Notes under the pieces: model-generated
Seen by the model: only the letters and a program-made list of their open reading frames with translations
The model's database searches: none
Told to the model about the DNA's origin: nothing
Origin: an uncultured Ectothiorhodospiraceae bacterium
GTDB taxonomy: Bacteria > Pseudomonadota > Gammaproteobacteria > Nitrococcales > Nitrococcaceae
Direction of reading: 5' to 3'
Length of the DNA stretch: 64,000 nt
Assembly (NCBI GenBank): GCA_913061005.1
Contig: CAJXSH010000009.1
Coordinates: 1 to 64,000 of the forward strand
Program-made: the position numbers and the translations under genes
In this document: positions 1 to 64,000 of the stretch, in pieces
Layout: every line of letters starts with the position of its first letter
How positions within the stretch are numbered: position 1 is the first letter of the stretch

Positions 1-209
1 TCAAGGTCTGGCCCGACGGCCTGCCCGAGACCTTCTGTACCGACCACTGGCGCTGCCGTTTCATGCCGGCCGACGGTGGCCCGGTCGACCAGTCGGATGT
101 TGTCGCGCTGCTTGGAAGACTGACGGAGGCCGGTGTGGATTTCATCAAATCCGAACAGCTCTACGACTTCGACGGCAAGCGTGGCTACTCGCTCGGTCAG
201 GGGCAGTAG
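1..209 (+). CDS. Isocitrate dehydrogenase, C-terminal fragment (cut by the window start)
   Basis: Only the last 68 codons are present, reading in frame from position 3 to a TAG at 207-209. The visible peptide contains PETFCTDHWRCRF, then a short alpha/beta region, and ends LYDFDGKRGYSLGQGQ. From memory this matches the C-terminal extension of the larger NADP-dependent isocitrate dehydrogenases (Thermus/Rickettsia type), which convert isocitrate to 2-oxoglutarate in the TCA cycle. The catalytic part lies outside the window, so the assignment rests on the tail alone. No gene follows on this strand until the beta-barrel protein at 474. Confidence 0.55.
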   Translation, partial: KVWPDGLPETFCTDHWRCRFMPADGGPVDQSDVVALLGRLTEAGVDFIKSEQLYDFDGKRGYSLGQGQ

Positions 210-253
210 CTCCGCGAGATGGGCTGCAATCTCATCGAGCCGCACCGACGCAT

Positions 254-272
254 GCGGGCCCGCCGGGCCCGC
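254..272 (+). terminator. GC-rich stem-loop downstream of the isocitrate dehydrogenase
   Basis: A perfect 8-bp palindrome (GCGGGCCC / GGGCCCGC with loop GCC) lies 45 bases after the stop codon. It has no U-tract, so it may be a transcript-stabilising hairpin or a weak terminator. The rest of 210-473 shows no convincing gene; a 60-residue open frame crossing 346-528 has no coding character. Confidence 0.35.
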
Positions 273-473
273 TCACTGACAATGACTTCGTCCGGCCCGC
301 CCATCCACCGGGGCATCAAGCCTCACTATCGGCAGCGCGCGGTCTGTGAACAAATCCCTAAATTTCATTAGTTTGTGCGCTAACCTTCATATCATCTCCC
401 TCATTCGGGGGATAGGCGGACTCCCGCAGCAGTGCCACGCTGTTCACGGATTCAGAACCGCAAGGAGGATGAT

Positions 474-1115
474 ATGGAGATCAGCCGAATCTTGCTTGCC
501 AAACGCCGGAGCGGCCTCACCGTCCTGATTTCGGCAGCATTGCTGTTTTCAGCCGGCGCGAGCGCGCAAACCCATCTCGACTATTACCTCGGTCTGGGAT
601 ACGGGATGGCCGAAATCGACACCGACGTCACGTCGGTCAGCAACGGGGCATCACTCGATGAGGATGACAACGCCATAGAGCTTTTCGCCGGCGCGCGAAT
701 CAACCAGAATCTCGCGGTTGAAGTTCAGTATATCGACTTTGGCGAGGCCTCTCTCACTGGTGATACCGGCGGGCAATTTACCTACCAGGGCACGACCTAC
801 CAGTTCACCGAGGACAATGCGGCAATCGACGCCAAGGGGGATTCGTTCGGGGTTTCCGGCCTGTTGGGAGCCGATATCACAGAACGCGTCCACCTGTATG
901 GCAAAGCGGGGCTCCATCGCTGGGATACCGAGCTGACCGCATCCAGCGCGGCATCGTTTGCCAAGGCGGACGATGATGGAACCGATCTTTTCTACGGCAT
1001 CGGCGCAAACGTCGGTATCGGCGACCAGTTCTTTGTCCGCCTGGAGGCGGAGCAATACGAGTTGGACGATTGGGATGTCACCAATGTCAGCCTCTCGGGA
1101 ATGCTCGCGTTCTAG
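474..1115 (+). CDS. Outer-membrane beta-barrel protein (OmpA-like/opacity-like barrel)
   Basis: 213 residues. The ATG at 474 is preceded by AAGGAGG (462-468) at good spacing; a longer in-frame reading from GTG 432 lacks a ribosome site. The N-terminus is a clear signal peptide with a basic start, a hydrophobic stretch and a cleavage motif ASA-Q near residue 33. The mature part alternates polar and aromatic residues as in 8-stranded barrels (YYLGLGYGMAEID, ELFAGARINQNLAVEVQYID, SGLLGADITERVHLYGKAG, FYGIGANVGIGDQFFVRLEAEQYE) and ends in a Phe, as barrel substrates of BamA do. The closest general family is the porin/OmpA-type OMP_b-brl group. The specific role is unknown. Confidence 0.7.
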   Translation: MEISRILLAKRRSGLTVLISAALLFSAGASAQTHLDYYLGLGYGMAEIDTDVTSVSNGASLDEDDNAIELFAGARINQNLAVEVQYIDFGEASLTGDTGGQFTYQGTTYQFTEDNAAIDAKGDSFGVSGLLGADITERVHLYGKAGLHRWDTELTASSAASFAKADDDGTDLFYGIGANVGIGDQFFVRLEAEQYELDDWDVTNVSLSGMLAF

Positions 1116-1195
1116 ACCCGCCTCTCAAAACCGATTGTGAGCGGTGATCGAACCGGTCATCGAGCGCGCGGGCTCGAGTCCGGGCCCTGCACTCA

Positions 1196-1218
1196 ATAAA
1201 AAGGGGGCTAAGCCCCCT
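1196..1218 (-). terminator. Rho-independent terminator (minus-strand reading), distal copy
   Basis: The stem GGGGGC (1203-1208) pairs with GCCCCC (1212-1217). On the minus strand it is followed by TTTTTATT (complement of 1195-1202). It lies directly downstream, on the minus strand, of a stray tRNA-Ser 3'-end copy at 1225-1247. It could also terminate the beta-barrel gene at 1115 in the plus direction, though the plus-side T-tract is poor. Confidence 0.65.
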
Positions 1219-1224
1219 GTTGTC

Positions 1225-1247
1225 TATCTGGCGGAGAGGGAGGGATT
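1225..1247 (-). repeat. Direct-repeat copy of the tRNA-Ser 3' end (att-like)
   Basis: These 23 bases are identical to 1403-1425, the 3' end of tRNA-Ser(TGA) plus four flanking bases. The copy includes the complete 3' acceptor strand, discriminator and encoded CCA but no tRNA body upstream. The repeat spacing is 178 bases. A tRNA 3'-end duplication of this sort is what an integrase-mediated insertion leaves; partial deletion of a tandem tRNA is an alternative. Confidence 0.6.
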
Positions 1248-1338
1248 GATTCGGCCCTGTACGGGCCTCACCCTCCGGGCGCCTCGCTCCGCTCGGCGTC
1301 CCAACTGCCTGGCGGCAGTTGGTCGAACCCGCTTTGCT

Positions 1339-1359
1339 GGCTCCGGGGGTTCGAATCCC
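1339..1359 (+). repeat. Inverted copy of the tRNA-Ser T-arm
   Basis: The 21 bases at 1339-1359 are an exact reverse complement of 1420-1440, the T-arm segment of the real tRNA-Ser. The palindromic terminator at 1370-1406 sits almost exactly midway between the two copies. Transcription through the region could therefore fold into a very long hairpin. Confidence 0.6.
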
Positions 1360-1369
1360 GACGCTATCA

Positions 1370-1406
1370 GATACAAAAACGGCCCCAACGGGGCCGCTTT
1401 TGTATC
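1370..1406 (-). terminator. Long-stem rho-independent terminator of tRNA-Ser
   Basis: A 17-bp stem with one mismatch (arms 1370-1386 and 1390-1406, loop AAC) has a GGCCCC core flanked by A-rich and T-rich arms. It could terminate in both directions. On the minus strand it begins immediately after the tRNA-Ser CCA and its core is followed by a T-run. Confidence 0.75.
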
Positions 1407-1496
1407 TGGCGGAGAGGGAGGGATTCGAACCCCCGGAGCCCGTGAGGACTCAACGGATTTCAAGTCCGCCGCATTCGACCACTCTGCCACCTCTCC
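1407..1496 (-). tRNA. tRNA-Ser(TGA)
   Basis: The reverse complement reads as a class II tRNA of 90 nt with encoded CCA (complement of 1407-1409). The acceptor stem GGAGAGG (1490-1496) pairs with CCTCTCC (1411-1417), and the discriminator is G. The T-arm contains GGGTTCGAATCCC. The anticodon loop CTTGAAA places the TGA anticodon at 1460-1462. A long variable arm lies between the anticodon and T arms, as expected for tRNA-Ser. It reads UCA and other UCN codons. A terminator follows at 1370-1406. Open frames across this gene on either strand are artefacts. Confidence 0.96.
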
Positions 1497-1545
1497 AGAC
1501 CTGCTATTGTCGCCGCGCAGGCTCCGACGGACAAGGGCGGTGAGA

Positions 1546-2574
1546 TCAGCCTCTCGGGTGGTCGCGGAGTGCGCACGCTGCTTCCCGGACAAGCCCCGGG
1601 CCACGGTAGATAAAGCCGGTGTAGAGCTGGACCAGATCGGCGCCGGCCTCGATCTTCTCGAGTGCGTCATCGCCGCTCAAGATACCGCCGACGCCGATGA
1701 TCGGCAGCCCGGGCCCCGCCCGCCTTCGTATATCGGCAACCACGCGGGTGGATCGCTCGCGAAGCGGTGCACCACTCAGCCCCCCGCTCTCCTCGGCGTG
1801 GCGGGCACCCTCGACACCCTCGCGAGAGAGGGTCGTGTTGGTGGCAATCACCCCATCGACCCGGCATTCAAGCAGCGTATCCACCAACTCGGCGAGGGCC
1901 TCGGTTGCGAGATCCGGCGCGATCTTGACCAGTATTGGCAGTGGCTTGTCGCGGTGGGCCAACAGTTCATCGCGCTCGGCCAGCAGCCGCTCGAGCAGCC
2001 GCATCAACTCCTGGCCCGCCTGCAGCGAACGCAACCCCGGCGTGTTGGGCGAGGAGATGTTCACCGTGATGTAGTCCGCGACGCCGTGGACGGCATTCAA
2101 GGCACGACAGTAGTCATCCGCCGCCTGCTCGAGAGGGGTGTCGCGGTTTTTGCCAATGTTCACGCCAAGCGGTGTGGATAACCGGCCGCGGGTTTGCTGA
2201 ACGCGGCCGACCAGGTGATCGACCCCGGTGTTGTTAAACCCCAGCCGGTTGATCAGTGCCCGATGGCTGGGCAGGCGGAACAAACGCGGTTTGTCATTAC
2301 CCGGCTGCGGCCGCGGGGTCACCGTCCCGAGCTCAAGAAAACCGAACCCCGCCGCGGCCAGTCCTTGAAGATGATCGGCGTTTTTATCAAGCCCCGCCGA
2401 CAGCCCCACCCGATTGGGGAATCGAAGCCCCAGAACGCTGCAGGGGTCCGCGACACGGGCCGGCATAAGCCGGGCAAGCCCCAGCCGCGCGGCCAGGTCA
2501 AGCCCACCGAGGGCGATGTCATGGGCGACCTCGGGCGGCAGGGCAAAAAGCAGTTGTCTTGCCAATGCGTACAT
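1546..2574 (-). CDS. pyrD: Dihydroorotate dehydrogenase (quinone), class 2
   Basis: 342 residues. It oxidises dihydroorotate to orotate in pyrimidine synthesis, passing electrons through FMN to quinone at the inner membrane. The N-terminal helix ([19 protein letters not shown]) is the membrane-associating extension typical of class 2 enzymes. Visible motifs are [27 protein letters not shown] and the active-site loop NISSPNTPG with the class 2 catalytic serine. C-terminal FMN-phosphate motifs are [19 protein letters not shown] and IIGVGGI. The ATG at 2574 gives the family length; the open frame upstream of it is antisense to the ParA gene. It is divergent from parA (69 bases between starts) and lies upstream of tRNA-Ser on the same strand. 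Confidence 0.96.
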
Positions 2575-2643
2575 GGGGCCTCGACCTTCTCGGCACAGCT
2601 GCCTAGACTGCAGGGACGGGTGGATTCTAGCAGGAGGAACACC

Positions 2644-3411
2644 ATGCGCCGGGTGGTTTTCAACCAAAAAGGCGGCGTTGGCAAGTCCACTATCACCGCC
2701 AACCTGGCTGCGATGGCCGCCGCGCAGGGCCTGGAGACCCTGGTCCTCGATCTGGACGCGCAGGCCAATGCCAGTCATTACCTGCTGGGCAAAGTCCCCG
2801 CCGCGGCGGATGAGACGATCGCCGGCTATTTCGAGGACACCCTCAGCCACCGCATCTATCCGCGCGAGCTGGATAGCGTCGCCCGGCCGACGCCCTACCC
2901 CGGCCTATCGGTGATCGCCGCCCATCCAGAGCTCGAGTACCTGCAGGGTCGGCTGGAGTCGCGCTACAAGATCTACAAGCTCCGTCAGTCCCTGGACGCG
3001 CTGCAGGGCTATGACCGGGTCTACATCGATACCCCACCGGCGATGAACTTCTACACACGTTCGGCGCTGATTGCCGCCGATCGATGCCTCATCCCGTTTG
3101 ACTGTGACACCTTCGCGCGTCAGGCGCTGGACGATCTCATGCAGAGCGTCGCCGAACTGCGCGCCGATCACAACGACGGTCTGACCGTCGAAGGCATTAT
3201 CATCAACCAGTTCCAGGCCCGTGCCCGTCTCCCCGCCGAGCTGGTCCGCTCGCTCGAGGATGCCGGTTATCCGGTCTGCACGCCCTATCTGCCCGCATCG
3301 GTCAAGGTCCGCGAGTCGCACGAAAAAGCCCGCCCCCTCTGCCACCATGCACCGCGACATAAACTGACCGGCGCATTCAGCGCGCTCCATGACACGCTGG
3401 AGGCCCAGTGA
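2644..3411 (+). CDS. ParA/MinD-family P-loop ATPase, orphan (no ParB nearby)
   Basis: 255 residues. The ATG at 2644 follows AGGAGG (2632-2637). The deviant Walker A motif KGGVGKST is at residues 9-16, with the signature lysine of ParA/MinD dimeric ATPases. The A' motif ([11 protein letters not shown]) follows near residue 38, and [16 protein letters not shown] near residue 120 supplies Walker B. The overall sequence matches, from memory, a ParA-like protein found in many gammaproteobacteria including Pseudomonas. Its cargo is not known to me. No parB or parS-like repeat is visible. The next gene starts at a GTGA overlap with the stop codon, so the two are probably translationally coupled. A weak -10-like TAGACT lies near 2604. 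Confidence 0.85.
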
Positions 3412-3887
3412 CCGATCCCCTGCCGGCAACTGATGAGCGCCTCGCCGAGGCCATCGATACCTTCAATCCGCAACGGCTTTTGCTGATCATCGACCACCCA
3501 CCGGCCCTGCCTCAGACGCGCGTGGATTACTGGGCGTATACCGGCCAACAGGCAAGCGATGCCATTGATGCCCTGCCATCGGTGGATCTGGCGATCATCG
3601 ACGGCGATGCCGGCTTTCCCAGCGCCGCCGCTGCCATTCAGTTGGTGGGGCGACTGCGCGATGTCAGCGCCACGCGCACACTGGTCATTGCCTCCTCTGC
3701 CCGGACAGGCGCGCTGCCCCGGGCCGAGCTCATCGGGCTGGGGCTGCACCGCTGGCAGGACAGTCGCGATCCGGACCGGCGGCGTCGGTGGTTTCATTTC
3801 GCGCTACAGGACTACAAAACCACACCCGACTGGCTGAATGCCCGTCACTGGGCCAATCCCGAACTCTGGGACAAGTTCCGCTGGTAA
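3408..3887 (+). CDS. Conserved protein of unknown function (DUF6231-like), coupled to ParA
   Basis: 159 residues, starting at a GTG that overlaps the parA stop by 4 bases (GTGA). The first two thirds look like a compact alpha/beta domain ([32 protein letters not shown]), resembling a receiver- or methyltransferase-like fold without an obvious active site. The C-terminus [19 protein letters not shown] followed by WDKFRW strongly resembles, from memory, the conserved tail of DUF6231 proteins in pseudomonads. The tight coupling suggests it works with the ParA ATPase, perhaps as partner or cargo adaptor. Function unknown. It converges with the hydrolase gene (5 bases between stops). Confidence 0.7.
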
Positions 3888-3892
3888 CCCGC

Positions 3893-4744
3893 TTAATCGA
3901 TGCCCAGGCCGTCCAGCCAGCCAAGCATCGCATCCGCCGGCGCCTGCCAGTCCGGCTCCAGCATCATGGCATGGCCCATCCCATCGAGGCAGCGATAGTC
4001 GGCATCCCAGCGTTCGGCCACCGAGCGGATTTCTGAGCGGCGAAAAAGCTGATCATCGCCGGCGGCGAGCACCTGGACGGGCACCGACGGGTCGACGCGC
4101 CACGGCCGGGCATCGGCATAGAGATGCATGTCAAAAAGGGCGCGCTGCGACTCGCGCTGGACCTTGCGTGTCAACGCGGCGACCTCGGTGTCCGGCAACT
4201 GGTCCGAGAAGACCGCCCGACGCGCCATATCGGCGTCGACCAGCCCGCTGCCGAATGTCTGCATCAACCCGAACTGCGCAAACATCAACGGCTCTGCCAC
4301 CATCATTCGCAGGGTCGAACCGGCCAGCCCCTCCCGCGGAATCGGCGCCATGAGGACCGCCGCCGCGGCCGGGTGTTGCTCGAGATAGCGCTGTACCACC
4401 AGCGCCCCCATGGAGTGGCCGACCAGGACGGGGGCTGGCCCGGGGAGTGTCTCGACAACCGCGCGCAGATCGGCCACGTATTCACGGATGCCCGCGTGAT
4501 CCAGCCGGTCGCCGCCTTCGCTTTGGCCGTGGCCGCGAAGACTCGGAGCCACCACCGGATACCCCTGCCCGGCGAGATAGTCCATCCAGTGCCGCTGCCA
4601 GCACCAGGCCGCGACGAAGGCGCCATGGAGTAGCACCACCGGTGTTCGTTTCGTTGACACGCCCTCGGGTGGGCGTTGTTCGCGGATTTCGAGCTTTGGA
4701 CCGACCCGGGCGCCGGTTCGTGGTTCAGCGGTCGTCGTTGCCAT
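3893..4744 (-). CDS. Alpha/beta hydrolase (lysophospholipase/esterase-like)
   Basis: 283 residues. The oxyanion motif LLHGAF is near residue 38, the nucleophile elbow GHSMG has Ser111, and an acidic residue in VLAAGDDQLF plus the histidine of DGMGHAMM complete a plausible Ser-Asp-His triad. GHGQSEG after strand 4 is common in the lysophospholipase (PldB-like)/monoacylglycerol lipase branch. No signal peptide is evident, so it is probably cytoplasmic. The substrate cannot be told from sequence. It is divergent from prc (79 bases between starts). Confidence 0.82.
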   Translation of the reverse strand: MATTTAEPRTGARVGPKLEIREQRPPEGVSTKRTPVVLLHGAFVAAWCWQRHWMDYLAGQGYPVVAPSLRGHGQSEGGDRLDHAGIREYVADLRAVVETLPGPAPVLVGHSMGALVVQRYLEQHPAAAAVLMAPIPREGLAGSTLRMMVAEPLMFAQFGLMQTFGSGLVDADMARRAVFSDQLPDTEVAALTRKVQRESQRALFDMHLYADARPWRVDPSVPVQVLAAGDDQLFRRSEIRSVAERWDADYRCLDGMGHAMMLEPDWQAPADAMLGWLDGLGID

Positions 4745-4823
4745 TGGTTTCCCTAGCCTTGTCTTCCCGATAGGCTAGCAACTTCGTCCGGGATTTTCCG
4801 GCGCCGATCGATGTCATAGGCGT

Positions 4824-6947
4824 ATGAACATGACAACCACGGCACTCTCACGGCACCGCGCGGGTGGGGTGGCATTGCGCCTCCGGCTGACGGGCTGGCT
4901 GGCCACGGCCCTGTTGCTGGCGGTCTCTCTGGGGGCCAGCGCGGCGGTCGAACCCGCACCCACCCATGCCAAGGCAAGCCAGGTGGTCGGCGAACTGCTC
5001 TCGCGCTACCACTATCGCGACCAGGCCATCGACGATGCCACCTCGGCGCAGGTCTACACCGACTATTTCGACGCTCTTGACCCACAACGCTATTACTTTC
5101 TGGCCTCGGATATCACCGAGTTTGCCGAGCGGCGCCGGCGGCTCGACAACGAATTGTCAGCCGGCCGGCTGAATACCGCGTTTGCCATCTTTGAGCGCTA
5201 CCGCCAGCGCGTTCGCGAGCGCACCGACCATGCCCTGTCGGTGCTCGAGGACGGACTCGACTTCGACACCGATGCCACCGTGGACCTGGATCGTGAAAAC
5301 GCCGACTGGGCGGGCAGCACCCGCGCCCTCGACCGACTCTGGCGAAAAAGAGTCATCAACGATGCGCTCAGCCAGAAGCTCAACGGTCGGGAGCTCGACG
5401 CGATCCGCGAGTCCCTACGCAGCCGCTACGAGCGCCTGGCACGAACCCTGGATCAATACAGTGCCGAGGATATCTTCCAGGTGTTCATGAGCACCTGGGC
5501 GGCGGCCTTCGACCCCCACAGCAGCTACATGTCGCCCCGCTCGTCCGAGAATTTTGACATCAACATGCGCCTGTCACTCGAGGGCATCGGCGCCCTTTTG
5601 AGCAGTGAAGGCGATTTTGTCGAAATCGTCGAACTCATCGCCGGCGGGCCGGCCGAGGGCAGCGGCGAGCTCGAGGCCGGCGACCGAATTGTCGGTGTCG
5701 GGCAGCGCGCCGATGATATCCAGGACGTGGTCGGTTGGCGGCTTGGCGATGTGGTGGACCTGATCCGCGGGCCCAAGGGCTCGGAGGTGCACCTGCGCAT
5801 CCTGCCGGCCGACGGCAGTGGCCGTGAAAAGATGGTCACCCTGACCCGCAACACCATCGAGCTCGAGGAGCAGGCGGCCCAGGCCGAGGTGCGTGACGTC
5901 GAGCGCGACGGTGAAACACTGCAGGTGGGTGTGATCGAGGTGCCGGCCTTCTATGCCGATTTCAGTGCCGCCAACGCCGGCGAGGAGGACTACCGCAGCA
6001 CCACCCGGGATGTCCGCCGTTTGCTCGAGTCCGAGCAACTCGCCGGGATCGACGGGCTGGTCATCGATCTGCGCGGTAACGCCGGCGGATCGCTTGAAGA
6101 GGCAGTGCGCATGACCGGGCTTTTTATCGACGAAGGCCCGGTGGTGCAGGTCCATCGCAGCAACGGCCGGCGCGAGGTCCTGGGCGATACGGATGATCAG
6201 CCGGCGGTTTATGACGGGCCGATGGGGGTGCTGGTCGACGGCGGCAGCGCCTCGGCCTCCGAGATCTTCGCCGCGGCGGTCCAGGATTACGGCCGCGGTG
6301 TCGTCATGGGCGAACAAACCTTCGGCAAGGGCACCGTTCAGACCCTGATCGGTCTCGACCGCTTCGGGGTTGGCAGCGAGGCATACCCCAGCGGCCGGCT
6401 CAAGCTGACCATCGCCAAGTTCTACCGGATCAACGGGGCGAGCACCCAGCTCGAGGGGGTAACCCCGGATCTCTACATGCCCTCACCGACCCGCGACCAT
6501 GCCATGGGTGAGCGCGCCGCGGACAACGCCCTGCCCTGGGATACCATTCAGTCGGCGGAGTTTGAGCGGTTGAGCCGTCTCGATGGCGTGATTAACGAAC
6601 TGCGCCGGCGCCACCAGCGCCGGCTCGACACCGATCCCGCCCTGCGAAGCGTCGCCGCCGAGGCACAGCGGCTCTCCGAGCAGCGCGAGCAAACCGAAGT
6701 CTCGCTCAATCGCGAGGTTCGGCGCGCCGAGATCGAAGCCAATGAGGCGGCGCGGCTGGACGCCATCAACGAGCAGCTCGCCGCCTACGACCGTCCCCGC
6801 GTTGACTCGCTGGAGGCGATCTCCGCCACCGAGCTGCCGGATGTCATTCGCGACGAGGCCGTGGCTGTGGTGGGTGATCTGATCCGCTTGAAGGCGGATG
6901 GCCAACGCGTGGCAAGCGACGGGTGGGTCGATCAGGCGGCCAGGTAG
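4824..6947 (+). CDS. prc: Carboxy-terminal processing protease Prc/Tsp (S41A)
   Basis: 707 residues, close to the E. coli Prc length. A periplasmic protease that degrades proteins marked by non-polar C-termini and trims peptidoglycan enzymes. A signal peptide is visible (LATALLLAVSLGASA, residues 26-40). An N-terminal helical domain precedes a PDZ domain around residues 245-325 (LSLEGIGALLSSEGDFVEIV). The S41 core contains GLVIDLRGNAGGSLEEA and the dyad region GGSASASEIFAAAVQDYG to FGKGTVQ: Ser477 and Lys502 match the spacing of E. coli Ser452/Lys477, and Asp488 matches Asp463. ATG codons lie at 4824 and 4830; neither has a strong ribosome site. The 3' end overlaps recJ by 16 bases, convergently. 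Confidence 0.95.
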   Translation: MNMTTTALSRHRAGGVALRLRLTGWLATALLLAVSLGASAAVEPAPTHAKASQVVGELLSRYHYRDQAIDDATSAQVYTDYFDALDPQRYYFLASDITEFAERRRRLDNELSAGRLNTAFAIFERYRQRVRERTDHALSVLEDGLDFDTDATVDLDRENADWAGSTRALDRLWRKRVINDALSQKLNGRELDAIRESLRSRYERLARTLDQYSAEDIFQVFMSTWAAAFDPHSSYMSPRSSENFDINMRLSLEGIGALLSSEGDFVEIVELIAGGPAEGSGELEAGDRIVGVGQRADDIQDVVGWRLGDVVDLIRGPKGSEVHLRILPADGSGREKMVTLTRNTIELEEQAAQAEVRDVERDGETLQVGVIEVPAFYADFSAANAGEEDYRSTTRDVRRLLESEQLAGIDGLVIDLRGNAGGSLEEAVRMTGLFIDEGPVVQVHRSNGRREVLGDTDDQPAVYDGPMGVLVDGGSASASEIFAAAVQDYGRGVVMGEQTFGKGTVQTLIGLDRFGVGSEAYPSGRLKLTIAKFYRINGASTQLEGVTPDLYMPSPTRDHAMGERAADNALPWDTIQSAEFERLSRLDGVINELRRRHQRRLDTDPALRSVAAEAQRLSEQREQTEVSLNREVRRAEIEANEAARLDAINEQLAAYDRPRVDSLEAISATELPDVIRDEAVAVVGDLIRLKADGQRVASDGWVDQAAR

Positions 6948-8674
6948 TCGATGATCAGTTGCAGGCGCTCCTCGCCGCGATAGCGATTGACATCGAGTCG
7001 GTAGACCGCCTCGATGTCGCCGGCCGGCAGCCTCTCATGGGTTTCGGCGGCGCCAAAGGCGATGGCATCGATCACCTGCCCCGGACACTGCCGGGGGCGC
7101 AGGCGCATCTTGATATGGCGCTCACCGACGATCCGGGCGTCCACCACCGCGAAACGATCATAAAAGCACGGCTCGGGAAACCCTGCGCCCCACGGGCCGG
7201 CGCGCCGCAGGTGCTGTGCCTGGGCGAGGCTGAACTCATCGGCGGCTAACGGCCCGTCGGTGGTGATGACCGTCTGTGGTGGCACCGCCCCCAACCATTC
7301 ACTGGCAATGGACTCGGCCAGCCGGGTGAATGCATCGAGCTGCCCGGGTTTGAGCGTCATGCCCGCGGCCATGGCATGCCCACCGAAGCGTTCCATGAGC
7401 TGGCCATCGCTACGGGTATGGACGGCCTCGAGCAGATCCCGGATGTGCAGGCCATCCACCGACCGGGCCGAGCCTTTCAGGCGGCCCTCCTGATCCGGTG
7501 CCAGCGCAATCACCGCACGCCGGTAGCGCTCTTTCAGCCGCCCGGCGACGATACCGACCAGCCCCTGGTGCCAGCGCTCGTCGTAGACACACAGAATCGG
7601 CCCCAGATGGCGCTCGTCGCCAACCTCACCGGGTTCCAGCGCATCCACCGCCTGCTCGCGCATGCCCTGCTCCAGCGCCCGACGCTCGCGGTTGAACGCC
7701 TCAAGGCGCTGGGCCCGCTCGGCCGCGGTATCCGGCGCCCGGGCCAGCAGCGTCTCGATACCGATCGCCATATCATCCAGTCGGCCGGCGGCGTTCAGGC
7801 GGGGCGCCACACCAAAACCCAGATCGGCGGCGTTGGCCCGGTCCATGTCGCGTCCGGCGGCATCCATCAATGCCGCCACGCCCGCCGAGGCCTTGCCCGC
7901 GCGAATACGGCGCAGCCCCTGCTCGACCAAAAGCCGGTTGCAGTAATCAAGCGCCACCACATCGGCGACGGTGCCGACTGCCACCAGATCCAACAGCTCG
8001 ACCAGGGCCGGTTCGGGCCTTTGCGGCCCGAACCAGTCGCGCTCGCGGAGGACCGCCCGGGTGGCGAGCATCAAATAAAAGCAAACCCCCACACCGGCCA
8101 GATTGGGGGCACCAAAATCGGCGGCATTGACGCGGGGATTGACGATGGCATCGGCGTCAGGCAGCTGCGGGCCCGGGAGATGGTGATCGGTCACCAGCAC
8201 CCCGACACCGGCCGCCTGCAACGCCGCCACGCCCTCGATGGCGCTGATCCCGTTGTCCACCGTCACCACAAGTGCCGGGCGGCGCGCCATGATCGGTTCG
8301 ACCAGCCCGGCCGAGAGCCCGTACCCATCGGCGAAGCGATTGGGCACGAGATAATCCACCTGTCCGGCGCCCATTGACGCCATCCCGCGTATCGCCACGG
8401 CACAGCTCGTTGCCCCGTCGGCATCGAAATCGCCCACCACCAGGATGCGCTCGTCGCGCTGAATGGCCTCGGCGAGCCGCTGTGCGGCGGCCTCCAGCTG
8501 CCCCAACCCCTCGGGCCGAGGCAGGCATTGAAGGCGGTAATCAAGCTCGGCCCGGTCCCGGATGCCCCGAGCGCGGTAGAGGCGGTCGAGCAGCGGCGGC
8601 AGATCGGCATCCAGCGGGCCTTCAACGCCTGGATCGCGCTGGATGATCTCGACGGCGTCGTCGGTGGTGGTCAT
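6932..8674 (-). CDS. recJ: Single-stranded-DNA-specific exonuclease RecJ
   Basis: 580 residues, the usual length. A 5'-3' ssDNA exonuclease acting in RecF-pathway recombination, mismatch repair and base-excision repair. DHH-superfamily motifs are visible: ILVVGDFDADGATSCAVAI, VVTVDNGISA, VLVTDHHLPGP and DAIVNPRV. The DHHA1 region contains GHAMAAGMTL, preceded by RLKGSARSVDGLHIRDLLE. The ATG at 8674 overlaps the upstream gene's stop as ATGA, so it is translationally coupled and is the last gene of the alaC-hom-thrC operon. Confidence 0.96.
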   Translation of the reverse strand: MTTTDDAVEIIQRDPGVEGPLDADLPPLLDRLYRARGIRDRAELDYRLQCLPRPEGLGQLEAAAQRLAEAIQRDERILVVGDFDADGATSCAVAIRGMASMGAGQVDYLVPNRFADGYGLSAGLVEPIMARRPALVVTVDNGISAIEGVAALQAAGVGVLVTDHHLPGPQLPDADAIVNPRVNAADFGAPNLAGVGVCFYLMLATRAVLRERDWFGPQRPEPALVELLDLVAVGTVADVVALDYCNRLLVEQGLRRIRAGKASAGVAALMDAAGRDMDRANAADLGFGVAPRLNAAGRLDDMAIGIETLLARAPDTAAERAQRLEAFNRERRALEQGMREQAVDALEPGEVGDERHLGPILCVYDERWHQGLVGIVAGRLKERYRRAVIALAPDQEGRLKGSARSVDGLHIRDLLEAVHTRSDGQLMERFGGHAMAAGMTLKPGQLDAFTRLAESIASEWLGAVPPQTVITTDGPLAADEFSLAQAQHLRRAGPWGAGFPEPCFYDRFAVVDARIVGERHIKMRLRPRQCPGQVIDAIAFGAAETHERLPAGDIEAVYRLDVNRYRGEERLQLIIDYLAA

Positions 8675-9696
8675 TGTTCGACCAACTGATCGGCAAGCCG
8701 GGGCGGACGATGCCAGAAGCGCCAGCGATTGGCCCGGTGGATGCGGTATGCCCGGCCAGTGCCCGTGTGCAGCAGGATCTCGGCACCATGCCGGCGCACC
8801 CAGGTTGTCAGAAGCGGCGCGAGATCGCGCTCGACCCATTGCAACGCCTCGAGCCAGCCAGCGATATCACCACCCAGCAGGGCCTTTTCGCTGCCATCAG
8901 CCACAACCAGATCACGCATGCCCGGCATCGGCGGGCCGGCCTCGAGCGCCGTCAACGACTGGTGCTCGACACCGCTCAGCCCGCCGATCGCCTCGAGCAG
9001 CGGGTTGTCGCCGATCAAGCGGTCAAAAGCCGCTGACAGTGGGCCGGCAACCGGCCCGCCGTCCCAGAACCACAATCCATTAATGGCAAGCGCGCCGCGC
9101 CGGGCACGTTGCGTGTTGGCCGGATGATCGAAGAGCATCATTTGCGTTTCGTTCAATATCTGCCGCCAGCGCCGGTATTCGGACCCGCCCGGCAAGGCCG
9201 TATCCAGATACCGTCCGGTCACCTCGGCAAGCGCCGGCAGATCGGGCCCGGGCGGCGTCTCGGCGGTCAGCAACCACTCATCCCCCGCCGGCGTTAGCCA
9301 AAGCCCGTCGTCGCTATACAACGCGTTGAATCGCTCGGCGATCCCCTGCCGATCGGCCGCATCCGGCCGGACCGGCTCACCGGCAAAAAGCAGTAGCCGA
9401 TCCCGATCCGGCTGCAAATGGGCCGGCGAGGCGCGGTAGTGAATCGCATCCCGGCTGCCCGGCCGCTCGGCCAGCATCGAGGCCAATAATCCCCCGGTTG
9501 GCGCGTTGATGCCCCCGGCCCCGGCAATCAATGCCTCACTCGAGGGTGCGCCATGGGCCGGGTGGTGCCGGCCCAGCGCGATGAGCCGCTGGAGATTGGG
9601 ATAGGGCCCGGTGTCCTGCACCGCGCCCGACGCACCGGCCGGGACCGGGCCGAAAAGCCCGGGGAGCAGGCAGGTGACCACCGGACGCGGCGCCAT
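8671..9696 (-). CDS. RpfE-like protein (phosphoglycerate mutase/alkaline phosphatase superfamily?)
   Basis: 341 residues, starting at the ATG at 9696 (MAPRPVVTCLLPGLFGPV), 7 bases after the thrC stop. I recognise it only by context and general look: a conserved protein located next to recJ in several gammaproteobacteria, called RpfE in Xanthomonas and annotated as a phosphoglycerate-mutase-like protein. Visible landmarks are LLPGLFGPVPAG, LIAGAGGINAPTGG, LYSDDGLWLTPAGDEWLL, ILNETQMMLFDHPAN, NGLWFWDGG and LQWVERDLAPLL. I cannot identify metal-binding residues securely, and the molecular function is unknown. It sits in the alaC-hom-thrC-recJ transcript and overlaps recJ (ATGA). Confidence 0.6.
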   Translation of the reverse strand: MAPRPVVTCLLPGLFGPVPAGASGAVQDTGPYPNLQRLIALGRHHPAHGAPSSEALIAGAGGINAPTGGLLASMLAERPGSRDAIHYRASPAHLQPDRDRLLLFAGEPVRPDAADRQGIAERFNALYSDDGLWLTPAGDEWLLTAETPPGPDLPALAEVTGRYLDTALPGGSEYRRWRQILNETQMMLFDHPANTQRARRGALAINGLWFWDGGPVAGPLSAAFDRLIGDNPLLEAIGGLSGVEHQSLTALEAGPPMPGMRDLVVADGSEKALLGGDIAGWLEALQWVERDLAPLLTTWVRRHGAEILLHTGTGRAYRIHRANRWRFWHRPPRLADQLVEQ

Positions 9697-9703
9697 CGCC
9701 ACC

Positions 9704-10843
9704 CTAGGCCATTTTGCCGAGGATCGCCTCACGCACGGCGCCATCGGTGGCATCCACCGTGCTGACCGCCGCCTCGGCATGGCGCTTGGCCACATCCGGA
9801 TCCTTCAGACCGTGGCCGGTGAGCGTGCACACCACCGTGCTCCCCGGCTCGATATGCCCGGCCCGGATGTCACGAAGCGCGCCGGCGACCGATACCGCCG
9901 AGGCCGGCTCGCAGAAGATGCCCTCACGGCTTGCCAGCAACCATTGCGCCTCGAGGATGGCCTCATCATCGAATTCATCAAACCACCCCCCCGACTCACG
10001 GGAGGCGGTCAACGCATAATCCCAGCTCTGCGGGGCACCAATGCGAATGGCCGTGGCGATCGTCTCGGGCTGTTCCACCGGCCCACCGCGCAGAAACGGG
10101 GCCGAGCCGCTCGCCTGGTAACCCAGCATCACCGGGCGATGGGCGACGGCATTCTGGTGATAGGCACAATCGCCGTTGCAAAAGCCACAGGCCGCAGTAC
10201 CCGCAGCGCCCGGGGCGAGCGCCATTTCGCTGTAGCCCATCCAGTAGGCGGTGATGTTGCCGGCGTTGCCCACCGGCAGACAGTGGTAGTCCGGCGCCCG
10301 GCCCAGCGACTCGCAGATCTCGAACGCTGCGGTTTTCTGCCCTTGCAGCCGATAGGGGTTGACCGAATTGACCAGGCTGACCGGCGCCTGCTCGGCCATG
10401 GCCTTTACAATGCGCATGCCGTCGTCGAAATTGCCACGAATCTGCAGCACTTCAGCGCCGTGCATGATGGCCTGGGCAAGCTTGCCCATGGCGATCTTGC
10501 CATCGGGGATCAGCACGAAGGCCTTGATTCCGGCTCGGGCCGCATAGGCCGCCGCCGAAGCCGAGGTATTGCCCGTCGAGGCGCAGATGATCGCCCGACT
10601 GCCCTCATGGACGGCCTGGGTGACCGCCGTGGTCATGCCCCGGTCTTTGAACGAACCGGTGGGGTTGAGCCCCTCATATTTGACATACAGCGCCACCTCG
10701 CCCGGCAGATCCGCAACCAGGTTATCCAGCCGGATGAGCGGGGTGTTGCCCTCGCCCAGGCTCACCGCAGGGGCGTCATTGTCGATGGGCAGGCGATCGG
10801 CGTAGCGGCCGATCAACCCGGTGTAGCGTCCCGAGGCGCTCAT
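9704..10843 (-). CDS. thrC: Threonine synthase with a Cys-rich insertion
   Basis: 379 residues. A PLP enzyme converting O-phosphohomoserine to threonine. The PLP lysine is Lys66 in [30 protein letters not shown] and the phosphate-binding loop [16 protein letters not shown] (residues 189-204) are clear. The family usually has a short linker to the next strand (…[12 protein letters not shown]). Here there is an extra segment at about residues 207-236 containing CGFCNGDC (Cys219, Cys222, Cys226), followed by His229 and His235, which looks like a small metal site. It starts with an ATGA overlap with the hom stop. Confidence 0.95.
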
Positions 10844-12150
10844 GTCAGCGTCTCCACACGAATGCGTGTAATGCCGCCATGGATGGCCTCCATGGCCTCG
10901 ATCTCGCCGCAGGCGCGATCCATCAGCGCCTCGCGGACGCGGTGGGTGAGCAGAATCACCGGCACAGTCTCGGCGCCGGCGGCGGGCTGCTTCTGGATCA
11001 CCGCCTCGATGCTGATGCCCAGATGGCTGAGGATGCCGGTGATCTCGGCGAGTACACCGGGCTCGTCCTGCGCCTCGACCCGCAGGTAATAGGCGGTCTC
11101 GACCGAGGCCATGCCCACGGCCGGCTCATCCGAGAGCGAATGCGCCTGGAATGCCAGATAGGGCACGCGGTTTTCGGGCTCGAGGGTGAACTCGCGCACC
11201 ACATCCACCAGATCGGCCACCACCGCCGAGGCCGTCGGCTCTGCCCCGGCACCGGCGCCGTAGTAAAGCGTCGGCCCGAGCGGGTCGGCGTTGACCATCA
11301 CCGCGTTCATCACCCCGTCAACACTGGCAAGCAGCTGACGCTCGGGCAGCAGCGTCGGGTGGACACGCAGTGCGATCCCGTCACCCTCACGACGGCAGAT
11401 GCCCAGATGCTTGATGCGAAACCCGAGCTCCTGGGCATAGGCCACATCATCGGTGCTGATCTGCCCGATCCCCTCGGTGAAGACCTTGTCGAACTGCAGC
11501 GGAATGCCAAAGGCGATCGAGGCCAGGATGGTGAGCTTGTGCGCGGCATCGATGCCTTCGACATCAAAGGTCGGGTCGGCCTCGGCATAGCCCAGGCGCT
11601 GCGCCTCGGCCAACACATCGCCGAAGGCGCGGCCGGCATAGAGCATCTCGGTGAGGATGAAATTGCTCGTGCCATTGATAATGCCGGCCAGCCATTCGAT
11701 GCGGTTGCCCACCAGCCCCTCACGAACCGCCTTGATGATCGGGATCCCACCGGCGACAGCGGCCTCGAAGCCGACGGTCACGCCATTGTCCCGGGCGCGG
11801 GCAAAAATCTCGTTGCCATGCAGCGCGATCAACGCCTTGTTGGCCGTCACCACATGTTTGCCGTTGTCCAGCGCCCGGAGGATGAGTTCCTTGGCCAGCG
11901 TCTCGCCGCCGATCAGCTCGACCACGATCTCGATCTCGGGGTCGTCCACCAGCGCGAAGGCATCATAGTCGAGCTGTATGTTCTCGGTACTGCACGTCCG
12001 CGGCCGGTCCGGGTGCCGCGCGGCGGCGCGGACCACATCGATCGGACGACCGGCCCGGCGCGTGATCTCGTCGCGATTGCGCTCGAGCAGATTGACCGTC
12101 CCGCCCCCGACGGTGCCCAGACCCAGTACCCCTACCTTCACCGGCTTCAA
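10840..12150 (-). CDS. hom: Homoserine dehydrogenase with C-terminal ACT domain
   Basis: 436 residues from the TTG at 12150. It reduces aspartate semialdehyde to homoserine, the branch point to threonine and methionine. The NAD(P) motif [11 protein letters not shown] is at the N-terminus. [32 protein letters not shown] and [13 protein letters not shown] are family hallmarks. An ACT domain (about residues 355-430, [19 protein letters not shown]) suggests feedback control by threonine. I prefer the TTG because AAGGAGA (12158-12164) lies 7 bases upstream and the protein then begins MKPVKVG, as in pseudomonad Hom. An ATG at 12180 would add ten residues and overlap alaC by 8 bases. Confidence 0.95.
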
Positions 12151-12157
12151 CTGCCTG

Positions 12158-12164
12158 TCTCCTT
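12158..12164 (-). promoter_or_regulatory. Ribosome binding site selecting the TTG start of hom
   Basis: AAGGAGA on the minus strand with a 7-base spacer to the TTG at 12148-12150. The upstream ATG at 12178-12180 has only a weak purine stretch ahead of it. The site lies just past the alaC stop codon. Confidence 0.6.
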
Positions 12165-12172
12165 TTTGTGGT

Positions 12173-13369
12173 TCAGCCATGACCGTCCTGCCTGAACATC
12201 TGTTTGATGCCGCGCACGGCCTGTCGGGTGCGATGCAGATTCTCGATCAGCCCGAATCGCACGTATTCATCGCCATACTCGCCGAAACCGATCCCCGGCG
12301 AGACCGCCACGCCCGCCTCGCTCAGGAGCTTTTTGGCAAACTCGAGCGAGCCCATGTCGCGATACGGCTCGGGGATGCGCGCCCAGACAAACATCGTCGC
12401 CCGGGGCCGTGTCACCGGCCAGCCCGCCGCCTCGAGCCCATCACACAGCACATCACGACGCGCCTGATAGGTCTGGCGGATTTCGGTGACGCACTCCTGC
12501 GGGCCCTCGAGGGCATGGATGGCGGCGACCTGGATGGGCGTGAACATGCCGTAGTCCAGGTAGGACTTCATCCGTGCAAGCGCCGCGATGACCTTGTCAT
12601 TGCCGCAGAGAAAGCCGACCCGCCAGCCCGGCATGTTGTAGCTCTTCGACAGCGAGAACGACTCGACGGCCACCTCGCGGGCGCCCGGCACCTGCAGGAT
12701 GGACGGCGCCTGATAGCCATCGTAGACCAGATCGGCGTAGGCAAGGTCATGGACCACCCAGATGCCATGCTCGCGGCAGATCGCCACCACCCGCTCGAAG
12801 AAATCGAGCTCGACACACTGGGTGGTCGGGTTGGCCGGAAAATTGAGGATCAGCATCTTGGGCTTGGGCCAGGTGTCTTTGATCGCCTTTTCCAGCTCGG
12901 TAAAGAAATCGCCCCCCTCGACCAGCGGCACATGGCGGATATCCGCACCGGCGATGACCACCCCATAGGGGTGGATGGGATAAGCCGGGTTGGGCACCAG
13001 TACGGCATCGCCGGGCCCGAGTGTGGCCAGCGCCAGATGGGCCAGCCCTTCCTTCGAGCCGATGGTGACAATCGCCTCGGTCTCCGGGTCGAGGGCCACG
13101 TTATAGCGGCTGTGATACCAACGGGTGATCGCCCGGCGCAGCCGCGGAATCCCGCGGGACATGGAATAGCGATGGGTATCCGGGCGCTGGGCCGCTTCGG
13201 TGAGCTTGTCGACGATATGGGGTGGCGTCGGCAGGTCGGGATTGCCCATGCCGAAGTCGACGATGTCCTCGCCCCGCGCCCTCGCCTGTGCCTTGAGTTC
13301 GTTGACGATGTTGAAGACGTAAGGGGGTAGGCGCTTGATGCGCTGGAATTCCTCGTTCAAGGCGATCAC
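12173..13369 (-). CDS. alaC: Alanine aminotransferase AlaC-type (class I/II, PLP)
   Basis: 398 residues from a GTG at 13369; a TTG three codons in ([17 protein letters not shown]) is an alternative, and neither has a strong ribosome site. Fold-type I aminotransferase that in E. coli (AlaC) transfers the amino group from glutamate to pyruvate. Motifs: [59 protein letters not shown] and the PLP-lysine region [17 protein letters not shown]. It is the first gene of the hom-thrC operon, downstream of a near-consensus promoter at 13431-13459. Alanine production next to threonine synthesis suggests a general amino-acid operon. Confidence 0.9.
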
Positions 13370-13430
13370 CTGGGCCAGTTTTCAGGTCGGGCCCGGCAAA
13401 GGCCCCCGCTGTGCTCATGATAACCGCTGA

Positions 13431-13459
13431 ACGCTAAATCTGCCCCCTTTTCCTGTCAA
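13431..13459 (-). promoter_or_regulatory. Sigma-70-type promoter for alaC-hom-thrC operon
   Basis: The minus strand has a perfect -35 TTGACA (13454-13459), a 17-base spacer and -10 TAGCGT (13431-13436). The start would fall near 13424, giving a leader of about 55 nt to the GTG of alaC. The same hexamer pair and spacing recur upstream of hrcA. Confidence 0.6.
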
Positions 13460-13463
13460 CTTA

Positions 13464-13493
13464 TTGCCGCTGTCGGCCCTCCACCGCTATGGT
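13464..13493 (+). promoter_or_regulatory. Candidate promoter for the Mth938-like gene
   Basis: TTGCCG (13464-13469), an 18-base spacer and TATGGT (13488-13493). The predicted start is at or beside the ATG at 13501, which would give a leaderless or nearly leaderless mRNA; no Shine-Dalgarno sequence is visible. Confidence 0.35.
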
Positions 13494-13500
13494 AGCCGCC

Positions 13501-13887
13501 ATGCAGATCAGCCTCGACAGTCCCGACGGCGCTTACCGCATTCTCGGCTACGACAACGGCGTGGTGCGGATCAACGACGGCGCCTACAGCGTCAGTGTGA
13601 TCGTCGCGCCCCAGACCCTGGTCACCGAATGGGGCCCGCGGGCGGTGGGTGAACTCAGCGATCGGCATATGAACGCCATCCGCGAGCTCGACCCCGAGGT
13701 GGTCCTGCTTGGCACCGGCAGCGCGCAGCAGTTTCCGGCCCGTGAGCTGATGCGCGATTTCCTCCAGGCCGGCGTGGGCATGGAAGTCATGGACACCGCC
13801 TCGGCCTGCCGGACCTACAACCTGCTCATGAGCGAGGGCCGCCGGGTGGTTGCCGCGCTGATCATCGACGCCGCGGCGTCAGGGTAG
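13501..13887 (+). CDS. Mth938-like domain protein (COG3737/NDUFAF3 family)
   Basis: 128 residues from the ATG at 13501; an in-frame ATG at 13489 would add four residues but overlaps the candidate -10. The single domain shows the family pattern: YRILGYDNGVVRINDGAY, LVTEWGP, EVVLLGTGSAQQFPA, GVGMEVMDTASACRTYNLL and RRVVAALI. The fold is that of archaeal Mth938 and of the mitochondrial complex I assembly factor NDUFAF3. The bacterial role is not established, and in proteobacteria such genes often lie near secretion or respiratory genes. It occupies the place downstream of nlpD where rpoS is found in many gammaproteobacteria, but is convergent with nlpD (9-base overlap). Confidence 0.8.
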   Translation: MQISLDSPDGAYRILGYDNGVVRINDGAYSVSVIVAPQTLVTEWGPRAVGELSDRHMNAIRELDPEVVLLGTGSAQQFPARELMRDFLQAGVGMEVMDTASACRTYNLLMSEGRRVVAALIIDAAASG

Positions 13888-14601
13888 ATAGTCGGTCGGA
13901 TTCACCGGGCTGCCCTGCTCGCGGACCTCAAAGTGCAGCTCGCCGGGATGGTTGCCGGCGCTGCCCATCCTTGCAATCGCATCCCCGCCGCTGACCCGGT
14001 CACCCTCGCTCACCAGGACTGTGCGGTTGTAGCCATAGGCGGTGAGAAAACGCTCGTTGTGCTTGACGATGACAAGATTGCCGTAGCCCCGCAGACCGTT
14101 GCCGCTGTAGACCACCTCGCCATCACCGGCGGCGCGTACCGTGGTGCCGGGCTCGGCGGCAATGGTTATCCCCTGTTTGCCAAGCGCATTGGCGTTAAAA
14201 CGCCGCACCACCTGGCCTTCCACCGGCCATTGCCAGGCCACCGGGCCACTCGGTGCCGAGCTGCGTATCGCGGTCGAACCGCCACGGGAGCCATCACTGC
14301 CATCGGCGCCGCGACCGCCGGCGCTGGCCTGCCTGTTGGCACCCCCGGGGCGCAGGCTGAGCCGCTGGCCGACATAGATCACATACGGTGGGTCGATATC
14401 GTTCCAGCGCGCCACATCCCGAAAGTCCAGCCCGTAGGCCCAGGCGATCTGATAGAGGGTATCGCCGGATTCGACCACATGGCTTGCCGGCGTCCCACTG
14501 CGCACACTGGCTTCGCGCAGCGCCCGGTCGCTGGCGTAGTCGAACTCGCTGCAGCCGATGAGCAAAACGACAAGGACAAGCCCCAGGCCACGCCGAATCA
14601 C
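13879..14601 (-). CDS. nlpD: NlpD-like lipoprotein: LysM plus degenerate M23 domain
   Basis: 240 residues from GTG 14601 (GTGA overlap with yqaA). A lipoprotein signal ends in the lipobox LIGC (Cys17). A LysM domain follows (HVVESGDTLYQIAWAYGLDF, about residues 41-84), then a Gly/Ser-rich linker, then an M23 (LytM) domain from about 120. The zinc ligands are lost: the usual H…GxD motif reads GKQGITIAAEPG and the usual HLHFE reads ELHFEVR. This is expected of NlpD, which does not cut peptidoglycan but activates the amidase AmiC at the septum. Context is surE-pcm-yqaA-nlpD, but rpoS, which usually follows, is missing. Confidence 0.88.
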   Translation of the reverse strand: MIRRGLGLVLVVLLIGCSEFDYASDRALREASVRSGTPASHVVESGDTLYQIAWAYGLDFRDVARWNDIDPPYVIYVGQRLSLRPGGANRQASAGGRGADGSDGSRGGSTAIRSSAPSGPVAWQWPVEGQVVRRFNANALGKQGITIAAEPGTTVRAAGDGEVVYSGNGLRGYGNLVIVKHNERFLTAYGYNRTVLVSEGDRVSGGDAIARMGSAGNHPGELHFEVREQGSPVNPTDYLP

Positions 14602-15176
14602 AACGAAAGCAACCCCACCACCATGACCAACAACATCACCGTCACCCAGCCGATGCGCTCGATGTAGCGTCGCAACCAGGGCTCAAGCCGCGGGCCGCCC
14701 CAGGCCAGTAGCCCCGCAACCAGATAAAACCGTGCCCCGCGACCGATCAATGAGGCCAGCACAAACGGCCACCAGGCAATGGCCATGGCCCCACCGGCAA
14801 TGGTGAAGACCTTGTAGGGGATGGGGGAAAATCCCGCGACCAGCACCACCCAGAATCCCCAGGTCGCGAACCAGCTTCGAGCGGTTTCGTAGGCATCGAT
14901 ATAGCCGACGTCGACAATCACCGGCAAGACCATCTCCAGCGCCAGATAACCGATGCCATAGCCAAGCATGCCGCCCAACACCGATGCCACCGTGGTGATG
15001 GTGGCAAACCGCATGGCCCGACCGGGCCGCGCCATGCTCATGGGGGCGAGCATCACATCCGGCGGGATGGGAAAGAATGACGACTCGGCAAAGCTCAGTG
15101 CGCCCAGCAACCAGGGCGCGCGGCGGTGGGCCGACCATCGCAGGACAAGACTATAGAGCGTGCCGAACACGCCCAC
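14598..15176 (-). CDS. YqaA/DedA-like inner-membrane protein (VTT domain)
   Basis: 192 residues from a GTG that shares one base with the pcm stop. Several membrane helices are visible (around LLGALSFAESSFFPIPPDV, SVLGGMLGYGIGYLALEMV, FWVVLVAGFSPIPYKVF, VTVMLLVMVVGLLSL). The pair E-x-S-x-x-P-I-P and G-x-x-P-I-P-Y-K belongs to the SNARE-associated/VTT family, implicated in lipid transport (undecaprenyl phosphate flipping for some DedA members) and membrane homeostasis. YqaA-type proteins lie next to pcm/nlpD in several gammaproteobacteria. Both ends overlap neighbours, indicating one transcript. Confidence 0.83.
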   Translation of the reverse strand: MGVFGTLYSLVLRWSAHRRAPWLLGALSFAESSFFPIPPDVMLAPMSMARPGRAMRFATITTVASVLGGMLGYGIGYLALEMVLPVIVDVGYIDAYETARSWFATWGFWVVLVAGFSPIPYKVFTIAGGAMAIAWWPFVLASLIGRGARFYLVAGLLAWGGPRLEPWLRRYIERIGWVTVMLLVMVVGLLSL

Positions 15177-15838
15177 TACTCAAGCCCGCCCAGCATGGGG
15201 ACAAAGCTCACCGCTTCGATGTCCTCGGTCTCGATCGCCCCCTCGACACGGCGATGGATACGAAGCGCCTGGGAGTCGCCGCTGCCCACCGGCGCCAGCA
15301 ACTCACCGTGCTCGGCGAGCTGATCGAACAACGTCTGCGGGATCACCACCGGCGCGGCGGTGAGCAGAATGGCATCGAAGGGCCCCGCCGCCGGCCAGCC
15401 CTCGTGCCCGTCGCTGAGGCGCTGGCGGATGTTGCGGATATCGAGTTGCCGAAACAGCGCTCGACTGCGCTCATAAAGCGCACGGATGCGCTCGACGGTA
15501 TGCACCCGATCCACCAGCGCGGCCAACACCGCCGCCTGGTAGCCCGATCCGGTGCCGATCTCGAGCACCCGCCCGGGGATGCGGTGGCGGATGAGGATTT
15601 CGGTCATGCGCGCGACCACGAACGGCTGCGAGATGGTCTGCCCATGCCCGATGGGCAGGGCGGTGTCCTCGTAGGCCCGCGAGGCCAGTGCCTCGTCGAC
15701 GAACAAATGCCGGGGGATCTGGCGGATGACGTTGAGCACATGGACATCGCGAATGCCGGCATCCCCCAGACGCCCCGCCAGCCGCTCCCGGGTGCGCCGC
15801 GAGGTCATCCCGATGCCCTGACGGCGGTGGCGGTCCAT
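15176..15838 (-). CDS. pcm: Protein-L-isoaspartate O-methyltransferase
   Basis: 220 residues from the ATG at 15838, which overlaps the surE stop (TGATG). It methylates isoaspartyl residues with S-adenosylmethionine to start repair of aged proteins. Motifs: FVDEALASRAYEDTALPIGH, GQTISQPFVVARMTE, the SAM-binding VLEIGTGSGYQAAVLA, HTVERI, DGHEGWP and FDAILLTAAP. An upstream ATG at 15859 lies inside surE and is not needed. SurE and Pcm are paired in most gammaproteobacteria. Confidence 0.96.
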   Translation of the reverse strand: MDRHRRQGIGMTSRRTRERLAGRLGDAGIRDVHVLNVIRQIPRHLFVDEALASRAYEDTALPIGHGQTISQPFVVARMTEILIRHRIPGRVLEIGTGSGYQAAVLAALVDRVHTVERIRALYERSRALFRQLDIRNIRQRLSDGHEGWPAAGPFDAILLTAAPVVIPQTLFDQLAEHGELLAPVGSGDSQALRIHRRVEGAIETEDIEAVSFVPMLGGLE

Positions 15839-16587
15839 CAATCTACCCCCCGGATCCATCCGGCGATCTGATCGAGCGCGGCGTAGCGGGTCAGATCCAC
15901 TTCGATCGGCGTGACCGAGACAAACCCCCGGGCCACCGCATTGAAGTCGGTCCCCGGCCCGGCGTCCTGCTCCTCGCCCGGCGGGCCAATCCAGTAGATG
16001 GTCCGCCCCTTGGGATCCTGATCACGAATGGCCGCCTCGGCCCGATGCCGCTGGCCAAGCCGTGTCGCCTCCAGCCCCTGGATCTGCGACCAGGGCCGAT
16101 CAGGGACATTGACGTTGAGAATGGTATCCGCTGGCAGTGGTTCGTCATGCAGCCGCTGTATCAGCCGCCGCGCCACCTCGGCGGCGGTCTCGTAGTGGGT
16201 GGGGTGATGGCCCGCCAGCGAAATCGCGATCGCCGGAAGCCCCAGTGACCGACCCTCCATCGCCGCCGCCACGGTGCCGCTGTAGAGGACATCATCGCCC
16301 AGATTGGCCCCGGCATTGATGCCCGAGACCACCATGTCCGGCAGCGCATCCAGCAGCCCGGTGATGGCAAGATGCACACAGTCGGTGGGGGTGCCCTCGA
16401 TGCCGTAGACACCGGCTTCGGCATGATCGAGGCGAATCGGCCAGTCCAGGGTCAGCGAATTGCTGGCCCCGCTGCGGTCACGCTGCGGGGCGACGACCGT
16501 TACCGAGGCGCGCTCTCGAAGCGCTGCCGCCAATGTCCGGATACCGGTGGAACGGTAACCGTCATCGTTGCTCACCAGGATATTCAT
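15838..16587 (-). CDS. surE: 5'/3'-nucleotidase SurE
   Basis: 249 residues, the normal family size. Metal-dependent phosphatase acting on nucleoside monophosphates and polyphosphate, associated with stationary-phase survival. The metal-binding N-terminus [16 protein letters not shown] is intact, followed by [47 protein letters not shown] and [17 protein letters not shown]. It is the first gene of surE-pcm-yqaA-nlpD and is divergent from the smr gene (70 bases between starts). In many relatives truD lies directly upstream; here the Smr gene separates them. Confidence 0.97.
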
Positions 16588-16657
16588 CGGTTGCGCTTGT
16601 CTCCCTGCCGTATGGCCCGTGTACTATACCGATCCGGACGCCTCTCGGGAGCCGATC

Positions 16658-17194
16658 ATGGCCGAAGACGAATCGGATACCGCTTTGTTCCGGGCCGCAA
16701 TGTCGGATGTACGCCCGTTGAGCACCCAACAGACCGCCGAGCTGCGTCGGCGGCGGCCACCCCCCATCCCCGGGCAGCGCCACGCGGATGACCGCGCGGT
16801 GCTGCGCGAGCTCGCCGAGGGCGAACGCGACGGCAACCCGCTGGGCGCCGAGTTGGGCGAAGCCCTCGCCTACGCCCGGCCCGGGCTCAACCGGCGCACG
16901 CTCAAGCGTCTGCGCCGCGGTGAGTTCAGCGTCATGGCCGAGCTGGATCTGCATGGCCAGACCGTCGAGCCGGCGCGGCGTCTGCTCAGCGACTTTCTCA
17001 ACGAATGCCATCGCCGCCATCTGGGCTGTGTTCGCGTCATCCACGGCAAGGGCCGGCGGTCCTCGAACACCGGCCCGGTGCTCAAAGGCCAGGTCGATCG
17101 CTGGCTGCGCCAGCGCGAGGATGTCCTGGCCTTCTGCTCGGCCCGACCGGTCGACGGCGGCACCGGCGCGCTATACGTGCTGCTGCGCCGCTGA
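16658..17194 (+). CDS. Smr domain protein (YfcN/SmrB-like)
   Basis: 178 residues. The N-terminal ~80 residues are basic and proline-rich (RRRRPPPIPGQRH). The C-terminal Smr domain shows the hallmark ELDLHGQTVEPARRLLSDFL (about 94-113), CVRVIHGKGRRS and KGQVDRWLRQREDVLAFCSA. DLHG and the H-G-K-G loop are the endonuclease motifs; E. coli SmrB uses them to cleave mRNA at collided ribosomes. Length and layout fit SmrB/YfcN or SmrA. The ATG at 16658 lies about 26 bases after a TACTAT/TATACC patch. The 3' end overlaps truD by 24 bases, convergently. Confidence 0.88.
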   Translation: MAEDESDTALFRAAMSDVRPLSTQQTAELRRRRPPPIPGQRHADDRAVLRELAEGERDGNPLGAELGEALAYARPGLNRRTLKRLRRGEFSVMAELDLHGQTVEPARRLLSDFLNECHRRHLGCVRVIHGKGRRSSNTGPVLKGQVDRWLRQREDVLAFCSARPVDGGTGALYVLLRR

Positions 17195-18253
17195 CCCGGG
17201 CTCGGGCCAGTCCACCGCTTCGCGGAGCACGGTGGTGGCAAACCCACCGGCTGGCAGGCTAAACCCGAGCCACCAGGTCCCCTCGGCAACCGGCCACCAG
17301 GTCATCGCCGCCGGGACCAGGCGCAGGGCGCGTCGCCCCGCCTCGACGCCCTTCTCGGCCATGGCGGCGATGACATCGTCCATCGCCGCCAGCCATCCGG
17401 CCTCGCGAGCGGCCAGCGTCGGCGGCATCGACAATCCGGCTCGCGGCCGGCCCGGCAGCGGGCCCGTGCCATGGATGCGCAGCCCGGCGAGTCGCTGCTC
17501 GAGGCCGGGCTGGTCGCCGTCGCCGGCGGTAAAAAGGCTGCCCCGACCGTCGAGGACAAACACCTCGTCGATGCCGCGAACCTGCGCCCAGTCGCCATCG
17601 GCGACACGCGCGCTCAGCACGTGATTGAAACAGCCACTGCGCACCGCCGAGAGCAGCATGCCACGGTCGCTGCGGTTACGCGGCGACGCCCCGCCACGAA
17701 GCCACGCAAGCCCCCGGCTCAGGTTCTCGGCGTCCCGGCCGAAGCGTTGCGGGCCAAAATAATTGGGGACACCGGCACGGGCGATGCCGCCGAAGCGTTG
17801 ATGCAGCCGCCGCGGGTCGGCGTCGACGTCGCGCAGGCAGAGCCAGAACCGGTTGCCCGTCAAAGCGCCCACCCGCAGCTTGCGCCGATGACGACGGCGG
17901 CTTAGCACCGTTAAAGCGGCATCGGCATCGCGCAAGGGCACCGGCCCGGCCGGGGGCAAGGCGCTATTGACCGGCCAGGGCACCGTCAGCCACTGCCGGG
18001 TCACGGCATCCCGATCCTTGCGCCCGGCATAGCCCATGCCGCGGCGGTCCACCGACCAGTGATCGGCCAGTGCCGTCATCGCCGCGGCGGTGCTGAGCCG
18101 ACGCTTGCGAATCTCGACGAGCAGGTGGGGGCCTTCGCCGTCGGCGGCAAAGCCGATCTGCTCGCTGACGAGAAAATCCTCGGGCGCCCGGCCCACGGCC
18201 GCCTGGCCGATCGATCCACCCCAGGCGTGGGAGAGTGCCGCCCATGGGGTCAT
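17171..18253 (-). CDS. truD: tRNA pseudouridine(13) synthase TruD
   Basis: 360 residues from ATG 18253 (ATGA overlap with ispF). It isomerises U13 in tRNA-Glu. The catalytic segment is [15 protein letters not shown] with Asp80, the same residue number as in E. coli Tru[43 protein letters not shown] and [21 protein letters not shown] are family landmarks. Order ispD-ispF-truD is conserved, but surE does not follow directly. Confidence 0.95.
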
Positions 18254-18723
18254 GGTTTTTCGATCAGGACCACCGCCGTGGCCGCGATGCCCTCGCCACG
18301 GCCGGTAAACCCCATCCACTCCATGGTGGTTGCCTTGAGGTTGACTGCCGCATCACCCAGGCCCAGGTCTTGGGCAATACACCCGACCATGGCGGGCAGA
18401 TGAGGCTGCATCCGGGGCGCCTGGGCAATAATGGTGGCGTCGACATTGACCGTCTGCCAGCCCTCCCGGGCGAGGCCATCGACCACCGCCTGCAACAATC
18501 GCCGGCTGTCGGCATCCTTGAACGCCGGGTCGTTGTCGGGAAAGTGCCGGCCGATATCTCCCTGTCCGGCGGCCCCCAGCAGGGCATCACTGATGGCATG
18601 CAAAAGGACATCGCCATCCGAGTACGCCTCGAGGCCCTTGTCATGGGGGATGTCCACGCCGCCGATGATCAACCGCCGACCCGCGACCAGCCGATGGGCG
18701 TCAATCCCCTGGCCGATGCGCAT
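18250..18723 (-). CDS. ispF: 2-C-methyl-D-erythritol 2,4-cyclodiphosphate synthase
   Basis: 157 residues from MRIGQGID; two tandem ATG codons (18726, 18723) both overlap the ispD stop. Fifth step of the MEP isoprenoid pathway, cyclising CDP-ME 2-phosphate with loss of CMP. Zinc ligands are Asp and His of GQGIDAH and the His of [71 protein letters not shown] match the family from end to end. Lies between ispD and truD in one transcript. Confidence 0.97.
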
Positions 18724-19433
18724 CATTGGGTATCCCCTCCCCGGCCCCGGAGCTGCTCGGCCAACCACTGGCGATCCCCTGCGTAGGTGTATTTGATATT
18801 GCCCACCTCGCCCTCGACAAGGCGCGGGCGGGCACCGAGCAACTCCATGGCAGCGGCCTCGTCGGTGACCGAGGCATCCGCCTGATCAAGCGCCTCCTGC
18901 AACCGGCCCAGCGGGAAGAGCTGCGGTGTCTGGGCCTGCCACAGCCCATCCCGGGCGATGGTACTGGCGATGTGGCCATCGCCGGCGTCCATTTTGAGCG
19001 TATCCCGCACCGGCAGCGCCAGCAGCCCACCATCGGCCTCGCCGGCCGCTGCGCTGAGCAGACGCTCGATCGCCGTCACGGTCACCGCCGGACGTGCCGC
19101 ATCATGGACCAGCACGACATCGCCGGGATCTGCCCCCCGCTCGCGCAGCGCCGTGAGTCCGGCCCGCACCGATGCCGCGCGCTGCGCCCCGCCGGTGCAG
19201 GTATGCACCCGGGGATGAGCGGCCGCGGCCAGCCGTTGCCAGTGGGGGTCATCGGGTGCGAGCGCCACCATGACACCCCGCACCGCGGTCACCCCCAGCA
19301 TGGCCTCGACCGCCCACTGCAGCACCGCCCGGCCTGCCAGCGGGTGATACTGCTTGGGTGTCGGGTCGGCCATGCGCACGCCCTGCCCGGCCGCCGGGAT
19401 GACCGCCCAGACCGCCTCAGCGCCTCGATTCAT
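18723..19433 (-). CDS. ispD: 2-C-methyl-D-erythritol 4-phosphate cytidylyltransferase
   Basis: 236 residues. Third step of the MEP pathway, making CDP-methylerythritol. The nucleotide-binding loop [19 protein letters not shown] is close to the N-terminus, followed by [55 protein letters not shown] and [15 protein letters not shown]. Overlaps ftsB by 17 bases and ispF by its stop codon; the order ftsB-ispD-ispF is as in E. coli. Confidence 0.97.
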
Positions 19434-19697
19434 CGATCACCCGATAGAAGCGCTCGTCCTCGCCGATCATGCCCAGATCGCGCCGGGCCCGCTCTTCGAT
19501 GCCCTCAAGGCCGTCGCGAAGGTCGGCCACATCCGCGGCCAATGCGCGGTTGCGCTCGTCGAGCCGGGCGTTTTCCTGCGCTTGCTGCTCGACCGCCTCG
19601 CGCAGCGCGATCACCTCGGGGATGCTGCCATCCCCAAGCCAGAGCCGCGCCTGGAGCAAAAGCAGAACCAGCAAAAGCCCGGCGACGGCGAGTCTCA

Positions 19698-19698
<1 letters not shown>
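19417..19698 (-). CDS. ftsB: Cell division protein FtsB
   Basis: 93 residues. Bitopic inner-membrane divisome protein that bridges FtsL and FtsQ. A single N-terminal membrane helix (LAVAGLLLVLLLLQARLWLG) is followed by a coiled coil (VIALREAVEQQAQENARLDE … LRDGLEGIEERARRDLGMI) and the conserved GEDERFYRVI tail. ATG 19698 overlaps the eno stop (TGATG). Length and eno-ftsB-ispD order are exactly those of the family. Confidence 0.94.
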
Positions 19699-24952
<5,254 letters not shown>

Positions 24953-24956
<4 letters not shown>

Positions 24957-25918
24957 TCGCGGAAGTGGCCGAGATCCATCAGACGCTGGTAGCGCTTCTC
25001 GAGCATGGCATCAGCGCCCATGGACTCGACATCCGCCAGCTGCCGGCGCAGGCACTGCCCCAGCCGACCGGCCATATCCGCCGTATCCCGATGGGCGCCG
25101 CCCAGCGGCTCGGCCACCACCTCGTCCACCAGGCCCAGTTCGGCCAGTCGCGAGGCGGTGATCCCCATGGCCTCGGCCGCGTCGGCCGCCTTGTCCGCGC
25201 TTTTCCAGAGAATCGATGCACAGCCCTCGGGCGAGATCACCGAATAGGTGCTGTATTCGAGCATCAGCAGCCGGTCGCCGACACTGATGGCCAGCGCCCC
25301 GCCCGAGCCGCCCTCGCCGATGACAGTGCAGATCACCGGTGTGCGCAACTGCGCCATGGCAAACAGGTTATGGGCGATCGCCTCGCTCTGGCCCCGTTCC
25401 TCGGCGCCCACACCGGGGTAGGCGCCCGGGGTGTCGATGAAGGTGAAAACCGGCAGACCAAAGCGCTCGGCCATGGCAAAAAGCCGGCGTGCCTTGCGAT
25501 AGCCCTCGGGCTTGGGCATGCCAAAGTTACGGGCAATCTTCTCGCGGGTGTCGCGGCCTTTCTGCTCGCCGACCACCATCACCGCGCGGCCATCGAGGCG
25601 CGCCAGGCCGCCCACCATGGCGGCATCGTCGGCATAGGCCCGATCACCATGCAACTCTTCGAAGTCGGTGAAGATCGCATCGATGTAATCCTGCGCATAG
25701 GGCCGTTTTGGATGCCGGGCAAGCTGCGCCACCTGCCAGGGGGTGAGGCTGCGAAAGATCTGCTCGGTGAGCTGCCGCGACTTGGTCTGCAGCCGGCTTA
25801 GCTCGTCGGTGATGCTGACCTCGGCATCGTCACCGACGTAGCGCAGCTCCTCGATCTTCGCCTCGAGTTCGGCGATGGGTCGTTCGAATTCAAGAAAGTT
25901 CAAATCGCTGCTGGCCAA
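24953..25918 (-). CDS. accA: Acetyl-CoA carboxylase carboxyltransferase subunit alpha
   Basis: 321 residues. With AccD it transfers CO2 from biotin-BCCP to acetyl-CoA, the first committed step of fatty-acid synthesis. The start is a TTG at 25918, supported by AGGAG (25927-25931) 8 bases upstream, and the protein then begins [20 protein letters not shown] as in E. coli (SLNFLDFEQPIAELEA). Motifs: [78 protein letters not shown] and [20 protein letters not shown]. Downstream of dnaE, upstream of tilS. Confidence 0.97.
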
Positions 25919-25948
25919 AGCCTGCGCTCCTGCATTGATTACCCTTAA

Positions 25949-25957
25949 ATATTATCA
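25949..25957 (-). promoter_or_regulatory. Candidate extended -10 promoter for accA
   Basis: In the AT-rich 53-base gap after dnaE the minus strand reads TGATAATAT, that is TGn followed by TAATAT. No good -35 is seen, as allowed for extended -10 promoters. Transcription would begin about 20 bases before the accA ribosome site. Confidence 0.35.
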
Positions 25958-25971
25958 CGCACCCGTGGCGC

Positions 25972-28900
25972 TCAGCGGCGATAATCCACTTCGACCCCGG
26001 CGTCGGGCAGCAGCTGCTCGAGCGCGGCGAGCAGCTCGGGCTCGGGGCGCACCGACCACTCATCGGCAAACCGCAGCCGGCAGGTCCCGCCGCGGCCGGC
26101 ATAGTCGACACAGACCCGGCAGTCGCCGCGCTGAAAGGGTGCCAGCGCCTGCTCGAGGCGCTGGACGAATCCGTTGCCGGCCTGCTCGGCGCCGACCCGC
26201 AGGACCAGACGACGGGCAAACGCCTGCCGGGCCCCTGCCATGTCATAGACCCGCTCGGCGGACAGGCGATAGCCGTCGCTGAACTCGTCGTAGCCCAGAT
26301 CCCCTTCGACCACCACCAGCGTGTCTTTCTCGAGCATCTGCCGATAACGCTGGAAGACATCGCCAAAAAGCACCACCTCGAGCCGGGCGGTCCGGTCATC
26401 GAGGGTGACAAACCCGAGCCGCCGCCCGCTCTGGGTGATGCGACTGCGCACCGCCACCACCAGCCCGGCGAGCACGACCCGGCGCTCGCCTTCACGACGC
26501 CCGGCGCCGCGGTCGACCCCCGCGCCCATCGCGGCATCGTTGAGGCGGCAGCTGACAAACCCGCCAAGCTCGGATTCAAAGGCGGCGATGGGGTGGCCGG
26601 TGAGATACAGCCCCAGGGTGTCCTTCTCGGCGGCCAGGCGTTCATGTTCGGGCCATTCCGTGTGCTGCACCCCGGGCTCGTTGGCCGGTGCCTCGGGCGT
26701 ATCCGCCGGGGTTGCCCCCATGCCAAAGAGGTCGTCCTGGCCCAGCTCGGTGTTGCGGCTTTGCTGCTCCGCCGCCTGCAGCGCCCGGGGCAGATCGGCC
26801 ATGGCGGTGGCCCGATTGGCGGTGATGGCATCGAGACTGCCCGAGCGGACCAGCGCCTCGAGCACCCGGCGGTTGACGCGGCGAAGATCCACCCGACGGC
26901 AGAGGTCGTAGAGATCGGCAAAATCATCACCGCGCTGGCGGGCCTCGACAATGGCCTCGACGGCGGCATACCCGACCCCCTTGACGGCACCGAGTCCGTA
27001 GACCAGCCCGCGCTCGCCGGCGGCGCGGAACATCCAGTCGGATCGGTTGATATCCGGCGGCGCGACATCCAGCCCCATGGCCCGGCACTCGTCAATCAGC
27101 GTGACCACCTTGTCGGTGTTATCCATATCCGATGACAGCACCGCCGCCATGAAGGCCGATGGGTAGTGCGCCTTGAGCCAGGCGGTCTGATACGAAAGCA
27201 AGGCATAGGCCGCCGAGTGGGACTTGTTGAACCCGTAGCCGGCGAACTTCTCCATCAGATCGAACAGCCCCTCGGCATGCTCGCGGCGAAGCCCCTGCCC
27301 CATGGCCCCTTCGAGAAAGATACTGCGCTGCTTGGCCATCTCTTCGGGCTTTTTCTTGCCCATCGCCCGCCGCAGCAGATCGGCCTCGCCCAGGCTGTAG
27401 CCGCCGACCGCCTGGGCAATCTGCATGACCTGCTCCTGATACAGGATCACCCCGTACGTGGGCTGGAGGATGGGTTTGAGCGCATCGTGGTGCAGCTCGG
27501 GCGTTGGATAGGCCACCGGTTTGCGGCCGTGTTTGCGATCGATGAAGTCCTCGACCATCCCGGACTGCAGCGGACCGGGCCGAAAGAGCGCCACCAGGGC
27601 GATGATGTCCTCGAAACTATCCGGTTGCAGCCGCCGGATGAGATCCTTCATCCCGCGCGATTCCAACTGAAACACCGCCGTGGTCTGGCATTCCTTGAGC
27701 CGCTCGAACACCGCGGCATCGTCAAGCGGGATGGTGGCGATATCCAGCGCATCCTCACCGCTCGCTCCGCGCAGCTCGTTCACCGCCTTGACCGTCCAGT
27801 CGATGATGGTCAGCGTGCGAAGGCCCAGGAAGTCGAACTTCACAAGCCCCACCGCCTCGACATCATCCTTGTCGAACTGGGTCGCGAGCCCGCCACCCCC
27901 GGGTTCGCAGTAAAGCGGGGCAAAATCGGTCAGATCCGAGGGGGCGATCACCACCCCGCCGGCGTGCTTGCCCACATTGCGCGACAACCCCTCGAGCCGA
28001 CCCGCGAGCTCGAGCAACACCGCGACGTCCTCATCCTGGGACTGCAACTCGCGAAGATCCGCCTCCTGGGCGAGCGCCTTGTCGAGCGTCATGCCCAGCT
28101 CGAAGGGGATCAGTTTGGCGATGCGATCGACATAGCCATAGCCATGCCCCAGGACCCGGCCGACGTCACGGACCACCGCCCGGGCCGCCATGGTGCCGTG
28201 GGTGGCGATCTGCGAGACCTTCTCGCGGCCGTAGTGATCGGCGACGTAATCGATGACCCGGTCGCGCTTTTCCATGCAGAAATCGACATCAAAATCCGGC
28301 ATGGACACCCGCTCGGGGTTGAGAAATCGCTCGAAGAGAAGATCGTAACGTAATGGATCCAGGTCAGTTATATCCAGCGCGTATGCCACCAGGGAACCCG
28401 CCCCCGAACCACGCCCGGGTCCCACGGGAATATCCTGATCCTTGGCCCAGCGGATGAAGTCGGCGACGATGAGAAAGTAACCGGGAAAGCCCATCTGGGT
28501 GATGACATCCAGCTCGTGATCGAGCCGCGCCCAGTAATCCGCCTCGTCCCCGCCCGGGGTACCCAACCGCTCGATCCGTTGGGCGAGTCCGGCGCGGGCC
28601 TGCTCGCGGAGCAACCCGTCGATGGTCGTCCCCGCCGGGACCGGAAAATCCGGCAGCGCATTCTGACCCAGGGTCAATGAGAGGTTGCAGCGCCGGGCAA
28701 TCGCCAGGGTATTGTCGATGGCCTCGGGGATGTCCTCGAACAGCGCCTGCATGGACTCGGCGTCTTTGAGGTACTGCGCCTCGCTGTAATCCCGGGGCCG
28801 TGACTGCTCGTGCAGGATCCGGCCCTGATGGATGCAGACCCGCGCCTCGTGGGCTTCGAAGTCATCCTTGTCGATAAACCGCACATCGTTGCTGGCCACC

Positions 28901-29484
28901 ACCGGCGAAGCGGTCTCGGCGGCCAGTGCCACCGCCGCGTGGACATGATCCTCATCGCCGGGTCGCTGGGTGCGCTGCAGCTCGAGGTAGTAGCGATCGC
29001 CAAAGCGGGATTGCCAGAACGCCAGCCGCTCGCGCGCCAGCGCCCCGTCACCGGCCACCAGGGCCTCGCCGACATCGCCGCGGGCCCCGCCAGAGAGCAC
29101 AATCAGCCCGGCATGCCACTGATCGATCCACTCGCGCTTGACGATGGGCAGGCCGGCGGCATCCTGGCCCTGTAGATAGCTGGCGGTGATCAGCCGGGTG
29201 AGATTGGCGTAGCCGGTGTCGTCCATGCACAAGAACGTGAGGTTGTGGTGGCCCTCACGACGATCATCGCCGATGCGCAGATCGGCCCCGATGATGGGCT
29301 TGACCCCGGCATCGAGCGCCGCCCGGTAGAACTTCACCATGCCAAAGAGATTGCCCTGATCGGTCACCGCCACCGCGGGCATGCCACGGGCCGCCGCCGC
29401 CTGCACCAGCGGCTTGACGCGGACCATGCCGTCGATGAGCGAGAACTCCGAATGCAGGTGTAGATGAACGAAGCCGTTGGACAT
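25972..29484 (-). CDS. dnaE: DNA polymerase III subunit alpha
   Basis: 1170 residues. Replicative polymerase of the class C family. The N-terminal PHP domain begins FVHLHLHSEFSLIDGMVRVK and continues VAVTDQGNLFGMVKFY. The palm contains GPGRGSGAGSLVAYAL, the acidic motif PDFDVDFCMEKRDRVIDY, and VGKHAGGVVIAPSDLTDFAP. Fingers and HhH regions follow (FRPGPLQSGMVEDFIDRKHG, LYQEQVMQIAQAVGGYSLGEA, AGYGFNKSHSAAYALLSYQT, DINRSDWMF, GLGAVKGVGYAAVEAIVEAR). An OB-fold lies near residues 980-1060. The gene is complete. The canonical order is rnhB-dnaE-accA; here the gnn-like island separates rnhB from dnaE. Confidence 0.98.
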   Translation of the reverse strand: MSNGFVHLHLHSEFSLIDGMVRVKPLVQAAAARGMPAVAVTDQGNLFGMVKFYRAALDAGVKPIIGADLRIGDDRREGHHNLTFLCMDDTGYANLTRLITASYLQGQDAAGLPIVKREWIDQWHAGLIVLSGGARGDVGEALVAGDGALARERLAFWQSRFGDRYYLELQRTQRPGDEDHVHAAVALAAETASPVVASNDVRFIDKDDFEAHEARVCIHQGRILHEQSRPRDYSEAQYLKDAESMQALFEDIPEAIDNTLAIARRCNLSLTLGQNALPDFPVPAGTTIDGLLREQARAGLAQRIERLGTPGGDEADYWARLDHELDVITQMGFPGYFLIVADFIRWAKDQDIPVGPGRGSGAGSLVAYALDITDLDPLRYDLLFERFLNPERVSMPDFDVDFCMEKRDRVIDYVADHYGREKVSQIATHGTMAARAVVRDVGRVLGHGYGYVDRIAKLIPFELGMTLDKALAQEADLRELQSQDEDVAVLLELAGRLEGLSRNVGKHAGGVVIAPSDLTDFAPLYCEPGGGGLATQFDKDDVEAVGLVKFDFLGLRTLTIIDWTVKAVNELRGASGEDALDIATIPLDDAAVFERLKECQTTAVFQLESRGMKDLIRRLQPDSFEDIIALVALFRPGPLQSGMVEDFIDRKHGRKPVAYPTPELHHDALKPILQPTYGVILYQEQVMQIAQAVGGYSLGEADLLRRAMGKKKPEEMAKQRSIFLEGAMGQGLRREHAEGLFDLMEKFAGYGFNKSHSAAYALLSYQTAWLKAHYPSAFMAAVLSSDMDNTDKVVTLIDECRAMGLDVAPPDINRSDWMFRAAGERGLVYGLGAVKGVGYAAVEAIVEARQRGDDFADLYDLCRRVDLRRVNRRVLEALVRSGSLDAITANRATAMADLPRALQAAEQQSRNTELGQDDLFGMGATPADTPEAPANEPGVQHTEWPEHERLAAEKDTLGLYLTGHPIAAFESELGGFVSCRLNDAAMGAGVDRGAGRREGERRVVLAGLVVAVRSRITQSGRRLGFVTLDDRTARLEVVLFGDVFQRYRQMLEKDTLVVVEGDLGYDEFSDGYRLSAERVYDMAGARQAFARRLVLRVGAEQAGNGFVQRLEQALAPFQRGDCRVCVDYAGRGGTCRLRFADEWSVRPEPELLAALEQLLPDAGVEVDYRR

Positions 29485-29584
29485 GGGTCTGCCTGATCCT
29501 GGAAGCGCTTATCGTACCCCGCCGATGCAAGTGGCGACCAGCGATGGGCTGGTGGTCGGATCCGCTTTCGGCCATCATGCGCGC

Positions 29585-30367
29585 ATGCCGGATTGTGACA
29601 TCCACCCAACGGCCGTCATCCACCCGCAAGCCGAGCTCGAGGCGGGTGTCGAAGTCGGCGCCTATGCCGTGATCGGCGCCGATGTGCGCATCGGCGCCGG
29701 GACGATCGTCGGCCCCCACGCGGTGCTGGAAGGGCCACTCCGTCTGGGGCCGCGCAACCACCTGGCCGCCCATGTCACCCTGGGTCTGCCGCCACAGGAT
29801 GACGGCTACGCGGGTGAGGCCACCGAGCTTGTCATCGGCAGCGACAACCGGTTTCGCGAATTCTTCACCGCCCACCGGGCGAGCACCAAGGAAGACGGCG
29901 TCACGCGCATTGGCAGCCACAACCTGTTCATGGCCTACAGTCATATCGGTCACGACGGCCGCATCGGCGATCGGGTGACCATCTCCAACGCCAGCCAGTT
30001 GGCCGGCCATGTGCAGGTGGATGACCGCGCCTATATCTCGGCGGTCTGCGGTGTCCATCAGTTTGTCCGCATCGGGTCGCTGTCGATGGTCGGCGGTGGC
30101 GCGGTGGTGACACAGGATGTGGCGCCCTACTGCACGGTCACCGGCAACCGGGCGCGGCTGCGCGGCCTGAACCATCGCGGCCTGCAGCGTGCCGGCCTGG
30201 ATGCCGGCGAGCGCCGGCGCATTCGCCAGGCCTATGATCTCGTTTTTCGGCGCGGGCTGACGCTGGAACAGGCCCGACAGGCCATCGCCGACGACCCGGG
30301 CCTGGCGACCCCGTGGATCGAGGCCCTGGTGGCGTTCATGGCAGGCAGCGACCGGGGGCTCGTCCGA
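29585..30367 (+). CDS. lpxA: Second LpxA-type acyltransferase, probably for UDP-GlcNAc3N
   Basis: About 261 residues from ATG 29585; stop TGA at 30368-30370 overlaps the next start. Left-handed beta-helix repeats (IHPQAELEAGVEVGAYAVIG, ADVRIGAGTIVGPHAVLEG) fill the N-terminal 190 residues. The catalytic base of E. coli LpxA (His125) aligns with His123 in YSHIGHDGRIGD, and GHVQVDDRAYISAVCGVHQF and GLNHRGLQRAG match LpxA. In my alignment the E. coli Lys76 position (DLKYAGE) is Gly (DDGYAGE), unlike the canonical copy at 34190 (DKKFHGE). It is coupled to a GnnA/GnnB-like pair, so the likely reaction is N-acylation of UDP-GlcNAc3N in lipid A synthesis. An alternative is a WbpD-like N-acetyltransferase for surface polysaccharide, but length and motifs favour LpxA. 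Confidence 0.75.
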
Positions 30368-31314
30368 TGAGCGGTCTTCGGGTGGCTGTCATCGGGGTGG
30401 GCTACCTGGGCCGCTTCCACGCCCAGAAGTATGCCGCGCATCCCGACTGCGAGCTGGTGGCGGTGGTGGATCCGGACCCGGCCCGGCGTGAGGCGGTGGC
30501 CGCCGAGCTCGACTGCCGCGCCCTGGCCGGCACGGATGCGCTTGCCGGGCAGATCGATGCCGCGAGCATCGTCAGCCCCACCCGATTGCACCATGACCTG
30601 GCGATGCCGCTGCTGCGCGCCGGCGTGCACCTGCTCATCGAAAAGCCGATCACCACGACCCTGGCCGAGGCGGATGCGCTGATCGCCACGGCAGCGGACC
30701 ATCACTGCATCGTGCAGGTGGGCCATCTCGAGCGCTTCAACCCGGCCATGGTGGCCGCCGCCGAGCGGCTCGCCAGTCCGCTTTTCATCGAGTCGCACCG
30801 CATCGCCCCGTTCAACCCCCGGGGGGCGGATGTCAGCGTTGTCCTTGATCTGATGATCCATGACATCGACCTGATCCTCGAGCTGGTGGACGCGCCGCTT
30901 GTCCACATGGACGCCAGTGGCGCGCCGGTCATCGCCGAGGACATCGACATTGCCAACGCCCGCCTGCGCTTTGAAAACGGCTGCATCGCCAATGTGACCG
31001 CCAGCCGGGTGAGCCCCAAGGCGGAACGCCGCATGCGCATCTTCCAGCCCAATGCCTATTTTTCGCTGGATCTGCAGCATGCCCGGCTGGATATTCAGCG
31101 CCGTCAGGCCGATGCCCCGGGGCCACCCACCATGGAGCAGATCAGCCACGAACGCATCGACGCCACCGCCCGGGATGCGCTCGCCGACGAAATCCATGCC
31201 TTTGTCGATGCCATACGAACCGGCCAGTCGCCGGTGGTCAGCGCCGAGGATGGACGCCGGGCGCTGGCGGCGGCGATTGACATCGGCAAGCAACTCAACG
31301 GAAACCGGCCATGA
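30367..31314 (+). CDS. gnnA: Gfo/Idh/MocA oxidoreductase, GnnA-like (UDP-GlcNAc 3-dehydrogenase)
   Basis: 315 residues from ATG 30367 (ATGA overlap with the LpxA homologue). The N-terminal Rossmann fold begins LRVAVIGVGYLGRFHAQKYA; the family signature EKPITT is near residue 92, and GHLERFNPA and DLMIHDIDLILEL follow in the C-terminal domain. In Acidithiobacillus ferrooxidans GnnA oxidises the 3-OH of UDP-GlcNAc with NAD+, and GnnB then transaminates it. The assignment here rests on family plus the neighbouring aminotransferase and LpxA genes. WbpB-like dehydrogenases acting on UDP-GlcNAcA are the main alternative. Confidence 0.68.
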   Translation: MSGLRVAVIGVGYLGRFHAQKYAAHPDCELVAVVDPDPARREAVAAELDCRALAGTDALAGQIDAASIVSPTRLHHDLAMPLLRAGVHLLIEKPITTTLAEADALIATAADHHCIVQVGHLERFNPAMVAAAERLASPLFIESHRIAPFNPRGADVSVVLDLMIHDIDLILELVDAPLVHMDASGAPVIAEDIDIANARLRFENGCIANVTASRVSPKAERRMRIFQPNAYFSLDLQHARLDIQRRQADAPGPPTMEQISHERIDATARDALADEIHAFVDAIRTGQSPVVSAEDGRRALAAAIDIGKQLNGNRP

Positions 31315-32450
31315 ATGAGCCAAACCCCCGCCCCATCCCCATGGTGGATCTCACCGCCCAGTACCCGCTGCTGCGCGAGGCCATCGACACAGGCCTCAGC
31401 CAGGCGCTGGATGAGGCGCGCTTCATCCTCGGGCCCAACGTCCAGGCGCTGGAACAGGCCGTCGCCGACTACCTGGGCGTCCCCCATGCCGTTGCCGTTG
31501 CCTCGGGCACCGATGCCCTGCACCTGGCCCTGCTCGCCGCCGGAGTCCAGCCCGGCGACGAGGTCATCACCACGCCCTTTAGCTTTATCGCCACCGCCGA
31601 GGCCATCTGCTATGTCGGCGCCACGCCCCGGTTCGTCGATATCGACCCGCGCTCGTACAACCTCGACCCCGCTGCGGTCGAAGCGGCCATCACCGAGCGG
31701 ACCCGGGCCATCATCCCTGTCCACCTGTTTGGCCAGCCGGCGGACATGCCAGCGCTGAACGCCATCGCCGCGCGCCACGGCCTTGAGATCGTCGAAGACT
31801 GTGCACAGTCCTTTGGCGCCGATGTGGATGGCGTGATGACCGGCGCAATGGGCACGACCGGGGCCTTTAGCTTTTTCCCCAGCAAAAACCTGGGCGGTTA
31901 CGGCGACGGCGGTCTGGTGACTGCCACCAGCGAAGCCGCCGCCTCGCAGCTGCGCGCCCTTCGCAACCACGGCAGCCACCGGCGCTACTACCACGACCGG
32001 ATTGGCTACAACTCGCGGCTCGACGAGCTCCAGGCGGTGATCCTGCGGGCCAAGCTGCCGCATATCGATCAATTCAACAATGAACGCCGACGCGTGGCGC
32101 ATCGCTACAGCGAGGGACTCACTGGCGCGGCTGATCTCACCCTTCCGGCCGAAGACGGCATCGGCCGCCACGTGTACCACCAGTACACCCTGCTCTGCCG
32201 GGACAGCGACCACCGCGCCGCGCTCATGCAGCAGCTCGACGATCATCACATCGCCTCGGCGGTTTACTATCCGGTGCCACTGCATCGACAGGCGGCCTTC
32301 AACGGCACCGGCCCGGGCCAGGTTGCCATCCCGGCGGTGAAGCTGCCCGTGGCCGAAGCCACCGCCGAGCGCTGCCTCTCGCTGCCCATCTATCCAGAGC
32401 TCGCCGATGCGGATGTCGACCGCATCATCGAGGTGTTGCGCGACGCCTAA
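31311..32450 (+). CDS. gnnB: DegT/DnrJ/EryC1 sugar aminotransferase, GnnB-like
   Basis: 379 residues, ATGA overlap with the dehydrogenase. PLP-dependent sugar aminotransferase: [13 protein letters not shown] at the N-terminus, [75 protein letters not shown], and the PLP lysine in [15 protein letters not shown] (Lys192). GnnB would transfer an amino group from glutamate to the 3-keto sugar, giving UDP-GlcNAc3N. WbpE/FdtB-type enzymes are alternatives that cannot be excluded by sequence alone. Its TAA overlaps the rnhB TAG on the other strand. Confidence 0.7.
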
Positions 32451-33046
32451 CCGCCCGGCGCGTCACCGCGCAGCGCCCGGGCCACCGGCGCAAAGCTGCG
32501 TCGATGGGCGGGGCTTGGCCCCAGGCGCTGGAGCTGTTCCCGGTGGTGGGCCGATGGATAGCCCATGTTGCGGTCAAGCCCATAATCGGGATAGCGCTCG
32601 TGCAGCGCCTGCATAAGGCGATCGCGGTGGACCTTGGCAATGATCGAGGCCGCGGCAATGGCTGCCACGGCATCGTCGCCGCCCACCACCGCCGAGGCGG
32701 GATAGGGCAGCGGCGGGACATCCCGTCCGTCCACCAGCACCGACCGCGGCGCGGGGGTTAGCTGGTGCACCGCCCGCTGCATGGCCAGCAGGGTCGCGCC
32801 GCGGATATTGAGCCGATCGATTTCTTCGACCTCGGCCAGACCAATCGCCCATGCCCGGGCGCGTTGCCGGATCATCTCATCGAGCGCCCCACGACGGCGG
32901 GCGGTGAGCTTTTTCGAGTCGCGCAATCCCGGCAGCTCGGCATCGGCATCCAGAATCACCGCCGCGGCCACCACCGGACCGGCCAGAGGGCCGCGGCCGA
33001 CCTCATCCACCCCGGCGACATCCGGGTCGGGCAGGCGGCTATCCAC
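32447..33046 (-). CDS. rnhB: Ribonuclease HII
   Basis: 199 residues from GTG 33046, overlapping the lpxB stop by 8 bases. It removes ribonucleotides misincorporated into DNA and RNA from RNA-DNA hybrids. Active-site motifs: [59 protein letters not shown] and [19 protein letters not shown]. Last gene of the envelope superoperon; in most relatives dnaE would follow, but here the convergent gnn-like island does. Confidence 0.96.
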
Positions 33047-34181
33047 GCCGGCCCTCGAGCAGGGTGGCGACCACTTCGGCGGCCTGTTCGCCGGCGCCGC
33101 GACGCAAGCGCTGGTGCAGCGTATTGAACCGCTCGGCCAGCGCGCCGGCGCGTTGCGGGTCGGTCAGCAGCCGCTCCACCGCCGGGGCAATGGCCGCGGG
33201 GGTGGCCTGCTCCTGGATGAACTCGGGCATCAACATCTCGCCGGCCATCAGATTGGGCATGGCAAAGTACGGGATGCGCACCGAGCGGCGGGCCAGCACG
33301 GCGGTCAGCCGATTGACCTGATAGGCCATCACCGCCGGACAGCCGACAAGCATCGCCTCGAGCGTTGCTGTCCCCGAGGCGACCACCGCGGCATCCGCAG
33401 CGGCCAGCGCCGTCTGGGCGTCGCCTTCGATCGTGGTGCAATGCGCCTCGAGCCCGGCCCGGGCCACGGCCTGCTCGATGAGCGGTGAGAGTGCCGGCGT
33501 CGCCGCGGGAATGACCAGCCGCAGCCCCGGGTGCGAGGCGAGTAACCGCTGCCCCACGGCCAGGAATACCGGCAACAATCGATCGATTTCGCTGCGCCGA
33601 CTGCCCGGCAGGACCGCCAGGCAAAGGGGCTTTTCGGGGATGGCCAGGGCGGCCCGGGCCCCGGCGATATCCCGCGTCAACGGAATCTGATCAGCCAGCG
33701 GGTGGCCGACAAAACTCGCCGCCATCCCCCGCTCGGCGTAGAACTCGGCCTCGAAGGGGTAGATACAAAGGACATGATCGACCGCCTGTCGTATGCCCTT
33801 CAATCGCCCCTCCCGCCAGGCCCAGACCGTGGGGCTGACGTACTGAACGGTCGGTCGCCCCGTCTCGCGCAGCCGGCGGGCGAGTCCCAGATTGAAATCC
33901 GGGGCATCCACGCCGACAAAGATATCCGGTGGATCGGCCCGCCAGCGCTGCCGCAGCGCCCGTCGAATCGTAAGCAGCCGGGGCAGATGGCGGATCACCT
34001 CGACAAGGCCCATGACCGATAACGACTCGAGCGGATACAGGCTCTGCAACCCGGCCCCGGTCATGTGCCGGCCGCCGATCCCCTCAAACCGGGCGTCGGG
34101 GTAGCGGGCCTTGAGGGCGCGGATCAACCCACCGCCCAGATAATCCCCGGAGGGTTCTCCGGCGACCATTGCGATCCGCAT
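33039..34181 (-). CDS. lpxB: Lipid-A-disaccharide synthase
   Basis: 380 residues. GT19 glycosyltransferase joining UDP-2,3-diacylglucosamine to lipid X at the inner membrane. Motifs: [108 protein letters not shown] and [12 protein letters not shown]. Eight bases separate it from lpxA. If the gnn island is active, LpxB must accept acyl donors made from GlcNAc3N as well. Confidence 0.97.
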
Positions 34182-34189
34182 CGCCGGGC

Positions 34190-34966
34190 TCAGCGCACAA
34201 TGCCGCGGGGGGATGCCCGCAGAAAGGCCAGAAACTCCATGATCGCCGGATCCCCCTGCGCCTCGGCCTCGATGGTCTCGAGCGCCTCGGCAAGCCGCAG
34301 ACCGCGTTTGTACAAAAGCCGATAGGCGTTGCGCAGCCGCTGCTGGGCGGCTTGATCAAACCCCTGACGCCGCAGCCCCTCGCTGTTGGTGCCATGGGGC
34401 TCGGCCGGATCACCGGCCACCATCACCCAGGGGGGCACATCCTGACGGATGCAACTGCCCATCGCGGTAAAGCAGCCCTGGCCCAGACGGCAGAACTGGT
34501 GGACCAGGCTGAATCCACCCAGGGTGACGCGATCGCCCACCTCGACATGACCGGCCAGCGATGCCCCATTGGCAAAGACCACGCCGTTGCCCACCTGGCA
34601 GTCATGGGCGATATGCACGTAGGCCATGATCCAGTTGTCATCGCCGAGGCGCGTGGTGCCACCGCCATCCGCCGTTCCGCGGTTGATGGTCACACACTCG
34701 CGAATGGTGTTGCGCCGGCCGATCTCCAGCCGGCTTTCCTCGCCGTGGAATTTTTTATCCTGCGGCACTTCACCCACCGAGGCGAACTGAAACACCCGGG
34801 AGTCGGCCCCAATGTGGGTGGGGCCGTTGATCACCGCGTGGGGGCCGACCCAGCAACCGCTGTCGATCTGCACCCCGGCGCCGATCACCGCATACGGGCC
34901 CACCACCACGTCATCGGCCAGCCGGGCCTCCGGGTCGACCACCGCAGTGGGATCGATGCCGGTCAC
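34190..34966 (-). CDS. lpxA: Acyl-[ACP]-UDP-N-acetylglucosamine O-acyltransferase (canonical LpxA)
   Basis: 258 residues from GTG 34966 (GTGA overlap with fabZ). First step of lipid A synthesis, transferring 3-hydroxyacyl to UDP-GlcNAc. Beta-helix hexads start at once (IDPTAVVDPEARLADDVVVG). FQFASVGEVPQDKKFHGEES retains the Lys of E. coli Lys76, and MAYVHIAHDCQVGN holds the catalytic His. LAGHVEVGD, FSLVHQFCRLG and EGLRRQGF complete the picture. E. coli His99 (TIHRGT) is Asn here (TINRGT). Sits in lpxD-fabZ-lpxA-lpxB as usual, so it is the housekeeping copy. Confidence 0.96.
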   Translation of the reverse strand: MTGIDPTAVVDPEARLADDVVVGPYAVIGAGVQIDSGCWVGPHAVINGPTHIGADSRVFQFASVGEVPQDKKFHGEESRLEIGRRNTIRECVTINRGTADGGGTTRLGDDNWIMAYVHIAHDCQVGNGVVFANGASLAGHVEVGDRVTLGGFSLVHQFCRLGQGCFTAMGSCIRQDVPPWVMVAGDPAEPHGTNSEGLRRQGFDQAAQQRLRNAYRLLYKRGLRLAEALETIEAEAQGDPAIMEFLAFLRASPRGIVR

Positions 34967-35445
34967 GATGCCCTCATGGTGCAGCGAATCCCGCAGCTCA
35001 CCGCCAGTCGGCTATCCACCTCGGCCCGGGCTTTGAAAAGCCAGATACCCCGGACCACGCGATCGAGCTCGACGGCCAGCGAGACCGCATCACCGGGCAC
35101 CACCGGGGACTTGAACCGCGCCTCATCCACGCCGACCAGGTAGAAAAGCGGGGCCTCGGGTGGCAGCTCGGCGTCGGGCTCGGCCTCGCGGGTGACAAAG
35201 GCAAGCAGCCCACAGGCCTGGGCAAGCGCTTCGACCAGCAGCACCCCGGGCATGATGGCCTCGCCCGGAAAATGCCCCGGCACCCACCAGGCGCTGGCAC
35301 TGGCATTGTGCACCGCCTGCAGGGACTCGCCCGGGGTGTAGTCCACCACCCGATCGACCAGCAGGAAGGGATAGCGATGCGGCAGCCGACGCTTGATCCC
35401 GTTGAGATCGAGCGTCCGCGCCGCGGTGGTTGTCTGATCTGTCAC
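34963..35445 (-). CDS. fabZ: 3-hydroxyacyl-[ACP] dehydratase FabZ
   Basis: 160 residues from GTG 35445 (GTGA overlap with lpxD). Dehydrates 3-hydroxyacyl-ACP, competing with LpxA/LpxD for the same pool, which explains the conserved clustering. LPHRYPFLLVDRVVDYTPG, VPGHFPGEAIMPGVLLVEAL (catalytic His and Glu of the hot-dog fold), FYLVGVDEARFKSPVVPGD and ELDRVVRGIWLFKARAEVD are clear. The longer open frame upstream of the GTG is antisense to lpxD sequence. Slightly long N-terminus (about ten extra residues). Confidence 0.95.
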   Translation of the reverse strand: MTDQTTTAARTLDLNGIKRRLPHRYPFLLVDRVVDYTPGESLQAVHNASASAWWVPGHFPGEAIMPGVLLVEALAQACGLLAFVTREAEPDAELPPEAPLFYLVGVDEARFKSPVVPGDAVSLAVELDRVVRGIWLFKARAEVDSRLAVSCGIRCTMRAS

Positions 35446-36521
35446 TCTTTGTCTCCCGCCCCCAGGGTTTTTTCGAGTTGCTCGACGCGCCGGACCAGCC
35501 CCTCCAGCTGCCCGAAACGAACCGCGTTCCGGCGCCATTCGCGGTTGGGAGACGCTGGCACACCCGATGAGTAGATCCCCGGCTCGGTAATGCTGCCGGT
35601 GACCATGGCCATGCCGGTGAGCGTGGTCCCGGCGGCGATCTCCAGATGCCCGGCAATCCCCACGGCGCCGCCAATCGTACAGCACGACCCGATCACCGTG
35701 CTGCCGGATATCCCCGTGTTCGCGGCGATCACCGTATGCGCGCCAATCCGCACATTGTGGGCCACCTGTACCAGGTTATCGAGCTTGCATCCCTGCTCGA
35801 TAACCGTATCCCCCTGCGAGCCGCGGTCCACCGTGGTGTTGGCCCCGATACAGACATCATCCTCGATGATCACCGCGCCAAGCTGTGGCACCGCCTCCCA
35901 GTGGTGTTCACCCCGGGCAAAGCCGAAGCCGTCACTGCCAATCACCGCCCCGGCCTGGACATGCACCCGATCGCCCAGTCGAACCCCGGCAAGGATGGCG
36001 GCGTTGGCCTCGACTCGACAGTCGGCCCCCAGCCGGGCATCGCTGCCGATCACCACCCCCGGGCCGATCCGGCAGCCCGGCCCGATTGCCGCACCGCTTT
36101 GCACCACCACGCCCTCGCCGATCTCGGCTGCGGCATCCACCCGGGCATCGGCGGCCACCACCGCCGAGGACGCGATCCCCGGCTGCACCGCCGGCAGCGG
36201 GTTGAGCAGTCGGGCCACCCGGGCAAAGTCAAGATAGGGATTGCGCGAGTAGAGCATGCAGAAGGGATAGCCCTCGACCGCCTCCGAGGGATGCAGGATG
36301 ACCGCCGTGGCGCGGGTCTGGGCAAGCTGCCGGCGATACCGGGTATTGGCCAGAAAGCTCACCGCCCCCGGGCCGGCCTCGAGCAGCGAGGCGACCCGAT
36401 CGACCGCGGTCTCGGCCCCGCCATCGAGATCCATCCCGGTGGCCGAGGCCAGTTCGCCCAGCGTCAGTTGTCTCGGGCCGGGGGACGGCACCGGATCACT
36501 CGGCGGCGTTTTGCTGTTCAT
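35442..36521 (-). CDS. lpxD: UDP-3-O-acylglucosamine N-acyltransferase
   Basis: 359 residues if the ATG at 36521 is used (26-base overlap with skp); a GTG at 36491, 4 bases after the skp stop, gives 349 residues and starts closer to LTLGELAS as in E. coli. Neither has a clear ribosome site. Third step of lipid A synthesis. The N-terminal uridine-binding domain (AVSFLANTRYRRQLAQTRAT) is followed by a long beta-helix (VVAADARVDAAAEIGEGVVV onward). GSDGFGFARGEHHWEAVPQ, IGANTTVDRGSQGDTVIEQG, NLVQVAHNVRIGAHT (catalytic His) and YSSGVPASPNREWRRNAVRF are family marks. A C-terminal helix ends the protein. Confidence 0.95.
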   Translation of the reverse strand: MNSKTPPSDPVPSPGPRQLTLGELASATGMDLDGGAETAVDRVASLLEAGPGAVSFLANTRYRRQLAQTRATAVILHPSEAVEGYPFCMLYSRNPYLDFARVARLLNPLPAVQPGIASSAVVAADARVDAAAEIGEGVVVQSGAAIGPGCRIGPGVVIGSDARLGADCRVEANAAILAGVRLGDRVHVQAGAVIGSDGFGFARGEHHWEAVPQLGAVIIEDDVCIGANTTVDRGSQGDTVIEQGCKLDNLVQVAHNVRIGAHTVIAANTGISGSTVIGSCCTIGGAVGIAGHLEIAAGTTLTGMAMVTGSITEPGIYSSGVPASPNREWRRNAVRFGQLEGLVRRVEQLEKTLGAGDKE

Positions 36522-37047
36522 ACTGGCGTTGCAGCCGCTCGATGATGCGGTCGGTGATGTTGACCGCATCGCTGGCGAAGACCACACCGTCGCTGACCAC
36601 CAGGTCATACCCCTGCTCGGCGGCGAACGACTCGACCACCCGCAGAATGCGCTGCTGGAGATCGCCAAGGGCTTCATTGCGGCGCATGTTGAAGTCTTCG
36701 CGGAAGGCCTCCTGCTGGCGTTGGATCTGCCGGCGGCGGGTGACGATCTCGCGCTGCAACTCCTGCTCGGCCTCGGCGTCCAGCGTCATGCGCTGTTCGG
36801 CGAGCCGGTCCTCGAGCGCCCGCAGGGTCTCCTGCATGGCGACGATCTGCTCATCCCGCGGTGCAAACTCGCGCTGGAGTCGCTCGCGGGCCGCATCTGC
36901 CTGGGGCGCTTCGTCGGAGACCCGCCCCGGGTTGACGTAACCGATGCGCAGATCCTGCACGGTCTGGGCCACCGCCGTGCCCATCACCCCCAGCGCCAGG
37001 AGCAGCAATGCCAGTGGTTTGATCCAGAATGCTTGGTTGTTGGCCAT
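36496..37047 (-). CDS. skp: Periplasmic chaperone Skp/OmpH
   Basis: 183 residues. Signal peptide (PLALLLLALGVMGTAVAQ, cleavage AVA-Q). Mature protein begins IGYVNPGRVSDEAP, the conserved Skp start, then two long coiled-coil arms (REFAPRDEQIVAMQETLRAL, EQELQREIVTRRRQIQRQQE) and a core end DLVVSDGVVFASDAVNITD. Holds unfolded outer-membrane proteins in the periplasm before delivery to BamA, whose gene is directly upstream with no gap. Confidence 0.94.
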   Translation of the reverse strand: MANNQAFWIKPLALLLLALGVMGTAVAQTVQDLRIGYVNPGRVSDEAPQADAARERLQREFAPRDEQIVAMQETLRALEDRLAEQRMTLDAEAEQELQREIVTRRRQIQRQQEAFREDFNMRRNEALGDLQQRILRVVESFAAEQGYDLVVSDGVVFASDAVNITDRIIERLQRQYEQQNAAE

Positions 37048-39342
37048 TTAAAAGAACGCACCAATGGTGAATTGAAAAAACTGCGTCTCATCGCCCTGCT
37101 CGTCATTCAGCGGGCGGGCCACGCTCATGGTCAGCGGGCCGATGGGCGAGTAATACACCAGCCCCAGGCCCGCTGCATAGCGAAGATCCGAAAGACTCAC
37201 ATCGCCGGGGCCCTCCGCCGCCTCGCGCTCGCGGTCCCATACCTGACCGGCGTCGACAAAGGTCGAGACCCGCAGATTGTTGCCATCGCTGTCCTCGGCA
37301 ATGGGAAAGCGCACCTCGGCCCGGCCAAGGACGCGCAGATTGCCCCCGGTGGGGTCGTCATTGTCATCCCGCGGGCCCAGCGAGTTGCTCTCATAGCCAC
37401 GCACGGTGGTGATGCCGCCGGCGTAGAAGTTCTCGTAAAACGGCAGGGTCTCGCCCTCGCCATAGGCATCGCCGTAGGAGAGCGTGCCATCGAGCACCAG
37501 CGTGAAGCGTTCGCTGAGGGCGACATACCGGGACTGCTCGTAACTCAGCCGGTAGTACTCGAGATCGGACACACCCGGCAGGGCCACCTCGAGCCGGGTC
37601 TGCTGACGGGCTCCGGCGGTGGGGAATATCGCCGTGTTGCGGGTATCCCGCGTCCACGACAGATTGGTGCGGATCACCGTGTTGTCCGGGCCGTTGCGGG
37701 TTTCAAAATCGCGCTGGATGTTGCTGGGGTTGTTGAACTCCAGCGAGACATCATCGTATTCCACATCCACGCCGACCCGGTCGTTGCTGGTCACCGGAAT
37801 GCGATAGCCGTAAGAGGCGGTCGCCGTCTGCAGCCCGTAGTCCGCCAGATCGGCCTCGTCGGCATCGCGGTCGCGGAACGACACCGCATAGCGCCGGTCG
37901 ATGCCGCTCATGGTGTAGTTGCGCTCGAGATAGGAAAGCCGATAGGTGGTATCCGAGTCATCGCTGTTGGCGACGAATTCGGCCCGGTCACCGGTGCCGA
38001 AGACATTATCCTGCTGGATGCCCAGATTGAGGATCACACCCTGGTCGGTGCCAAAGCCCACACCGGCGCGCAGACTGCCCGACAGCCGTTCGGTGGCATT
38101 GACCTCGACATCCACCTGGTCGCTGGTCCCCGGCACCCGCGGGGTGTCGATGCGCACATCACTGAAAAACCCCATCCGGCCCAGGCGCGATTCGGAGTCG
38201 CGCAGATCCTTGGTCGACAGCCAGGTGCCCTCGTACTGCCGCAACTCGGTGCGGATGACGTCATCCCGGGTGGTTTCATTGCCGCTGATCCGGATGCGGC
38301 GGACATAGACCCGCTCGGCGGGATCGACAAAAAAGGTCAGATCCACCGTCTGATCGGCCTCGCGCAGCTCCGGCAGCGGGTTGATGCGGGCAAAGGCATA
38401 ACCGCGTTCGCCGAGCTTCTCGCGCAATGCCTCGATCGTGCGGGTGATCCCGCGCTGGTTGAAGATCTCGCCCGATTCAATGGCCAGCAGCGGCCGGAGT
38501 TCGGCCTCGTCATAGATGAGCTCACCGGCCAGCTCGATATCGCCGACGTTGTACTGCACCCCTTCATCGATGTTGACCGTGACATGGATGCGCTGGCGGT
38601 CGGGGCTGATGGTCACCTGCGTGGACTCGATCGCGAAATCGGCATAACCGCGGTCGCGGTAGAACGCCCGCAGCCGCTCCAGGTCCGCCGCCAGGCGTTC
38701 GCGTGAGTACTTGTCGCGGTTCGAGAGAAATGCCCACCAGGGTGCCGGGCCCATCTCAAAGCGGTCGCGCAGCTCGTCGGTGTCGAAGGCCCGGTTGCCG
38801 ATAAAACGGATGGGCTGGACCGACGCCGGCTCACCCTCCTCGATGTCGAGCCGCAGCCCGACCCGGTTGCGCGGCAGCGGCGAGACCGTGCTCTGGACGT
38901 CGATATCGTAGTAGCCAAGGGCAAAGTACTGCTGCTCGAGCTCACGCTCGATGGTCGCGAGCAACGACCGGTCAAAGCTCTGCCCCTCACCCAGTCCGGC
39001 ACCGGCCAGCCCCTCGCGCAGACGGTCGCCGGCGATGGCGTCGTTGCCGATGAACTCGATCCGGGCAATCGCCGGGCGCTCGGTGACCTGGATGATCAGC
39101 GCATTGCCGTCCCGGAGCAGTTCGACATCATCAAAAAACCCGGTATCAAACAACGCCTCCACGGCGTCGGCGCTGTCGGTGCCATCGAGTTCGTCACCCA
39201 CATCCAGCGGCAGGTAGTTGAGCACCGTGCCCTCGGCGATCCGATCGAGCCCCCGGATACGGATTTCTTCGATGGTGAAGGCCTGGGCCGTACCCAGCAT
39301 GAAAAAGCTAAAAAGCAATGCGGCCAGTCGTGTTCGCATCAT
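37048..39342 (-). CDS. bamA: Outer-membrane protein assembly factor BamA
   Basis: 764 residues with tandem ATG codons at the start. Signal peptide ends TAQA. Five POTRA domains fill about residues 22-410 (FTIEEIRIRGLDRIAEGTVL, IARIEFIGNDAIAGDRLREG, VQPIRFIGNRAFDTDELRDR, QYNVGDIELAGELIYDE, YVRRIRISGNETTRDDVIR). The C-terminal 16-stranded barrel contains the loop 6 VRGYESNSLGPRD motif (equivalent to VRGFQS…GP) and ends in Phe-Phe. It inserts beta-barrel proteins into the outer membrane. Located between rseP and skp as in most proteobacteria. Confidence 0.98.
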   Translation of the reverse strand: MMRTRLAALLFSFFMLGTAQAFTIEEIRIRGLDRIAEGTVLNYLPLDVGDELDGTDSADAVEALFDTGFFDDVELLRDGNALIIQVTERPAIARIEFIGNDAIAGDRLREGLAGAGLGEGQSFDRSLLATIERELEQQYFALGYYDIDVQSTVSPLPRNRVGLRLDIEEGEPASVQPIRFIGNRAFDTDELRDRFEMGPAPWWAFLSNRDKYSRERLAADLERLRAFYRDRGYADFAIESTQVTISPDRQRIHVTVNIDEGVQYNVGDIELAGELIYDEAELRPLLAIESGEIFNQRGITRTIEALREKLGERGYAFARINPLPELREADQTVDLTFFVDPAERVYVRRIRISGNETTRDDVIRTELRQYEGTWLSTKDLRDSESRLGRMGFFSDVRIDTPRVPGTSDQVDVEVNATERLSGSLRAGVGFGTDQGVILNLGIQQDNVFGTGDRAEFVANSDDSDTTYRLSYLERNYTMSGIDRRYAVSFRDRDADEADLADYGLQTATASYGYRIPVTSNDRVGVDVEYDDVSLEFNNPSNIQRDFETRNGPDNTVIRTNLSWTRDTRNTAIFPTAGARQQTRLEVALPGVSDLEYYRLSYEQSRYVALSERFTLVLDGTLSYGDAYGEGETLPFYENFYAGGITTVRGYESNSLGPRDDNDDPTGGNLRVLGRAEVRFPIAEDSDGNNLRVSTFVDAGQVWDREREAAEGPGDVSLSDLRYAAGLGLVYYSPIGPLTMSVARPLNDEQGDETQFFQFTIGAFF

Positions 39343-39351
39343 CCGCCCTTG

Positions 39352-40716
39352 TCAGCCCCCGGCGCCGAAAAGCCGGTTGAGGTCGTTGTAGAAGGCAAGC
39401 GCCATTAACATAAACAATAGTGCCATTCCGATCTGCTGCCCCACCCCCTGGGCGGCTTCGGACAACGGCCGTCCTTTCACCCACTCGATGGCGTTGTAGA
39501 GCAGATGCCCCCCATCGAGGATCGGCACCGGCATGAGGTTAAGGATACCAAGACTGATGCTGACGATTGCCAGAAACTTCAGAAAAGGCACCGGCCCCAG
39601 CGATACCGAATCACCGGAATACTGCGCGATGCTGATCGGGCCGCTGAGGTTTTTCACCGACGCTTCGCCAACGACCATCTTCACCAGCACCCGCACCGTC
39701 AGTGTCATGCCCCGCCAGGTGGCGTCCAGTGCCCGCGGCACCGCGGCAAGCGGGCCCTCGCGGACTTCGTGGCGCATCCCGGCATAGGCTTCTTCGTCGA
39801 GCCGCGGGACCACCCCCAGCACGCCCCGGCGCTGCTCACCCTCGCCGCGGCTGCCAAGCACCACCTCGCGGGTGATGCGACTGCCATCGCGCCGGGCGAT
39901 GACGGTGACACGTTCGCCCGGGCGGTCCCGGACGGCATCCACCAGATCCCCCCAGGCCTCGGTCCGGGTCGGACCGATCTGCCGGATCACATCACCCTCG
40001 GCCAGCCCGGCATCCGCGGCCGCACTGCCTTCGACAACCCGCGCAATGCGCGGCTCGATGACCGGCCGCCAGGGCTGGAGCCCGATCTGCTCGAGCACAT
40101 CGGTGCCGTCCTGCAACACATTGGCCCCGTCGAGGTCGAGCCGCAGCGTGGTCGAGCCGGTGGACGGCCGCTGGACCGTCACCGGAATATCGTCACGATC
40201 CGAGGCATCGAGCATGGCCATGGCCACCTGATCCCAGGCCTCGACCCGCACGCCGCCAATGCGCTTGAGTTCATCGCCCTCCTGCAGCCCCGCTTCGGCC
40301 GCCGGTGACTGCGGGATGACCGGCCCCAGAACAGGCCGGAGCTCCAGCGCGCCGATGACAAACACCAGCCAGTAGGCGATGACCGCCAGGGCAAAGTTGA
40401 ACACCGGGCCGGCGGCAATCACCGCATTGCGCGCCCACAGCGGCTTGCGGTTGAAGGCCTGGCTCTGCTGGTCGGGTTCGACCGGCGCCTCGCGCTCGTC
40501 GAGCATTTTCACGTAACCACCAAGGGGAATGGCGGCAAGGACATACTCGGTGCCATCGGCGCCACGACGCTGCAACAGCGGGCGGCCGAAGCCGACCGAG
40601 AATCGCAGCACCTTCACACCGACCCGTCGGGCCACCCAGAAGTGACCGAACTCATGGACCGTGACCAGCACCCCGATGACCAGCAAAAAGCCAAGCACAT
40701 TGATCAACCAGCTCAT
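39352..40716 (-). CDS. rseP: Site-2 protease RseP (sigma-E pathway)
   Basis: 454 residues from ATG 40716 (ATGA overlap with dxr). Intramembrane zinc metalloprotease that cuts RseA to release sigma-E and clears signal peptides. HEFGH at residues 21-25 lies in the first membrane helix; the third zinc ligand is in LNLMPVPILDGGHLLYN. Two PDZ domains lie between (IPQSPAAEAGLQEGDELKRI and VEGSAAADAGLAEGDVIRQI). Membrane helices are visible at VIAAGPVFNFALAVIAYWLV and near the C-terminus. Order dxr-rseP-bamA is conserved. Confidence 0.97.
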   Translation of the reverse strand: MSWLINVLGFLLVIGVLVTVHEFGHFWVARRVGVKVLRFSVGFGRPLLQRRGADGTEYVLAAIPLGGYVKMLDEREAPVEPDQQSQAFNRKPLWARNAVIAAGPVFNFALAVIAYWLVFVIGALELRPVLGPVIPQSPAAEAGLQEGDELKRIGGVRVEAWDQVAMAMLDASDRDDIPVTVQRPSTGSTTLRLDLDGANVLQDGTDVLEQIGLQPWRPVIEPRIARVVEGSAAADAGLAEGDVIRQIGPTRTEAWGDLVDAVRDRPGERVTVIARRDGSRITREVVLGSRGEGEQRRGVLGVVPRLDEEAYAGMRHEVREGPLAAVPRALDATWRGMTLTVRVLVKMVVGEASVKNLSGPISIAQYSGDSVSLGPVPFLKFLAIVSISLGILNLMPVPILDGGHLLYNAIEWVKGRPLSEAAQGVGQQIGMALLFMLMALAFYNDLNRLFGAGG

Positions 40717-41921
40717 GCAACACCCCACTGTCGGATGCAGTCGGCGGCATGCGTCCGGGCCCACTGCTCGCAATCGACCAGATCATCCAGGCTCGCGTCG
40801 CCGCAGCGATCCATGTGCTCGAGGGTCTGCTCGATCACCGCGTGGATACGATCAAAGCGCAGCGCCCCGCCGATGAACGCCTCGACGGCCGCTTCGTTGG
40901 CACCATTGAGTGCCGCGGTGGCGGTGGCACCCGCCTCGAGCGCGTCGCGCGCCAGCGCCAGGCAGGGAAAACGCCGCCCGTCCGGGGGCAGGAAGTCGAG
41001 CTGCCCCAGGCGGGTGATATCCAGATGCGCCACCCCCGAGTCCAGCCGCCCCGGCCAGCCCAGGGCGTGGGCGATGGGGGTTCGCATATCCGGTGCCCCC
41101 AGCTGCGCCAGCGTCGAACCATCCCGGTACTGAACCAGGGCATGGACCAGGCTCTGCGGGTGGATCACGACGTCCACCTGATCGCTTTGGCACTGAAAAA
41201 ACCGACAGGCTTCAATGACTTCCAGGCCCTTGTTCATCATGGTTGCCGAGTCCACCGAAATCTTCCGGCCCATGCGCCAGGTGGGATGGGCACAGGCCTC
41301 TTCGACCCTAATCTGGGCAAAGGTCGCCGGGTCACGCTCACGAAACGGCCCTCCCGAGGCGGTGAGGATCAATCGCGTCACCCCGGCCTCGCCAAGCCCG
41401 GCGTGGCCATGGGGGGCATCGGCCCTTCCGGGTAGACACTGAAAGACCCCGTTATGCTCGCTGTCGACCGGCAGGATCCGGGCACCGGTTCGGCTGGCGG
41501 TGGCCATGACCAATTCGCCGGCGACCACCAGCGCCTCTTTGTTGGCGAGCAGGACTTTCTTGCCGGCCTCAACCGCCGCCAGGCACGACGCCAGCCCCGC
41601 CGCCCCCACAATGGCGGCAACCACGGTATCCACCGCCGGATCGGCGGCGGCAGCGGCAACGCACTGATCCCCGGACGCCACCTCGACGCCATCGAGATCC
41701 TGCAGCCGTCGCGCCAGGGCAGCCGCCGAGTCCGGGTCGGCCATCACCGCGCGTGCGGGGTGATGGGCCCGGCAGATCCGCTCCATCCCCGCCACATCCC
41801 GGTGGGCGGTCACGGTATGTAGTTCGAAATCCCCGGGGTGGCGGGTGATGACATCCAGGGTGCTGGTTCCGATCGAACCGGTGGCACCCAGAATCGCGAT
41901 TCGCTGGATGGTGTTGCTCAT
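40713..41921 (-). CDS. dxr: 1-deoxy-D-xylulose 5-phosphate reductoisomerase
   Basis: 402 residues. NADPH-dependent second step of the MEP pathway. [17 protein letters not shown] is the nucleotide-binding loop. [31 protein letters not shown] (metal Asp/Glu), [31 protein letters not shown] and EVIEACRFF are diagnostic, and [17 protein letters not shown] follows. With ispD and ispF at 18.2-19.4 kb the window encodes three MEP enzymes. ATGA overlaps on both sides with cdsA and rseP. Confidence 0.97.
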
Positions 41922-42730
41922 CCAATCCTCATTACTGCCGCCGCCAAAATCGGGGCGGCGGCGATCAATGCATCAATCCGGTCCAGGATCCCGCCATGAC
42001 CGGGCAGGATGGCACCGCTGTCTTTCATGCCAGCCTGACGCTTGAGCAGGCTCTCGGCAAGATCACCGACCACCGAAAGCAGGACCACCAGCACCGCAAC
42101 CGGCAAAAGCCAGGCCACCGAGGGTAAGCCCAGCCCGGCCAGACCGCCGGCCGCGAGGACCAGCGTGGCCAGCACCAGCGCCATGACCAGGCCACCGGCC
42201 AGGCCCTCAACGGTTTTGCCCGGGCTGATCCCCGGTGCCAGGGGGCGTCGGCCATAGCGGCGGCCGCTCAGATAGGCGCCGATATCCGCGCCGGCGACCA
42301 GTGCCAGCAGCAGCGCCATCCAGAAGGGCCCTTCGCTTTGCAGGCGCACCATGGCAAGCCAGGCGAGCGCCAGGGTAATCATGCCCGCCGCCAGACGCAG
42401 CACCGCCGGGAGCATCACCGGCTGCTGCCGGCGCGCCTGGGCGACGACCCACATCGACACGGCGAGCCACCACAAAACCCCGGGTAATGCCCAGCCCATC
42501 CGGCCATCCACCCGATAGTGCCAGAGCAACAGCAACGCCCCGCCCAGCACCAGGGCGAAGAAAAGCCGCGCTGGCGCCCCGCCGAGGTCACTCAGCCGCG
42601 CCCACTCGTGGGCGCCGATCAACATCACAACCCCCAGCGCCAGCGCAAACCCGCCAAGCGGCAGCACCGCAATGGCCAGCACCGCCACCAACGCCAGCGG
42701 GATTGCGGTGATCACCCGCTGACGCAGCAT
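41918..42730 (-). CDS. cdsA: Phosphatidate cytidylyltransferase
   Basis: 270 residues, about eight hydrophobic membrane segments ([31 protein letters not shown]; and others). Makes CDP-diacylglycerol from CTP and phosphatidate. The family signature is near the C-terminus: [20 protein letters not shown] followed by [34 protein letters not shown] and [13 protein letters not shown] supply the central motif. Between uppS and dxr as is usual. Confidence 0.96.
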
Positions 42731-42731
42731 C

Positions 42732-43466
42732 TCAGTCCAGATCCTCGGATATCCGGACGGTGCCGAACCGCCGCTCGCGGCCGGCGTACCACTCCAGCGC
42801 CCGGGTCATCTGCGCGGCATCAAAATCGGGCCAGAGTACTGGGGTGAAGTAGAGCTCGGTGTAGGCAAGCTGCCAGAGCAAAAAATTGCTGATCCGCTGC
42901 TCCCCGCCAGTGCGGACGAAAAGATCCGGCTCGGGCAGGCCGGCCAGGCAGACCCGCTCGCCGACCATTGCCTCGTCGATGGCCTCGGGGGCCAGCTCGC
43001 CGTCCGCCACGGCCTCGGCCAACCGGCGGGTCGCCTGGGCGATATCCCAGCGCCCGCCATAGCTCGCGGCGATGTTGAGCACCATGCGCTCGTTATCGGC
43101 GGTCAGCGCCTCCGCCGCCTGACAACGCGTCTGCAGCTTCTCTGACAACCGGCTGCGATCGCCAATGATCTGCAAACGGATGCCGTTTTCATGCAGTCGC
43201 GTGGTCTCGCGGTCGAGCACCCGCATGAAAAGCTCCATGAGCATGCTCACCTCCGAGGCGGGGCGCTGCCAGTTCTCGCTGCTGAAGGCGAACAGCGTCA
43301 GCGCCTCGACGCCGGCGCGGGCGCAGGTCTCAACCGCCTGGCGGACCGACTCGGCGCCGGCACGATGTCCGTAGTGACGCGCCTCGCCGTGCTGTGCCGC
43401 CCAACGCCCGTTACCATCCATGATAATGGCCACATGCCGTGGCACTTCGCGGGATGCGTCGGTCAT
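42732..43466 (-). CDS. uppS: Undecaprenyl diphosphate synthase (cis-prenyltransferase)
   Basis: 244 residues. Makes C55 undecaprenyl diphosphate, the carrier precursor for peptidoglycan and O-antigen. [20 protein letters not shown] holds the catalytic Asp, [16 protein letters not shown] follows, [55 protein letters not shown] and [14 protein letters not shown] complete the motif set. One base separates its TGA from the cdsA ATG. Confidence 0.98.
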
Positions 43467-43492
43467 AAAAGTGACTGCCGAGCCGGTGGCCC

Positions 43493-44050
43493 TCAGACCG
43501 CCATCAGCTCCTCTTCCTTGGCGGCGAGGAGCTCGTCAATGGCCTGAACATGCTTGTCGGTGAGCTTCTGGATGCGATCCTCGGCCTGCTTTTGCTCGTC
43601 TTCGGTGATTTCCTTTTCCTTGAGCAACTGCTTGAGGTCGTTGTTGGCATCGCGGCGGATGTTGCGCACCGCCACCCGGGCCTGCTCACCCTCGCTGCGG
43701 ACCACCTTGACCAGATCGCGTCGCCGCTCCTCGGTCAGTGGCGGCAGCGGGATGCGGATCGTCTGGCCGGCGGTATTGGGCGTCAGCCCCAGGTTGGACT
43801 CCATGATGGCCTTTTCGATGGGCGCGATCATGGACTTCTCAAACGGGGTGATCACAAGCGTCCGGGCGTCGCCGACCGCGACCGAGGCCGCCTGGTTGAG
43901 CGGCACCTCGGTGCCGTAGTAGCTCACCGTGACCTGATCGAGCAGGCTGGTGTGGGCCCGGCCGGTGCGGATCTTGTGCAGATCGGTGTTCAGACTCTCA
44001 ACGCTTTTATCCATGCGCTGATCGGCATCCCGGGTAATCTCGTCAATCAT
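43493..44050 (-). CDS. frr: Ribosome recycling factor
   Basis: 185 residues, exactly the family length. With EF-G it splits the post-termination ribosome. [101 protein letters not shown] and [20 protein letters not shown] are conserved. Follows pyrH by 3 bases. Confidence 0.98.
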
Positions 44051-44053
44051 GAT

Positions 44054-44773
44054 TCATCCCCTCTCCACCCGGGTACCGACGTTTTCACCATCGACAATGC
44101 TGGCGAGGGCCCCGGGTCGGTTGATGTCGAACACTATAATGGGCATGTTCTCGTCGCGGCACATCACAATGGCGGTGGCATCCATCACCGACAGCCGTTC
44201 ATCGAGGACCTGATCGTAGGTCAGCCGCTCGTAGCGCCGCGCCCCCTCATCGGTGACCGGATCGGCCGAGTAGACGCCATCCACCTTGGTGGCCTTGAGC
44301 ATGACATCCGCGCCGATTTCCACCGCCCGCAGACTGGCCGCCGAGTCGGTGGTGAAAAACGGATTGCCCGTGCCGGCGGCAAGGATCACCACCCGGCCCT
44401 TTTCAAGGTGACGGATGGCCCGACGGCGGATGTAATCCTCGCAGACCTGGTTGATCTTGATCGCCGACATCACCCGGGTAAAAACGCCCTCGTGCTCGAG
44501 GGCGTCCTGCATGGCCAGGCCGTTCATGACCGTGGCGAGCATACCCATGTGATCGGCCCCGACCCGGTCCATGCCGGCGGCGGCCAGGCCCGCGCCACGA
44601 AAGATGTTGCCCCCACCGATGACCAGGGCGACCTCGACACCGCGGTCGACCAGGGAATGGACCTCGGCGGCGAGACGCCGCAACACCGCCGGGTCGATGC
44701 CATAGTCGGCGTCACCAAGGAGTGCCTCGCCGCTGAGTTTCAGCAGGATGCGACGATAGACCGGTTCCGCCAT
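44054..44773 (-). CDS. pyrH: UMP kinase
   Basis: 239 residues from ATG 44773; the longer open frame upstream overlaps tsf and is not coding. Amino-acid-kinase fold; phosphorylates UMP, usually a GTP-activated, UTP-inhibited hexamer. [94 protein letters not shown] and [13 protein letters not shown] are characteristic. Confidence 0.97.
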
Positions 44774-44783
44774 GGCGTTTCCC

Positions 44784-45668
44784 TCAACTGCCCTGAATCG
44801 TGGCTGCAACCTCTTCGGCGAAGTTCTCCTCGCGCTTTTCGATGCCCTCGCCCACTTCCAGGCGGGTGAACTGAACGACCCGCGCACCATGCGCCTCGAG
44901 CAACGCCTCGACGGTCTGGTCCGGGTCCTTGACGAACGGCTGGCCCAGGAGGGTGATCTCGGCGAGCCACTTGCGCAGCCGGCCTTCGACCATCTTCTCG
45001 ATGATCTCGTCCGGCTTGCCGGACTCGCGCGCCTGGGCGACCAGGATCTCTTTTTCTTTCTCGCGTCGCTCGGCGGGCACGTCATCCACGGCCACGCAGA
45101 CCGGCTGGCTGGCGGCGATGTGCATGCAAAGATCCCGCCCCAGGGCCTCATCACCGCCCTCGAGCTCGAGCAGCACGCCGATACGGCTGCCATGGAGGTA
45201 CTTGAACACCTGCCCGGTGTCGGTGGCGTAGCGCTCGAAGCGGCGCACCTGGATGTTCTCACCGATGCGTGCGATCAGCTCTTTCTGCGCGGTCTCGAGA
45301 TCCGGCCCACCGGCCTCGAGGGGCAGACTCATCAGCGCCTCGAGGTCAGCCGGTGCATCGGCCAGGATCCGGCCGACCACCTTGGCGGCAAAGGCCTGGA
45401 AGTCATCGCCGTTGGCGACGAAGTCGGTTTCGCTGTTGATCTCGACCAGCGCGCCGCTGCGGCCATCCTCGGCGATGGCAGCCACCACCGCGCCCTCGGC
45501 GGCAACCCGGTCGGCTTTCTTGTCGGCCTTGGCCAGGCCGCGCTTGCGCATGAACTCGACCGCGGCGTCCATGTCGCCGTCGGTTTCCACAAGCGCCTTT
45601 TTGCACTCCATCATCCCCGCGCCGGTTCGCTCGCGCAGGTCCTTGACCAATTGTGCGGTAATCGCCAT
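44784..45668 (-). CDS. tsf: Elongation factor Ts
   Basis: 294 residues. Nucleotide exchange factor for EF-Tu. The N-terminal UBA-like domain reads [20 protein letters not shown], followed by [20 protein letters not shown]. The core begins [20 protein letters not shown] then [17 protein letters not shown], and a second subdomain continues to [21 protein letters not shown]-terminal coiled coil and [20 protein letters not shown]. Cotranscribed with rpsB, 14 bases downstream. Confidence 0.98.
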
Positions 45669-45682
45669 GAACTCTATCCCCG

Positions 45683-46573
45683 TTATTTCTCGTTCTGCTC
45701 GGCACCGTCGGCGCCCTTGGCCTCGGCATCGTCCGATGTCGCGGCGGGCTCGGCGGCGGCTGGCTCGGCAGCAGCAGGCTCGGTGGCCGCCGGCTCGGCG
45801 GCGGCTTTCTCGGCAGCCCCGGCATCGGCCGCCGCGCCGTCGGCGGGCAGCTCGACAAACTCGTCACCGCCGCTGGTCGGCGCCTTGGCGCTTGTCATGC
45901 GGGCATCGATGATGGCATCGGCCACACCGTGCAGATACAGCCGAATGGCCCGGATGGCGTCATCATTGCCCGGGATCACATAGTCCACTTCGCGGGGGCT
46001 GTTGTTGGTATCCACCACGGCCACCACGGGAATGCCCAGCTTGCGCGCCTCCTGGACGGCGATCTTCTCGTAGCCGACATCGACGACAAACAGTGCATCC
46101 GGGAGTGATTCCATGTTGACGATGCCGCCAAACGCCCGCTCGAGCTTGTCCATCTCGCGCTGCAGGCTGAGGACCTCGCGTTTGCCGAGCTTCTCGAAGG
46201 TGCCGTCTTTCTGCTGCTCCTGGAGCTCTTTGTACCGCCGGATCGATTTTTTGACCGTGCGGAAGTTGGTGAGCATGCCGCCGAGCCAACGGTGGTTGAC
46301 GTAGGGCATGCCGCAGCGCTCGGCCTCTTCACGCACCGCGTCGCGGGCCGCCCGCTTGGTGCCGACGAAAAGGATGCGCCCGCCGTTGCCGACCAGCTTG
46401 CCGGCATAGTTCACCGCGTCCTGGTAGAGGGGCAGGCTCTTTTCGAGGTTGACGATGTGGATCTTGTTGCGCTCGCCGAAGATGTAAGGGGCCATCTTCG
46501 GATCCCAATAGCGGGTCTGGTGGCCGAAATGAACACCGGCCTCCAACATCTGACGCATGGACACTTTGGCCAT
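45683..46573 (-). CDS. rpsB: 30S ribosomal protein S2 with an Ala/Glu-rich C-terminal extension
   Basis: 296 residues from ATG 46573, preceded by AAGGAG in the leader; an upstream in-frame ATG is not needed. Core motifs: [97 protein letters not shown] and [20 protein letters not shown]. The core ends near residue 230. The last ~65 residues are low complexity, with repeated EPAA units, and strongly acidic, longer than the E. coli tail (241 residues in total). First gene of the translation/envelope superoperon. Confidence 0.97.
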
Positions 46574-46604
46574 GTCGGTATCTCCTTGTAGTGGGTTAGG
46601 CCTC

Positions 46605-46658
46605 CATACACCCGCAGCTGACAACCCGAAGGCACCCCGCCAACCGTGTCGGTGTATG
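46605..46658 (-). promoter_or_regulatory. Structured rpsB leader (possible S2 autoregulatory element)
   Basis: The rpsB 5' untranslated region is about 115 nt. Within it an 8-bp stem (CATACACC at the RNA 5' side, GGTGTATG at the 3' side; arms 46651-46658 and 46605-46612) encloses about 38 nt. In gammaproteobacteria S2 represses its own rpsB-tsf mRNA through a conserved leader. That this leader does so here is inference. Confidence 0.4.
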
Positions 46659-46695
46659 TGTGGAATTTTGATTGCATTGCCCCGAGGGCGCCGCG

Positions 46696-46724
46696 TTTAT
46701 ACCATAGAGCGCTTGTATCGACAA
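46696..46724 (-). promoter_or_regulatory. Sigma-70 promoter of rpsB
   Basis: The minus strand reads TTGTCG (46719-46724), a 17-base spacer and TATAAA (46696-46701). It lies in the 164-base gap between the divergent genes rpsB and map. The same AT patch read forward (TATACC, 46698-46703) may serve as the map -10, so the two promoters probably overlap. Confidence 0.65.
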
Positions 46725-46737
46725 TTTCGTTGGCTCC

Positions 46738-47496
46738 ATGAGCATCACCATCAAGACCCCGGCAGAGATCGAAAAAATGCGCGAGGCCGGCCGTCGCGCC
46801 GCCGAAGTGCTCGACATGATCGGCGAGCACGTCCGCCCCGGGGTGACCACCGGCGAGCTGGACCGTTTGTGCCACGAAAAAATCGAGGCCATGGGCTGCA
46901 TCCCGGCGCCGCTGAACTATCGCGGCTTTCCCAAGGCCACCTGCATCTCGGTCAATCATGTGATCTGCCATGGCATCCCCGGCAGCAAGAAACTCAAGCG
47001 CGGCGACATCCTCAATATCGATGTGACGGTGATCTGTGATGGCTGGCATGGGGACACCAGCCGGATGTACTTTGCCGGCGAGCCGGGGATCCAGGCCCGC
47101 CGCGTCACCGATGTGGCCCGCGAGGCCCTGGATGCAGGCATCGCCGCCGTCCGGCCCGAGGCCACGCTCGGCGATATCGGCCACGCCATCCAGACCCTGG
47201 CCGAATCCCGGGGCTGCTCGGTGGTGCGCGAGTACTGCGGCCACGGCATCGGTCAGGGCTTTCACGAAGACCCCCAGGTGTTGCACTACGGCAAGCCGGG
47301 GACCGGCGAGCCGCTGCGCCCGGGAATGACCTTTACCATCGAGCCGATGATCAATGCCGGCCGTCGCGAGACGCGGCTGCTGGGCGATCAATGGACGGTG
47401 GTGACCAAGGATCACAGTCTCTCGGCGCAGTGGGAACACACCGTGGCGGTGACCGACGATGGCGTGGATATCCTCACCCTGAGCGCTGCAGACTGA
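46738..47496 (+). CDS. map: Methionine aminopeptidase, type I
   Basis: 252 residues. Removes the N-terminal methionine from nascent proteins. ITIKTPAEIEKMREAGRRAA, NYRGFPKATCISVNHVICHG, GDILNIDVTVICDGWHGDTS (metal Asp pair), VREYCGHGIGQGFHEDPQV (metal His), GMTFTIEPMINAG and SLSAQWEHTVAVTDDG are all intact. Divergent from rpsB, as in E. coli. It begins a plus-strand operon map-glnD-dapC-dapD-dapE; glnD starts directly after the stop codon. Confidence 0.97.
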   Translation: MSITIKTPAEIEKMREAGRRAAEVLDMIGEHVRPGVTTGELDRLCHEKIEAMGCIPAPLNYRGFPKATCISVNHVICHGIPGSKKLKRGDILNIDVTVICDGWHGDTSRMYFAGEPGIQARRVTDVAREALDAGIAAVRPEATLGDIGHAIQTLAESRGCSVVREYCGHGIGQGFHEDPQVLHYGKPGTGEPLRPGMTFTIEPMINAGRRETRLLGDQWTVVTKDHSLSAQWEHTVAVTDDGVDILTLSAAD

Positions 47497-50208
47497 ATGG
47501 CGGCCGTTGCCGAGTCCCCTGCCACCGAGCTGGATCGCCAGCTGCTCGACGAGGACCGGCTGGATGCCGCCCTGCGCCAACCCGACCAGAACCCGGCCAC
47601 ACTGCTCAAACAAACCCTGAGCGAGGCCGACGACACCCTCGCCGCCCGGTTTCTCGAGGGCACCCCCGCCGCCGAGCTCGTGCCGCTGCGCGCCCGGGTG
47701 ATGGATGCGGTGGTCAGCCGGCTGTGGCCGATCTGCCTCAACGACCATGCCGACAAGGCCTGCCTCGCCGCGGTGGGCGGCTATGGCCGCGGCGAGCTCC
47801 ATCCGGGCTCGGATACCGATTTGATGATCATCATCCCCGCCGATCCGGTCGAGGGGCTCGAGTCAGGGCTTCGGGATTTTGTCACCCGGCTGTGGGATGT
47901 GGGCATCGAGGTCGGCCACAGCGTGCGCACCATCGAAGAGTGCGTCAGCGAAGCGACCAAGGACATCACCGTTGCCACCAATCTGATGGAATCGCGCCCG
48001 ATTATCGGTGACCGGGCGCTTTTCGAGGCCATGCAGCAGGCCACCGGGCCGCTTCGCATCTGGTCGGGGCCACAGTTTTTCCAGGCCAAATGGGCCGAAC
48101 AGCAGCAGCGCCACCGCCGCTTCGAGGACACCTCGTACAATCTCGAGCCCAATCTCAAGGAAAGCCCCGGCGGACTACGCGACATCCACATGATCGGCTG
48201 GGTGGCCAAACGCCACTTCAACGCCGACTCGCTGGATGATCTGGTGGATCTGAAATTCCTCACCCGGGCCGAGCTCGAGGACCTGCGCCAGGGACAGCAT
48301 TTTCTCTGGGATATCCGCTTTGCCCTGCATATCGTCGCCGGCCGTCGCGAGGACCGGCTGCTTTTTGACTACCAAAGCGAGCTGGCCCGGCAGTTCGGCT
48401 ACAAGGATGCCGACCATACCCTGGCGGTCGAGCAGTTCATGCAGCGCTACTTTCGGGTGATCAAGCGGCTCAACCGGCTCAACGAGATGCTGCTGCAGCT
48501 CTACCAGGAGACCATCCTCTACGCCGGCATCGACGAGCGCCCGCAGCTTTTGAACAAACGCTTTCAGGTCAAACGCGGCTTTATCGAGGTCACCCACCGC
48601 AACGTCTTTCGCCGCTATCCGTTTGCCATGCTCGAGCTTTTTTTGCTCATGCAGCAACACCCGGCGATCCGCGGCATTCGCGCGGCGACCATCCGATTGC
48701 TGCGCGAAAACCGCGACCGCATCGATGATCGTTTCCGCCGCGACCTGCGGGCGAGGACGCTTTTCATGGAAATCCTCCGCCAGCCCGAGGGCATCACCCA
48801 TGCCCTGCGGCGGATGCACGTCCACGGCATCCTCGGGCGCTACATCCCGGCCTTTGCGCGGATCACCGGACGGATGCAGTACGATTTGTTCCACGTCTAC
48901 ACGGTGGATACCCACACCCTGATGGTGGTGCGCAACCTGCGGCGTCTGGGTGTGAGCGAACACCACGATGAATTTCCGTTCTTAAGCGAAATCCATGGCC
49001 GGCTGCCCAAGCCCGAGCTGCTCTATCTCGCCGGGCTTTTCCATGACATCGCCAAGGGCCGGGGGGGTGATCACTCCGAACTGGGCGCCGAGGATGCCTA
49101 CGCGTTCTGCCTCCAGCACGGGCTATCGCGCTATGACTGTCGATTTGTCGCCTGGCTGGTGCGCAAGCATCTGCTCATGTCCATGACCGCCCAGCGGCGC
49201 GATACCACCGACCCGGCGGTGATCGACGAATTTGCCGCCGAGATGGGCGATATCAATCATCTCAACCATCTGTATCTGCTCACCGTCGCCGATATCCGCG
49301 CCACCGACCCGCATCTGTGGAATAGCTGGCGGGCGACACTGTTACTCGAGCTCTATCGCCGCACCGCCCGGGCCCTTCGGCGCGGCCTGGGCCGTCCCAT
49401 CGACCAGGATGAGCTGGTGCGTGAAGCCCAGGGCCGGGCCCGTGAGCTGCTGCGCTCGCGGGGGCTGCATCACATGACCGTGCGCTCGATCTGGCGGCAT
49501 TTCACCCCCGATTACTTTCTTCGCTACACCGCCGAAGAGGTGGCCTGGCATACCGCCGCCATTCACGCCGCCGGCAGTGCCGCCCACGAGCCCCTGGTGC
49601 TGATCGAGCCCGACACCCAGCGTGGTGCCACCGAGGTCTTTATCTACACCCGCGACCGGGACAATATCTTTGCCCTGGCGGTCTCGGGATTTGACCAGCT
49701 GGGCATGGACATCCTCGATGCGCGCATCATCACCACCACCAACGGCTACACCCTCGATAGCTTTCTGGTCGAGGATGACCCGAGCGAGCCGACCGACAGC
49801 GATGCCCGTCGGGCGGCCATCCGCGAGCGGCTGACCGGGCTGCTGCGCGACCCCGAGGCGCTGCCACAGCCGCGCACCGGGGTGCTGCCCCGGCGCCTGC
49901 GGCATTTCAACACCCCGACCCAGGTGGACTTTGGCGAAGACCGGGGCAATGAGCGCACCACCATGGAGTTGATCACCGGCGACCAGCCCGGGTTGCTCGC
50001 CCAGGTGGGCTGTATCTTTGCCCGCCACGGCATTCGCGTGCAGAACGCCAAGATCGCCACCATCGGCGAGCGCGCCGAGGATGTGTTTTTCATCACCGAT
50101 GCCGATAACCAGCCGCTCGATAGCGCCACACGGCAGGACTTGCGCGCGGATCTGCTGGGGACGTTCGAAGCCGAGGCCGACATCATGCGACGGGGTGATG
50201 GTGTCTGA
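47497..50208 (+). CDS. glnD: [Protein-PII] uridylyltransferase/uridylyl-removing enzyme
   Basis: 903 residues. Nitrogen sensor that uridylylates PII proteins when glutamine is low and removes UMP when it is high. Domains in order: nucleotidyltransferase (GGYGRGELHPGSDTDLM, residues 94-110, with the two metal Asp), a helical region with YNLEPNLKESPGGLRDIHMI, the HD hydrolase domain (LAGLFHDIAKGRGGDHSELG, about 512-530), and two C-terminal ACT domains (around TEVFIYTRDRDNIFALAVSG and TTMELITGDQPGLLAQVGCI) that bind glutamine. Order map-glnD-dap is conserved in several gammaproteobacteria. Its stop overlaps dapC by 11 bases. Confidence 0.97.
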   Translation: MAAVAESPATELDRQLLDEDRLDAALRQPDQNPATLLKQTLSEADDTLAARFLEGTPAAELVPLRARVMDAVVSRLWPICLNDHADKACLAAVGGYGRGELHPGSDTDLMIIIPADPVEGLESGLRDFVTRLWDVGIEVGHSVRTIEECVSEATKDITVATNLMESRPIIGDRALFEAMQQATGPLRIWSGPQFFQAKWAEQQQRHRRFEDTSYNLEPNLKESPGGLRDIHMIGWVAKRHFNADSLDDLVDLKFLTRAELEDLRQGQHFLWDIRFALHIVAGRREDRLLFDYQSELARQFGYKDADHTLAVEQFMQRYFRVIKRLNRLNEMLLQLYQETILYAGIDERPQLLNKRFQVKRGFIEVTHRNVFRRYPFAMLELFLLMQQHPAIRGIRAATIRLLRENRDRIDDRFRRDLRARTLFMEILRQPEGITHALRRMHVHGILGRYIPAFARITGRMQYDLFHVYTVDTHTLMVVRNLRRLGVSEHHDEFPFLSEIHGRLPKPELLYLAGLFHDIAKGRGGDHSELGAEDAYAFCLQHGLSRYDCRFVAWLVRKHLLMSMTAQRRDTTDPAVIDEFAAEMGDINHLNHLYLLTVADIRATDPHLWNSWRATLLLELYRRTARALRRGLGRPIDQDELVREAQGRARELLRSRGLHHMTVRSIWRHFTPDYFLRYTAEEVAWHTAAIHAAGSAAHEPLVLIEPDTQRGATEVFIYTRDRDNIFALAVSGFDQLGMDILDARIITTTNGYTLDSFLVEDDPSEPTDSDARRAAIRERLTGLLRDPEALPQPRTGVLPRRLRHFNTPTQVDFGEDRGNERTTMELITGDQPGLLAQVGCIFARHGIRVQNAKIATIGERAEDVFFITDADNQPLDSATRQDLRADLLGTFEAEADIMRRGDGV

Positions 50209-51427
50209 GCGCGCCCACCCATCCACCGGGCGCCTCGACCGGCTCCAGCCCTATCCATTCCAGCGGCTGCGCTCGCTGCTCGCCGATGCCACGCCGCCGG
50301 CGGACCGGCGCGCGATCCCGCTCTCCATTGGCGAGCCCCGGCACCCGGCACCGGCCATGGTGGGCGAGGCGCTTCGCGCCAGTCTGGATGAGAGCCTGGG
50401 CCGCTATCCGGCGACCACCGGGACGGCGGCGTTGCGCGAGACCATCGCCGCGTGGCTGCAGTGGCGGTTTTCGCTGCCATCGGGCCGTCCCGACCCGGCG
50501 CGCGAGGTCCTGCCCGCGGCGGGCACCCGGGAGGCGCTCTTTGCCGTCACCCAGGCCTTTGTCGAGCCCGGCAACCGGCCCGCGGTATTCATGCCCAATC
50601 CCTTCTATCAGATCTACGAAGGCGCGGCCCTGCTCGCCGGCGGCGAGCCGGTGCTGCTCGACACCCGGGCCGAGAACGACTTCGAGCCCGACCTTGGCGC
50701 CATCACCGACGCCCAGTGGGCGCGCTGCGGATTGATCTATCTATGCAGCCCGGGCAATCCCAACGGCCGGGTGCTGAGCCACGCCTTCTGGGCGCGGCTC
50801 TTTGCCATCCAGCAGCGCCATGGCTTTGTGATCGCCGCCGATGAGTGCTACAGCGAGCTCTACCGCGAAGACGCCGAGCCGCCGCTGGGGCTGCTCGCGG
50901 CCTGTCAGGCGGCGGGCCGGACGGCATTCGAGGACTGTCTGGTCTTCCACAGCCTGTCCAAGCGCTCCAACGTCCCCGGCCTGCGGTCCGGCTTTATCGC
51001 CGGCGATGCACGGCTGATCGAGCGCTTCAGCCGCTATCGCACCTACCAGGGCTGCGCGCTGCCCGAGCATGTGCAAAGCGCGAGCATCGCCGCCTGGGGC
51101 GACGAGGACCACGTCCGCGACAACCGCCGGGCCTATGATCGCAAGTTTGCCCTCGCCCGGCGCATCCTCCAGCCGGTGGCCGGGTATCATGACCCCCAGG
51201 CCGGGTTTTATATCTGGCTGCCGGTCCCCGGCGGCGATGATGAGGGCTTCTGCCGCGGGCTTTATCAGGCAAGCGGCGTGACAGTCCTGCCGGGGCGTTA
51301 CCTCTCGCGCCCCAGCCGCGAGGGTGACCCGGGCGCCGGTTACGTCCGCCTGGCACTGGTGGCCGAAGAGGCCATCTGCGAGGATGCGCTCGAGCGCATC
51401 CGCAATTTCATCCAGACCTACGCTTAA
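50198..51427 (+). CDS. dapC: Succinyldiaminopimelate transaminase
   Basis: 409 residues from ATG 50198, overlapping glnD. PLP aminotransferase (fold I) that makes N-succinyl-LL-diaminopimelate in the lysine/meso-DAP pathway. LDRLQPYPFQRLRSLLAD at the N-terminus, PLSIGEPRHPAPAMV, RYPATTGTAALRETIAAWLQ, PNPFYQIYEGAALLAGGEP, YLCSPGNPNGRV, FVIAADECYSELYRED and the PLP lysine in FHSLSKRSNVPGLRSGF are clear. Assignment to dapC rather than another class I/II transaminase rests on dapD and dapE following at once. Confidence 0.93.
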   Translation: MVSERAHPSTGRLDRLQPYPFQRLRSLLADATPPADRRAIPLSIGEPRHPAPAMVGEALRASLDESLGRYPATTGTAALRETIAAWLQWRFSLPSGRPDPAREVLPAAGTREALFAVTQAFVEPGNRPAVFMPNPFYQIYEGAALLAGGEPVLLDTRAENDFEPDLGAITDAQWARCGLIYLCSPGNPNGRVLSHAFWARLFAIQQRHGFVIAADECYSELYREDAEPPLGLLAACQAAGRTAFEDCLVFHSLSKRSNVPGLRSGFIAGDARLIERFSRYRTYQGCALPEHVQSASIAAWGDEDHVRDNRRAYDRKFALARRILQPVAGYHDPQAGFYIWLPVPGGDDEGFCRGLYQASGVTVLPGRYLSRPSREGDPGAGYVRLALVAEEAICEDALERIRNFIQTYA

Positions 51428-51439
51428 CGGAGACCCTGC

Positions 51440-52258
51440 ATGGCAACCCTTCAGCAGACCATCGAGACGGCCTTTGACAACCGCGATTCGATCCGGCCTG
51501 ACAGTGCGCCGGCCGAGGTGCGCGAGGCCGTCGAAACCGCCCTCGCCGACCTCGATCAGGGCCGTGCCCGGGTGGCCGAGAAAACCGCCGACGGCTGGCA
51601 GGTCAATCAGTGGCTGAAAAAGGCGGTGCTGCTCTCCTTCCGCCTCTCGCCCAACGCCCCGATCCGCGGCGGCGAGACCGACTACTTTGACAAGGTGGCG
51701 CCGAAATACGCCGACTACAACAGCAAGGACTTCGCCGCCGATGGCGTCCGGGTGGTGCCGCCGGCCACCGCCCGGCGCGGGTCGTTCATCGCCTCGGGGG
51801 TCGTGCTGATGCCCTCGTACGTCAACATCGGCGCCTATGTCGATGAGGGCACCATGGTGGATACCTGGGCGACGGTGGGCTCATGCGCGCAGATCGGCAA
51901 GCAGGTCCACCTCTCGGGGGGTGTCGGCATTGGCGGTGTGCTCGAGCCATTGCAGGCCAACCCCACCATTGTCGAGGACAATTGCTTTATCGGCGCCCGC
52001 TCGGAGATCGTCGAAGGGGTGATCGTCGGCGAGGGCGCGGTCATCTCGATGGGCGTTTATATCGGCCAGAGCACCAAGATCTACAATCGCGAGACCGGCG
52101 AGGTGGTCTACGGCCAGGTGCCGCCCGGCGCGGTGGTCGTGCCCGGCAGCCTGCCGGCCGAGGACGGCAGCCACAGCCTCTACTGTGCGGTCATCATCAA
52201 ACAGGTCGATGCCAAGACCCGCGCCAAAGTGGGCATCAACGAACTCCTGCGGCCCTGA
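51440..52258 (+). CDS. dapD: Tetrahydrodipicolinate N-succinyltransferase
   Basis: 272 residues (E. coli 274). ATG 51440 preceded by CGGAGA. Succinyl-CoA-dependent step of DAP synthesis, a beta-helix trimer. Motifs: [109 protein letters not shown] and [20 protein letters not shown]. Confidence 0.98.
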
Positions 52259-52269
52259 GCGACCGATCC

Positions 52270-53424
52270 ATGCGGCTTGCCGACGACACCAGTTTGCAGC
52301 TTGCCGAGGCGCTGATCCAGCGCGCCTCGGTCACTCCGGCGGATGCCGGGTGCCAGGCCCTGCTGCAGTCGCGGCTTGAGGCGATGGGGTTCGACTGTCA
52401 CGACCTCTCGCAGGGCGAGGTCAGCAATCTGCTGGCCGTGCGGGGTGATGCCGGCCCCTGCCTGCTGTTCGTCGGCCATACCGATGTGGTCCCGCCGGGG
52501 CCGGCAGAACGCTGGCAGAGCCCGCCTTTTGCCCCCACCCGACGGGACGGCCGCCTCTACGGCCGCGGCGCCGCGGATATGAAAAGCAGCATCGCCGCGT
52601 TTATCACCGCCTGCGAGCGACTGACCGCCGCCGGCCCACCCGACCACCTGCGCGTGGCGCTGTTGCTGACAAGCGATGAGGAAGGCCCGGCCATGGACGG
52701 GGTCCGGGCCGTGGCCCCGAGACTGCATGACTACCTGGGCGATATCGACTGGTGTCTGGTCGGCGAGCCCAGCAGCGAGGCGCGGCTTGGCGATACCATC
52801 CGCATCGGCCGGCGCGGCTCGTTGAGCGCCGAGGTCACGATTGACGGCCGGCAAGGGCATGTTGCCTATCCCGCCCATGCCGACAACCCGCTCCACCGGC
52901 TTGCGGCGCTGCTCAATGCCCTTGTCGCCGAGCGCTGGGATGAGGGCACGGCGGCCTTCCCGCCCACCGGGTTTCAGATCACCGGGGTCGATACCGATAC
53001 CGATGCGGTGAATATCATCCCCGGCAGGGCACAGGCGCGGTTCAATCTGCGCTTCTCGCCGGCGTCCACCGCCGCCGGCCTGCAGCGGCGCATCGAGGCG
53101 ATCGCCGCCGCGCATGCACCGGATGCGGCTTTTGTCTGGAAGCACTCGGCCGATCCGTTCGGTGGCGATGCCGGTGAGCTGCGCGCCGCAGTCGAGGCGG
53201 TGATTCACGAGCAGCTTGCAATCACCCCCGTTGCCAACACCGCCGGGGGCACCAGCGATGGCCGGTTCATCGCCCCGCTGGGGGCCGAGGTGGTGGAGCT
53301 GGGGCCGGTGAACGCGACCATCCATCAGCCCGATGAGAACGTCGCACTGGCCGATATCCCGGCGCTCAGCGACCTCTACGAGGCGATCATCCGTCGACTG
53401 GGCTCGCTGCACCCACGCGGCTGA
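52270..53424 (+). CDS. dapE: Succinyl-diaminopimelate desuccinylase
   Basis: 384 residues from ATG 52270. Zinc-dependent M20 peptidase-family enzyme yielding LL-DAP. Zinc and catalytic motifs: LLFVGHTDVVPPGPAERW, LYGRGAADMKSSIAAFI, LLTSDEEGPAMDGVRAV, DWCLVGEPSSEARLGDTIRI and GRRGSLSAEVTIDGRQGHVA for the dimerisation domain, TAGGTSDGRFIAP and GPVNATIHQPDENV at the end. Last gene of the map operon; its 3' end overlaps the convergent FAD protein gene by 38 bases. Confidence 0.97.
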   Translation: MRLADDTSLQLAEALIQRASVTPADAGCQALLQSRLEAMGFDCHDLSQGEVSNLLAVRGDAGPCLLFVGHTDVVPPGPAERWQSPPFAPTRRDGRLYGRGAADMKSSIAAFITACERLTAAGPPDHLRVALLLTSDEEGPAMDGVRAVAPRLHDYLGDIDWCLVGEPSSEARLGDTIRIGRRGSLSAEVTIDGRQGHVAYPAHADNPLHRLAALLNALVAERWDEGTAAFPPTGFQITGVDTDTDAVNIIPGRAQARFNLRFSPASTAAGLQRRIEAIAAAHAPDAAFVWKHSADPFGGDAGELRAAVEAVIHEQLAITPVANTAGGTSDGRFIAPLGAEVVELGPVNATIHQPDENVALADIPALSDLYEAIIRRLGSLHPRG

Positions 53425-54379
53425 GCAACCGGTGCGCGGCGGCGCGCCCGCTCTGCCAGGCGCCTTCGAGGGTGCCATCGCTGACCCAGTCACCGGCACA
53501 CAGGATATCCTCGGACTCGAGATAGCCGCCCTCGGCTTTCAATGCATCGCGTGCCCGGGCAAAACGCCAGCGGTGGACGAATCGTTCAGTGACCACCGGG
53601 TGGCGGTTGATGAGATCGGCAAAGGCCTGGGTCAACCACTCGCCCACCGCATCCTGGGACCATTCGATGTTGGCCTCGGACCAGGCGGCGGTGGCATGCA
53701 GCAACCAGATCTCGGGCAGGTGCGGCCGCTCGGGCCGTGAGCCGGAACGCGCGATCCAGCCCAAAGGCCCACTACTGGGGAAACCGGCATCAAAACCAAG
53801 CTCGAGCGGTGCCTCGAGCACCAGCCCCACCGCCCAGCAGGGCTGCATCCGGGCCGTGGCCGCCCTGGCGGCCAGACGCGGACACGGCTCGGCCAAAAGG
53901 GACTGGCTCTGGGGCGCCGGCGCGGTGAGAATCAGCCCGTCGAATTCGCCCAGCGACTCGCCCTGGCGCTCACGCAGCACCCAGCCGGTGAGCTCGCGGG
54001 TGATCTCGCTGACCTGCACCGAGCAATGCAAATCGAGCCCTTCGGCCAGGTGCCGGGCCAGCGCCGACATCCGCGGGACGGCGACCAGTCGGGCCTGCGG
54101 CCGGGCCGGCTGCTGTTCGGGAAGCACCCGTGGCTCGACGGACCAGGGTGCGACCACCCCCGCCTCGATCCACTGATCAACGGTTTGCCGGAATGCCGGA
54201 TCCCGGGCGGTGAAATAAGGCAGCCCCAGGTCAATGCCGCCATGGTCGGTGCGCTTGCTCACGCTGCGGCCACCCGGCCCACGGCCTTTGTCGAAGATCA
54301 CCGGCTGATGGCCCGCCGCCTTGAGCACACCGGCGGCGGTCAGACCGGCGATTCCCGCCCCGATGATGGCTATGCGCAT
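53387..54379 (-). CDS. Renalase-like FAD-dependent amine oxidase family protein
   Basis: 330 residues from ATG 54379, which has GGGAG six bases upstream; an in-frame TTG at 54385 adds two residues. The dinucleotide-binding motif MRIAIIGAGIAGLTAAGVLK is at the N-terminus, followed by FDKGRGPGGRSVSKR, IDLGLPYFTARDP (substrate loop) and, at the C-terminus, DILCAGDWVSDGTLEGAWQSG closing the FAD site. This layout matches bacterial renalase-like proteins, which oxidise dihydronicotinamide isomers. The substrate here is unknown. It lies alone between convergent dapE and dapB. Confidence 0.85.
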   Translation of the reverse strand: MRIAIIGAGIAGLTAAGVLKAAGHQPVIFDKGRGPGGRSVSKRTDHGGIDLGLPYFTARDPAFRQTVDQWIEAGVVAPWSVEPRVLPEQQPARPQARLVAVPRMSALARHLAEGLDLHCSVQVSEITRELTGWVLRERQGESLGEFDGLILTAPAPQSQSLLAEPCPRLAARAATARMQPCWAVGLVLEAPLELGFDAGFPSSGPLGWIARSGSRPERPHLPEIWLLHATAAWSEANIEWSQDAVGEWLTQAFADLINRHPVVTERFVHRWRFARARDALKAEGGYLESEDILCAGDWVSDGTLEGAWQSGRAAAHRLLSRVGAASPVDG

Positions 54380-54405
54380 TGGCAACTCCCGCCGGTTGGT
54401 TTCAC

Positions 54406-55215
54406 TCAGCCTCGCAGCCCGAGCACGTCCTCCATATCGTAACGCCCCGGCGGCTGATCCTTCACCCAGTGCGCGGCGCGCAGCGCCCCCCGGGCAAAGA
54501 CGGCCCGGGAGGAGGCGCGGTGGGTGAGCTCGAGCCGCTCCCCCTCACCGGCGAAGAGCACCGTATGTTCACCGACGATGTCTCCGCCGCGCAGCGTCTG
54601 AAAGCCGATTTCGCCCCTCGGCCGGGCCCCGGTAATGCCGTGGCGCGCGTAGACGGCCCGATCCTCGAGCGCCACCCCACGGCCGGCGGCCACCGACTCG
54701 CCCAACGCCCTGGCGGTCCCCGAAGGCGCGTCCTGTTTGTGCCGGTGATGCGCCTCGACGATCTCGATATCGTAGTCATCCCCCAGCGCCCCGGCGGCAA
54801 CACGGGCGAGATGCCGCATCAGGGTCACGCCACTGCTGTAGTTGGCTGCCTGGACCAGCGGCACCCGGGCGGCCACGGCATCGAGTCGGGCCACGTCGTC
54901 GCTGTCGAGCCCCGTGGTTCCGATGACAATGGGCGTGGTGGTGGCCTCGGCCGCCGCCAGATTGCCTGACAGGGCCGCCGGCAGCGTGAAATCCACGAGG
55001 ACGTCCGCCGCCTGCGCCGCCGCCATGGGGTCGTCCACCACAGCAACCCCGGCCTGCCCGGCACCGGCCAGCTCGCCGGCGTCACGGCCCACCCAGGGGC
55101 TACCCGGCTCGACCGTGGCCGCGCCCAGCGCCAGGTCCGTTGACTCTGCCACCAGCTGCACCAGTGTCCGGCCCATGCGCCCGCCGGCGCCGAGAATGCC
55201 CACACGAACGTCCAC
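54406..55215 (-). CDS. dapB: 4-hydroxy-tetrahydrodipicolinate reductase
   Basis: 269 residues from GTG 55215, which shares one base with the dnaJ stop (TAGTG). Reduces the DapA product with NAD(P)H, leading to DAP and lysine. RVGILGAGGRMGRTLVQLV binds the cofactor; DVLVDFTLPAAL, VIGTTGLDS, AANYSSGVTLM, YDIEIVEAHHRHKQDAPSGT (catalytic His and Lys) and ARPRGEIGFQTLRGGDIVGE are diagnostic. It may be expressed from the dnaKJ transcript. Confidence 0.97.
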   Translation of the reverse strand: MDVRVGILGAGGRMGRTLVQLVAESTDLALGAATVEPGSPWVGRDAGELAGAGQAGVAVVDDPMAAAQAADVLVDFTLPAALSGNLAAAEATTTPIVIGTTGLDSDDVARLDAVAARVPLVQAANYSSGVTLMRHLARVAAGALGDDYDIEIVEAHHRHKQDAPSGTARALGESVAAGRGVALEDRAVYARHGITGARPRGEIGFQTLRGGDIVGEHTVLFAGEGERLELTHRASSRAVFARGALRAAHWVKDQPPGRYDMEDVLGLRG

Positions 55216-56357
55216 TAGAACTTCATCCCTTCGAAGAACGATTTCACCGAATCCAGCCACGAGCTGCCCCGGGGGCTGTGGTGCTCGCCCCCATGCTCCA
55301 GGGTCTCGGCCAGCTCCTCGAGCAGCTTTTTCTGCCGGCCGGTGAGGTTGACCGGTGTCTCCACCGCGACCCGGCAGAGCAGATCCCCCGGCGTGCCTCC
55401 CCGGACTGGCTTGACGCCCTTGCCACGCACCCGAAAGACCTTGCCGGACTGGGTGCCCGCCGGCACCCGCAGGCTGACCCGGCCCTCGAGGGTGGGGACT
55501 TCGAGCTCGCCGCCCAGCGCGGCGGTGGTCATGCTCACCGGGATGTCACAGCGCAGATCGGCCCCATCGCGGGTGAAGATGGGATGGGGCTTGACCACCA
55601 TCTCGACATAAAGATCGCCGGGTGGGCCGCCCTGCTCGCCCGGCTCACCCTCGCCCGAGAGGCGAATGCGATCCCCGGTGTCGACGCCGGGCGGGACCCG
55701 CACATTGAGGGTTTTCTGATCGGCCACCGTGCCCTTGCCACCGCATTTGCGGCACGGATCGCTGATGATCTGGCCGCTGCCGCTGCAGCGCGGACAGCTT
55801 TGCTGGACCGAGAAAAACCCCTGCTGCATGCGCACTTCGCCGTGCCCCTTGCAGGTCGGGCAGGTCTGGGGCTGGCTGCCGGGGGCCGCACCGCTGCCCT
55901 CGCAGGCATCACAGCGCACCTGGGTGGGGATGCGGATTTCCCGCTCCACCCCCTGGACGGCCTCTTCGAGCGAGACCTCCATGCGGTAGCGCAGATCCGC
56001 CCCCCGAAAGGCCCGGGACCCGCCCCGGCCGCCGCCGAAGATATCGCCAAAGATATCGCCAAAGACATCCGAGAAGTCGGCCCCGCCAAAGCCGCCCGGC
56101 CCACCGGTGCCGCCGCCGCCACCGGCGCCGGCCTCGACACCGGCATGGCCGAACTGGTCGTAAGCGGCCCGCTTTTGCGGGTCGCTTAAGACCTCGTAGG
56201 CCTCCTTGGCTTCCTTGAAGCGAACCTCGGCGTCGGTATCACCCGGATTGCGATCCGGGTGATATTTCATCGCCAGCCGGCGGTAGGCCTTTTTCAGGTC
56301 CCCTTCGGAGGCATTCTGCGAGACACCCAGTACGTCGTAGTAATCACGTTTTGACAT
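55215..56357 (-). CDS. dnaJ: Chaperone DnaJ (type A)
   Basis: 380 residues. Hsp40 co-chaperone of DnaK. J domain at residues 1-70 ([35 protein letters not shown] with the HPD motif), Gly/Phe region ([20 protein letters not shown]), then the zinc domain with four CxxCxGxG repeats ([32 protein letters not shown]), and the substrate-binding C-terminus. Follows dnaK by 9 bases. Confidence 0.98.
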
Positions 56358-56366
56358 CCGCAGAGG

Positions 56367-58289
56367 TTACTTCTTTTCGTCGTCCTTGACTTCCTCGAAC
56401 TCGGCGTCGACGACATCCTCCTGATCAGAGGCGCCCTGCCCGTCCGCGGATCCCGCATCGGCCTGACCGTCGGCGTCCTGGTAGAGCTTCTCGGCGAGTT
56501 TGCCGGAAGCCTCGGCCAGCGCCTGGGTCTTGCTGTCGATGGTGTCCTTGTCATCACCCTTGAGCGCCTCTTCGACCTCGGTGATGGCATCCTCGACGGC
56601 CTTTTTCTCCTCGTCGCTGGCCTTGTCACCGACCTCGTCCAGGCTCTTGCGCGCCGCGTGGATGAGGTTGTCGGCCTGGTTGCGGCTCTCAACGAGCTCC
56701 CGGGCCTTGCGGTCCTCTTCGGCGTGGGCCTCGGCATCATCCACCATGCGGTTGATCTCGTCCTCGGACAGACCGCTCGAGGCACGGATCTGGATGGACT
56801 GCTCCTTGCCGGTGCCCTTGTCCTTGGCGGTGACATGCAGAATGCCGTTGGCATCGATGTCGAAGGTCACCTCGATCTGCGGGACCCCGCGGGGCGCCGG
56901 CGGGATGTCGGAGAGATCGAACTTGCCAAGCGACTTGTTATCGCTGGCCATCTCGCGCTCGCCCTGCAGGACGTGGACGGTCACCGCGCTCTGGTTGTCA
57001 TCGGCGGTCGAGAACACCTGATTGGCCTTGGTCGGGATGGTGGTGTTTTTCTCGATGAGCTTGGTCATCACCCCGCCCAGGGTCTCGATGCCCAGCGAAA
57101 GCGGTGTGACGTCGAGCAACAGCACATCCTTGACGTCACCACCCAGTACGCCGCCCTGGATGGCCGCACCAATGGCCACCGCCTCGTCCGGGTTGACGTC
57201 GCGCCGCGGATCCTTGCCAAAGTACTCGGTCACCGCCTCCTGCACCTTGGGCGTGCGGGTCTGGCCGCCCACCAGGATGACCTCGTCGATATCGCTCGCC
57301 TTCAGTCCGGCGTCCTTGAGCGCCACCTCGCAGGGCTTGATGGTGCGCTTGACCAGATCATCCACCAGGCTCTCGAGCTTGGCCCGGGTGAGCTTGAGGT
57401 TGAGATGCTTGGGCCCGCTCTGATCGGCGGTGATGTAGGGCAGATTGACCTCGGTCTGCTGCGCCGAGGAAAGCTCGATCTTGGCCTTCTCGGCGGCTTC
57501 CTTGAGCCGCTGCAGCGCCAGCCGGTCGCCGCCCAGGTCGATGCCCTGATCCTTTTTGAACTCGGCGATCAGATAGTCGATGACCGCCCGGTCAAAGTCC
57601 TCACCGCCCAGGAAGGTATCGCCGTTGGTGGAGAGCACCTCGAACTGATGCTCGCCCTCGACCTCGGCGATCTCGATGATCGAGACGTCGAAGGTGCCGC
57701 CGCCCAGGTCATAGACCGCCACCTTGCGATCACCGCCCTGCTTGTCCAGGCCATAGGCGAGTGCCGCGGCGGTGGGCTCGTTGATGATGCGCTTGACCTC
57801 AAGCCCGGCGATGCGGCCGGCGTCCTTGGTCGCCTGACGCTGCGAGTCGTTGAAATACGCCGGCACGGTGATCACCGCCTCGGTGACCTCCTCGCCCAGA
57901 TAGTCCTCGGCAGTCTTTTTCATCTTCTGCAGGACCCGGGCGGAGATCTCCGGCGGCGCCATCTTTTTGTCGCGCACCTCTACCCAGGCGTCACCGTTGT
58001 CCGCCTTGACGATGCTGTAGGGCATTTCCTTGACGTCGCGCTGGACCACGTCCTCTTCGAACTTGCGGCCCACCAGGCGCTTGATGGCGTGCAGGGTATT
58101 TTCGGGGTTGGTCACCGCCTGCCGCTTGGCTGCCGCGCCCACGAGGACCTCGCCGTCCTCGCTGAAGGCCACCGTCGAGGGGGTGGTGCGGTCACCCTCG
58201 GCGTTTTCGATGACCCGTGCCGATCCCCCCTCCATGATCGCGACGCAGGAATTGGTGGTTCCCAGGTCGATTCCGATGATCTTGCCCAT
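56367..58289 (-). CDS. dnaK: Chaperone DnaK (Hsp70)
   Basis: 640 residues. ATPase domain: [73 protein letters not shown]. Substrate-binding domain: [40 protein letters not shown]. Acidic lid and tail ending [17 protein letters not shown] lies upstream of the ATG. A heat-shock-like promoter may occupy the grpE-dnaK gap, allowing separate induction of dnaK-dnaJ within the hrcA-grpE-dnaK-dnaJ transcript. Confidence 0.99.
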
Positions 58290-58330
58290 TTGCTCGTGCT
58301 CCTTAAAAACTCAAATCAATTCATTGGCCG

Positions 58331-58358
58331 ATATTTAGGCGGGCCGGGTGGTTTTCAA
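58331..58358 (-). promoter_or_regulatory. Possible RpoH (sigma-32) promoter before dnaK
   Basis: Minus strand: TTGAAA (58353-58358, overlapping the grpE stop), 13-base spacer, CCTAAATAT (58331-58339). This resembles the E. coli sigma-32 consensus CTTGAAA / CCCCATNT. The match of the -10 is partial. Confidence 0.35.
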
Positions 58359-59086
58359 CCCCCCTCGTCGCCCTCGCCCTTGTCGGCATCGGCGGGATCG
58401 CCGCCGGACTGGGCCGGGGCCTTGGCCACGATGACCATCGCCGGCCGCAGCAACCGCTCGCCAAGCCGATACCCCTTTTGCACCACACTCAAAACGGTGT
58501 TGGGTTCGGCCTCGCTGGACTCCTGGGCGGCCATCGCCTCGTGGACCGCCGGGTCAAAGCGCTCGCCCTGCGGCGAGACCGCCTCGATGTTGAACTTATC
58601 GAGCGCCTGCTCGAACATCCGAAGCGTCAGCTCCGAGCCCTCGGCCAGCTTCTCGACATCGGCACTCTCGCTGCGGGCGGCCTGCACCCCCATCTCGAGG
58701 CTGTCCTTGACCGCGAGCAGCTCGCCGGCGAGCTTCTCGAGCGACTGCTGCCGCGCCGAGGCGACATCCTTTTCGGCGCGCCGGCGCTGGTTTTCCATCT
58801 CGGCCCGGGCGCGCAGGAACTGATTCCAGTTCTCCTCGGCCCGCGCCTCGGCCTCGGACAGCGCATTGCGCAGGGTCTCGATCTCGCCGACGTCGGCGGC
58901 GGCTTCGGCCTCGGGGGCCTCACCGGCCTCATCGGCGGCAGGGTCGATCCCGGCGGCCCGGGCGGCGTCGCTTGGGGATTCGTCGTTGGGCTGGCCGCCG
59001 GCGCCGGCCGGTTGGCCGTTCGACTGGCCCTCAGCGCCGGCCGCCGGGTCGGATTCCGGCTGAGCGCGCTTATCCTCTTCGCTCAT
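58355..59086 (-). CDS. grpE: Nucleotide exchange factor GrpE with a long acidic N-terminus
   Basis: 243 residues, longer than E. coli GrpE (197). The first ~65 residues are disordered, rich in Gly, Ala, Glu and Asp ([19 protein letters not shown]). Then the long helix (IETLRNALSEAEARAEENWN, QFLRARAEMENQRRRAEKDV) and beta-domain motifs (FDPAVHEAMA, TVLSVVQKGYRLGERLLRPA, MVIVAK) of the family. It releases ADP from DnaK. Sits between hrcA and dnaK. Confidence 0.96.
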   Translation of the reverse strand: MSEEDKRAQPESDPAAGAEGQSNGQPAGAGGQPNDESPSDAARAAGIDPAADEAGEAPEAEAAADVGEIETLRNALSEAEARAEENWNQFLRARAEMENQRRRAEKDVASARQQSLEKLAGELLAVKDSLEMGVQAARSESADVEKLAEGSELTLRMFEQALDKFNIEAVSPQGERFDPAVHEAMAAQESSEAEPNTVLSVVQKGYRLGERLLRPAMVIVAKAPAQSGGDPADADKGEGDEGG

Positions 59087-59132
59087 GGTCTACTCCGTTA
59101 TTGTCCTGACACCTTGTCGGTGGAATTGGGGA

Positions 59133-60188
59133 TTAATGGCCGGGTTTCAAGGCATGCCCGAGCAATCGGGCGGTGACATCGACAATCGGGATGACCCGGT
59201 CGTAGGCCATGCGTGTTGGCCCGATCACGCCCAAAACCCCAAGGACCTCGTCGTCACTCTGATAGGTCGAGGTCACCAGGCTCACCCCGTCAAAGGCCTG
59301 ATACCCGGACTCCTGGCCGATGAAGATCTGCACGCCATCGGCCGCCAGGCACCGGTCGAGCAGATGCAGGATATCGCGCTTGCGACCGAAGGCTTCGAAC
59401 AGTTCTTTGAGCTTCTCGACGCTGGAGAGCTCGGCAAAGGTCATCAGATTGGTCTCGCCGGCCATGACAAAGTCGTCTTCCTCGCCATCGCCGTCATTGA
59501 AAAGCTCCTGCGCCACGGCAATGGCCGATGTCATGAGGCTGTTCATGTGCTGTTGATCGGCCTGCATGGCCTCGAGCAGCCCGCGGCGGACCTCCGCGAC
59601 GCTCTTGCCGGCGAACTCCGCGGACAGGTAGTTGGCCACCTGCTGGAGCTCGGCCGGGTCGTAGGCGCGGTCGGTTTCGATGACCCGGTTCTGCACCTCG
59701 TGGTCGTTGAGCACCGTGATCGCCAGGATGCGCCGCTCGGTCAGCGGCAGGAATTCGATATGCCGAATCGCACCGTAGTCGCGCCGCGGCAGGGTCACCA
59801 CGCCGGCCAGATGCGTGAGCCCGGAGAGCAGATTGGAGGCGGAATCCACCAGCGATTCGCGATCCTGGCCACCGTCGAGGCGGATTTGCAGATTATCCGC
59901 ATCCAGCCCGCCGTCGCTGCGGACCTTGAGCAGCGAGTCGACAAAAAACCGATAGCCCCGGTCGGTGGGGATACGCCCGGAGGAGGTATGGGGCGATTGG
60001 ACGTAGCCGGCCTCTTCGAGATCGGCCATGACATTGCGAATGGACGCGGCACTCAGGTCGAGCCCCGAGTCCCGGGTCAGCGCCCGCGAACCCACCGGCT
60101 GGCCGTCACGGATATAGCGATGGACGAGCATCTTGAGCAGATGCTGCGCGCGCTCTGTGAGCGGCTCCTCGACCTGTCGCTGAACCAT
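59133..60188 (-). CDS. hrcA: Heat-inducible transcription repressor HrcA
   Basis: 351 residues from ATG 60188 with GGAGG just upstream. It represses heat-shock genes by binding CIRCE. The N-terminal winged helix reads LTERAQHLLKMLVHRYIRDG, QPVGSRALTRDSGLDLSAAS, IRNVMADLEEAGYVQSPHTS, SGRIPTDRGYRFFVD. The C-terminal part (FIGQESGYQAFDGVSLVTST, GVLGVIGPTRMAYDRVIPIV) is typical. It heads hrcA-grpE-dnaK-dnaJ and has its own CIRCE, so it should be autoregulated. Confidence 0.97.
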   Translation of the reverse strand: MVQRQVEEPLTERAQHLLKMLVHRYIRDGQPVGSRALTRDSGLDLSAASIRNVMADLEEAGYVQSPHTSSGRIPTDRGYRFFVDSLLKVRSDGGLDADNLQIRLDGGQDRESLVDSASNLLSGLTHLAGVVTLPRRDYGAIRHIEFLPLTERRILAITVLNDHEVQNRVIETDRAYDPAELQQVANYLSAEFAGKSVAEVRRGLLEAMQADQQHMNSLMTSAIAVAQELFNDGDGEEDDFVMAGETNLMTFAELSSVEKLKELFEAFGRKRDILHLLDRCLAADGVQIFIGQESGYQAFDGVSLVTSTYQSDDEVLGVLGVIGPTRMAYDRVIPIVDVTARLLGHALKPGH

Positions 60189-60202
60189 GCAACCTCCGTT
60201 GA

Positions 60203-60229
60203 TTGGCACTCCCGACCCAAGAGTGCTAA
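60203..60229. promoter_or_regulatory. CIRCE operator
   Basis: TTGGCACTC, 9-base spacer, GAGTGCTAA: one change from the consensus TTAGCACTC-N9-GAGTGCTAA. It lies just downstream of the hrcA promoter -10 and 14 bases before the hrcA start, so bound HrcA would block initiation or early elongation. It is also 79 bases upstream of nadK on the other strand. Confidence 0.93.
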
Positions 60230-60232
60230 CTG

Positions 60233-60261
60233 ACGCTAACAACGGCTCATCAGGCTGTCAA
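60233..60261 (-). promoter_or_regulatory. Sigma-70 promoter of hrcA operon
   Basis: Minus strand TTGACA (60256-60261), 17-base spacer, TAGCGT (60233-60238), immediately upstream of the CIRCE element. Identical hexamers and spacing to the alaC promoter. Confidence 0.65.
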
Positions 60262-60308
60262 TTTGCAGGTAGCGTGCTAAGTTGTCGCCACCGACGATCG
60301 GGGGTTTC

Positions 60309-61181
60309 ATGGAATCGTTCCAGCGCATCGCCATTACCGGCAAACCCAACGACAGTGCCGTCACCGATACCATCGGCCGGCTTGTCGAGCGGCTTGAATC
60401 CCTCGGCCGCACCGTCCATGTCGACAGCGCCCTGGCGCTTGAGGGCTCGACGGCCGACGACACCCTGGCCGCGCTCTCCCCGGTCATTGATCTGCTCATC
60501 GTCGTCGGCGGCGACGGCACCCTGTTGCATGCCGCGAAGACCGTTGCCGAGCACGATGTCCCGGTGCTGGGGGTCAACCGCGGGCGGCTGGGGTTTCTGG
60601 TGGATGTCTCACCCGAGCGGTTCGACGAGATCGAAGCGGTGATCGACGGGGCGATGACCATCGAAGAGCGTTTGATGCTCGAAGCCCGCGTGCGGGTGGG
60701 CGACCGGGTGGTCGCCGAGGCCCCGGCGCTCAACGACGTGGTGCTGCAGAAATGGAACACCTCGCGGATGATCGAGTTCGAGACCTGGATTGATGGCGAG
60801 CCCTGCAACCGCCACCGATCGGACGGGCTGATCATCTCGACGCCCACCGGCTCGACCGCTTATGCCCTCTCCGGCGGTGGCCCCATCATGCACCCGGGCA
60901 TCCACGCCATGGCCCTGGTGCCGGTCTGCCCCCACACCCTGAGCAACCGGCCGCTTGTCATCAGCGCCGACAGCCGGGTCGAGGTCCGGGTCGCCCCCGA
61001 GCACATCCACCAGGTCCATGTCAGCTGCGATGGTCAGACCGACCTGACCCTCGAGGACGGGGCCCGGGCCGAGATCGTCGCCTCGCCCCACCGACTGCGA
61101 CTTGTGCACCCTCCCGGCCACCGCTACTTCGATATCCTGCGCGCCAAGCTTCGCTGGGGGGATGGAGCCGCGCCATGCTAA
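60309..61181 (+). CDS. nadK: NAD kinase
   Basis: 290 residues from ATG 60309. ATP-dependent phosphorylation of NAD to NADP. The signature VVGGDGTLLHA is at residues 66-76, GVNRGRLGFLVDVSPERF, ALNDVVLQKWNTSRMIEF, HRSDGLIISTPTGSTAYALS and GGPIMHPGIHAM follow. Divergent from hrcA; overlaps recN by 7 bases, as in many gammaproteobacteria where nadK-recN are paired. Confidence 0.97.
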   Translation: MESFQRIAITGKPNDSAVTDTIGRLVERLESLGRTVHVDSALALEGSTADDTLAALSPVIDLLIVVGGDGTLLHAAKTVAEHDVPVLGVNRGRLGFLVDVSPERFDEIEAVIDGAMTIEERLMLEARVRVGDRVVAEAPALNDVVLQKWNTSRMIEFETWIDGEPCNRHRSDGLIISTPTGSTAYALSGGGPIMHPGIHAMALVPVCPHTLSNRPLVISADSRVEVRVAPEHIHQVHVSCDGQTDLTLEDGARAEIVASPHRLRLVHPPGHRYFDILRAKLRWGDGAAPC

Positions 61182-62845
61182 ACCACATCCAGGTCCGTGA
61201 CTTTGCCATCATCGATCGGCTCGAGATCGATCTTGAAACGGGACTGACCGCGCTCACCGGCGAGACCGGCGCCGGTAAATCCATCCTGCTCGACGCCCTG
61301 GGGCTGTGCCTGGGCGATCGGGCGGATACCGCCATGGTCGCCAACGACGCCGAGCGAAGCGAAGTCCATGTCCGGTTCGATGTCAGCGACACGCCGGCCG
61401 CTCGGCACTGGCTCGGCGAAGAGGGCCTGGATGAGGACGATGAATGCCTCCTGCGCCGGGTCATCCACCGCAACGGCCGCTCGCAGGCGTGGATCAACGG
61501 CCGGCCCGCGACCCGCGCGCAGCTCGAGGCCCTGGGCGAGTATCTGGTCGGCGTTCATGGCCAACATGCCCATCAGGCGCTGATGCGCGCCGACAACCAG
61601 CGCCGCAGTCTGGATGGGTTTGCCGGCAACGCGGCCGAGCGCGAGCACCTGGCAAGCGCCTATGCCGGGCTTCGGGCGGTCGATGACGAGATCGAGCGCC
61701 TGAGCGGTGGGCACGAAGACCACCAGGACCGCATGGAACTGCTGCGCTACCAGCTCGAAGAGCTCGAGGCCGAAGCGCTCGAGGCCGACGCCCTCCACGC
61801 GCTTGAGCAGGAACACCGCCGGCTTGCCGGCGCCGAAGACATCCTAAACGCCTGCCACACCAGCCTGGCGATGCTCTACGAGGGCGAGACCACCGCGCAG
61901 TCGATCATCGCCCAGGCGGAGCGCTCGCTCGAGCCCCATACCGACGCCGACCAGGCCCTTGCCGAGGCCCGGGACCTGCTGGCCAACGGCCAGGTGCAGA
62001 TCGAAGAGGCCTGCCAGTCGCTGCGTCATTTTGCCGACCGGCTCGAGATGGACCCCCAAAGGCTTGAAGAAATCGACAAAAAACTAAGCAAGATCAACGA
62101 TCTGGCGCGCAAACATCACACCGAGCCGGAAGCCCTGACCGGCCTGGCCACCGCACTCCGTGACGAGCTCGAAGCCCTGGAGAATGCCGATACCCGCCTG
62201 GCGGATCTGCAACAGCAACGCCAGGCCCTGGTAGAGGACTACCACCAGGCAGCGGCGGCCCTTAGCGCGACCCGGCAGACCGCCGCCGAGACGCTTGAGG
62301 AGCGCGTCAACGCCCTTTTGGCAGAACTTGGCATGGGTGGGGCGGCCCTTTTAATCCGGATCGAGTACAACGCCGATGGCGAGCCCGGCCCCAACGGGCT
62401 GGATCGCGTTGGGTTTGATGTGCGCACCAACCCGGATCAGCCAGCGGCGCCGCTCTCGAAGATCGCCTCGGGCGGTGAGCTATCGCGGATCGGCCTGGCG
62501 CTTGAGGTGGCGACCGCCGATACCGCCGAGCTGCCCACACTGATCTTTGACGAGGCGGATACCGGCATCGGCGGCGCCGTGGCCGAGGTGGTGGGACGCA
62601 AGCTGCGTGAACTCGCCGGCCACCACCAGGTGCTTTGCATCACTCACCTGCCCCAGGTCGCCGCCCAGGCCCATCACCAGCTGCAGATCGAAAAACAGCA
62701 AAACCCCGACGGGCGCACCGTCACCGATGTCCAGCCCCTGGATACCGAGGCCCGGACCCGCGAGCTTGCCCGGATGCTGGGCGGCGTCGAGATTACCGAC
62801 AATACATTGAGCCACGCCCGCGAGATGCTCGAGCGCGCCGGCTGA
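61175..62845 (+). CDS. recN: DNA repair protein RecN
   Basis: 556 residues. SMC-like ATPase for double-strand-break repair. Walker A GETGAGKSILLDAL at residues 29-42, long coiled-coil arms (LLRYQLEELEAEALEADALH; RLEEIDKKLSKINDLARKHH), signature LSKIASGGELSRIGLALEVA and Walker B PTLIFDEADTGIGGAVAEVV. Ends back to back with fur (TGA next to TGA on the opposite strand). No LexA box was recognised upstream; the gene starts within nadK. Confidence 0.97.
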   Translation: MLNHIQVRDFAIIDRLEIDLETGLTALTGETGAGKSILLDALGLCLGDRADTAMVANDAERSEVHVRFDVSDTPAARHWLGEEGLDEDDECLLRRVIHRNGRSQAWINGRPATRAQLEALGEYLVGVHGQHAHQALMRADNQRRSLDGFAGNAAEREHLASAYAGLRAVDDEIERLSGGHEDHQDRMELLRYQLEELEAEALEADALHALEQEHRRLAGAEDILNACHTSLAMLYEGETTAQSIIAQAERSLEPHTDADQALAEARDLLANGQVQIEEACQSLRHFADRLEMDPQRLEEIDKKLSKINDLARKHHTEPEALTGLATALRDELEALENADTRLADLQQQRQALVEDYHQAAAALSATRQTAAETLEERVNALLAELGMGGAALLIRIEYNADGEPGPNGLDRVGFDVRTNPDQPAAPLSKIASGGELSRIGLALEVATADTAELPTLIFDEADTGIGGAVAEVVGRKLRELAGHHQVLCITHLPQVAAQAHHQLQIEKQQNPDGRTVTDVQPLDTEARTRELARMLGGVEITDNTLSHAREMLERAG

Positions 62846-63334
62846 TCAGCTGATCTGCCCGCCCTGGACCCGGGGGGTTCTGGCGCAGTCCGGGCACCGG
62901 CCGTAGAGGATGTGGGAGTGGCTCAACAGCGTGTAGCCGGACACCGCCGCCACATCCGCCTGGCGCCGCTCGATGACCCGGTCCTTGAACTCCTCGACCC
63001 GGCCGCAATCCACGCAGACCAGATGATCGTGCTGGATGCCGGAGTTGAGCTCGAACACCGCCCGGTCGCTGTCAAAGTTATGCCGGATGACGATGCCCGC
63101 CTCGGCAAACTGGGTGAGCACCCGGTAGACCGTGGCCAGGCCAATGTCATCGCCGTTTTCATGCAGCCGCTGGTAGACCTCTTCGGCGGCGAGGTGCTCG
63201 CGCTCGCGGCCGGCGAGGATGCGCAGGATCTTAAGCCTGGGGAGCGTGACCTTGAGTCCGGCACGGCGCAGTTCATCGCTCTCCTGGCTGATCTCCCAGG
63301 GGATATGGGCGTTACGCTGGGGCTGGGTTACCAT
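62846..63334 (-). CDS. fur: Ferric uptake regulator Fur, N-terminally extended
   Basis: 162 residues from ATG 63334, about 12-15 longer than E. coli Fur at the N-terminus (MVTQPQRNAHIPWEISQE before the usual SDELRRAGLKVTLPRLKIL). Winged helix: HLAAEEVYQRLHENGDDIGL, ATVYRVLTQFAEAGIVIRHN. Metal-binding and dimerisation domain: VFELNSGIQHDHLVCVDCGR, VEEFKDRVIERRQADVA. A second CxxC (GRCPDC) near the C-terminus is as in zinc-bearing Fur proteins. Divergent from bamE with only 37 bases between starts, so its promoter must reach into bamE. Confidence 0.93.
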   Translation of the reverse strand: MVTQPQRNAHIPWEISQESDELRRAGLKVTLPRLKILRILAGREREHLAAEEVYQRLHENGDDIGLATVYRVLTQFAEAGIVIRHNFDSDRAVFELNSGIQHDHLVCVDCGRVEEFKDRVIERRQADVAAVSGYTLLSHSHILYGRCPDCARTPRVQGGQIS

Positions 63335-63371
63335 TCCGTCACTTTCATCAGTTGCCAACGGCCTTTTTAGA

Positions 63372-63770
63372 ATGATTCCAGTATACACCCGCAAACCGCT
63401 GCTCACAGTTGCTGCCGTCGCGCTGCTGCTCGCCGGCTGCGCGCAGACCGTCGAGCGGCTGCCCATCCTCTACAAGCCGGAAATCCGCCAGGGCACGCTG
63501 TTTACCGAATCGGCCGTCGACCAGCTCGAGCCGGGGATGACCCCGCGCCAGGTGCGCTTTTTGCTGGGCCCGCCCACCATCGAGGATCCCTTCACCGAGG
63601 GGCGCTGGGATTATGTCTACGAAGTCGAGCCCCGCAGCACCGACCTCGAGGCGGTCTCACGCCGGTTGACGGTGTTTTTCGAAAACGGCCAGGTTGCAGG
63701 CGCCTCGGGGGCGTTCATCGACGCCGGCCACCCGCTCTTTGACGGGGCCGATCAGGCCCGGGCGCAGTAG
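63372..63770 (+). CDS. bamE: Outer-membrane assembly lipoprotein BamE
   Basis: 132 residues from ATG 63372. Lipoprotein signal with lipobox LLAGC (Cys near residue 22). The SmpA/OmlA domain follows: LPILYKPEIRQGTLFTESAV, DQLEPGMTPRQVRFLLGPPT, EDPFTEGRWDYVYEVEP and LTVFFENGQVAGASG. It binds BamD and supports BamA, encoded at 37 kb. fur/bamE/rnfH order is conserved. Confidence 0.95.
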   Translation: MIPVYTRKPLLTVAAVALLLAGCAQTVERLPILYKPEIRQGTLFTESAVDQLEPGMTPRQVRFLLGPPTIEDPFTEGRWDYVYEVEPRSTDLEAVSRRLTVFFENGQVAGASGAFIDAGHPLFDGADQARAQ

Positions 63771-63773
63771 CGC

Positions 63774-64000
63774 TCAGCCGCCCCGGCGCTGTTGCCGCGC
63801 CCGCTCGCGGCGCTGGGCCTTGGGGTCGATTTGCAACGGCCGATAGATCTCGACCCGGTCACCATCGGACAGCGGCGTTGCCGGCTCGACCCGCCGGCCA
63901 AAGATCCCCACGCCGTGGGTTGCCGGGTCCATATCCGGATACCGCTCGGCCAGGCCGGATTGCGCCACCGCCTGCGCGGCGGTGGTCCCCGAGGGCACGG
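63774..64000 (-). CDS. rnfH: RnfH family (ubiquitin-like beta-grasp) protein, 5' end cut by window
   Basis: The last 74-75 codons are visible; the frame stays open to the window edge and the start lies beyond it. The segment VPSGTTAAQAVAQSGLAERY, VGIFGRRVEPATPLSDGDRV, EIYRPLQIDPKAQRRERARQ matches UPF0125/RnfH, a small beta-grasp protein usually encoded beside ratA and bamE. Function not firmly known. Confidence 0.88.
   Translation of the reverse strand, partial: VPSGTTAAQAVAQSGLAERYPDMDPATHGVGIFGRRVEPATPLSDGDRVEIYRPLQIDPKAQRRERARQQRRGG

Follow-up and report, generated by a model that had tools for sequence, protein, structure and literature searches.

The window, a 64,000-nucleotide stretch of the draft genome of an uncultured, salt-loving Spiribacter, holds two LpxA genes in different settings. 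Three plus-strand genes, lpxA2 (29585..30370; LpxA-type acyltransferase, 261 aa), gnnA (30367..31314; Gfo/Idh/MocA dehydrogenase, 315 aa), and gnnB (31311..32450; DegT/DnrJ/EryC1/StrS aminotransferase, 379 aa), overlap at ATGA motifs (30367-30370 and 31311-31314) and are predicted to encode a UDP-GlcNAc3N 3-N-acyltransferase, a UDP-GlcNAc 3-dehydrogenase, and a UDP-3-keto-GlcNAc transaminase, respectively. The three genes sit between dnaE (25972..29484, minus strand, divergent from lpxA2) on the left and an intact minus-strand lpxD-fabZ-lpxA1-lpxB-rnhB cluster, whose rnhB gene (32447..33046) forms the right border. In this cluster, lpxA1 (34190..34966), a canonical LpxA gene whose product is a predicted 3-O-acyltransferase of the C10 type, is flanked by lpxB (33039..34181) on one side and by fabZ (34963..35450, start approximate) and lpxD (35442..36510, start approximate; the listed reading frame begins further upstream) on the other; bamA (37048..39342, minus strand) marks the upstream end. 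Besides the two LpxA places, the source genome gave a weak third match (23 bits), and one copy of lpxB was found, presumably common to both routes. The coordinates and profile matches agree with the first-pass annotation on the types and overlaps of the three plus-strand genes, and coordinates and profile scores confirm that a complete canonical lpxA is retained.

Both acyltransferases are full LpxA proteins by profile. LpxA2 (P0001) and LpxA1 (P0004) scored 320 and 359 bits against the NCBIfam LpxA model (cut-off, 226) and 297 and 332 bits against TIGR01852 (cut-off, 231), and LpxA2 carries the C-terminal LpxA domain PF13720. WbpD-type sugar N-acetyltransferases are short hexapeptide acetyltransferases that lack this domain; LpxA2, having passed both equivalog cut-offs, does not group with them. 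Domain searches assigned GnnA (P0002) to GFO_IDH_MocA and GnnB (P0003) to DegT_DnrJ_EryC1. The solved structure closest to GnnA was 7bvj (E value, 1e-68), which we take to be Acidithiobacillus ferrooxidans GnnA; the next solved relative was at 1.7e-19, and the archaeal UDP-GlcNAc 3-dehydrogenase model NF040723 scored 184 bits, under its cut-off of 450. GnnB matched 7b0d (2.9e-97) and WbpE (1.1e-87), so its sequence does not fix the substrate. For UDP-GlcNAcA as the substrate, a possibility that would count against the first-pass reading, the check was therefore partial: the GnnA-like dehydrogenase argues against it, and GnnB alone does not discriminate.

The same matches bear on whether the three genes might instead supply O-antigen or glycoprotein synthesis with a diamino sugar through a WbpB/E/D-like route, in which LpxA2 would be an N-acetyltransferase. 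The resemblance of GnnB to WbpE fits this idea, as does a match of LpxA2 to TIGR03570 (NeuD/PglB/VioB; 103.7 bits, under the cut-off of 160.8). Set against it are the LpxA profile scores and PF13720, the equivalents of H122, H125, H144, and H160 kept in LpxA2, the proximity of GnnA to 7bvj, and a site that adjoins the lpx cluster, with the three genes making up the whole cassette. We consider a diamino-sugar role highly improbable.

Residues of the two LpxAs were compared by E. coli numbering. LpxA2 has H123 at the position of the catalytic H125 and G74, K102, L192, R198, and G171 at those of K76, Q104, P194, E200, and G173, respectively. LpxA1 has K76, W116, P194, E200, and M173, with D at 104. 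The same picture emerged from residue counts in 22 of the order's 27 two-LpxA genomes. All 22 LpxA2 proteins kept the equivalents of H122, H125, H144, H160, and Q161, lacked K76 and E200, and had K104, L194, and G173, while all 22 LpxA1 proteins had K76, E200, P194, and W116, and none had K104. The canonical UDP-GlcNAc pocket (K76 plus E200) was thus present in 0/22 LpxA2 and 22/22 LpxA1 proteins. At acyl-ruler position 173, LpxA1 carries the Met of C10-type enzymes and LpxA2 the Gly of C14-type enzymes.

The LpxAs of Leptospira interrogans and A. ferrooxidans are selective for UDP-GlcNAc3N, and L. interrogans lipid A contains GlcN3N. By sequence, position 76 is Gly in the L. interrogans enzyme, with Lys near 104, and Ser in that of Campylobacter jejuni, with Lys at 104; like LpxA2, both lack K76 and carry Lys at or beside 104. 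C. jejuni and L. interrogans are known as one-LpxA organisms, unlike the source bacterium with its two. Passages of PMC7072397 place Lys72 and Glu196 (K76 and E200 of E. coli) in the P. aeruginosa LpxA pocket and give Gly at 76 (Gly71 in Table 1) and Val at 200 for L. interrogans. The predicted sugar/UDP pocket of LpxA2 departs from that of LpxA1, as it does in the L. interrogans and C. jejuni enzymes. For L. interrogans, one passage of PMC7072397 names Phe72 and Table 1 names Gly71; the sequence has Gly and then Phe.

Gene order and co-occurrence tie the second LpxA to GnnA. At least two LpxA places were found in 27 of the 28 GnnA-bearing genomes of the order; among the 26 genomes without GnnA, 25 had one LpxA and 1 had none. 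LpxA lay directly upstream of gnnA at 27/28 loci and GnnB directly downstream at 26/28 (exceptions, G041 and G053), frequencies which argue that the lpxA2-gnnA-gnnB arrangement is not due to chance. In G041, gnnA stood alone, with neither LpxA nor gnnB found within 14 kb around it, and the genome had one LpxA, with K76 present. Across the class, GnnA matches (E ≤ 1e-50) occurred in 125 of 377 sampled genomes, and at least two LpxAs were present in 41/125 GnnA-bearing genomes versus 2/252 others (Fisher, 6.6e-20, kinship not removed).

These counts also bear on whether LpxA2 is simply a chain-length paralogue that puts a C14 chain on the 3-OH of UDP-GlcNAc, with GnnA and GnnB serving another end. 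G173 in place of M173 does predict unlike chain lengths, and published passages discussing two LpxA homologues in Psychrobacter and Segatella do not mention GlcN3N. However, a second LpxA in the absence of GnnA was found in 0/26 genomes of the order, gnnA is nearly always adjoined by LpxA, and the two proteins differ at sugar/UDP-pocket positions as well as at the ruler. We consider a pure chain-length role very unlikely.

Related arrangements occur elsewhere, as judged from a check of arrangements and further LpxA genes that covered 45 of 80 named loci. Ectothiorhodospira mobilis and Thioalkalivibrio sulfidiphilus have rnhB on the minus strand, gnnA-gnnB-lpxB on the plus strand, and one LpxA. 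In Geobacter-type loci, a single row runs lpxD-lpxA-gnnA-gnnB-lpxB, and some of these genomes encode an additional, divergent LpxA at another site. In all of these, as in the source locus, gnnA and gnnB lie in or beside lpx genes. Three genomes of f145, presumably the Acidithiobacillus family (judging from the 7bvj match), encode GnnA proteins 64 to 76% identical to 7bvj, with gnnA directly after lpxA. Their LpxAs share G76, K104, L194, R200, and G173 with LpxA2. The f145 genomes have one LpxA in an lpxD-lpxA-gnnA-gnnB row, whereas in the source genome the gnn-linked LpxA is additional to the canonical one.

The phylogeny of both LpxA proteins was inferred from 95 of the 157 collected LpxA sequences plus 3 reference rows. 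The 22 LpxA2 proteins of the order clustered together (SH-aLRT, 87), apart from the canonical LpxA clade. Origin of LpxA2 as a recent duplicate of LpxA1 inside the order was rejected (p-AU, 0.0034, for a group named after the first tree had been seen). Besides LpxA2, 16 of 17 gnnA-linked LpxAs also fell outside the canonical clade (in a check of all 17 but L143, the genomes of L126, L138, and L154 proved to hold a second LpxA). The exception, L254, fell inside and was for this reason excluded from the constrained-group test. Constraining LpxA2 and the other 16 to stay together improved the score by 14.3 log units over that of the free quick search (p-AU, 0.736); LpxA2 is thus compatible with, though not proven to belong to, a single group of gnnA-linked LpxAs. 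Inside the canonical clade, L254 was joined by nine LpxAs of GnnA-bearing genomes that do not adjoin gnnA. For three of these (L083, L086, and L145), the genome has a second LpxA, and at least six are from one-LpxA genomes, indicating that GnnA can occur alongside a canonical-clade LpxA where LpxA2 is missing.

Outside the canonical clade, all 16 of the other gnnA-linked LpxAs lacked Q104 and E200 and had G173, and 13 of the 16 kept K76 (all 11 of the Geobacter/Desulfuromonas type and both f26 rows). The class residue sample, drawn nonrandomly from best-scoring rows, covered 35/84 GnnA-bearing and 55/250 GnnA-less genomes with at most one LpxA, as well as one LpxA each from 18/41 GnnA-bearing genomes with at least two. 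K76 was kept in 18 of the 35 LpxAs from one-LpxA GnnA-bearing genomes; loss of K76 is not general among LpxAs of GnnA-bearing genomes. Two GnnA-less genomes of genus g15 had G76 and V200. An independent-pair comparison on the class tree yielded three pairs when restricted to supported branches.

Within the genus, the cassette was missing from 5 of 14 genomes; its carriers include the cultured S. salilacus C176 (L080) and the complete genome G014. lpxA2 and gnnA were open, with no stops, in all nine carriers and in G008; the active-site histidines were kept in the nine aligned LpxA2 proteins of those 10 genomes (G018 was not in the alignment), and full-length gnnB was seen in the longer loci only (the source window, L080, L232, and L234). 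lpxA2-gnnA-gnnB looks like a self-contained, optional cassette. Spiribacter salinus M19-40T lacks it, and its published lipid A has a GlcN backbone with 10:0(3-OH) at 3 and 3′, in agreement with the prediction from LpxA1 and M173 alone. A cassette that is silent or decaying, with lipid A made through LpxA1 alone, would suit both its patchy distribution and the apparent sufficiency of LpxA1 in S. salinus. The open reading frames and intact histidines of the carriers speak against this, and we judge decay or silence very unlikely.

We favor, as a likely explanation, that the cassette provides a dedicated route to 3-N-acyl GlcN3N lipid A precursors operating beside LpxA1. GnnA would oxidize the 3-OH of UDP-GlcNAc and GnnB would transaminate the product to UDP-GlcNAc3N, as the same two enzyme types do in the A. 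ferrooxidans pathway; LpxA2 would then place an (R)-3-hydroxyacyl chain of the C14 type on the new 3-amine. In parallel, LpxA1 would acylate the 3-OH of UDP-GlcNAc with a C10-type chain. From there on, one set of enzymes, with a lone LpxB among them, would process both products. A second LpxB accompanying the cassette was considered and rejected: one LpxB was found in 50/54 genomes of the order, with two in drafts G030 and G036 and none in G025 and G052. Two parallel first steps into one LpxB would give a mixed or hybrid GlcN and GlcN3N lipid A with ester-C10 and amide-C14 chains at positions 3 and 3′. The source bacterium would thus very probably make a second, amide-linked kind of lipid A beside the ordinary ester kind. 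The first-pass proposal of such a route beside canonical lpxA is upheld by gene content, synteny, co-occurrence, phylogeny, and residues, from which we infer the substrates, chain lengths, and final lipid A.

Two lpxA genes with gnnAB and a hybrid backbone are already known from Capnocytophaga canimorsus, for which passages of PMC3342949 describe a GlcN3N-GlcN lipid A characterized by mass spectrometry and nuclear magnetic resonance, with no substrate ascribed to either LpxA individually. The gene set is the same in the source genome. As described there, lpxA, lpxA′, lpxC, and lpxD of C. canimorsus form one operon, whereas in the source genome lpxA2 and gnnA-gnnB together make up an optional cassette. 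The shared gene set, a hybrid backbone reported at over 95% in C. canimorsus, and the single LpxB are consistent with a fixed GlcN3N-GlcN disaccharide rather than a random mixture. Carriers and noncarriers occur within one genus, however, so closely related downstream enzymes must accept a pure GlcN disaccharide, and we hold a fixed hybrid to be possible but somewhat doubtful.

A broader reading, offered tentatively, is that in Gammaproteobacteria a second LpxA occurs almost only with GnnA, so that the two LpxAs might split the task according to both the sugar acylated (3-OH or 3-NH2) and the length of the chain. LpxAs acting on UDP-GlcNAc3N might then be recognizable by substitutions at Q104 and E200, in many cases also at K76, and Spiribacter carriers might adjust how much ester-C10 lipid A they make relative to amide-C14. 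A single optional cassette of three genes appears to determine the lipid A chemistry here. Since the lipid A of a cassette-less species is solved, the genus offers a natural presence/absence pair in which the predicted backbone and chain length can be tested, as well as candidate residues for sugar selectivity in LpxA, an antibiotic target.

Ester and amide linkages at the lipid A 3 and 3′ positions differ in alkaline lability, and the first-pass annotation had connected the cassette with an alkaline or saline niche. This idea found no support, because two saltern isolates of the genus, S. salinus M19-40 (G013) and UAH-SP71 (G009), lack the cassette while GnnA occurs in a third of the sampled class genomes. 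Loss of gnnA or gnnB in C. jejuni is described as raising TLR4 activation and peptide sensitivity (PMC8036547).

The lpxA2-gnnA-gnnB cassette is bordered on one side by a divergent dnaE and on the other by the minus-strand genes rnhB-lpxB-lpxA1-fabZ-lpxD-bamA, in a Spiribacter draft genome (size 1.65 Mb, completeness 84.7%). The first-pass annotation had described three plus-strand genes joined by ATGA overlaps beside a complete canonical lpxA, and both parts of this description were confirmed: lpxA2 (29585-30370), gnnA (30367-31314) and gnnB (31311-32450) overlap at both junctions across 29585-32450, and lpxA1 (34190-34966, minus strand) is intact within the canonical lpx cluster. LpxA2 and LpxA1 are 42% identical, pass the NCBIfam LpxA cut-offs alike, and both possess the LpxA C-terminal domain. 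The best solved-structure match to GnnA (1e-68) was 7bvj, labeled "Oxidoreductase, NAD-binding," which we take to be Acidithiobacillus ferrooxidans GnnA; the next solved relative was far weaker (1.7e-19). GnnB is a DegT aminotransferase, its substrate left undecided by sequence alone.

GnnA was found in 10 of 23 genomes of the family, and precisely the same 10 have two LpxAs. In the order, 28 of 54 genomes carry GnnA, and 27 of these have at least two LpxA places, some of those in draft genome G030 being contig-end pieces; the 26 GnnA-less genomes have one LpxA (25 genomes) or none (one draft). LpxA lies directly upstream of gnnA at 27 of the 28 loci, and GnnB directly downstream at 26. The exception, genome G041, has a single LpxA and a lone gnnA (L211:6625-7554; L212), with neither LpxA nor gnnB found in the surrounding 14 kb. 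This gnnA adjoins an open reading frame that by eye resembles a cyclopropane-fatty-acid synthase, and that genome's single LpxA retains K76 and, judged by eye, carries V200. In genome G053 (L214), lpxA2-gnnA is present and a gnnB match is absent across the 10.8 kb viewed; a gnnB may be present at another genomic site. In the class sample, GnnA (E <= 1e-50) was present in 125 of 377 genomes, and 41 of the 43 genomes with at least two LpxAs were GnnA positive. All of these co-occurrence counts, from family to class, still include the effect of kinship among genomes. G231 and G422 are the sole two-LpxA genomes among the 252 without GnnA.

In a tree of 98 LpxAs, the 22 gnn-linked LpxA2 proteins of the order formed one group (SH-aLRT 87) outside a 51-row canonical clade (SH-aLRT 98), which contains all 22 LpxA1 proteins and all 10 included LpxAs from GnnA-less genomes of the order. 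A single clade uniting the LpxA1, LpxA2 and GnnA-less LpxAs of the order was rejected (p-AU 0.0034). Of the 17 LpxAs from other genomes whose genes immediately precede gnnA, 16 also fell outside the canonical clade, the exception being L254; for three gnn-linked LpxAs, the GnnA of the same genome is 64 to 76% identical to 7bvj. Nine LpxAs that do not adjoin gnnA, from GnnA-positive genomes including E. mobilis and T. sulfidiphilus, fell inside the canonical clade and thus count against a simple rule. A tree constrained to unite LpxA2 with the 16 gnn-linked LpxAs scored 14.3 log units above a quick free search. The phylogeny suggested as a check in the first-pass annotation separates LpxA2 from LpxA1 and is compatible with a union of LpxA2 and gnn-linked LpxAs (p-AU 0.736), though it does not prove this union.

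The two proteins also differ at active-site positions (E. coli LpxA numbering). In the 22 genomes examined, LpxA2 always lacks K76 (G in 14, S in 5, T in 2, A in 1) and E200 (R in 20, K and T in 1 each) and always has K104, L194 and G173. LpxA1 of the same genomes has K76, P194, E200 and W116 in all cases and K104 in none, with M173 in 19 and F173 in 3. Among the 16 further gnn-linked LpxAs that fell outside the canonical clade, none keeps Q104 or E200 and every one has G173; 14 have L194, and K76 is absent only in 3 (family f145). In P. aeruginosa LpxA, the GlcNAc 6-OH is bound by the residue equivalent to K76, and the one equivalent to E200 contacts the uracil; L. interrogans LpxA has Gly71 and Val195 at these positions (PMC7072397). 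The PDB sequence of the L. interrogans enzyme confirmed the Gly and showed a Lys within a TKED motif that is shared with the window LpxA2. C. jejuni LpxA has Ser76 and Lys104, and H. pylori LpxA retains Lys76. C. jejuni lipid A reportedly has a hybrid GlcN/GlcN3N backbone; L. interrogans is likewise said to contain GlcN3N and to have an LpxA selective for UDP-GlcNAc3N.

Among the best-scoring LpxAs of one-LpxA genomes in the class sample, K76 was kept in 55/55 GnnA-less versus 18/35 GnnA-bearing genomes, Q104 in 44/55 versus 1/35, and E200 in 45/55 versus 10/35. Families mostly lacking K76 numbered 8 of 19 with GnnA and 0 of 36 without. A separate comparison on independent pairs comprised three of them, too few to bear on the association. 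Two GnnA-less genomes of genus g15 (L075, L213) have an LpxA with H74, G76 and V200, which argues against a strict residue code.

The substitution G173M makes E. coli LpxA, a C14 enzyme, use C10, and M169G has the reverse effect in P. aeruginosa (PMC6408518). Because of these ruler mutants and the M173/G173 difference, LpxA1 is predicted to be of the C10 type and LpxA2 of the C14 type, predictions that other pocket residues can modify. Neither GnnA nor a second LpxA was found in the genomes of Spiribacter salinus M19-40 and strain UAH-SP71 of the same genus, and the dnaE and rnhB matches of S. salinus are spaced by about 90 bases. The published lipid A of S. salinus is described as being built on a disaccharide of glucosamine. 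Positions 3 and 3' carry 10:0(3-OH); of the amide-bound chains, 14:0(3-OH) sits on the reducing unit and 14:0(3-oxo) on the nonreducing one, and these chains survived ammonium hydroxide (PMC5923411). The LpxA1 of S. salinus has M173, and the structure matches the prediction from LpxA1 alone. This suggests that LpxA1 is sufficient on its own and that the cassette is thus added to it and does not replace it. LpxA1 proteins of cassette-less Spiribacter are interspersed with those of carriers in the 98-LpxA tree, suggesting that the cassette may have been lost repeatedly.

In the proposed pathway, GnnA and GnnB would produce UDP-GlcNAc3N for N-acylation by LpxA2, while LpxA1 would O-acylate UDP-GlcNAc; both products would pass through a putative LpxC, LpxD and one LpxB, giving a mixed or hybrid lipid A. 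Capnocytophaga canimorsus, with two lpxA genes and gnnAB, has a backbone that is >95% hybrid (PMC3342949), so by analogy a later enzyme may impose backbone order. GnnAB, LpxA and dual LpxA are already known. Set against the open-access literature, three elements tentatively appear new: the joining of lpxA2, gnnA and gnnB in one cassette next to a complete canonical set, the variable occurrence of this cassette within a single genus for which the lipid A of a cassette-less member has been solved, and the association, across the class, of extra LpxA with GnnA.

Other layouts were also seen. In genome G035, about 3.4 kb separate lpxB from rnhB (L208:5915-9339), a spacing that was not seen in L201, L206, L209, L232 or L234. 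A second LpxA-like protein of divergent sequence occurs in Methylococcales, Geobacter-type and other GnnA-positive genomes (L215-L219, L222-L224, L226, L229-L231, L280). It is 37 to 44% identical to the nearer window LpxA; K76 was absent in 9 of 9 such "X2" proteins examined. In L280 the gene follows gnnA-gnnB; at the other loci gnnA was not found in the 7 to 9 kb viewed. L131, L149, L145 and L086 have, near the same site, rnhB (minus), gnnA-gnnB-lpxB (plus) and lpxA1 (minus). Their lpxB products are 35 to 39% identical to Spiribacter LpxB, and a further lpxB was not found within these loci; the gnn island therefore seems to bring its own lpxB instead of the canonical one.
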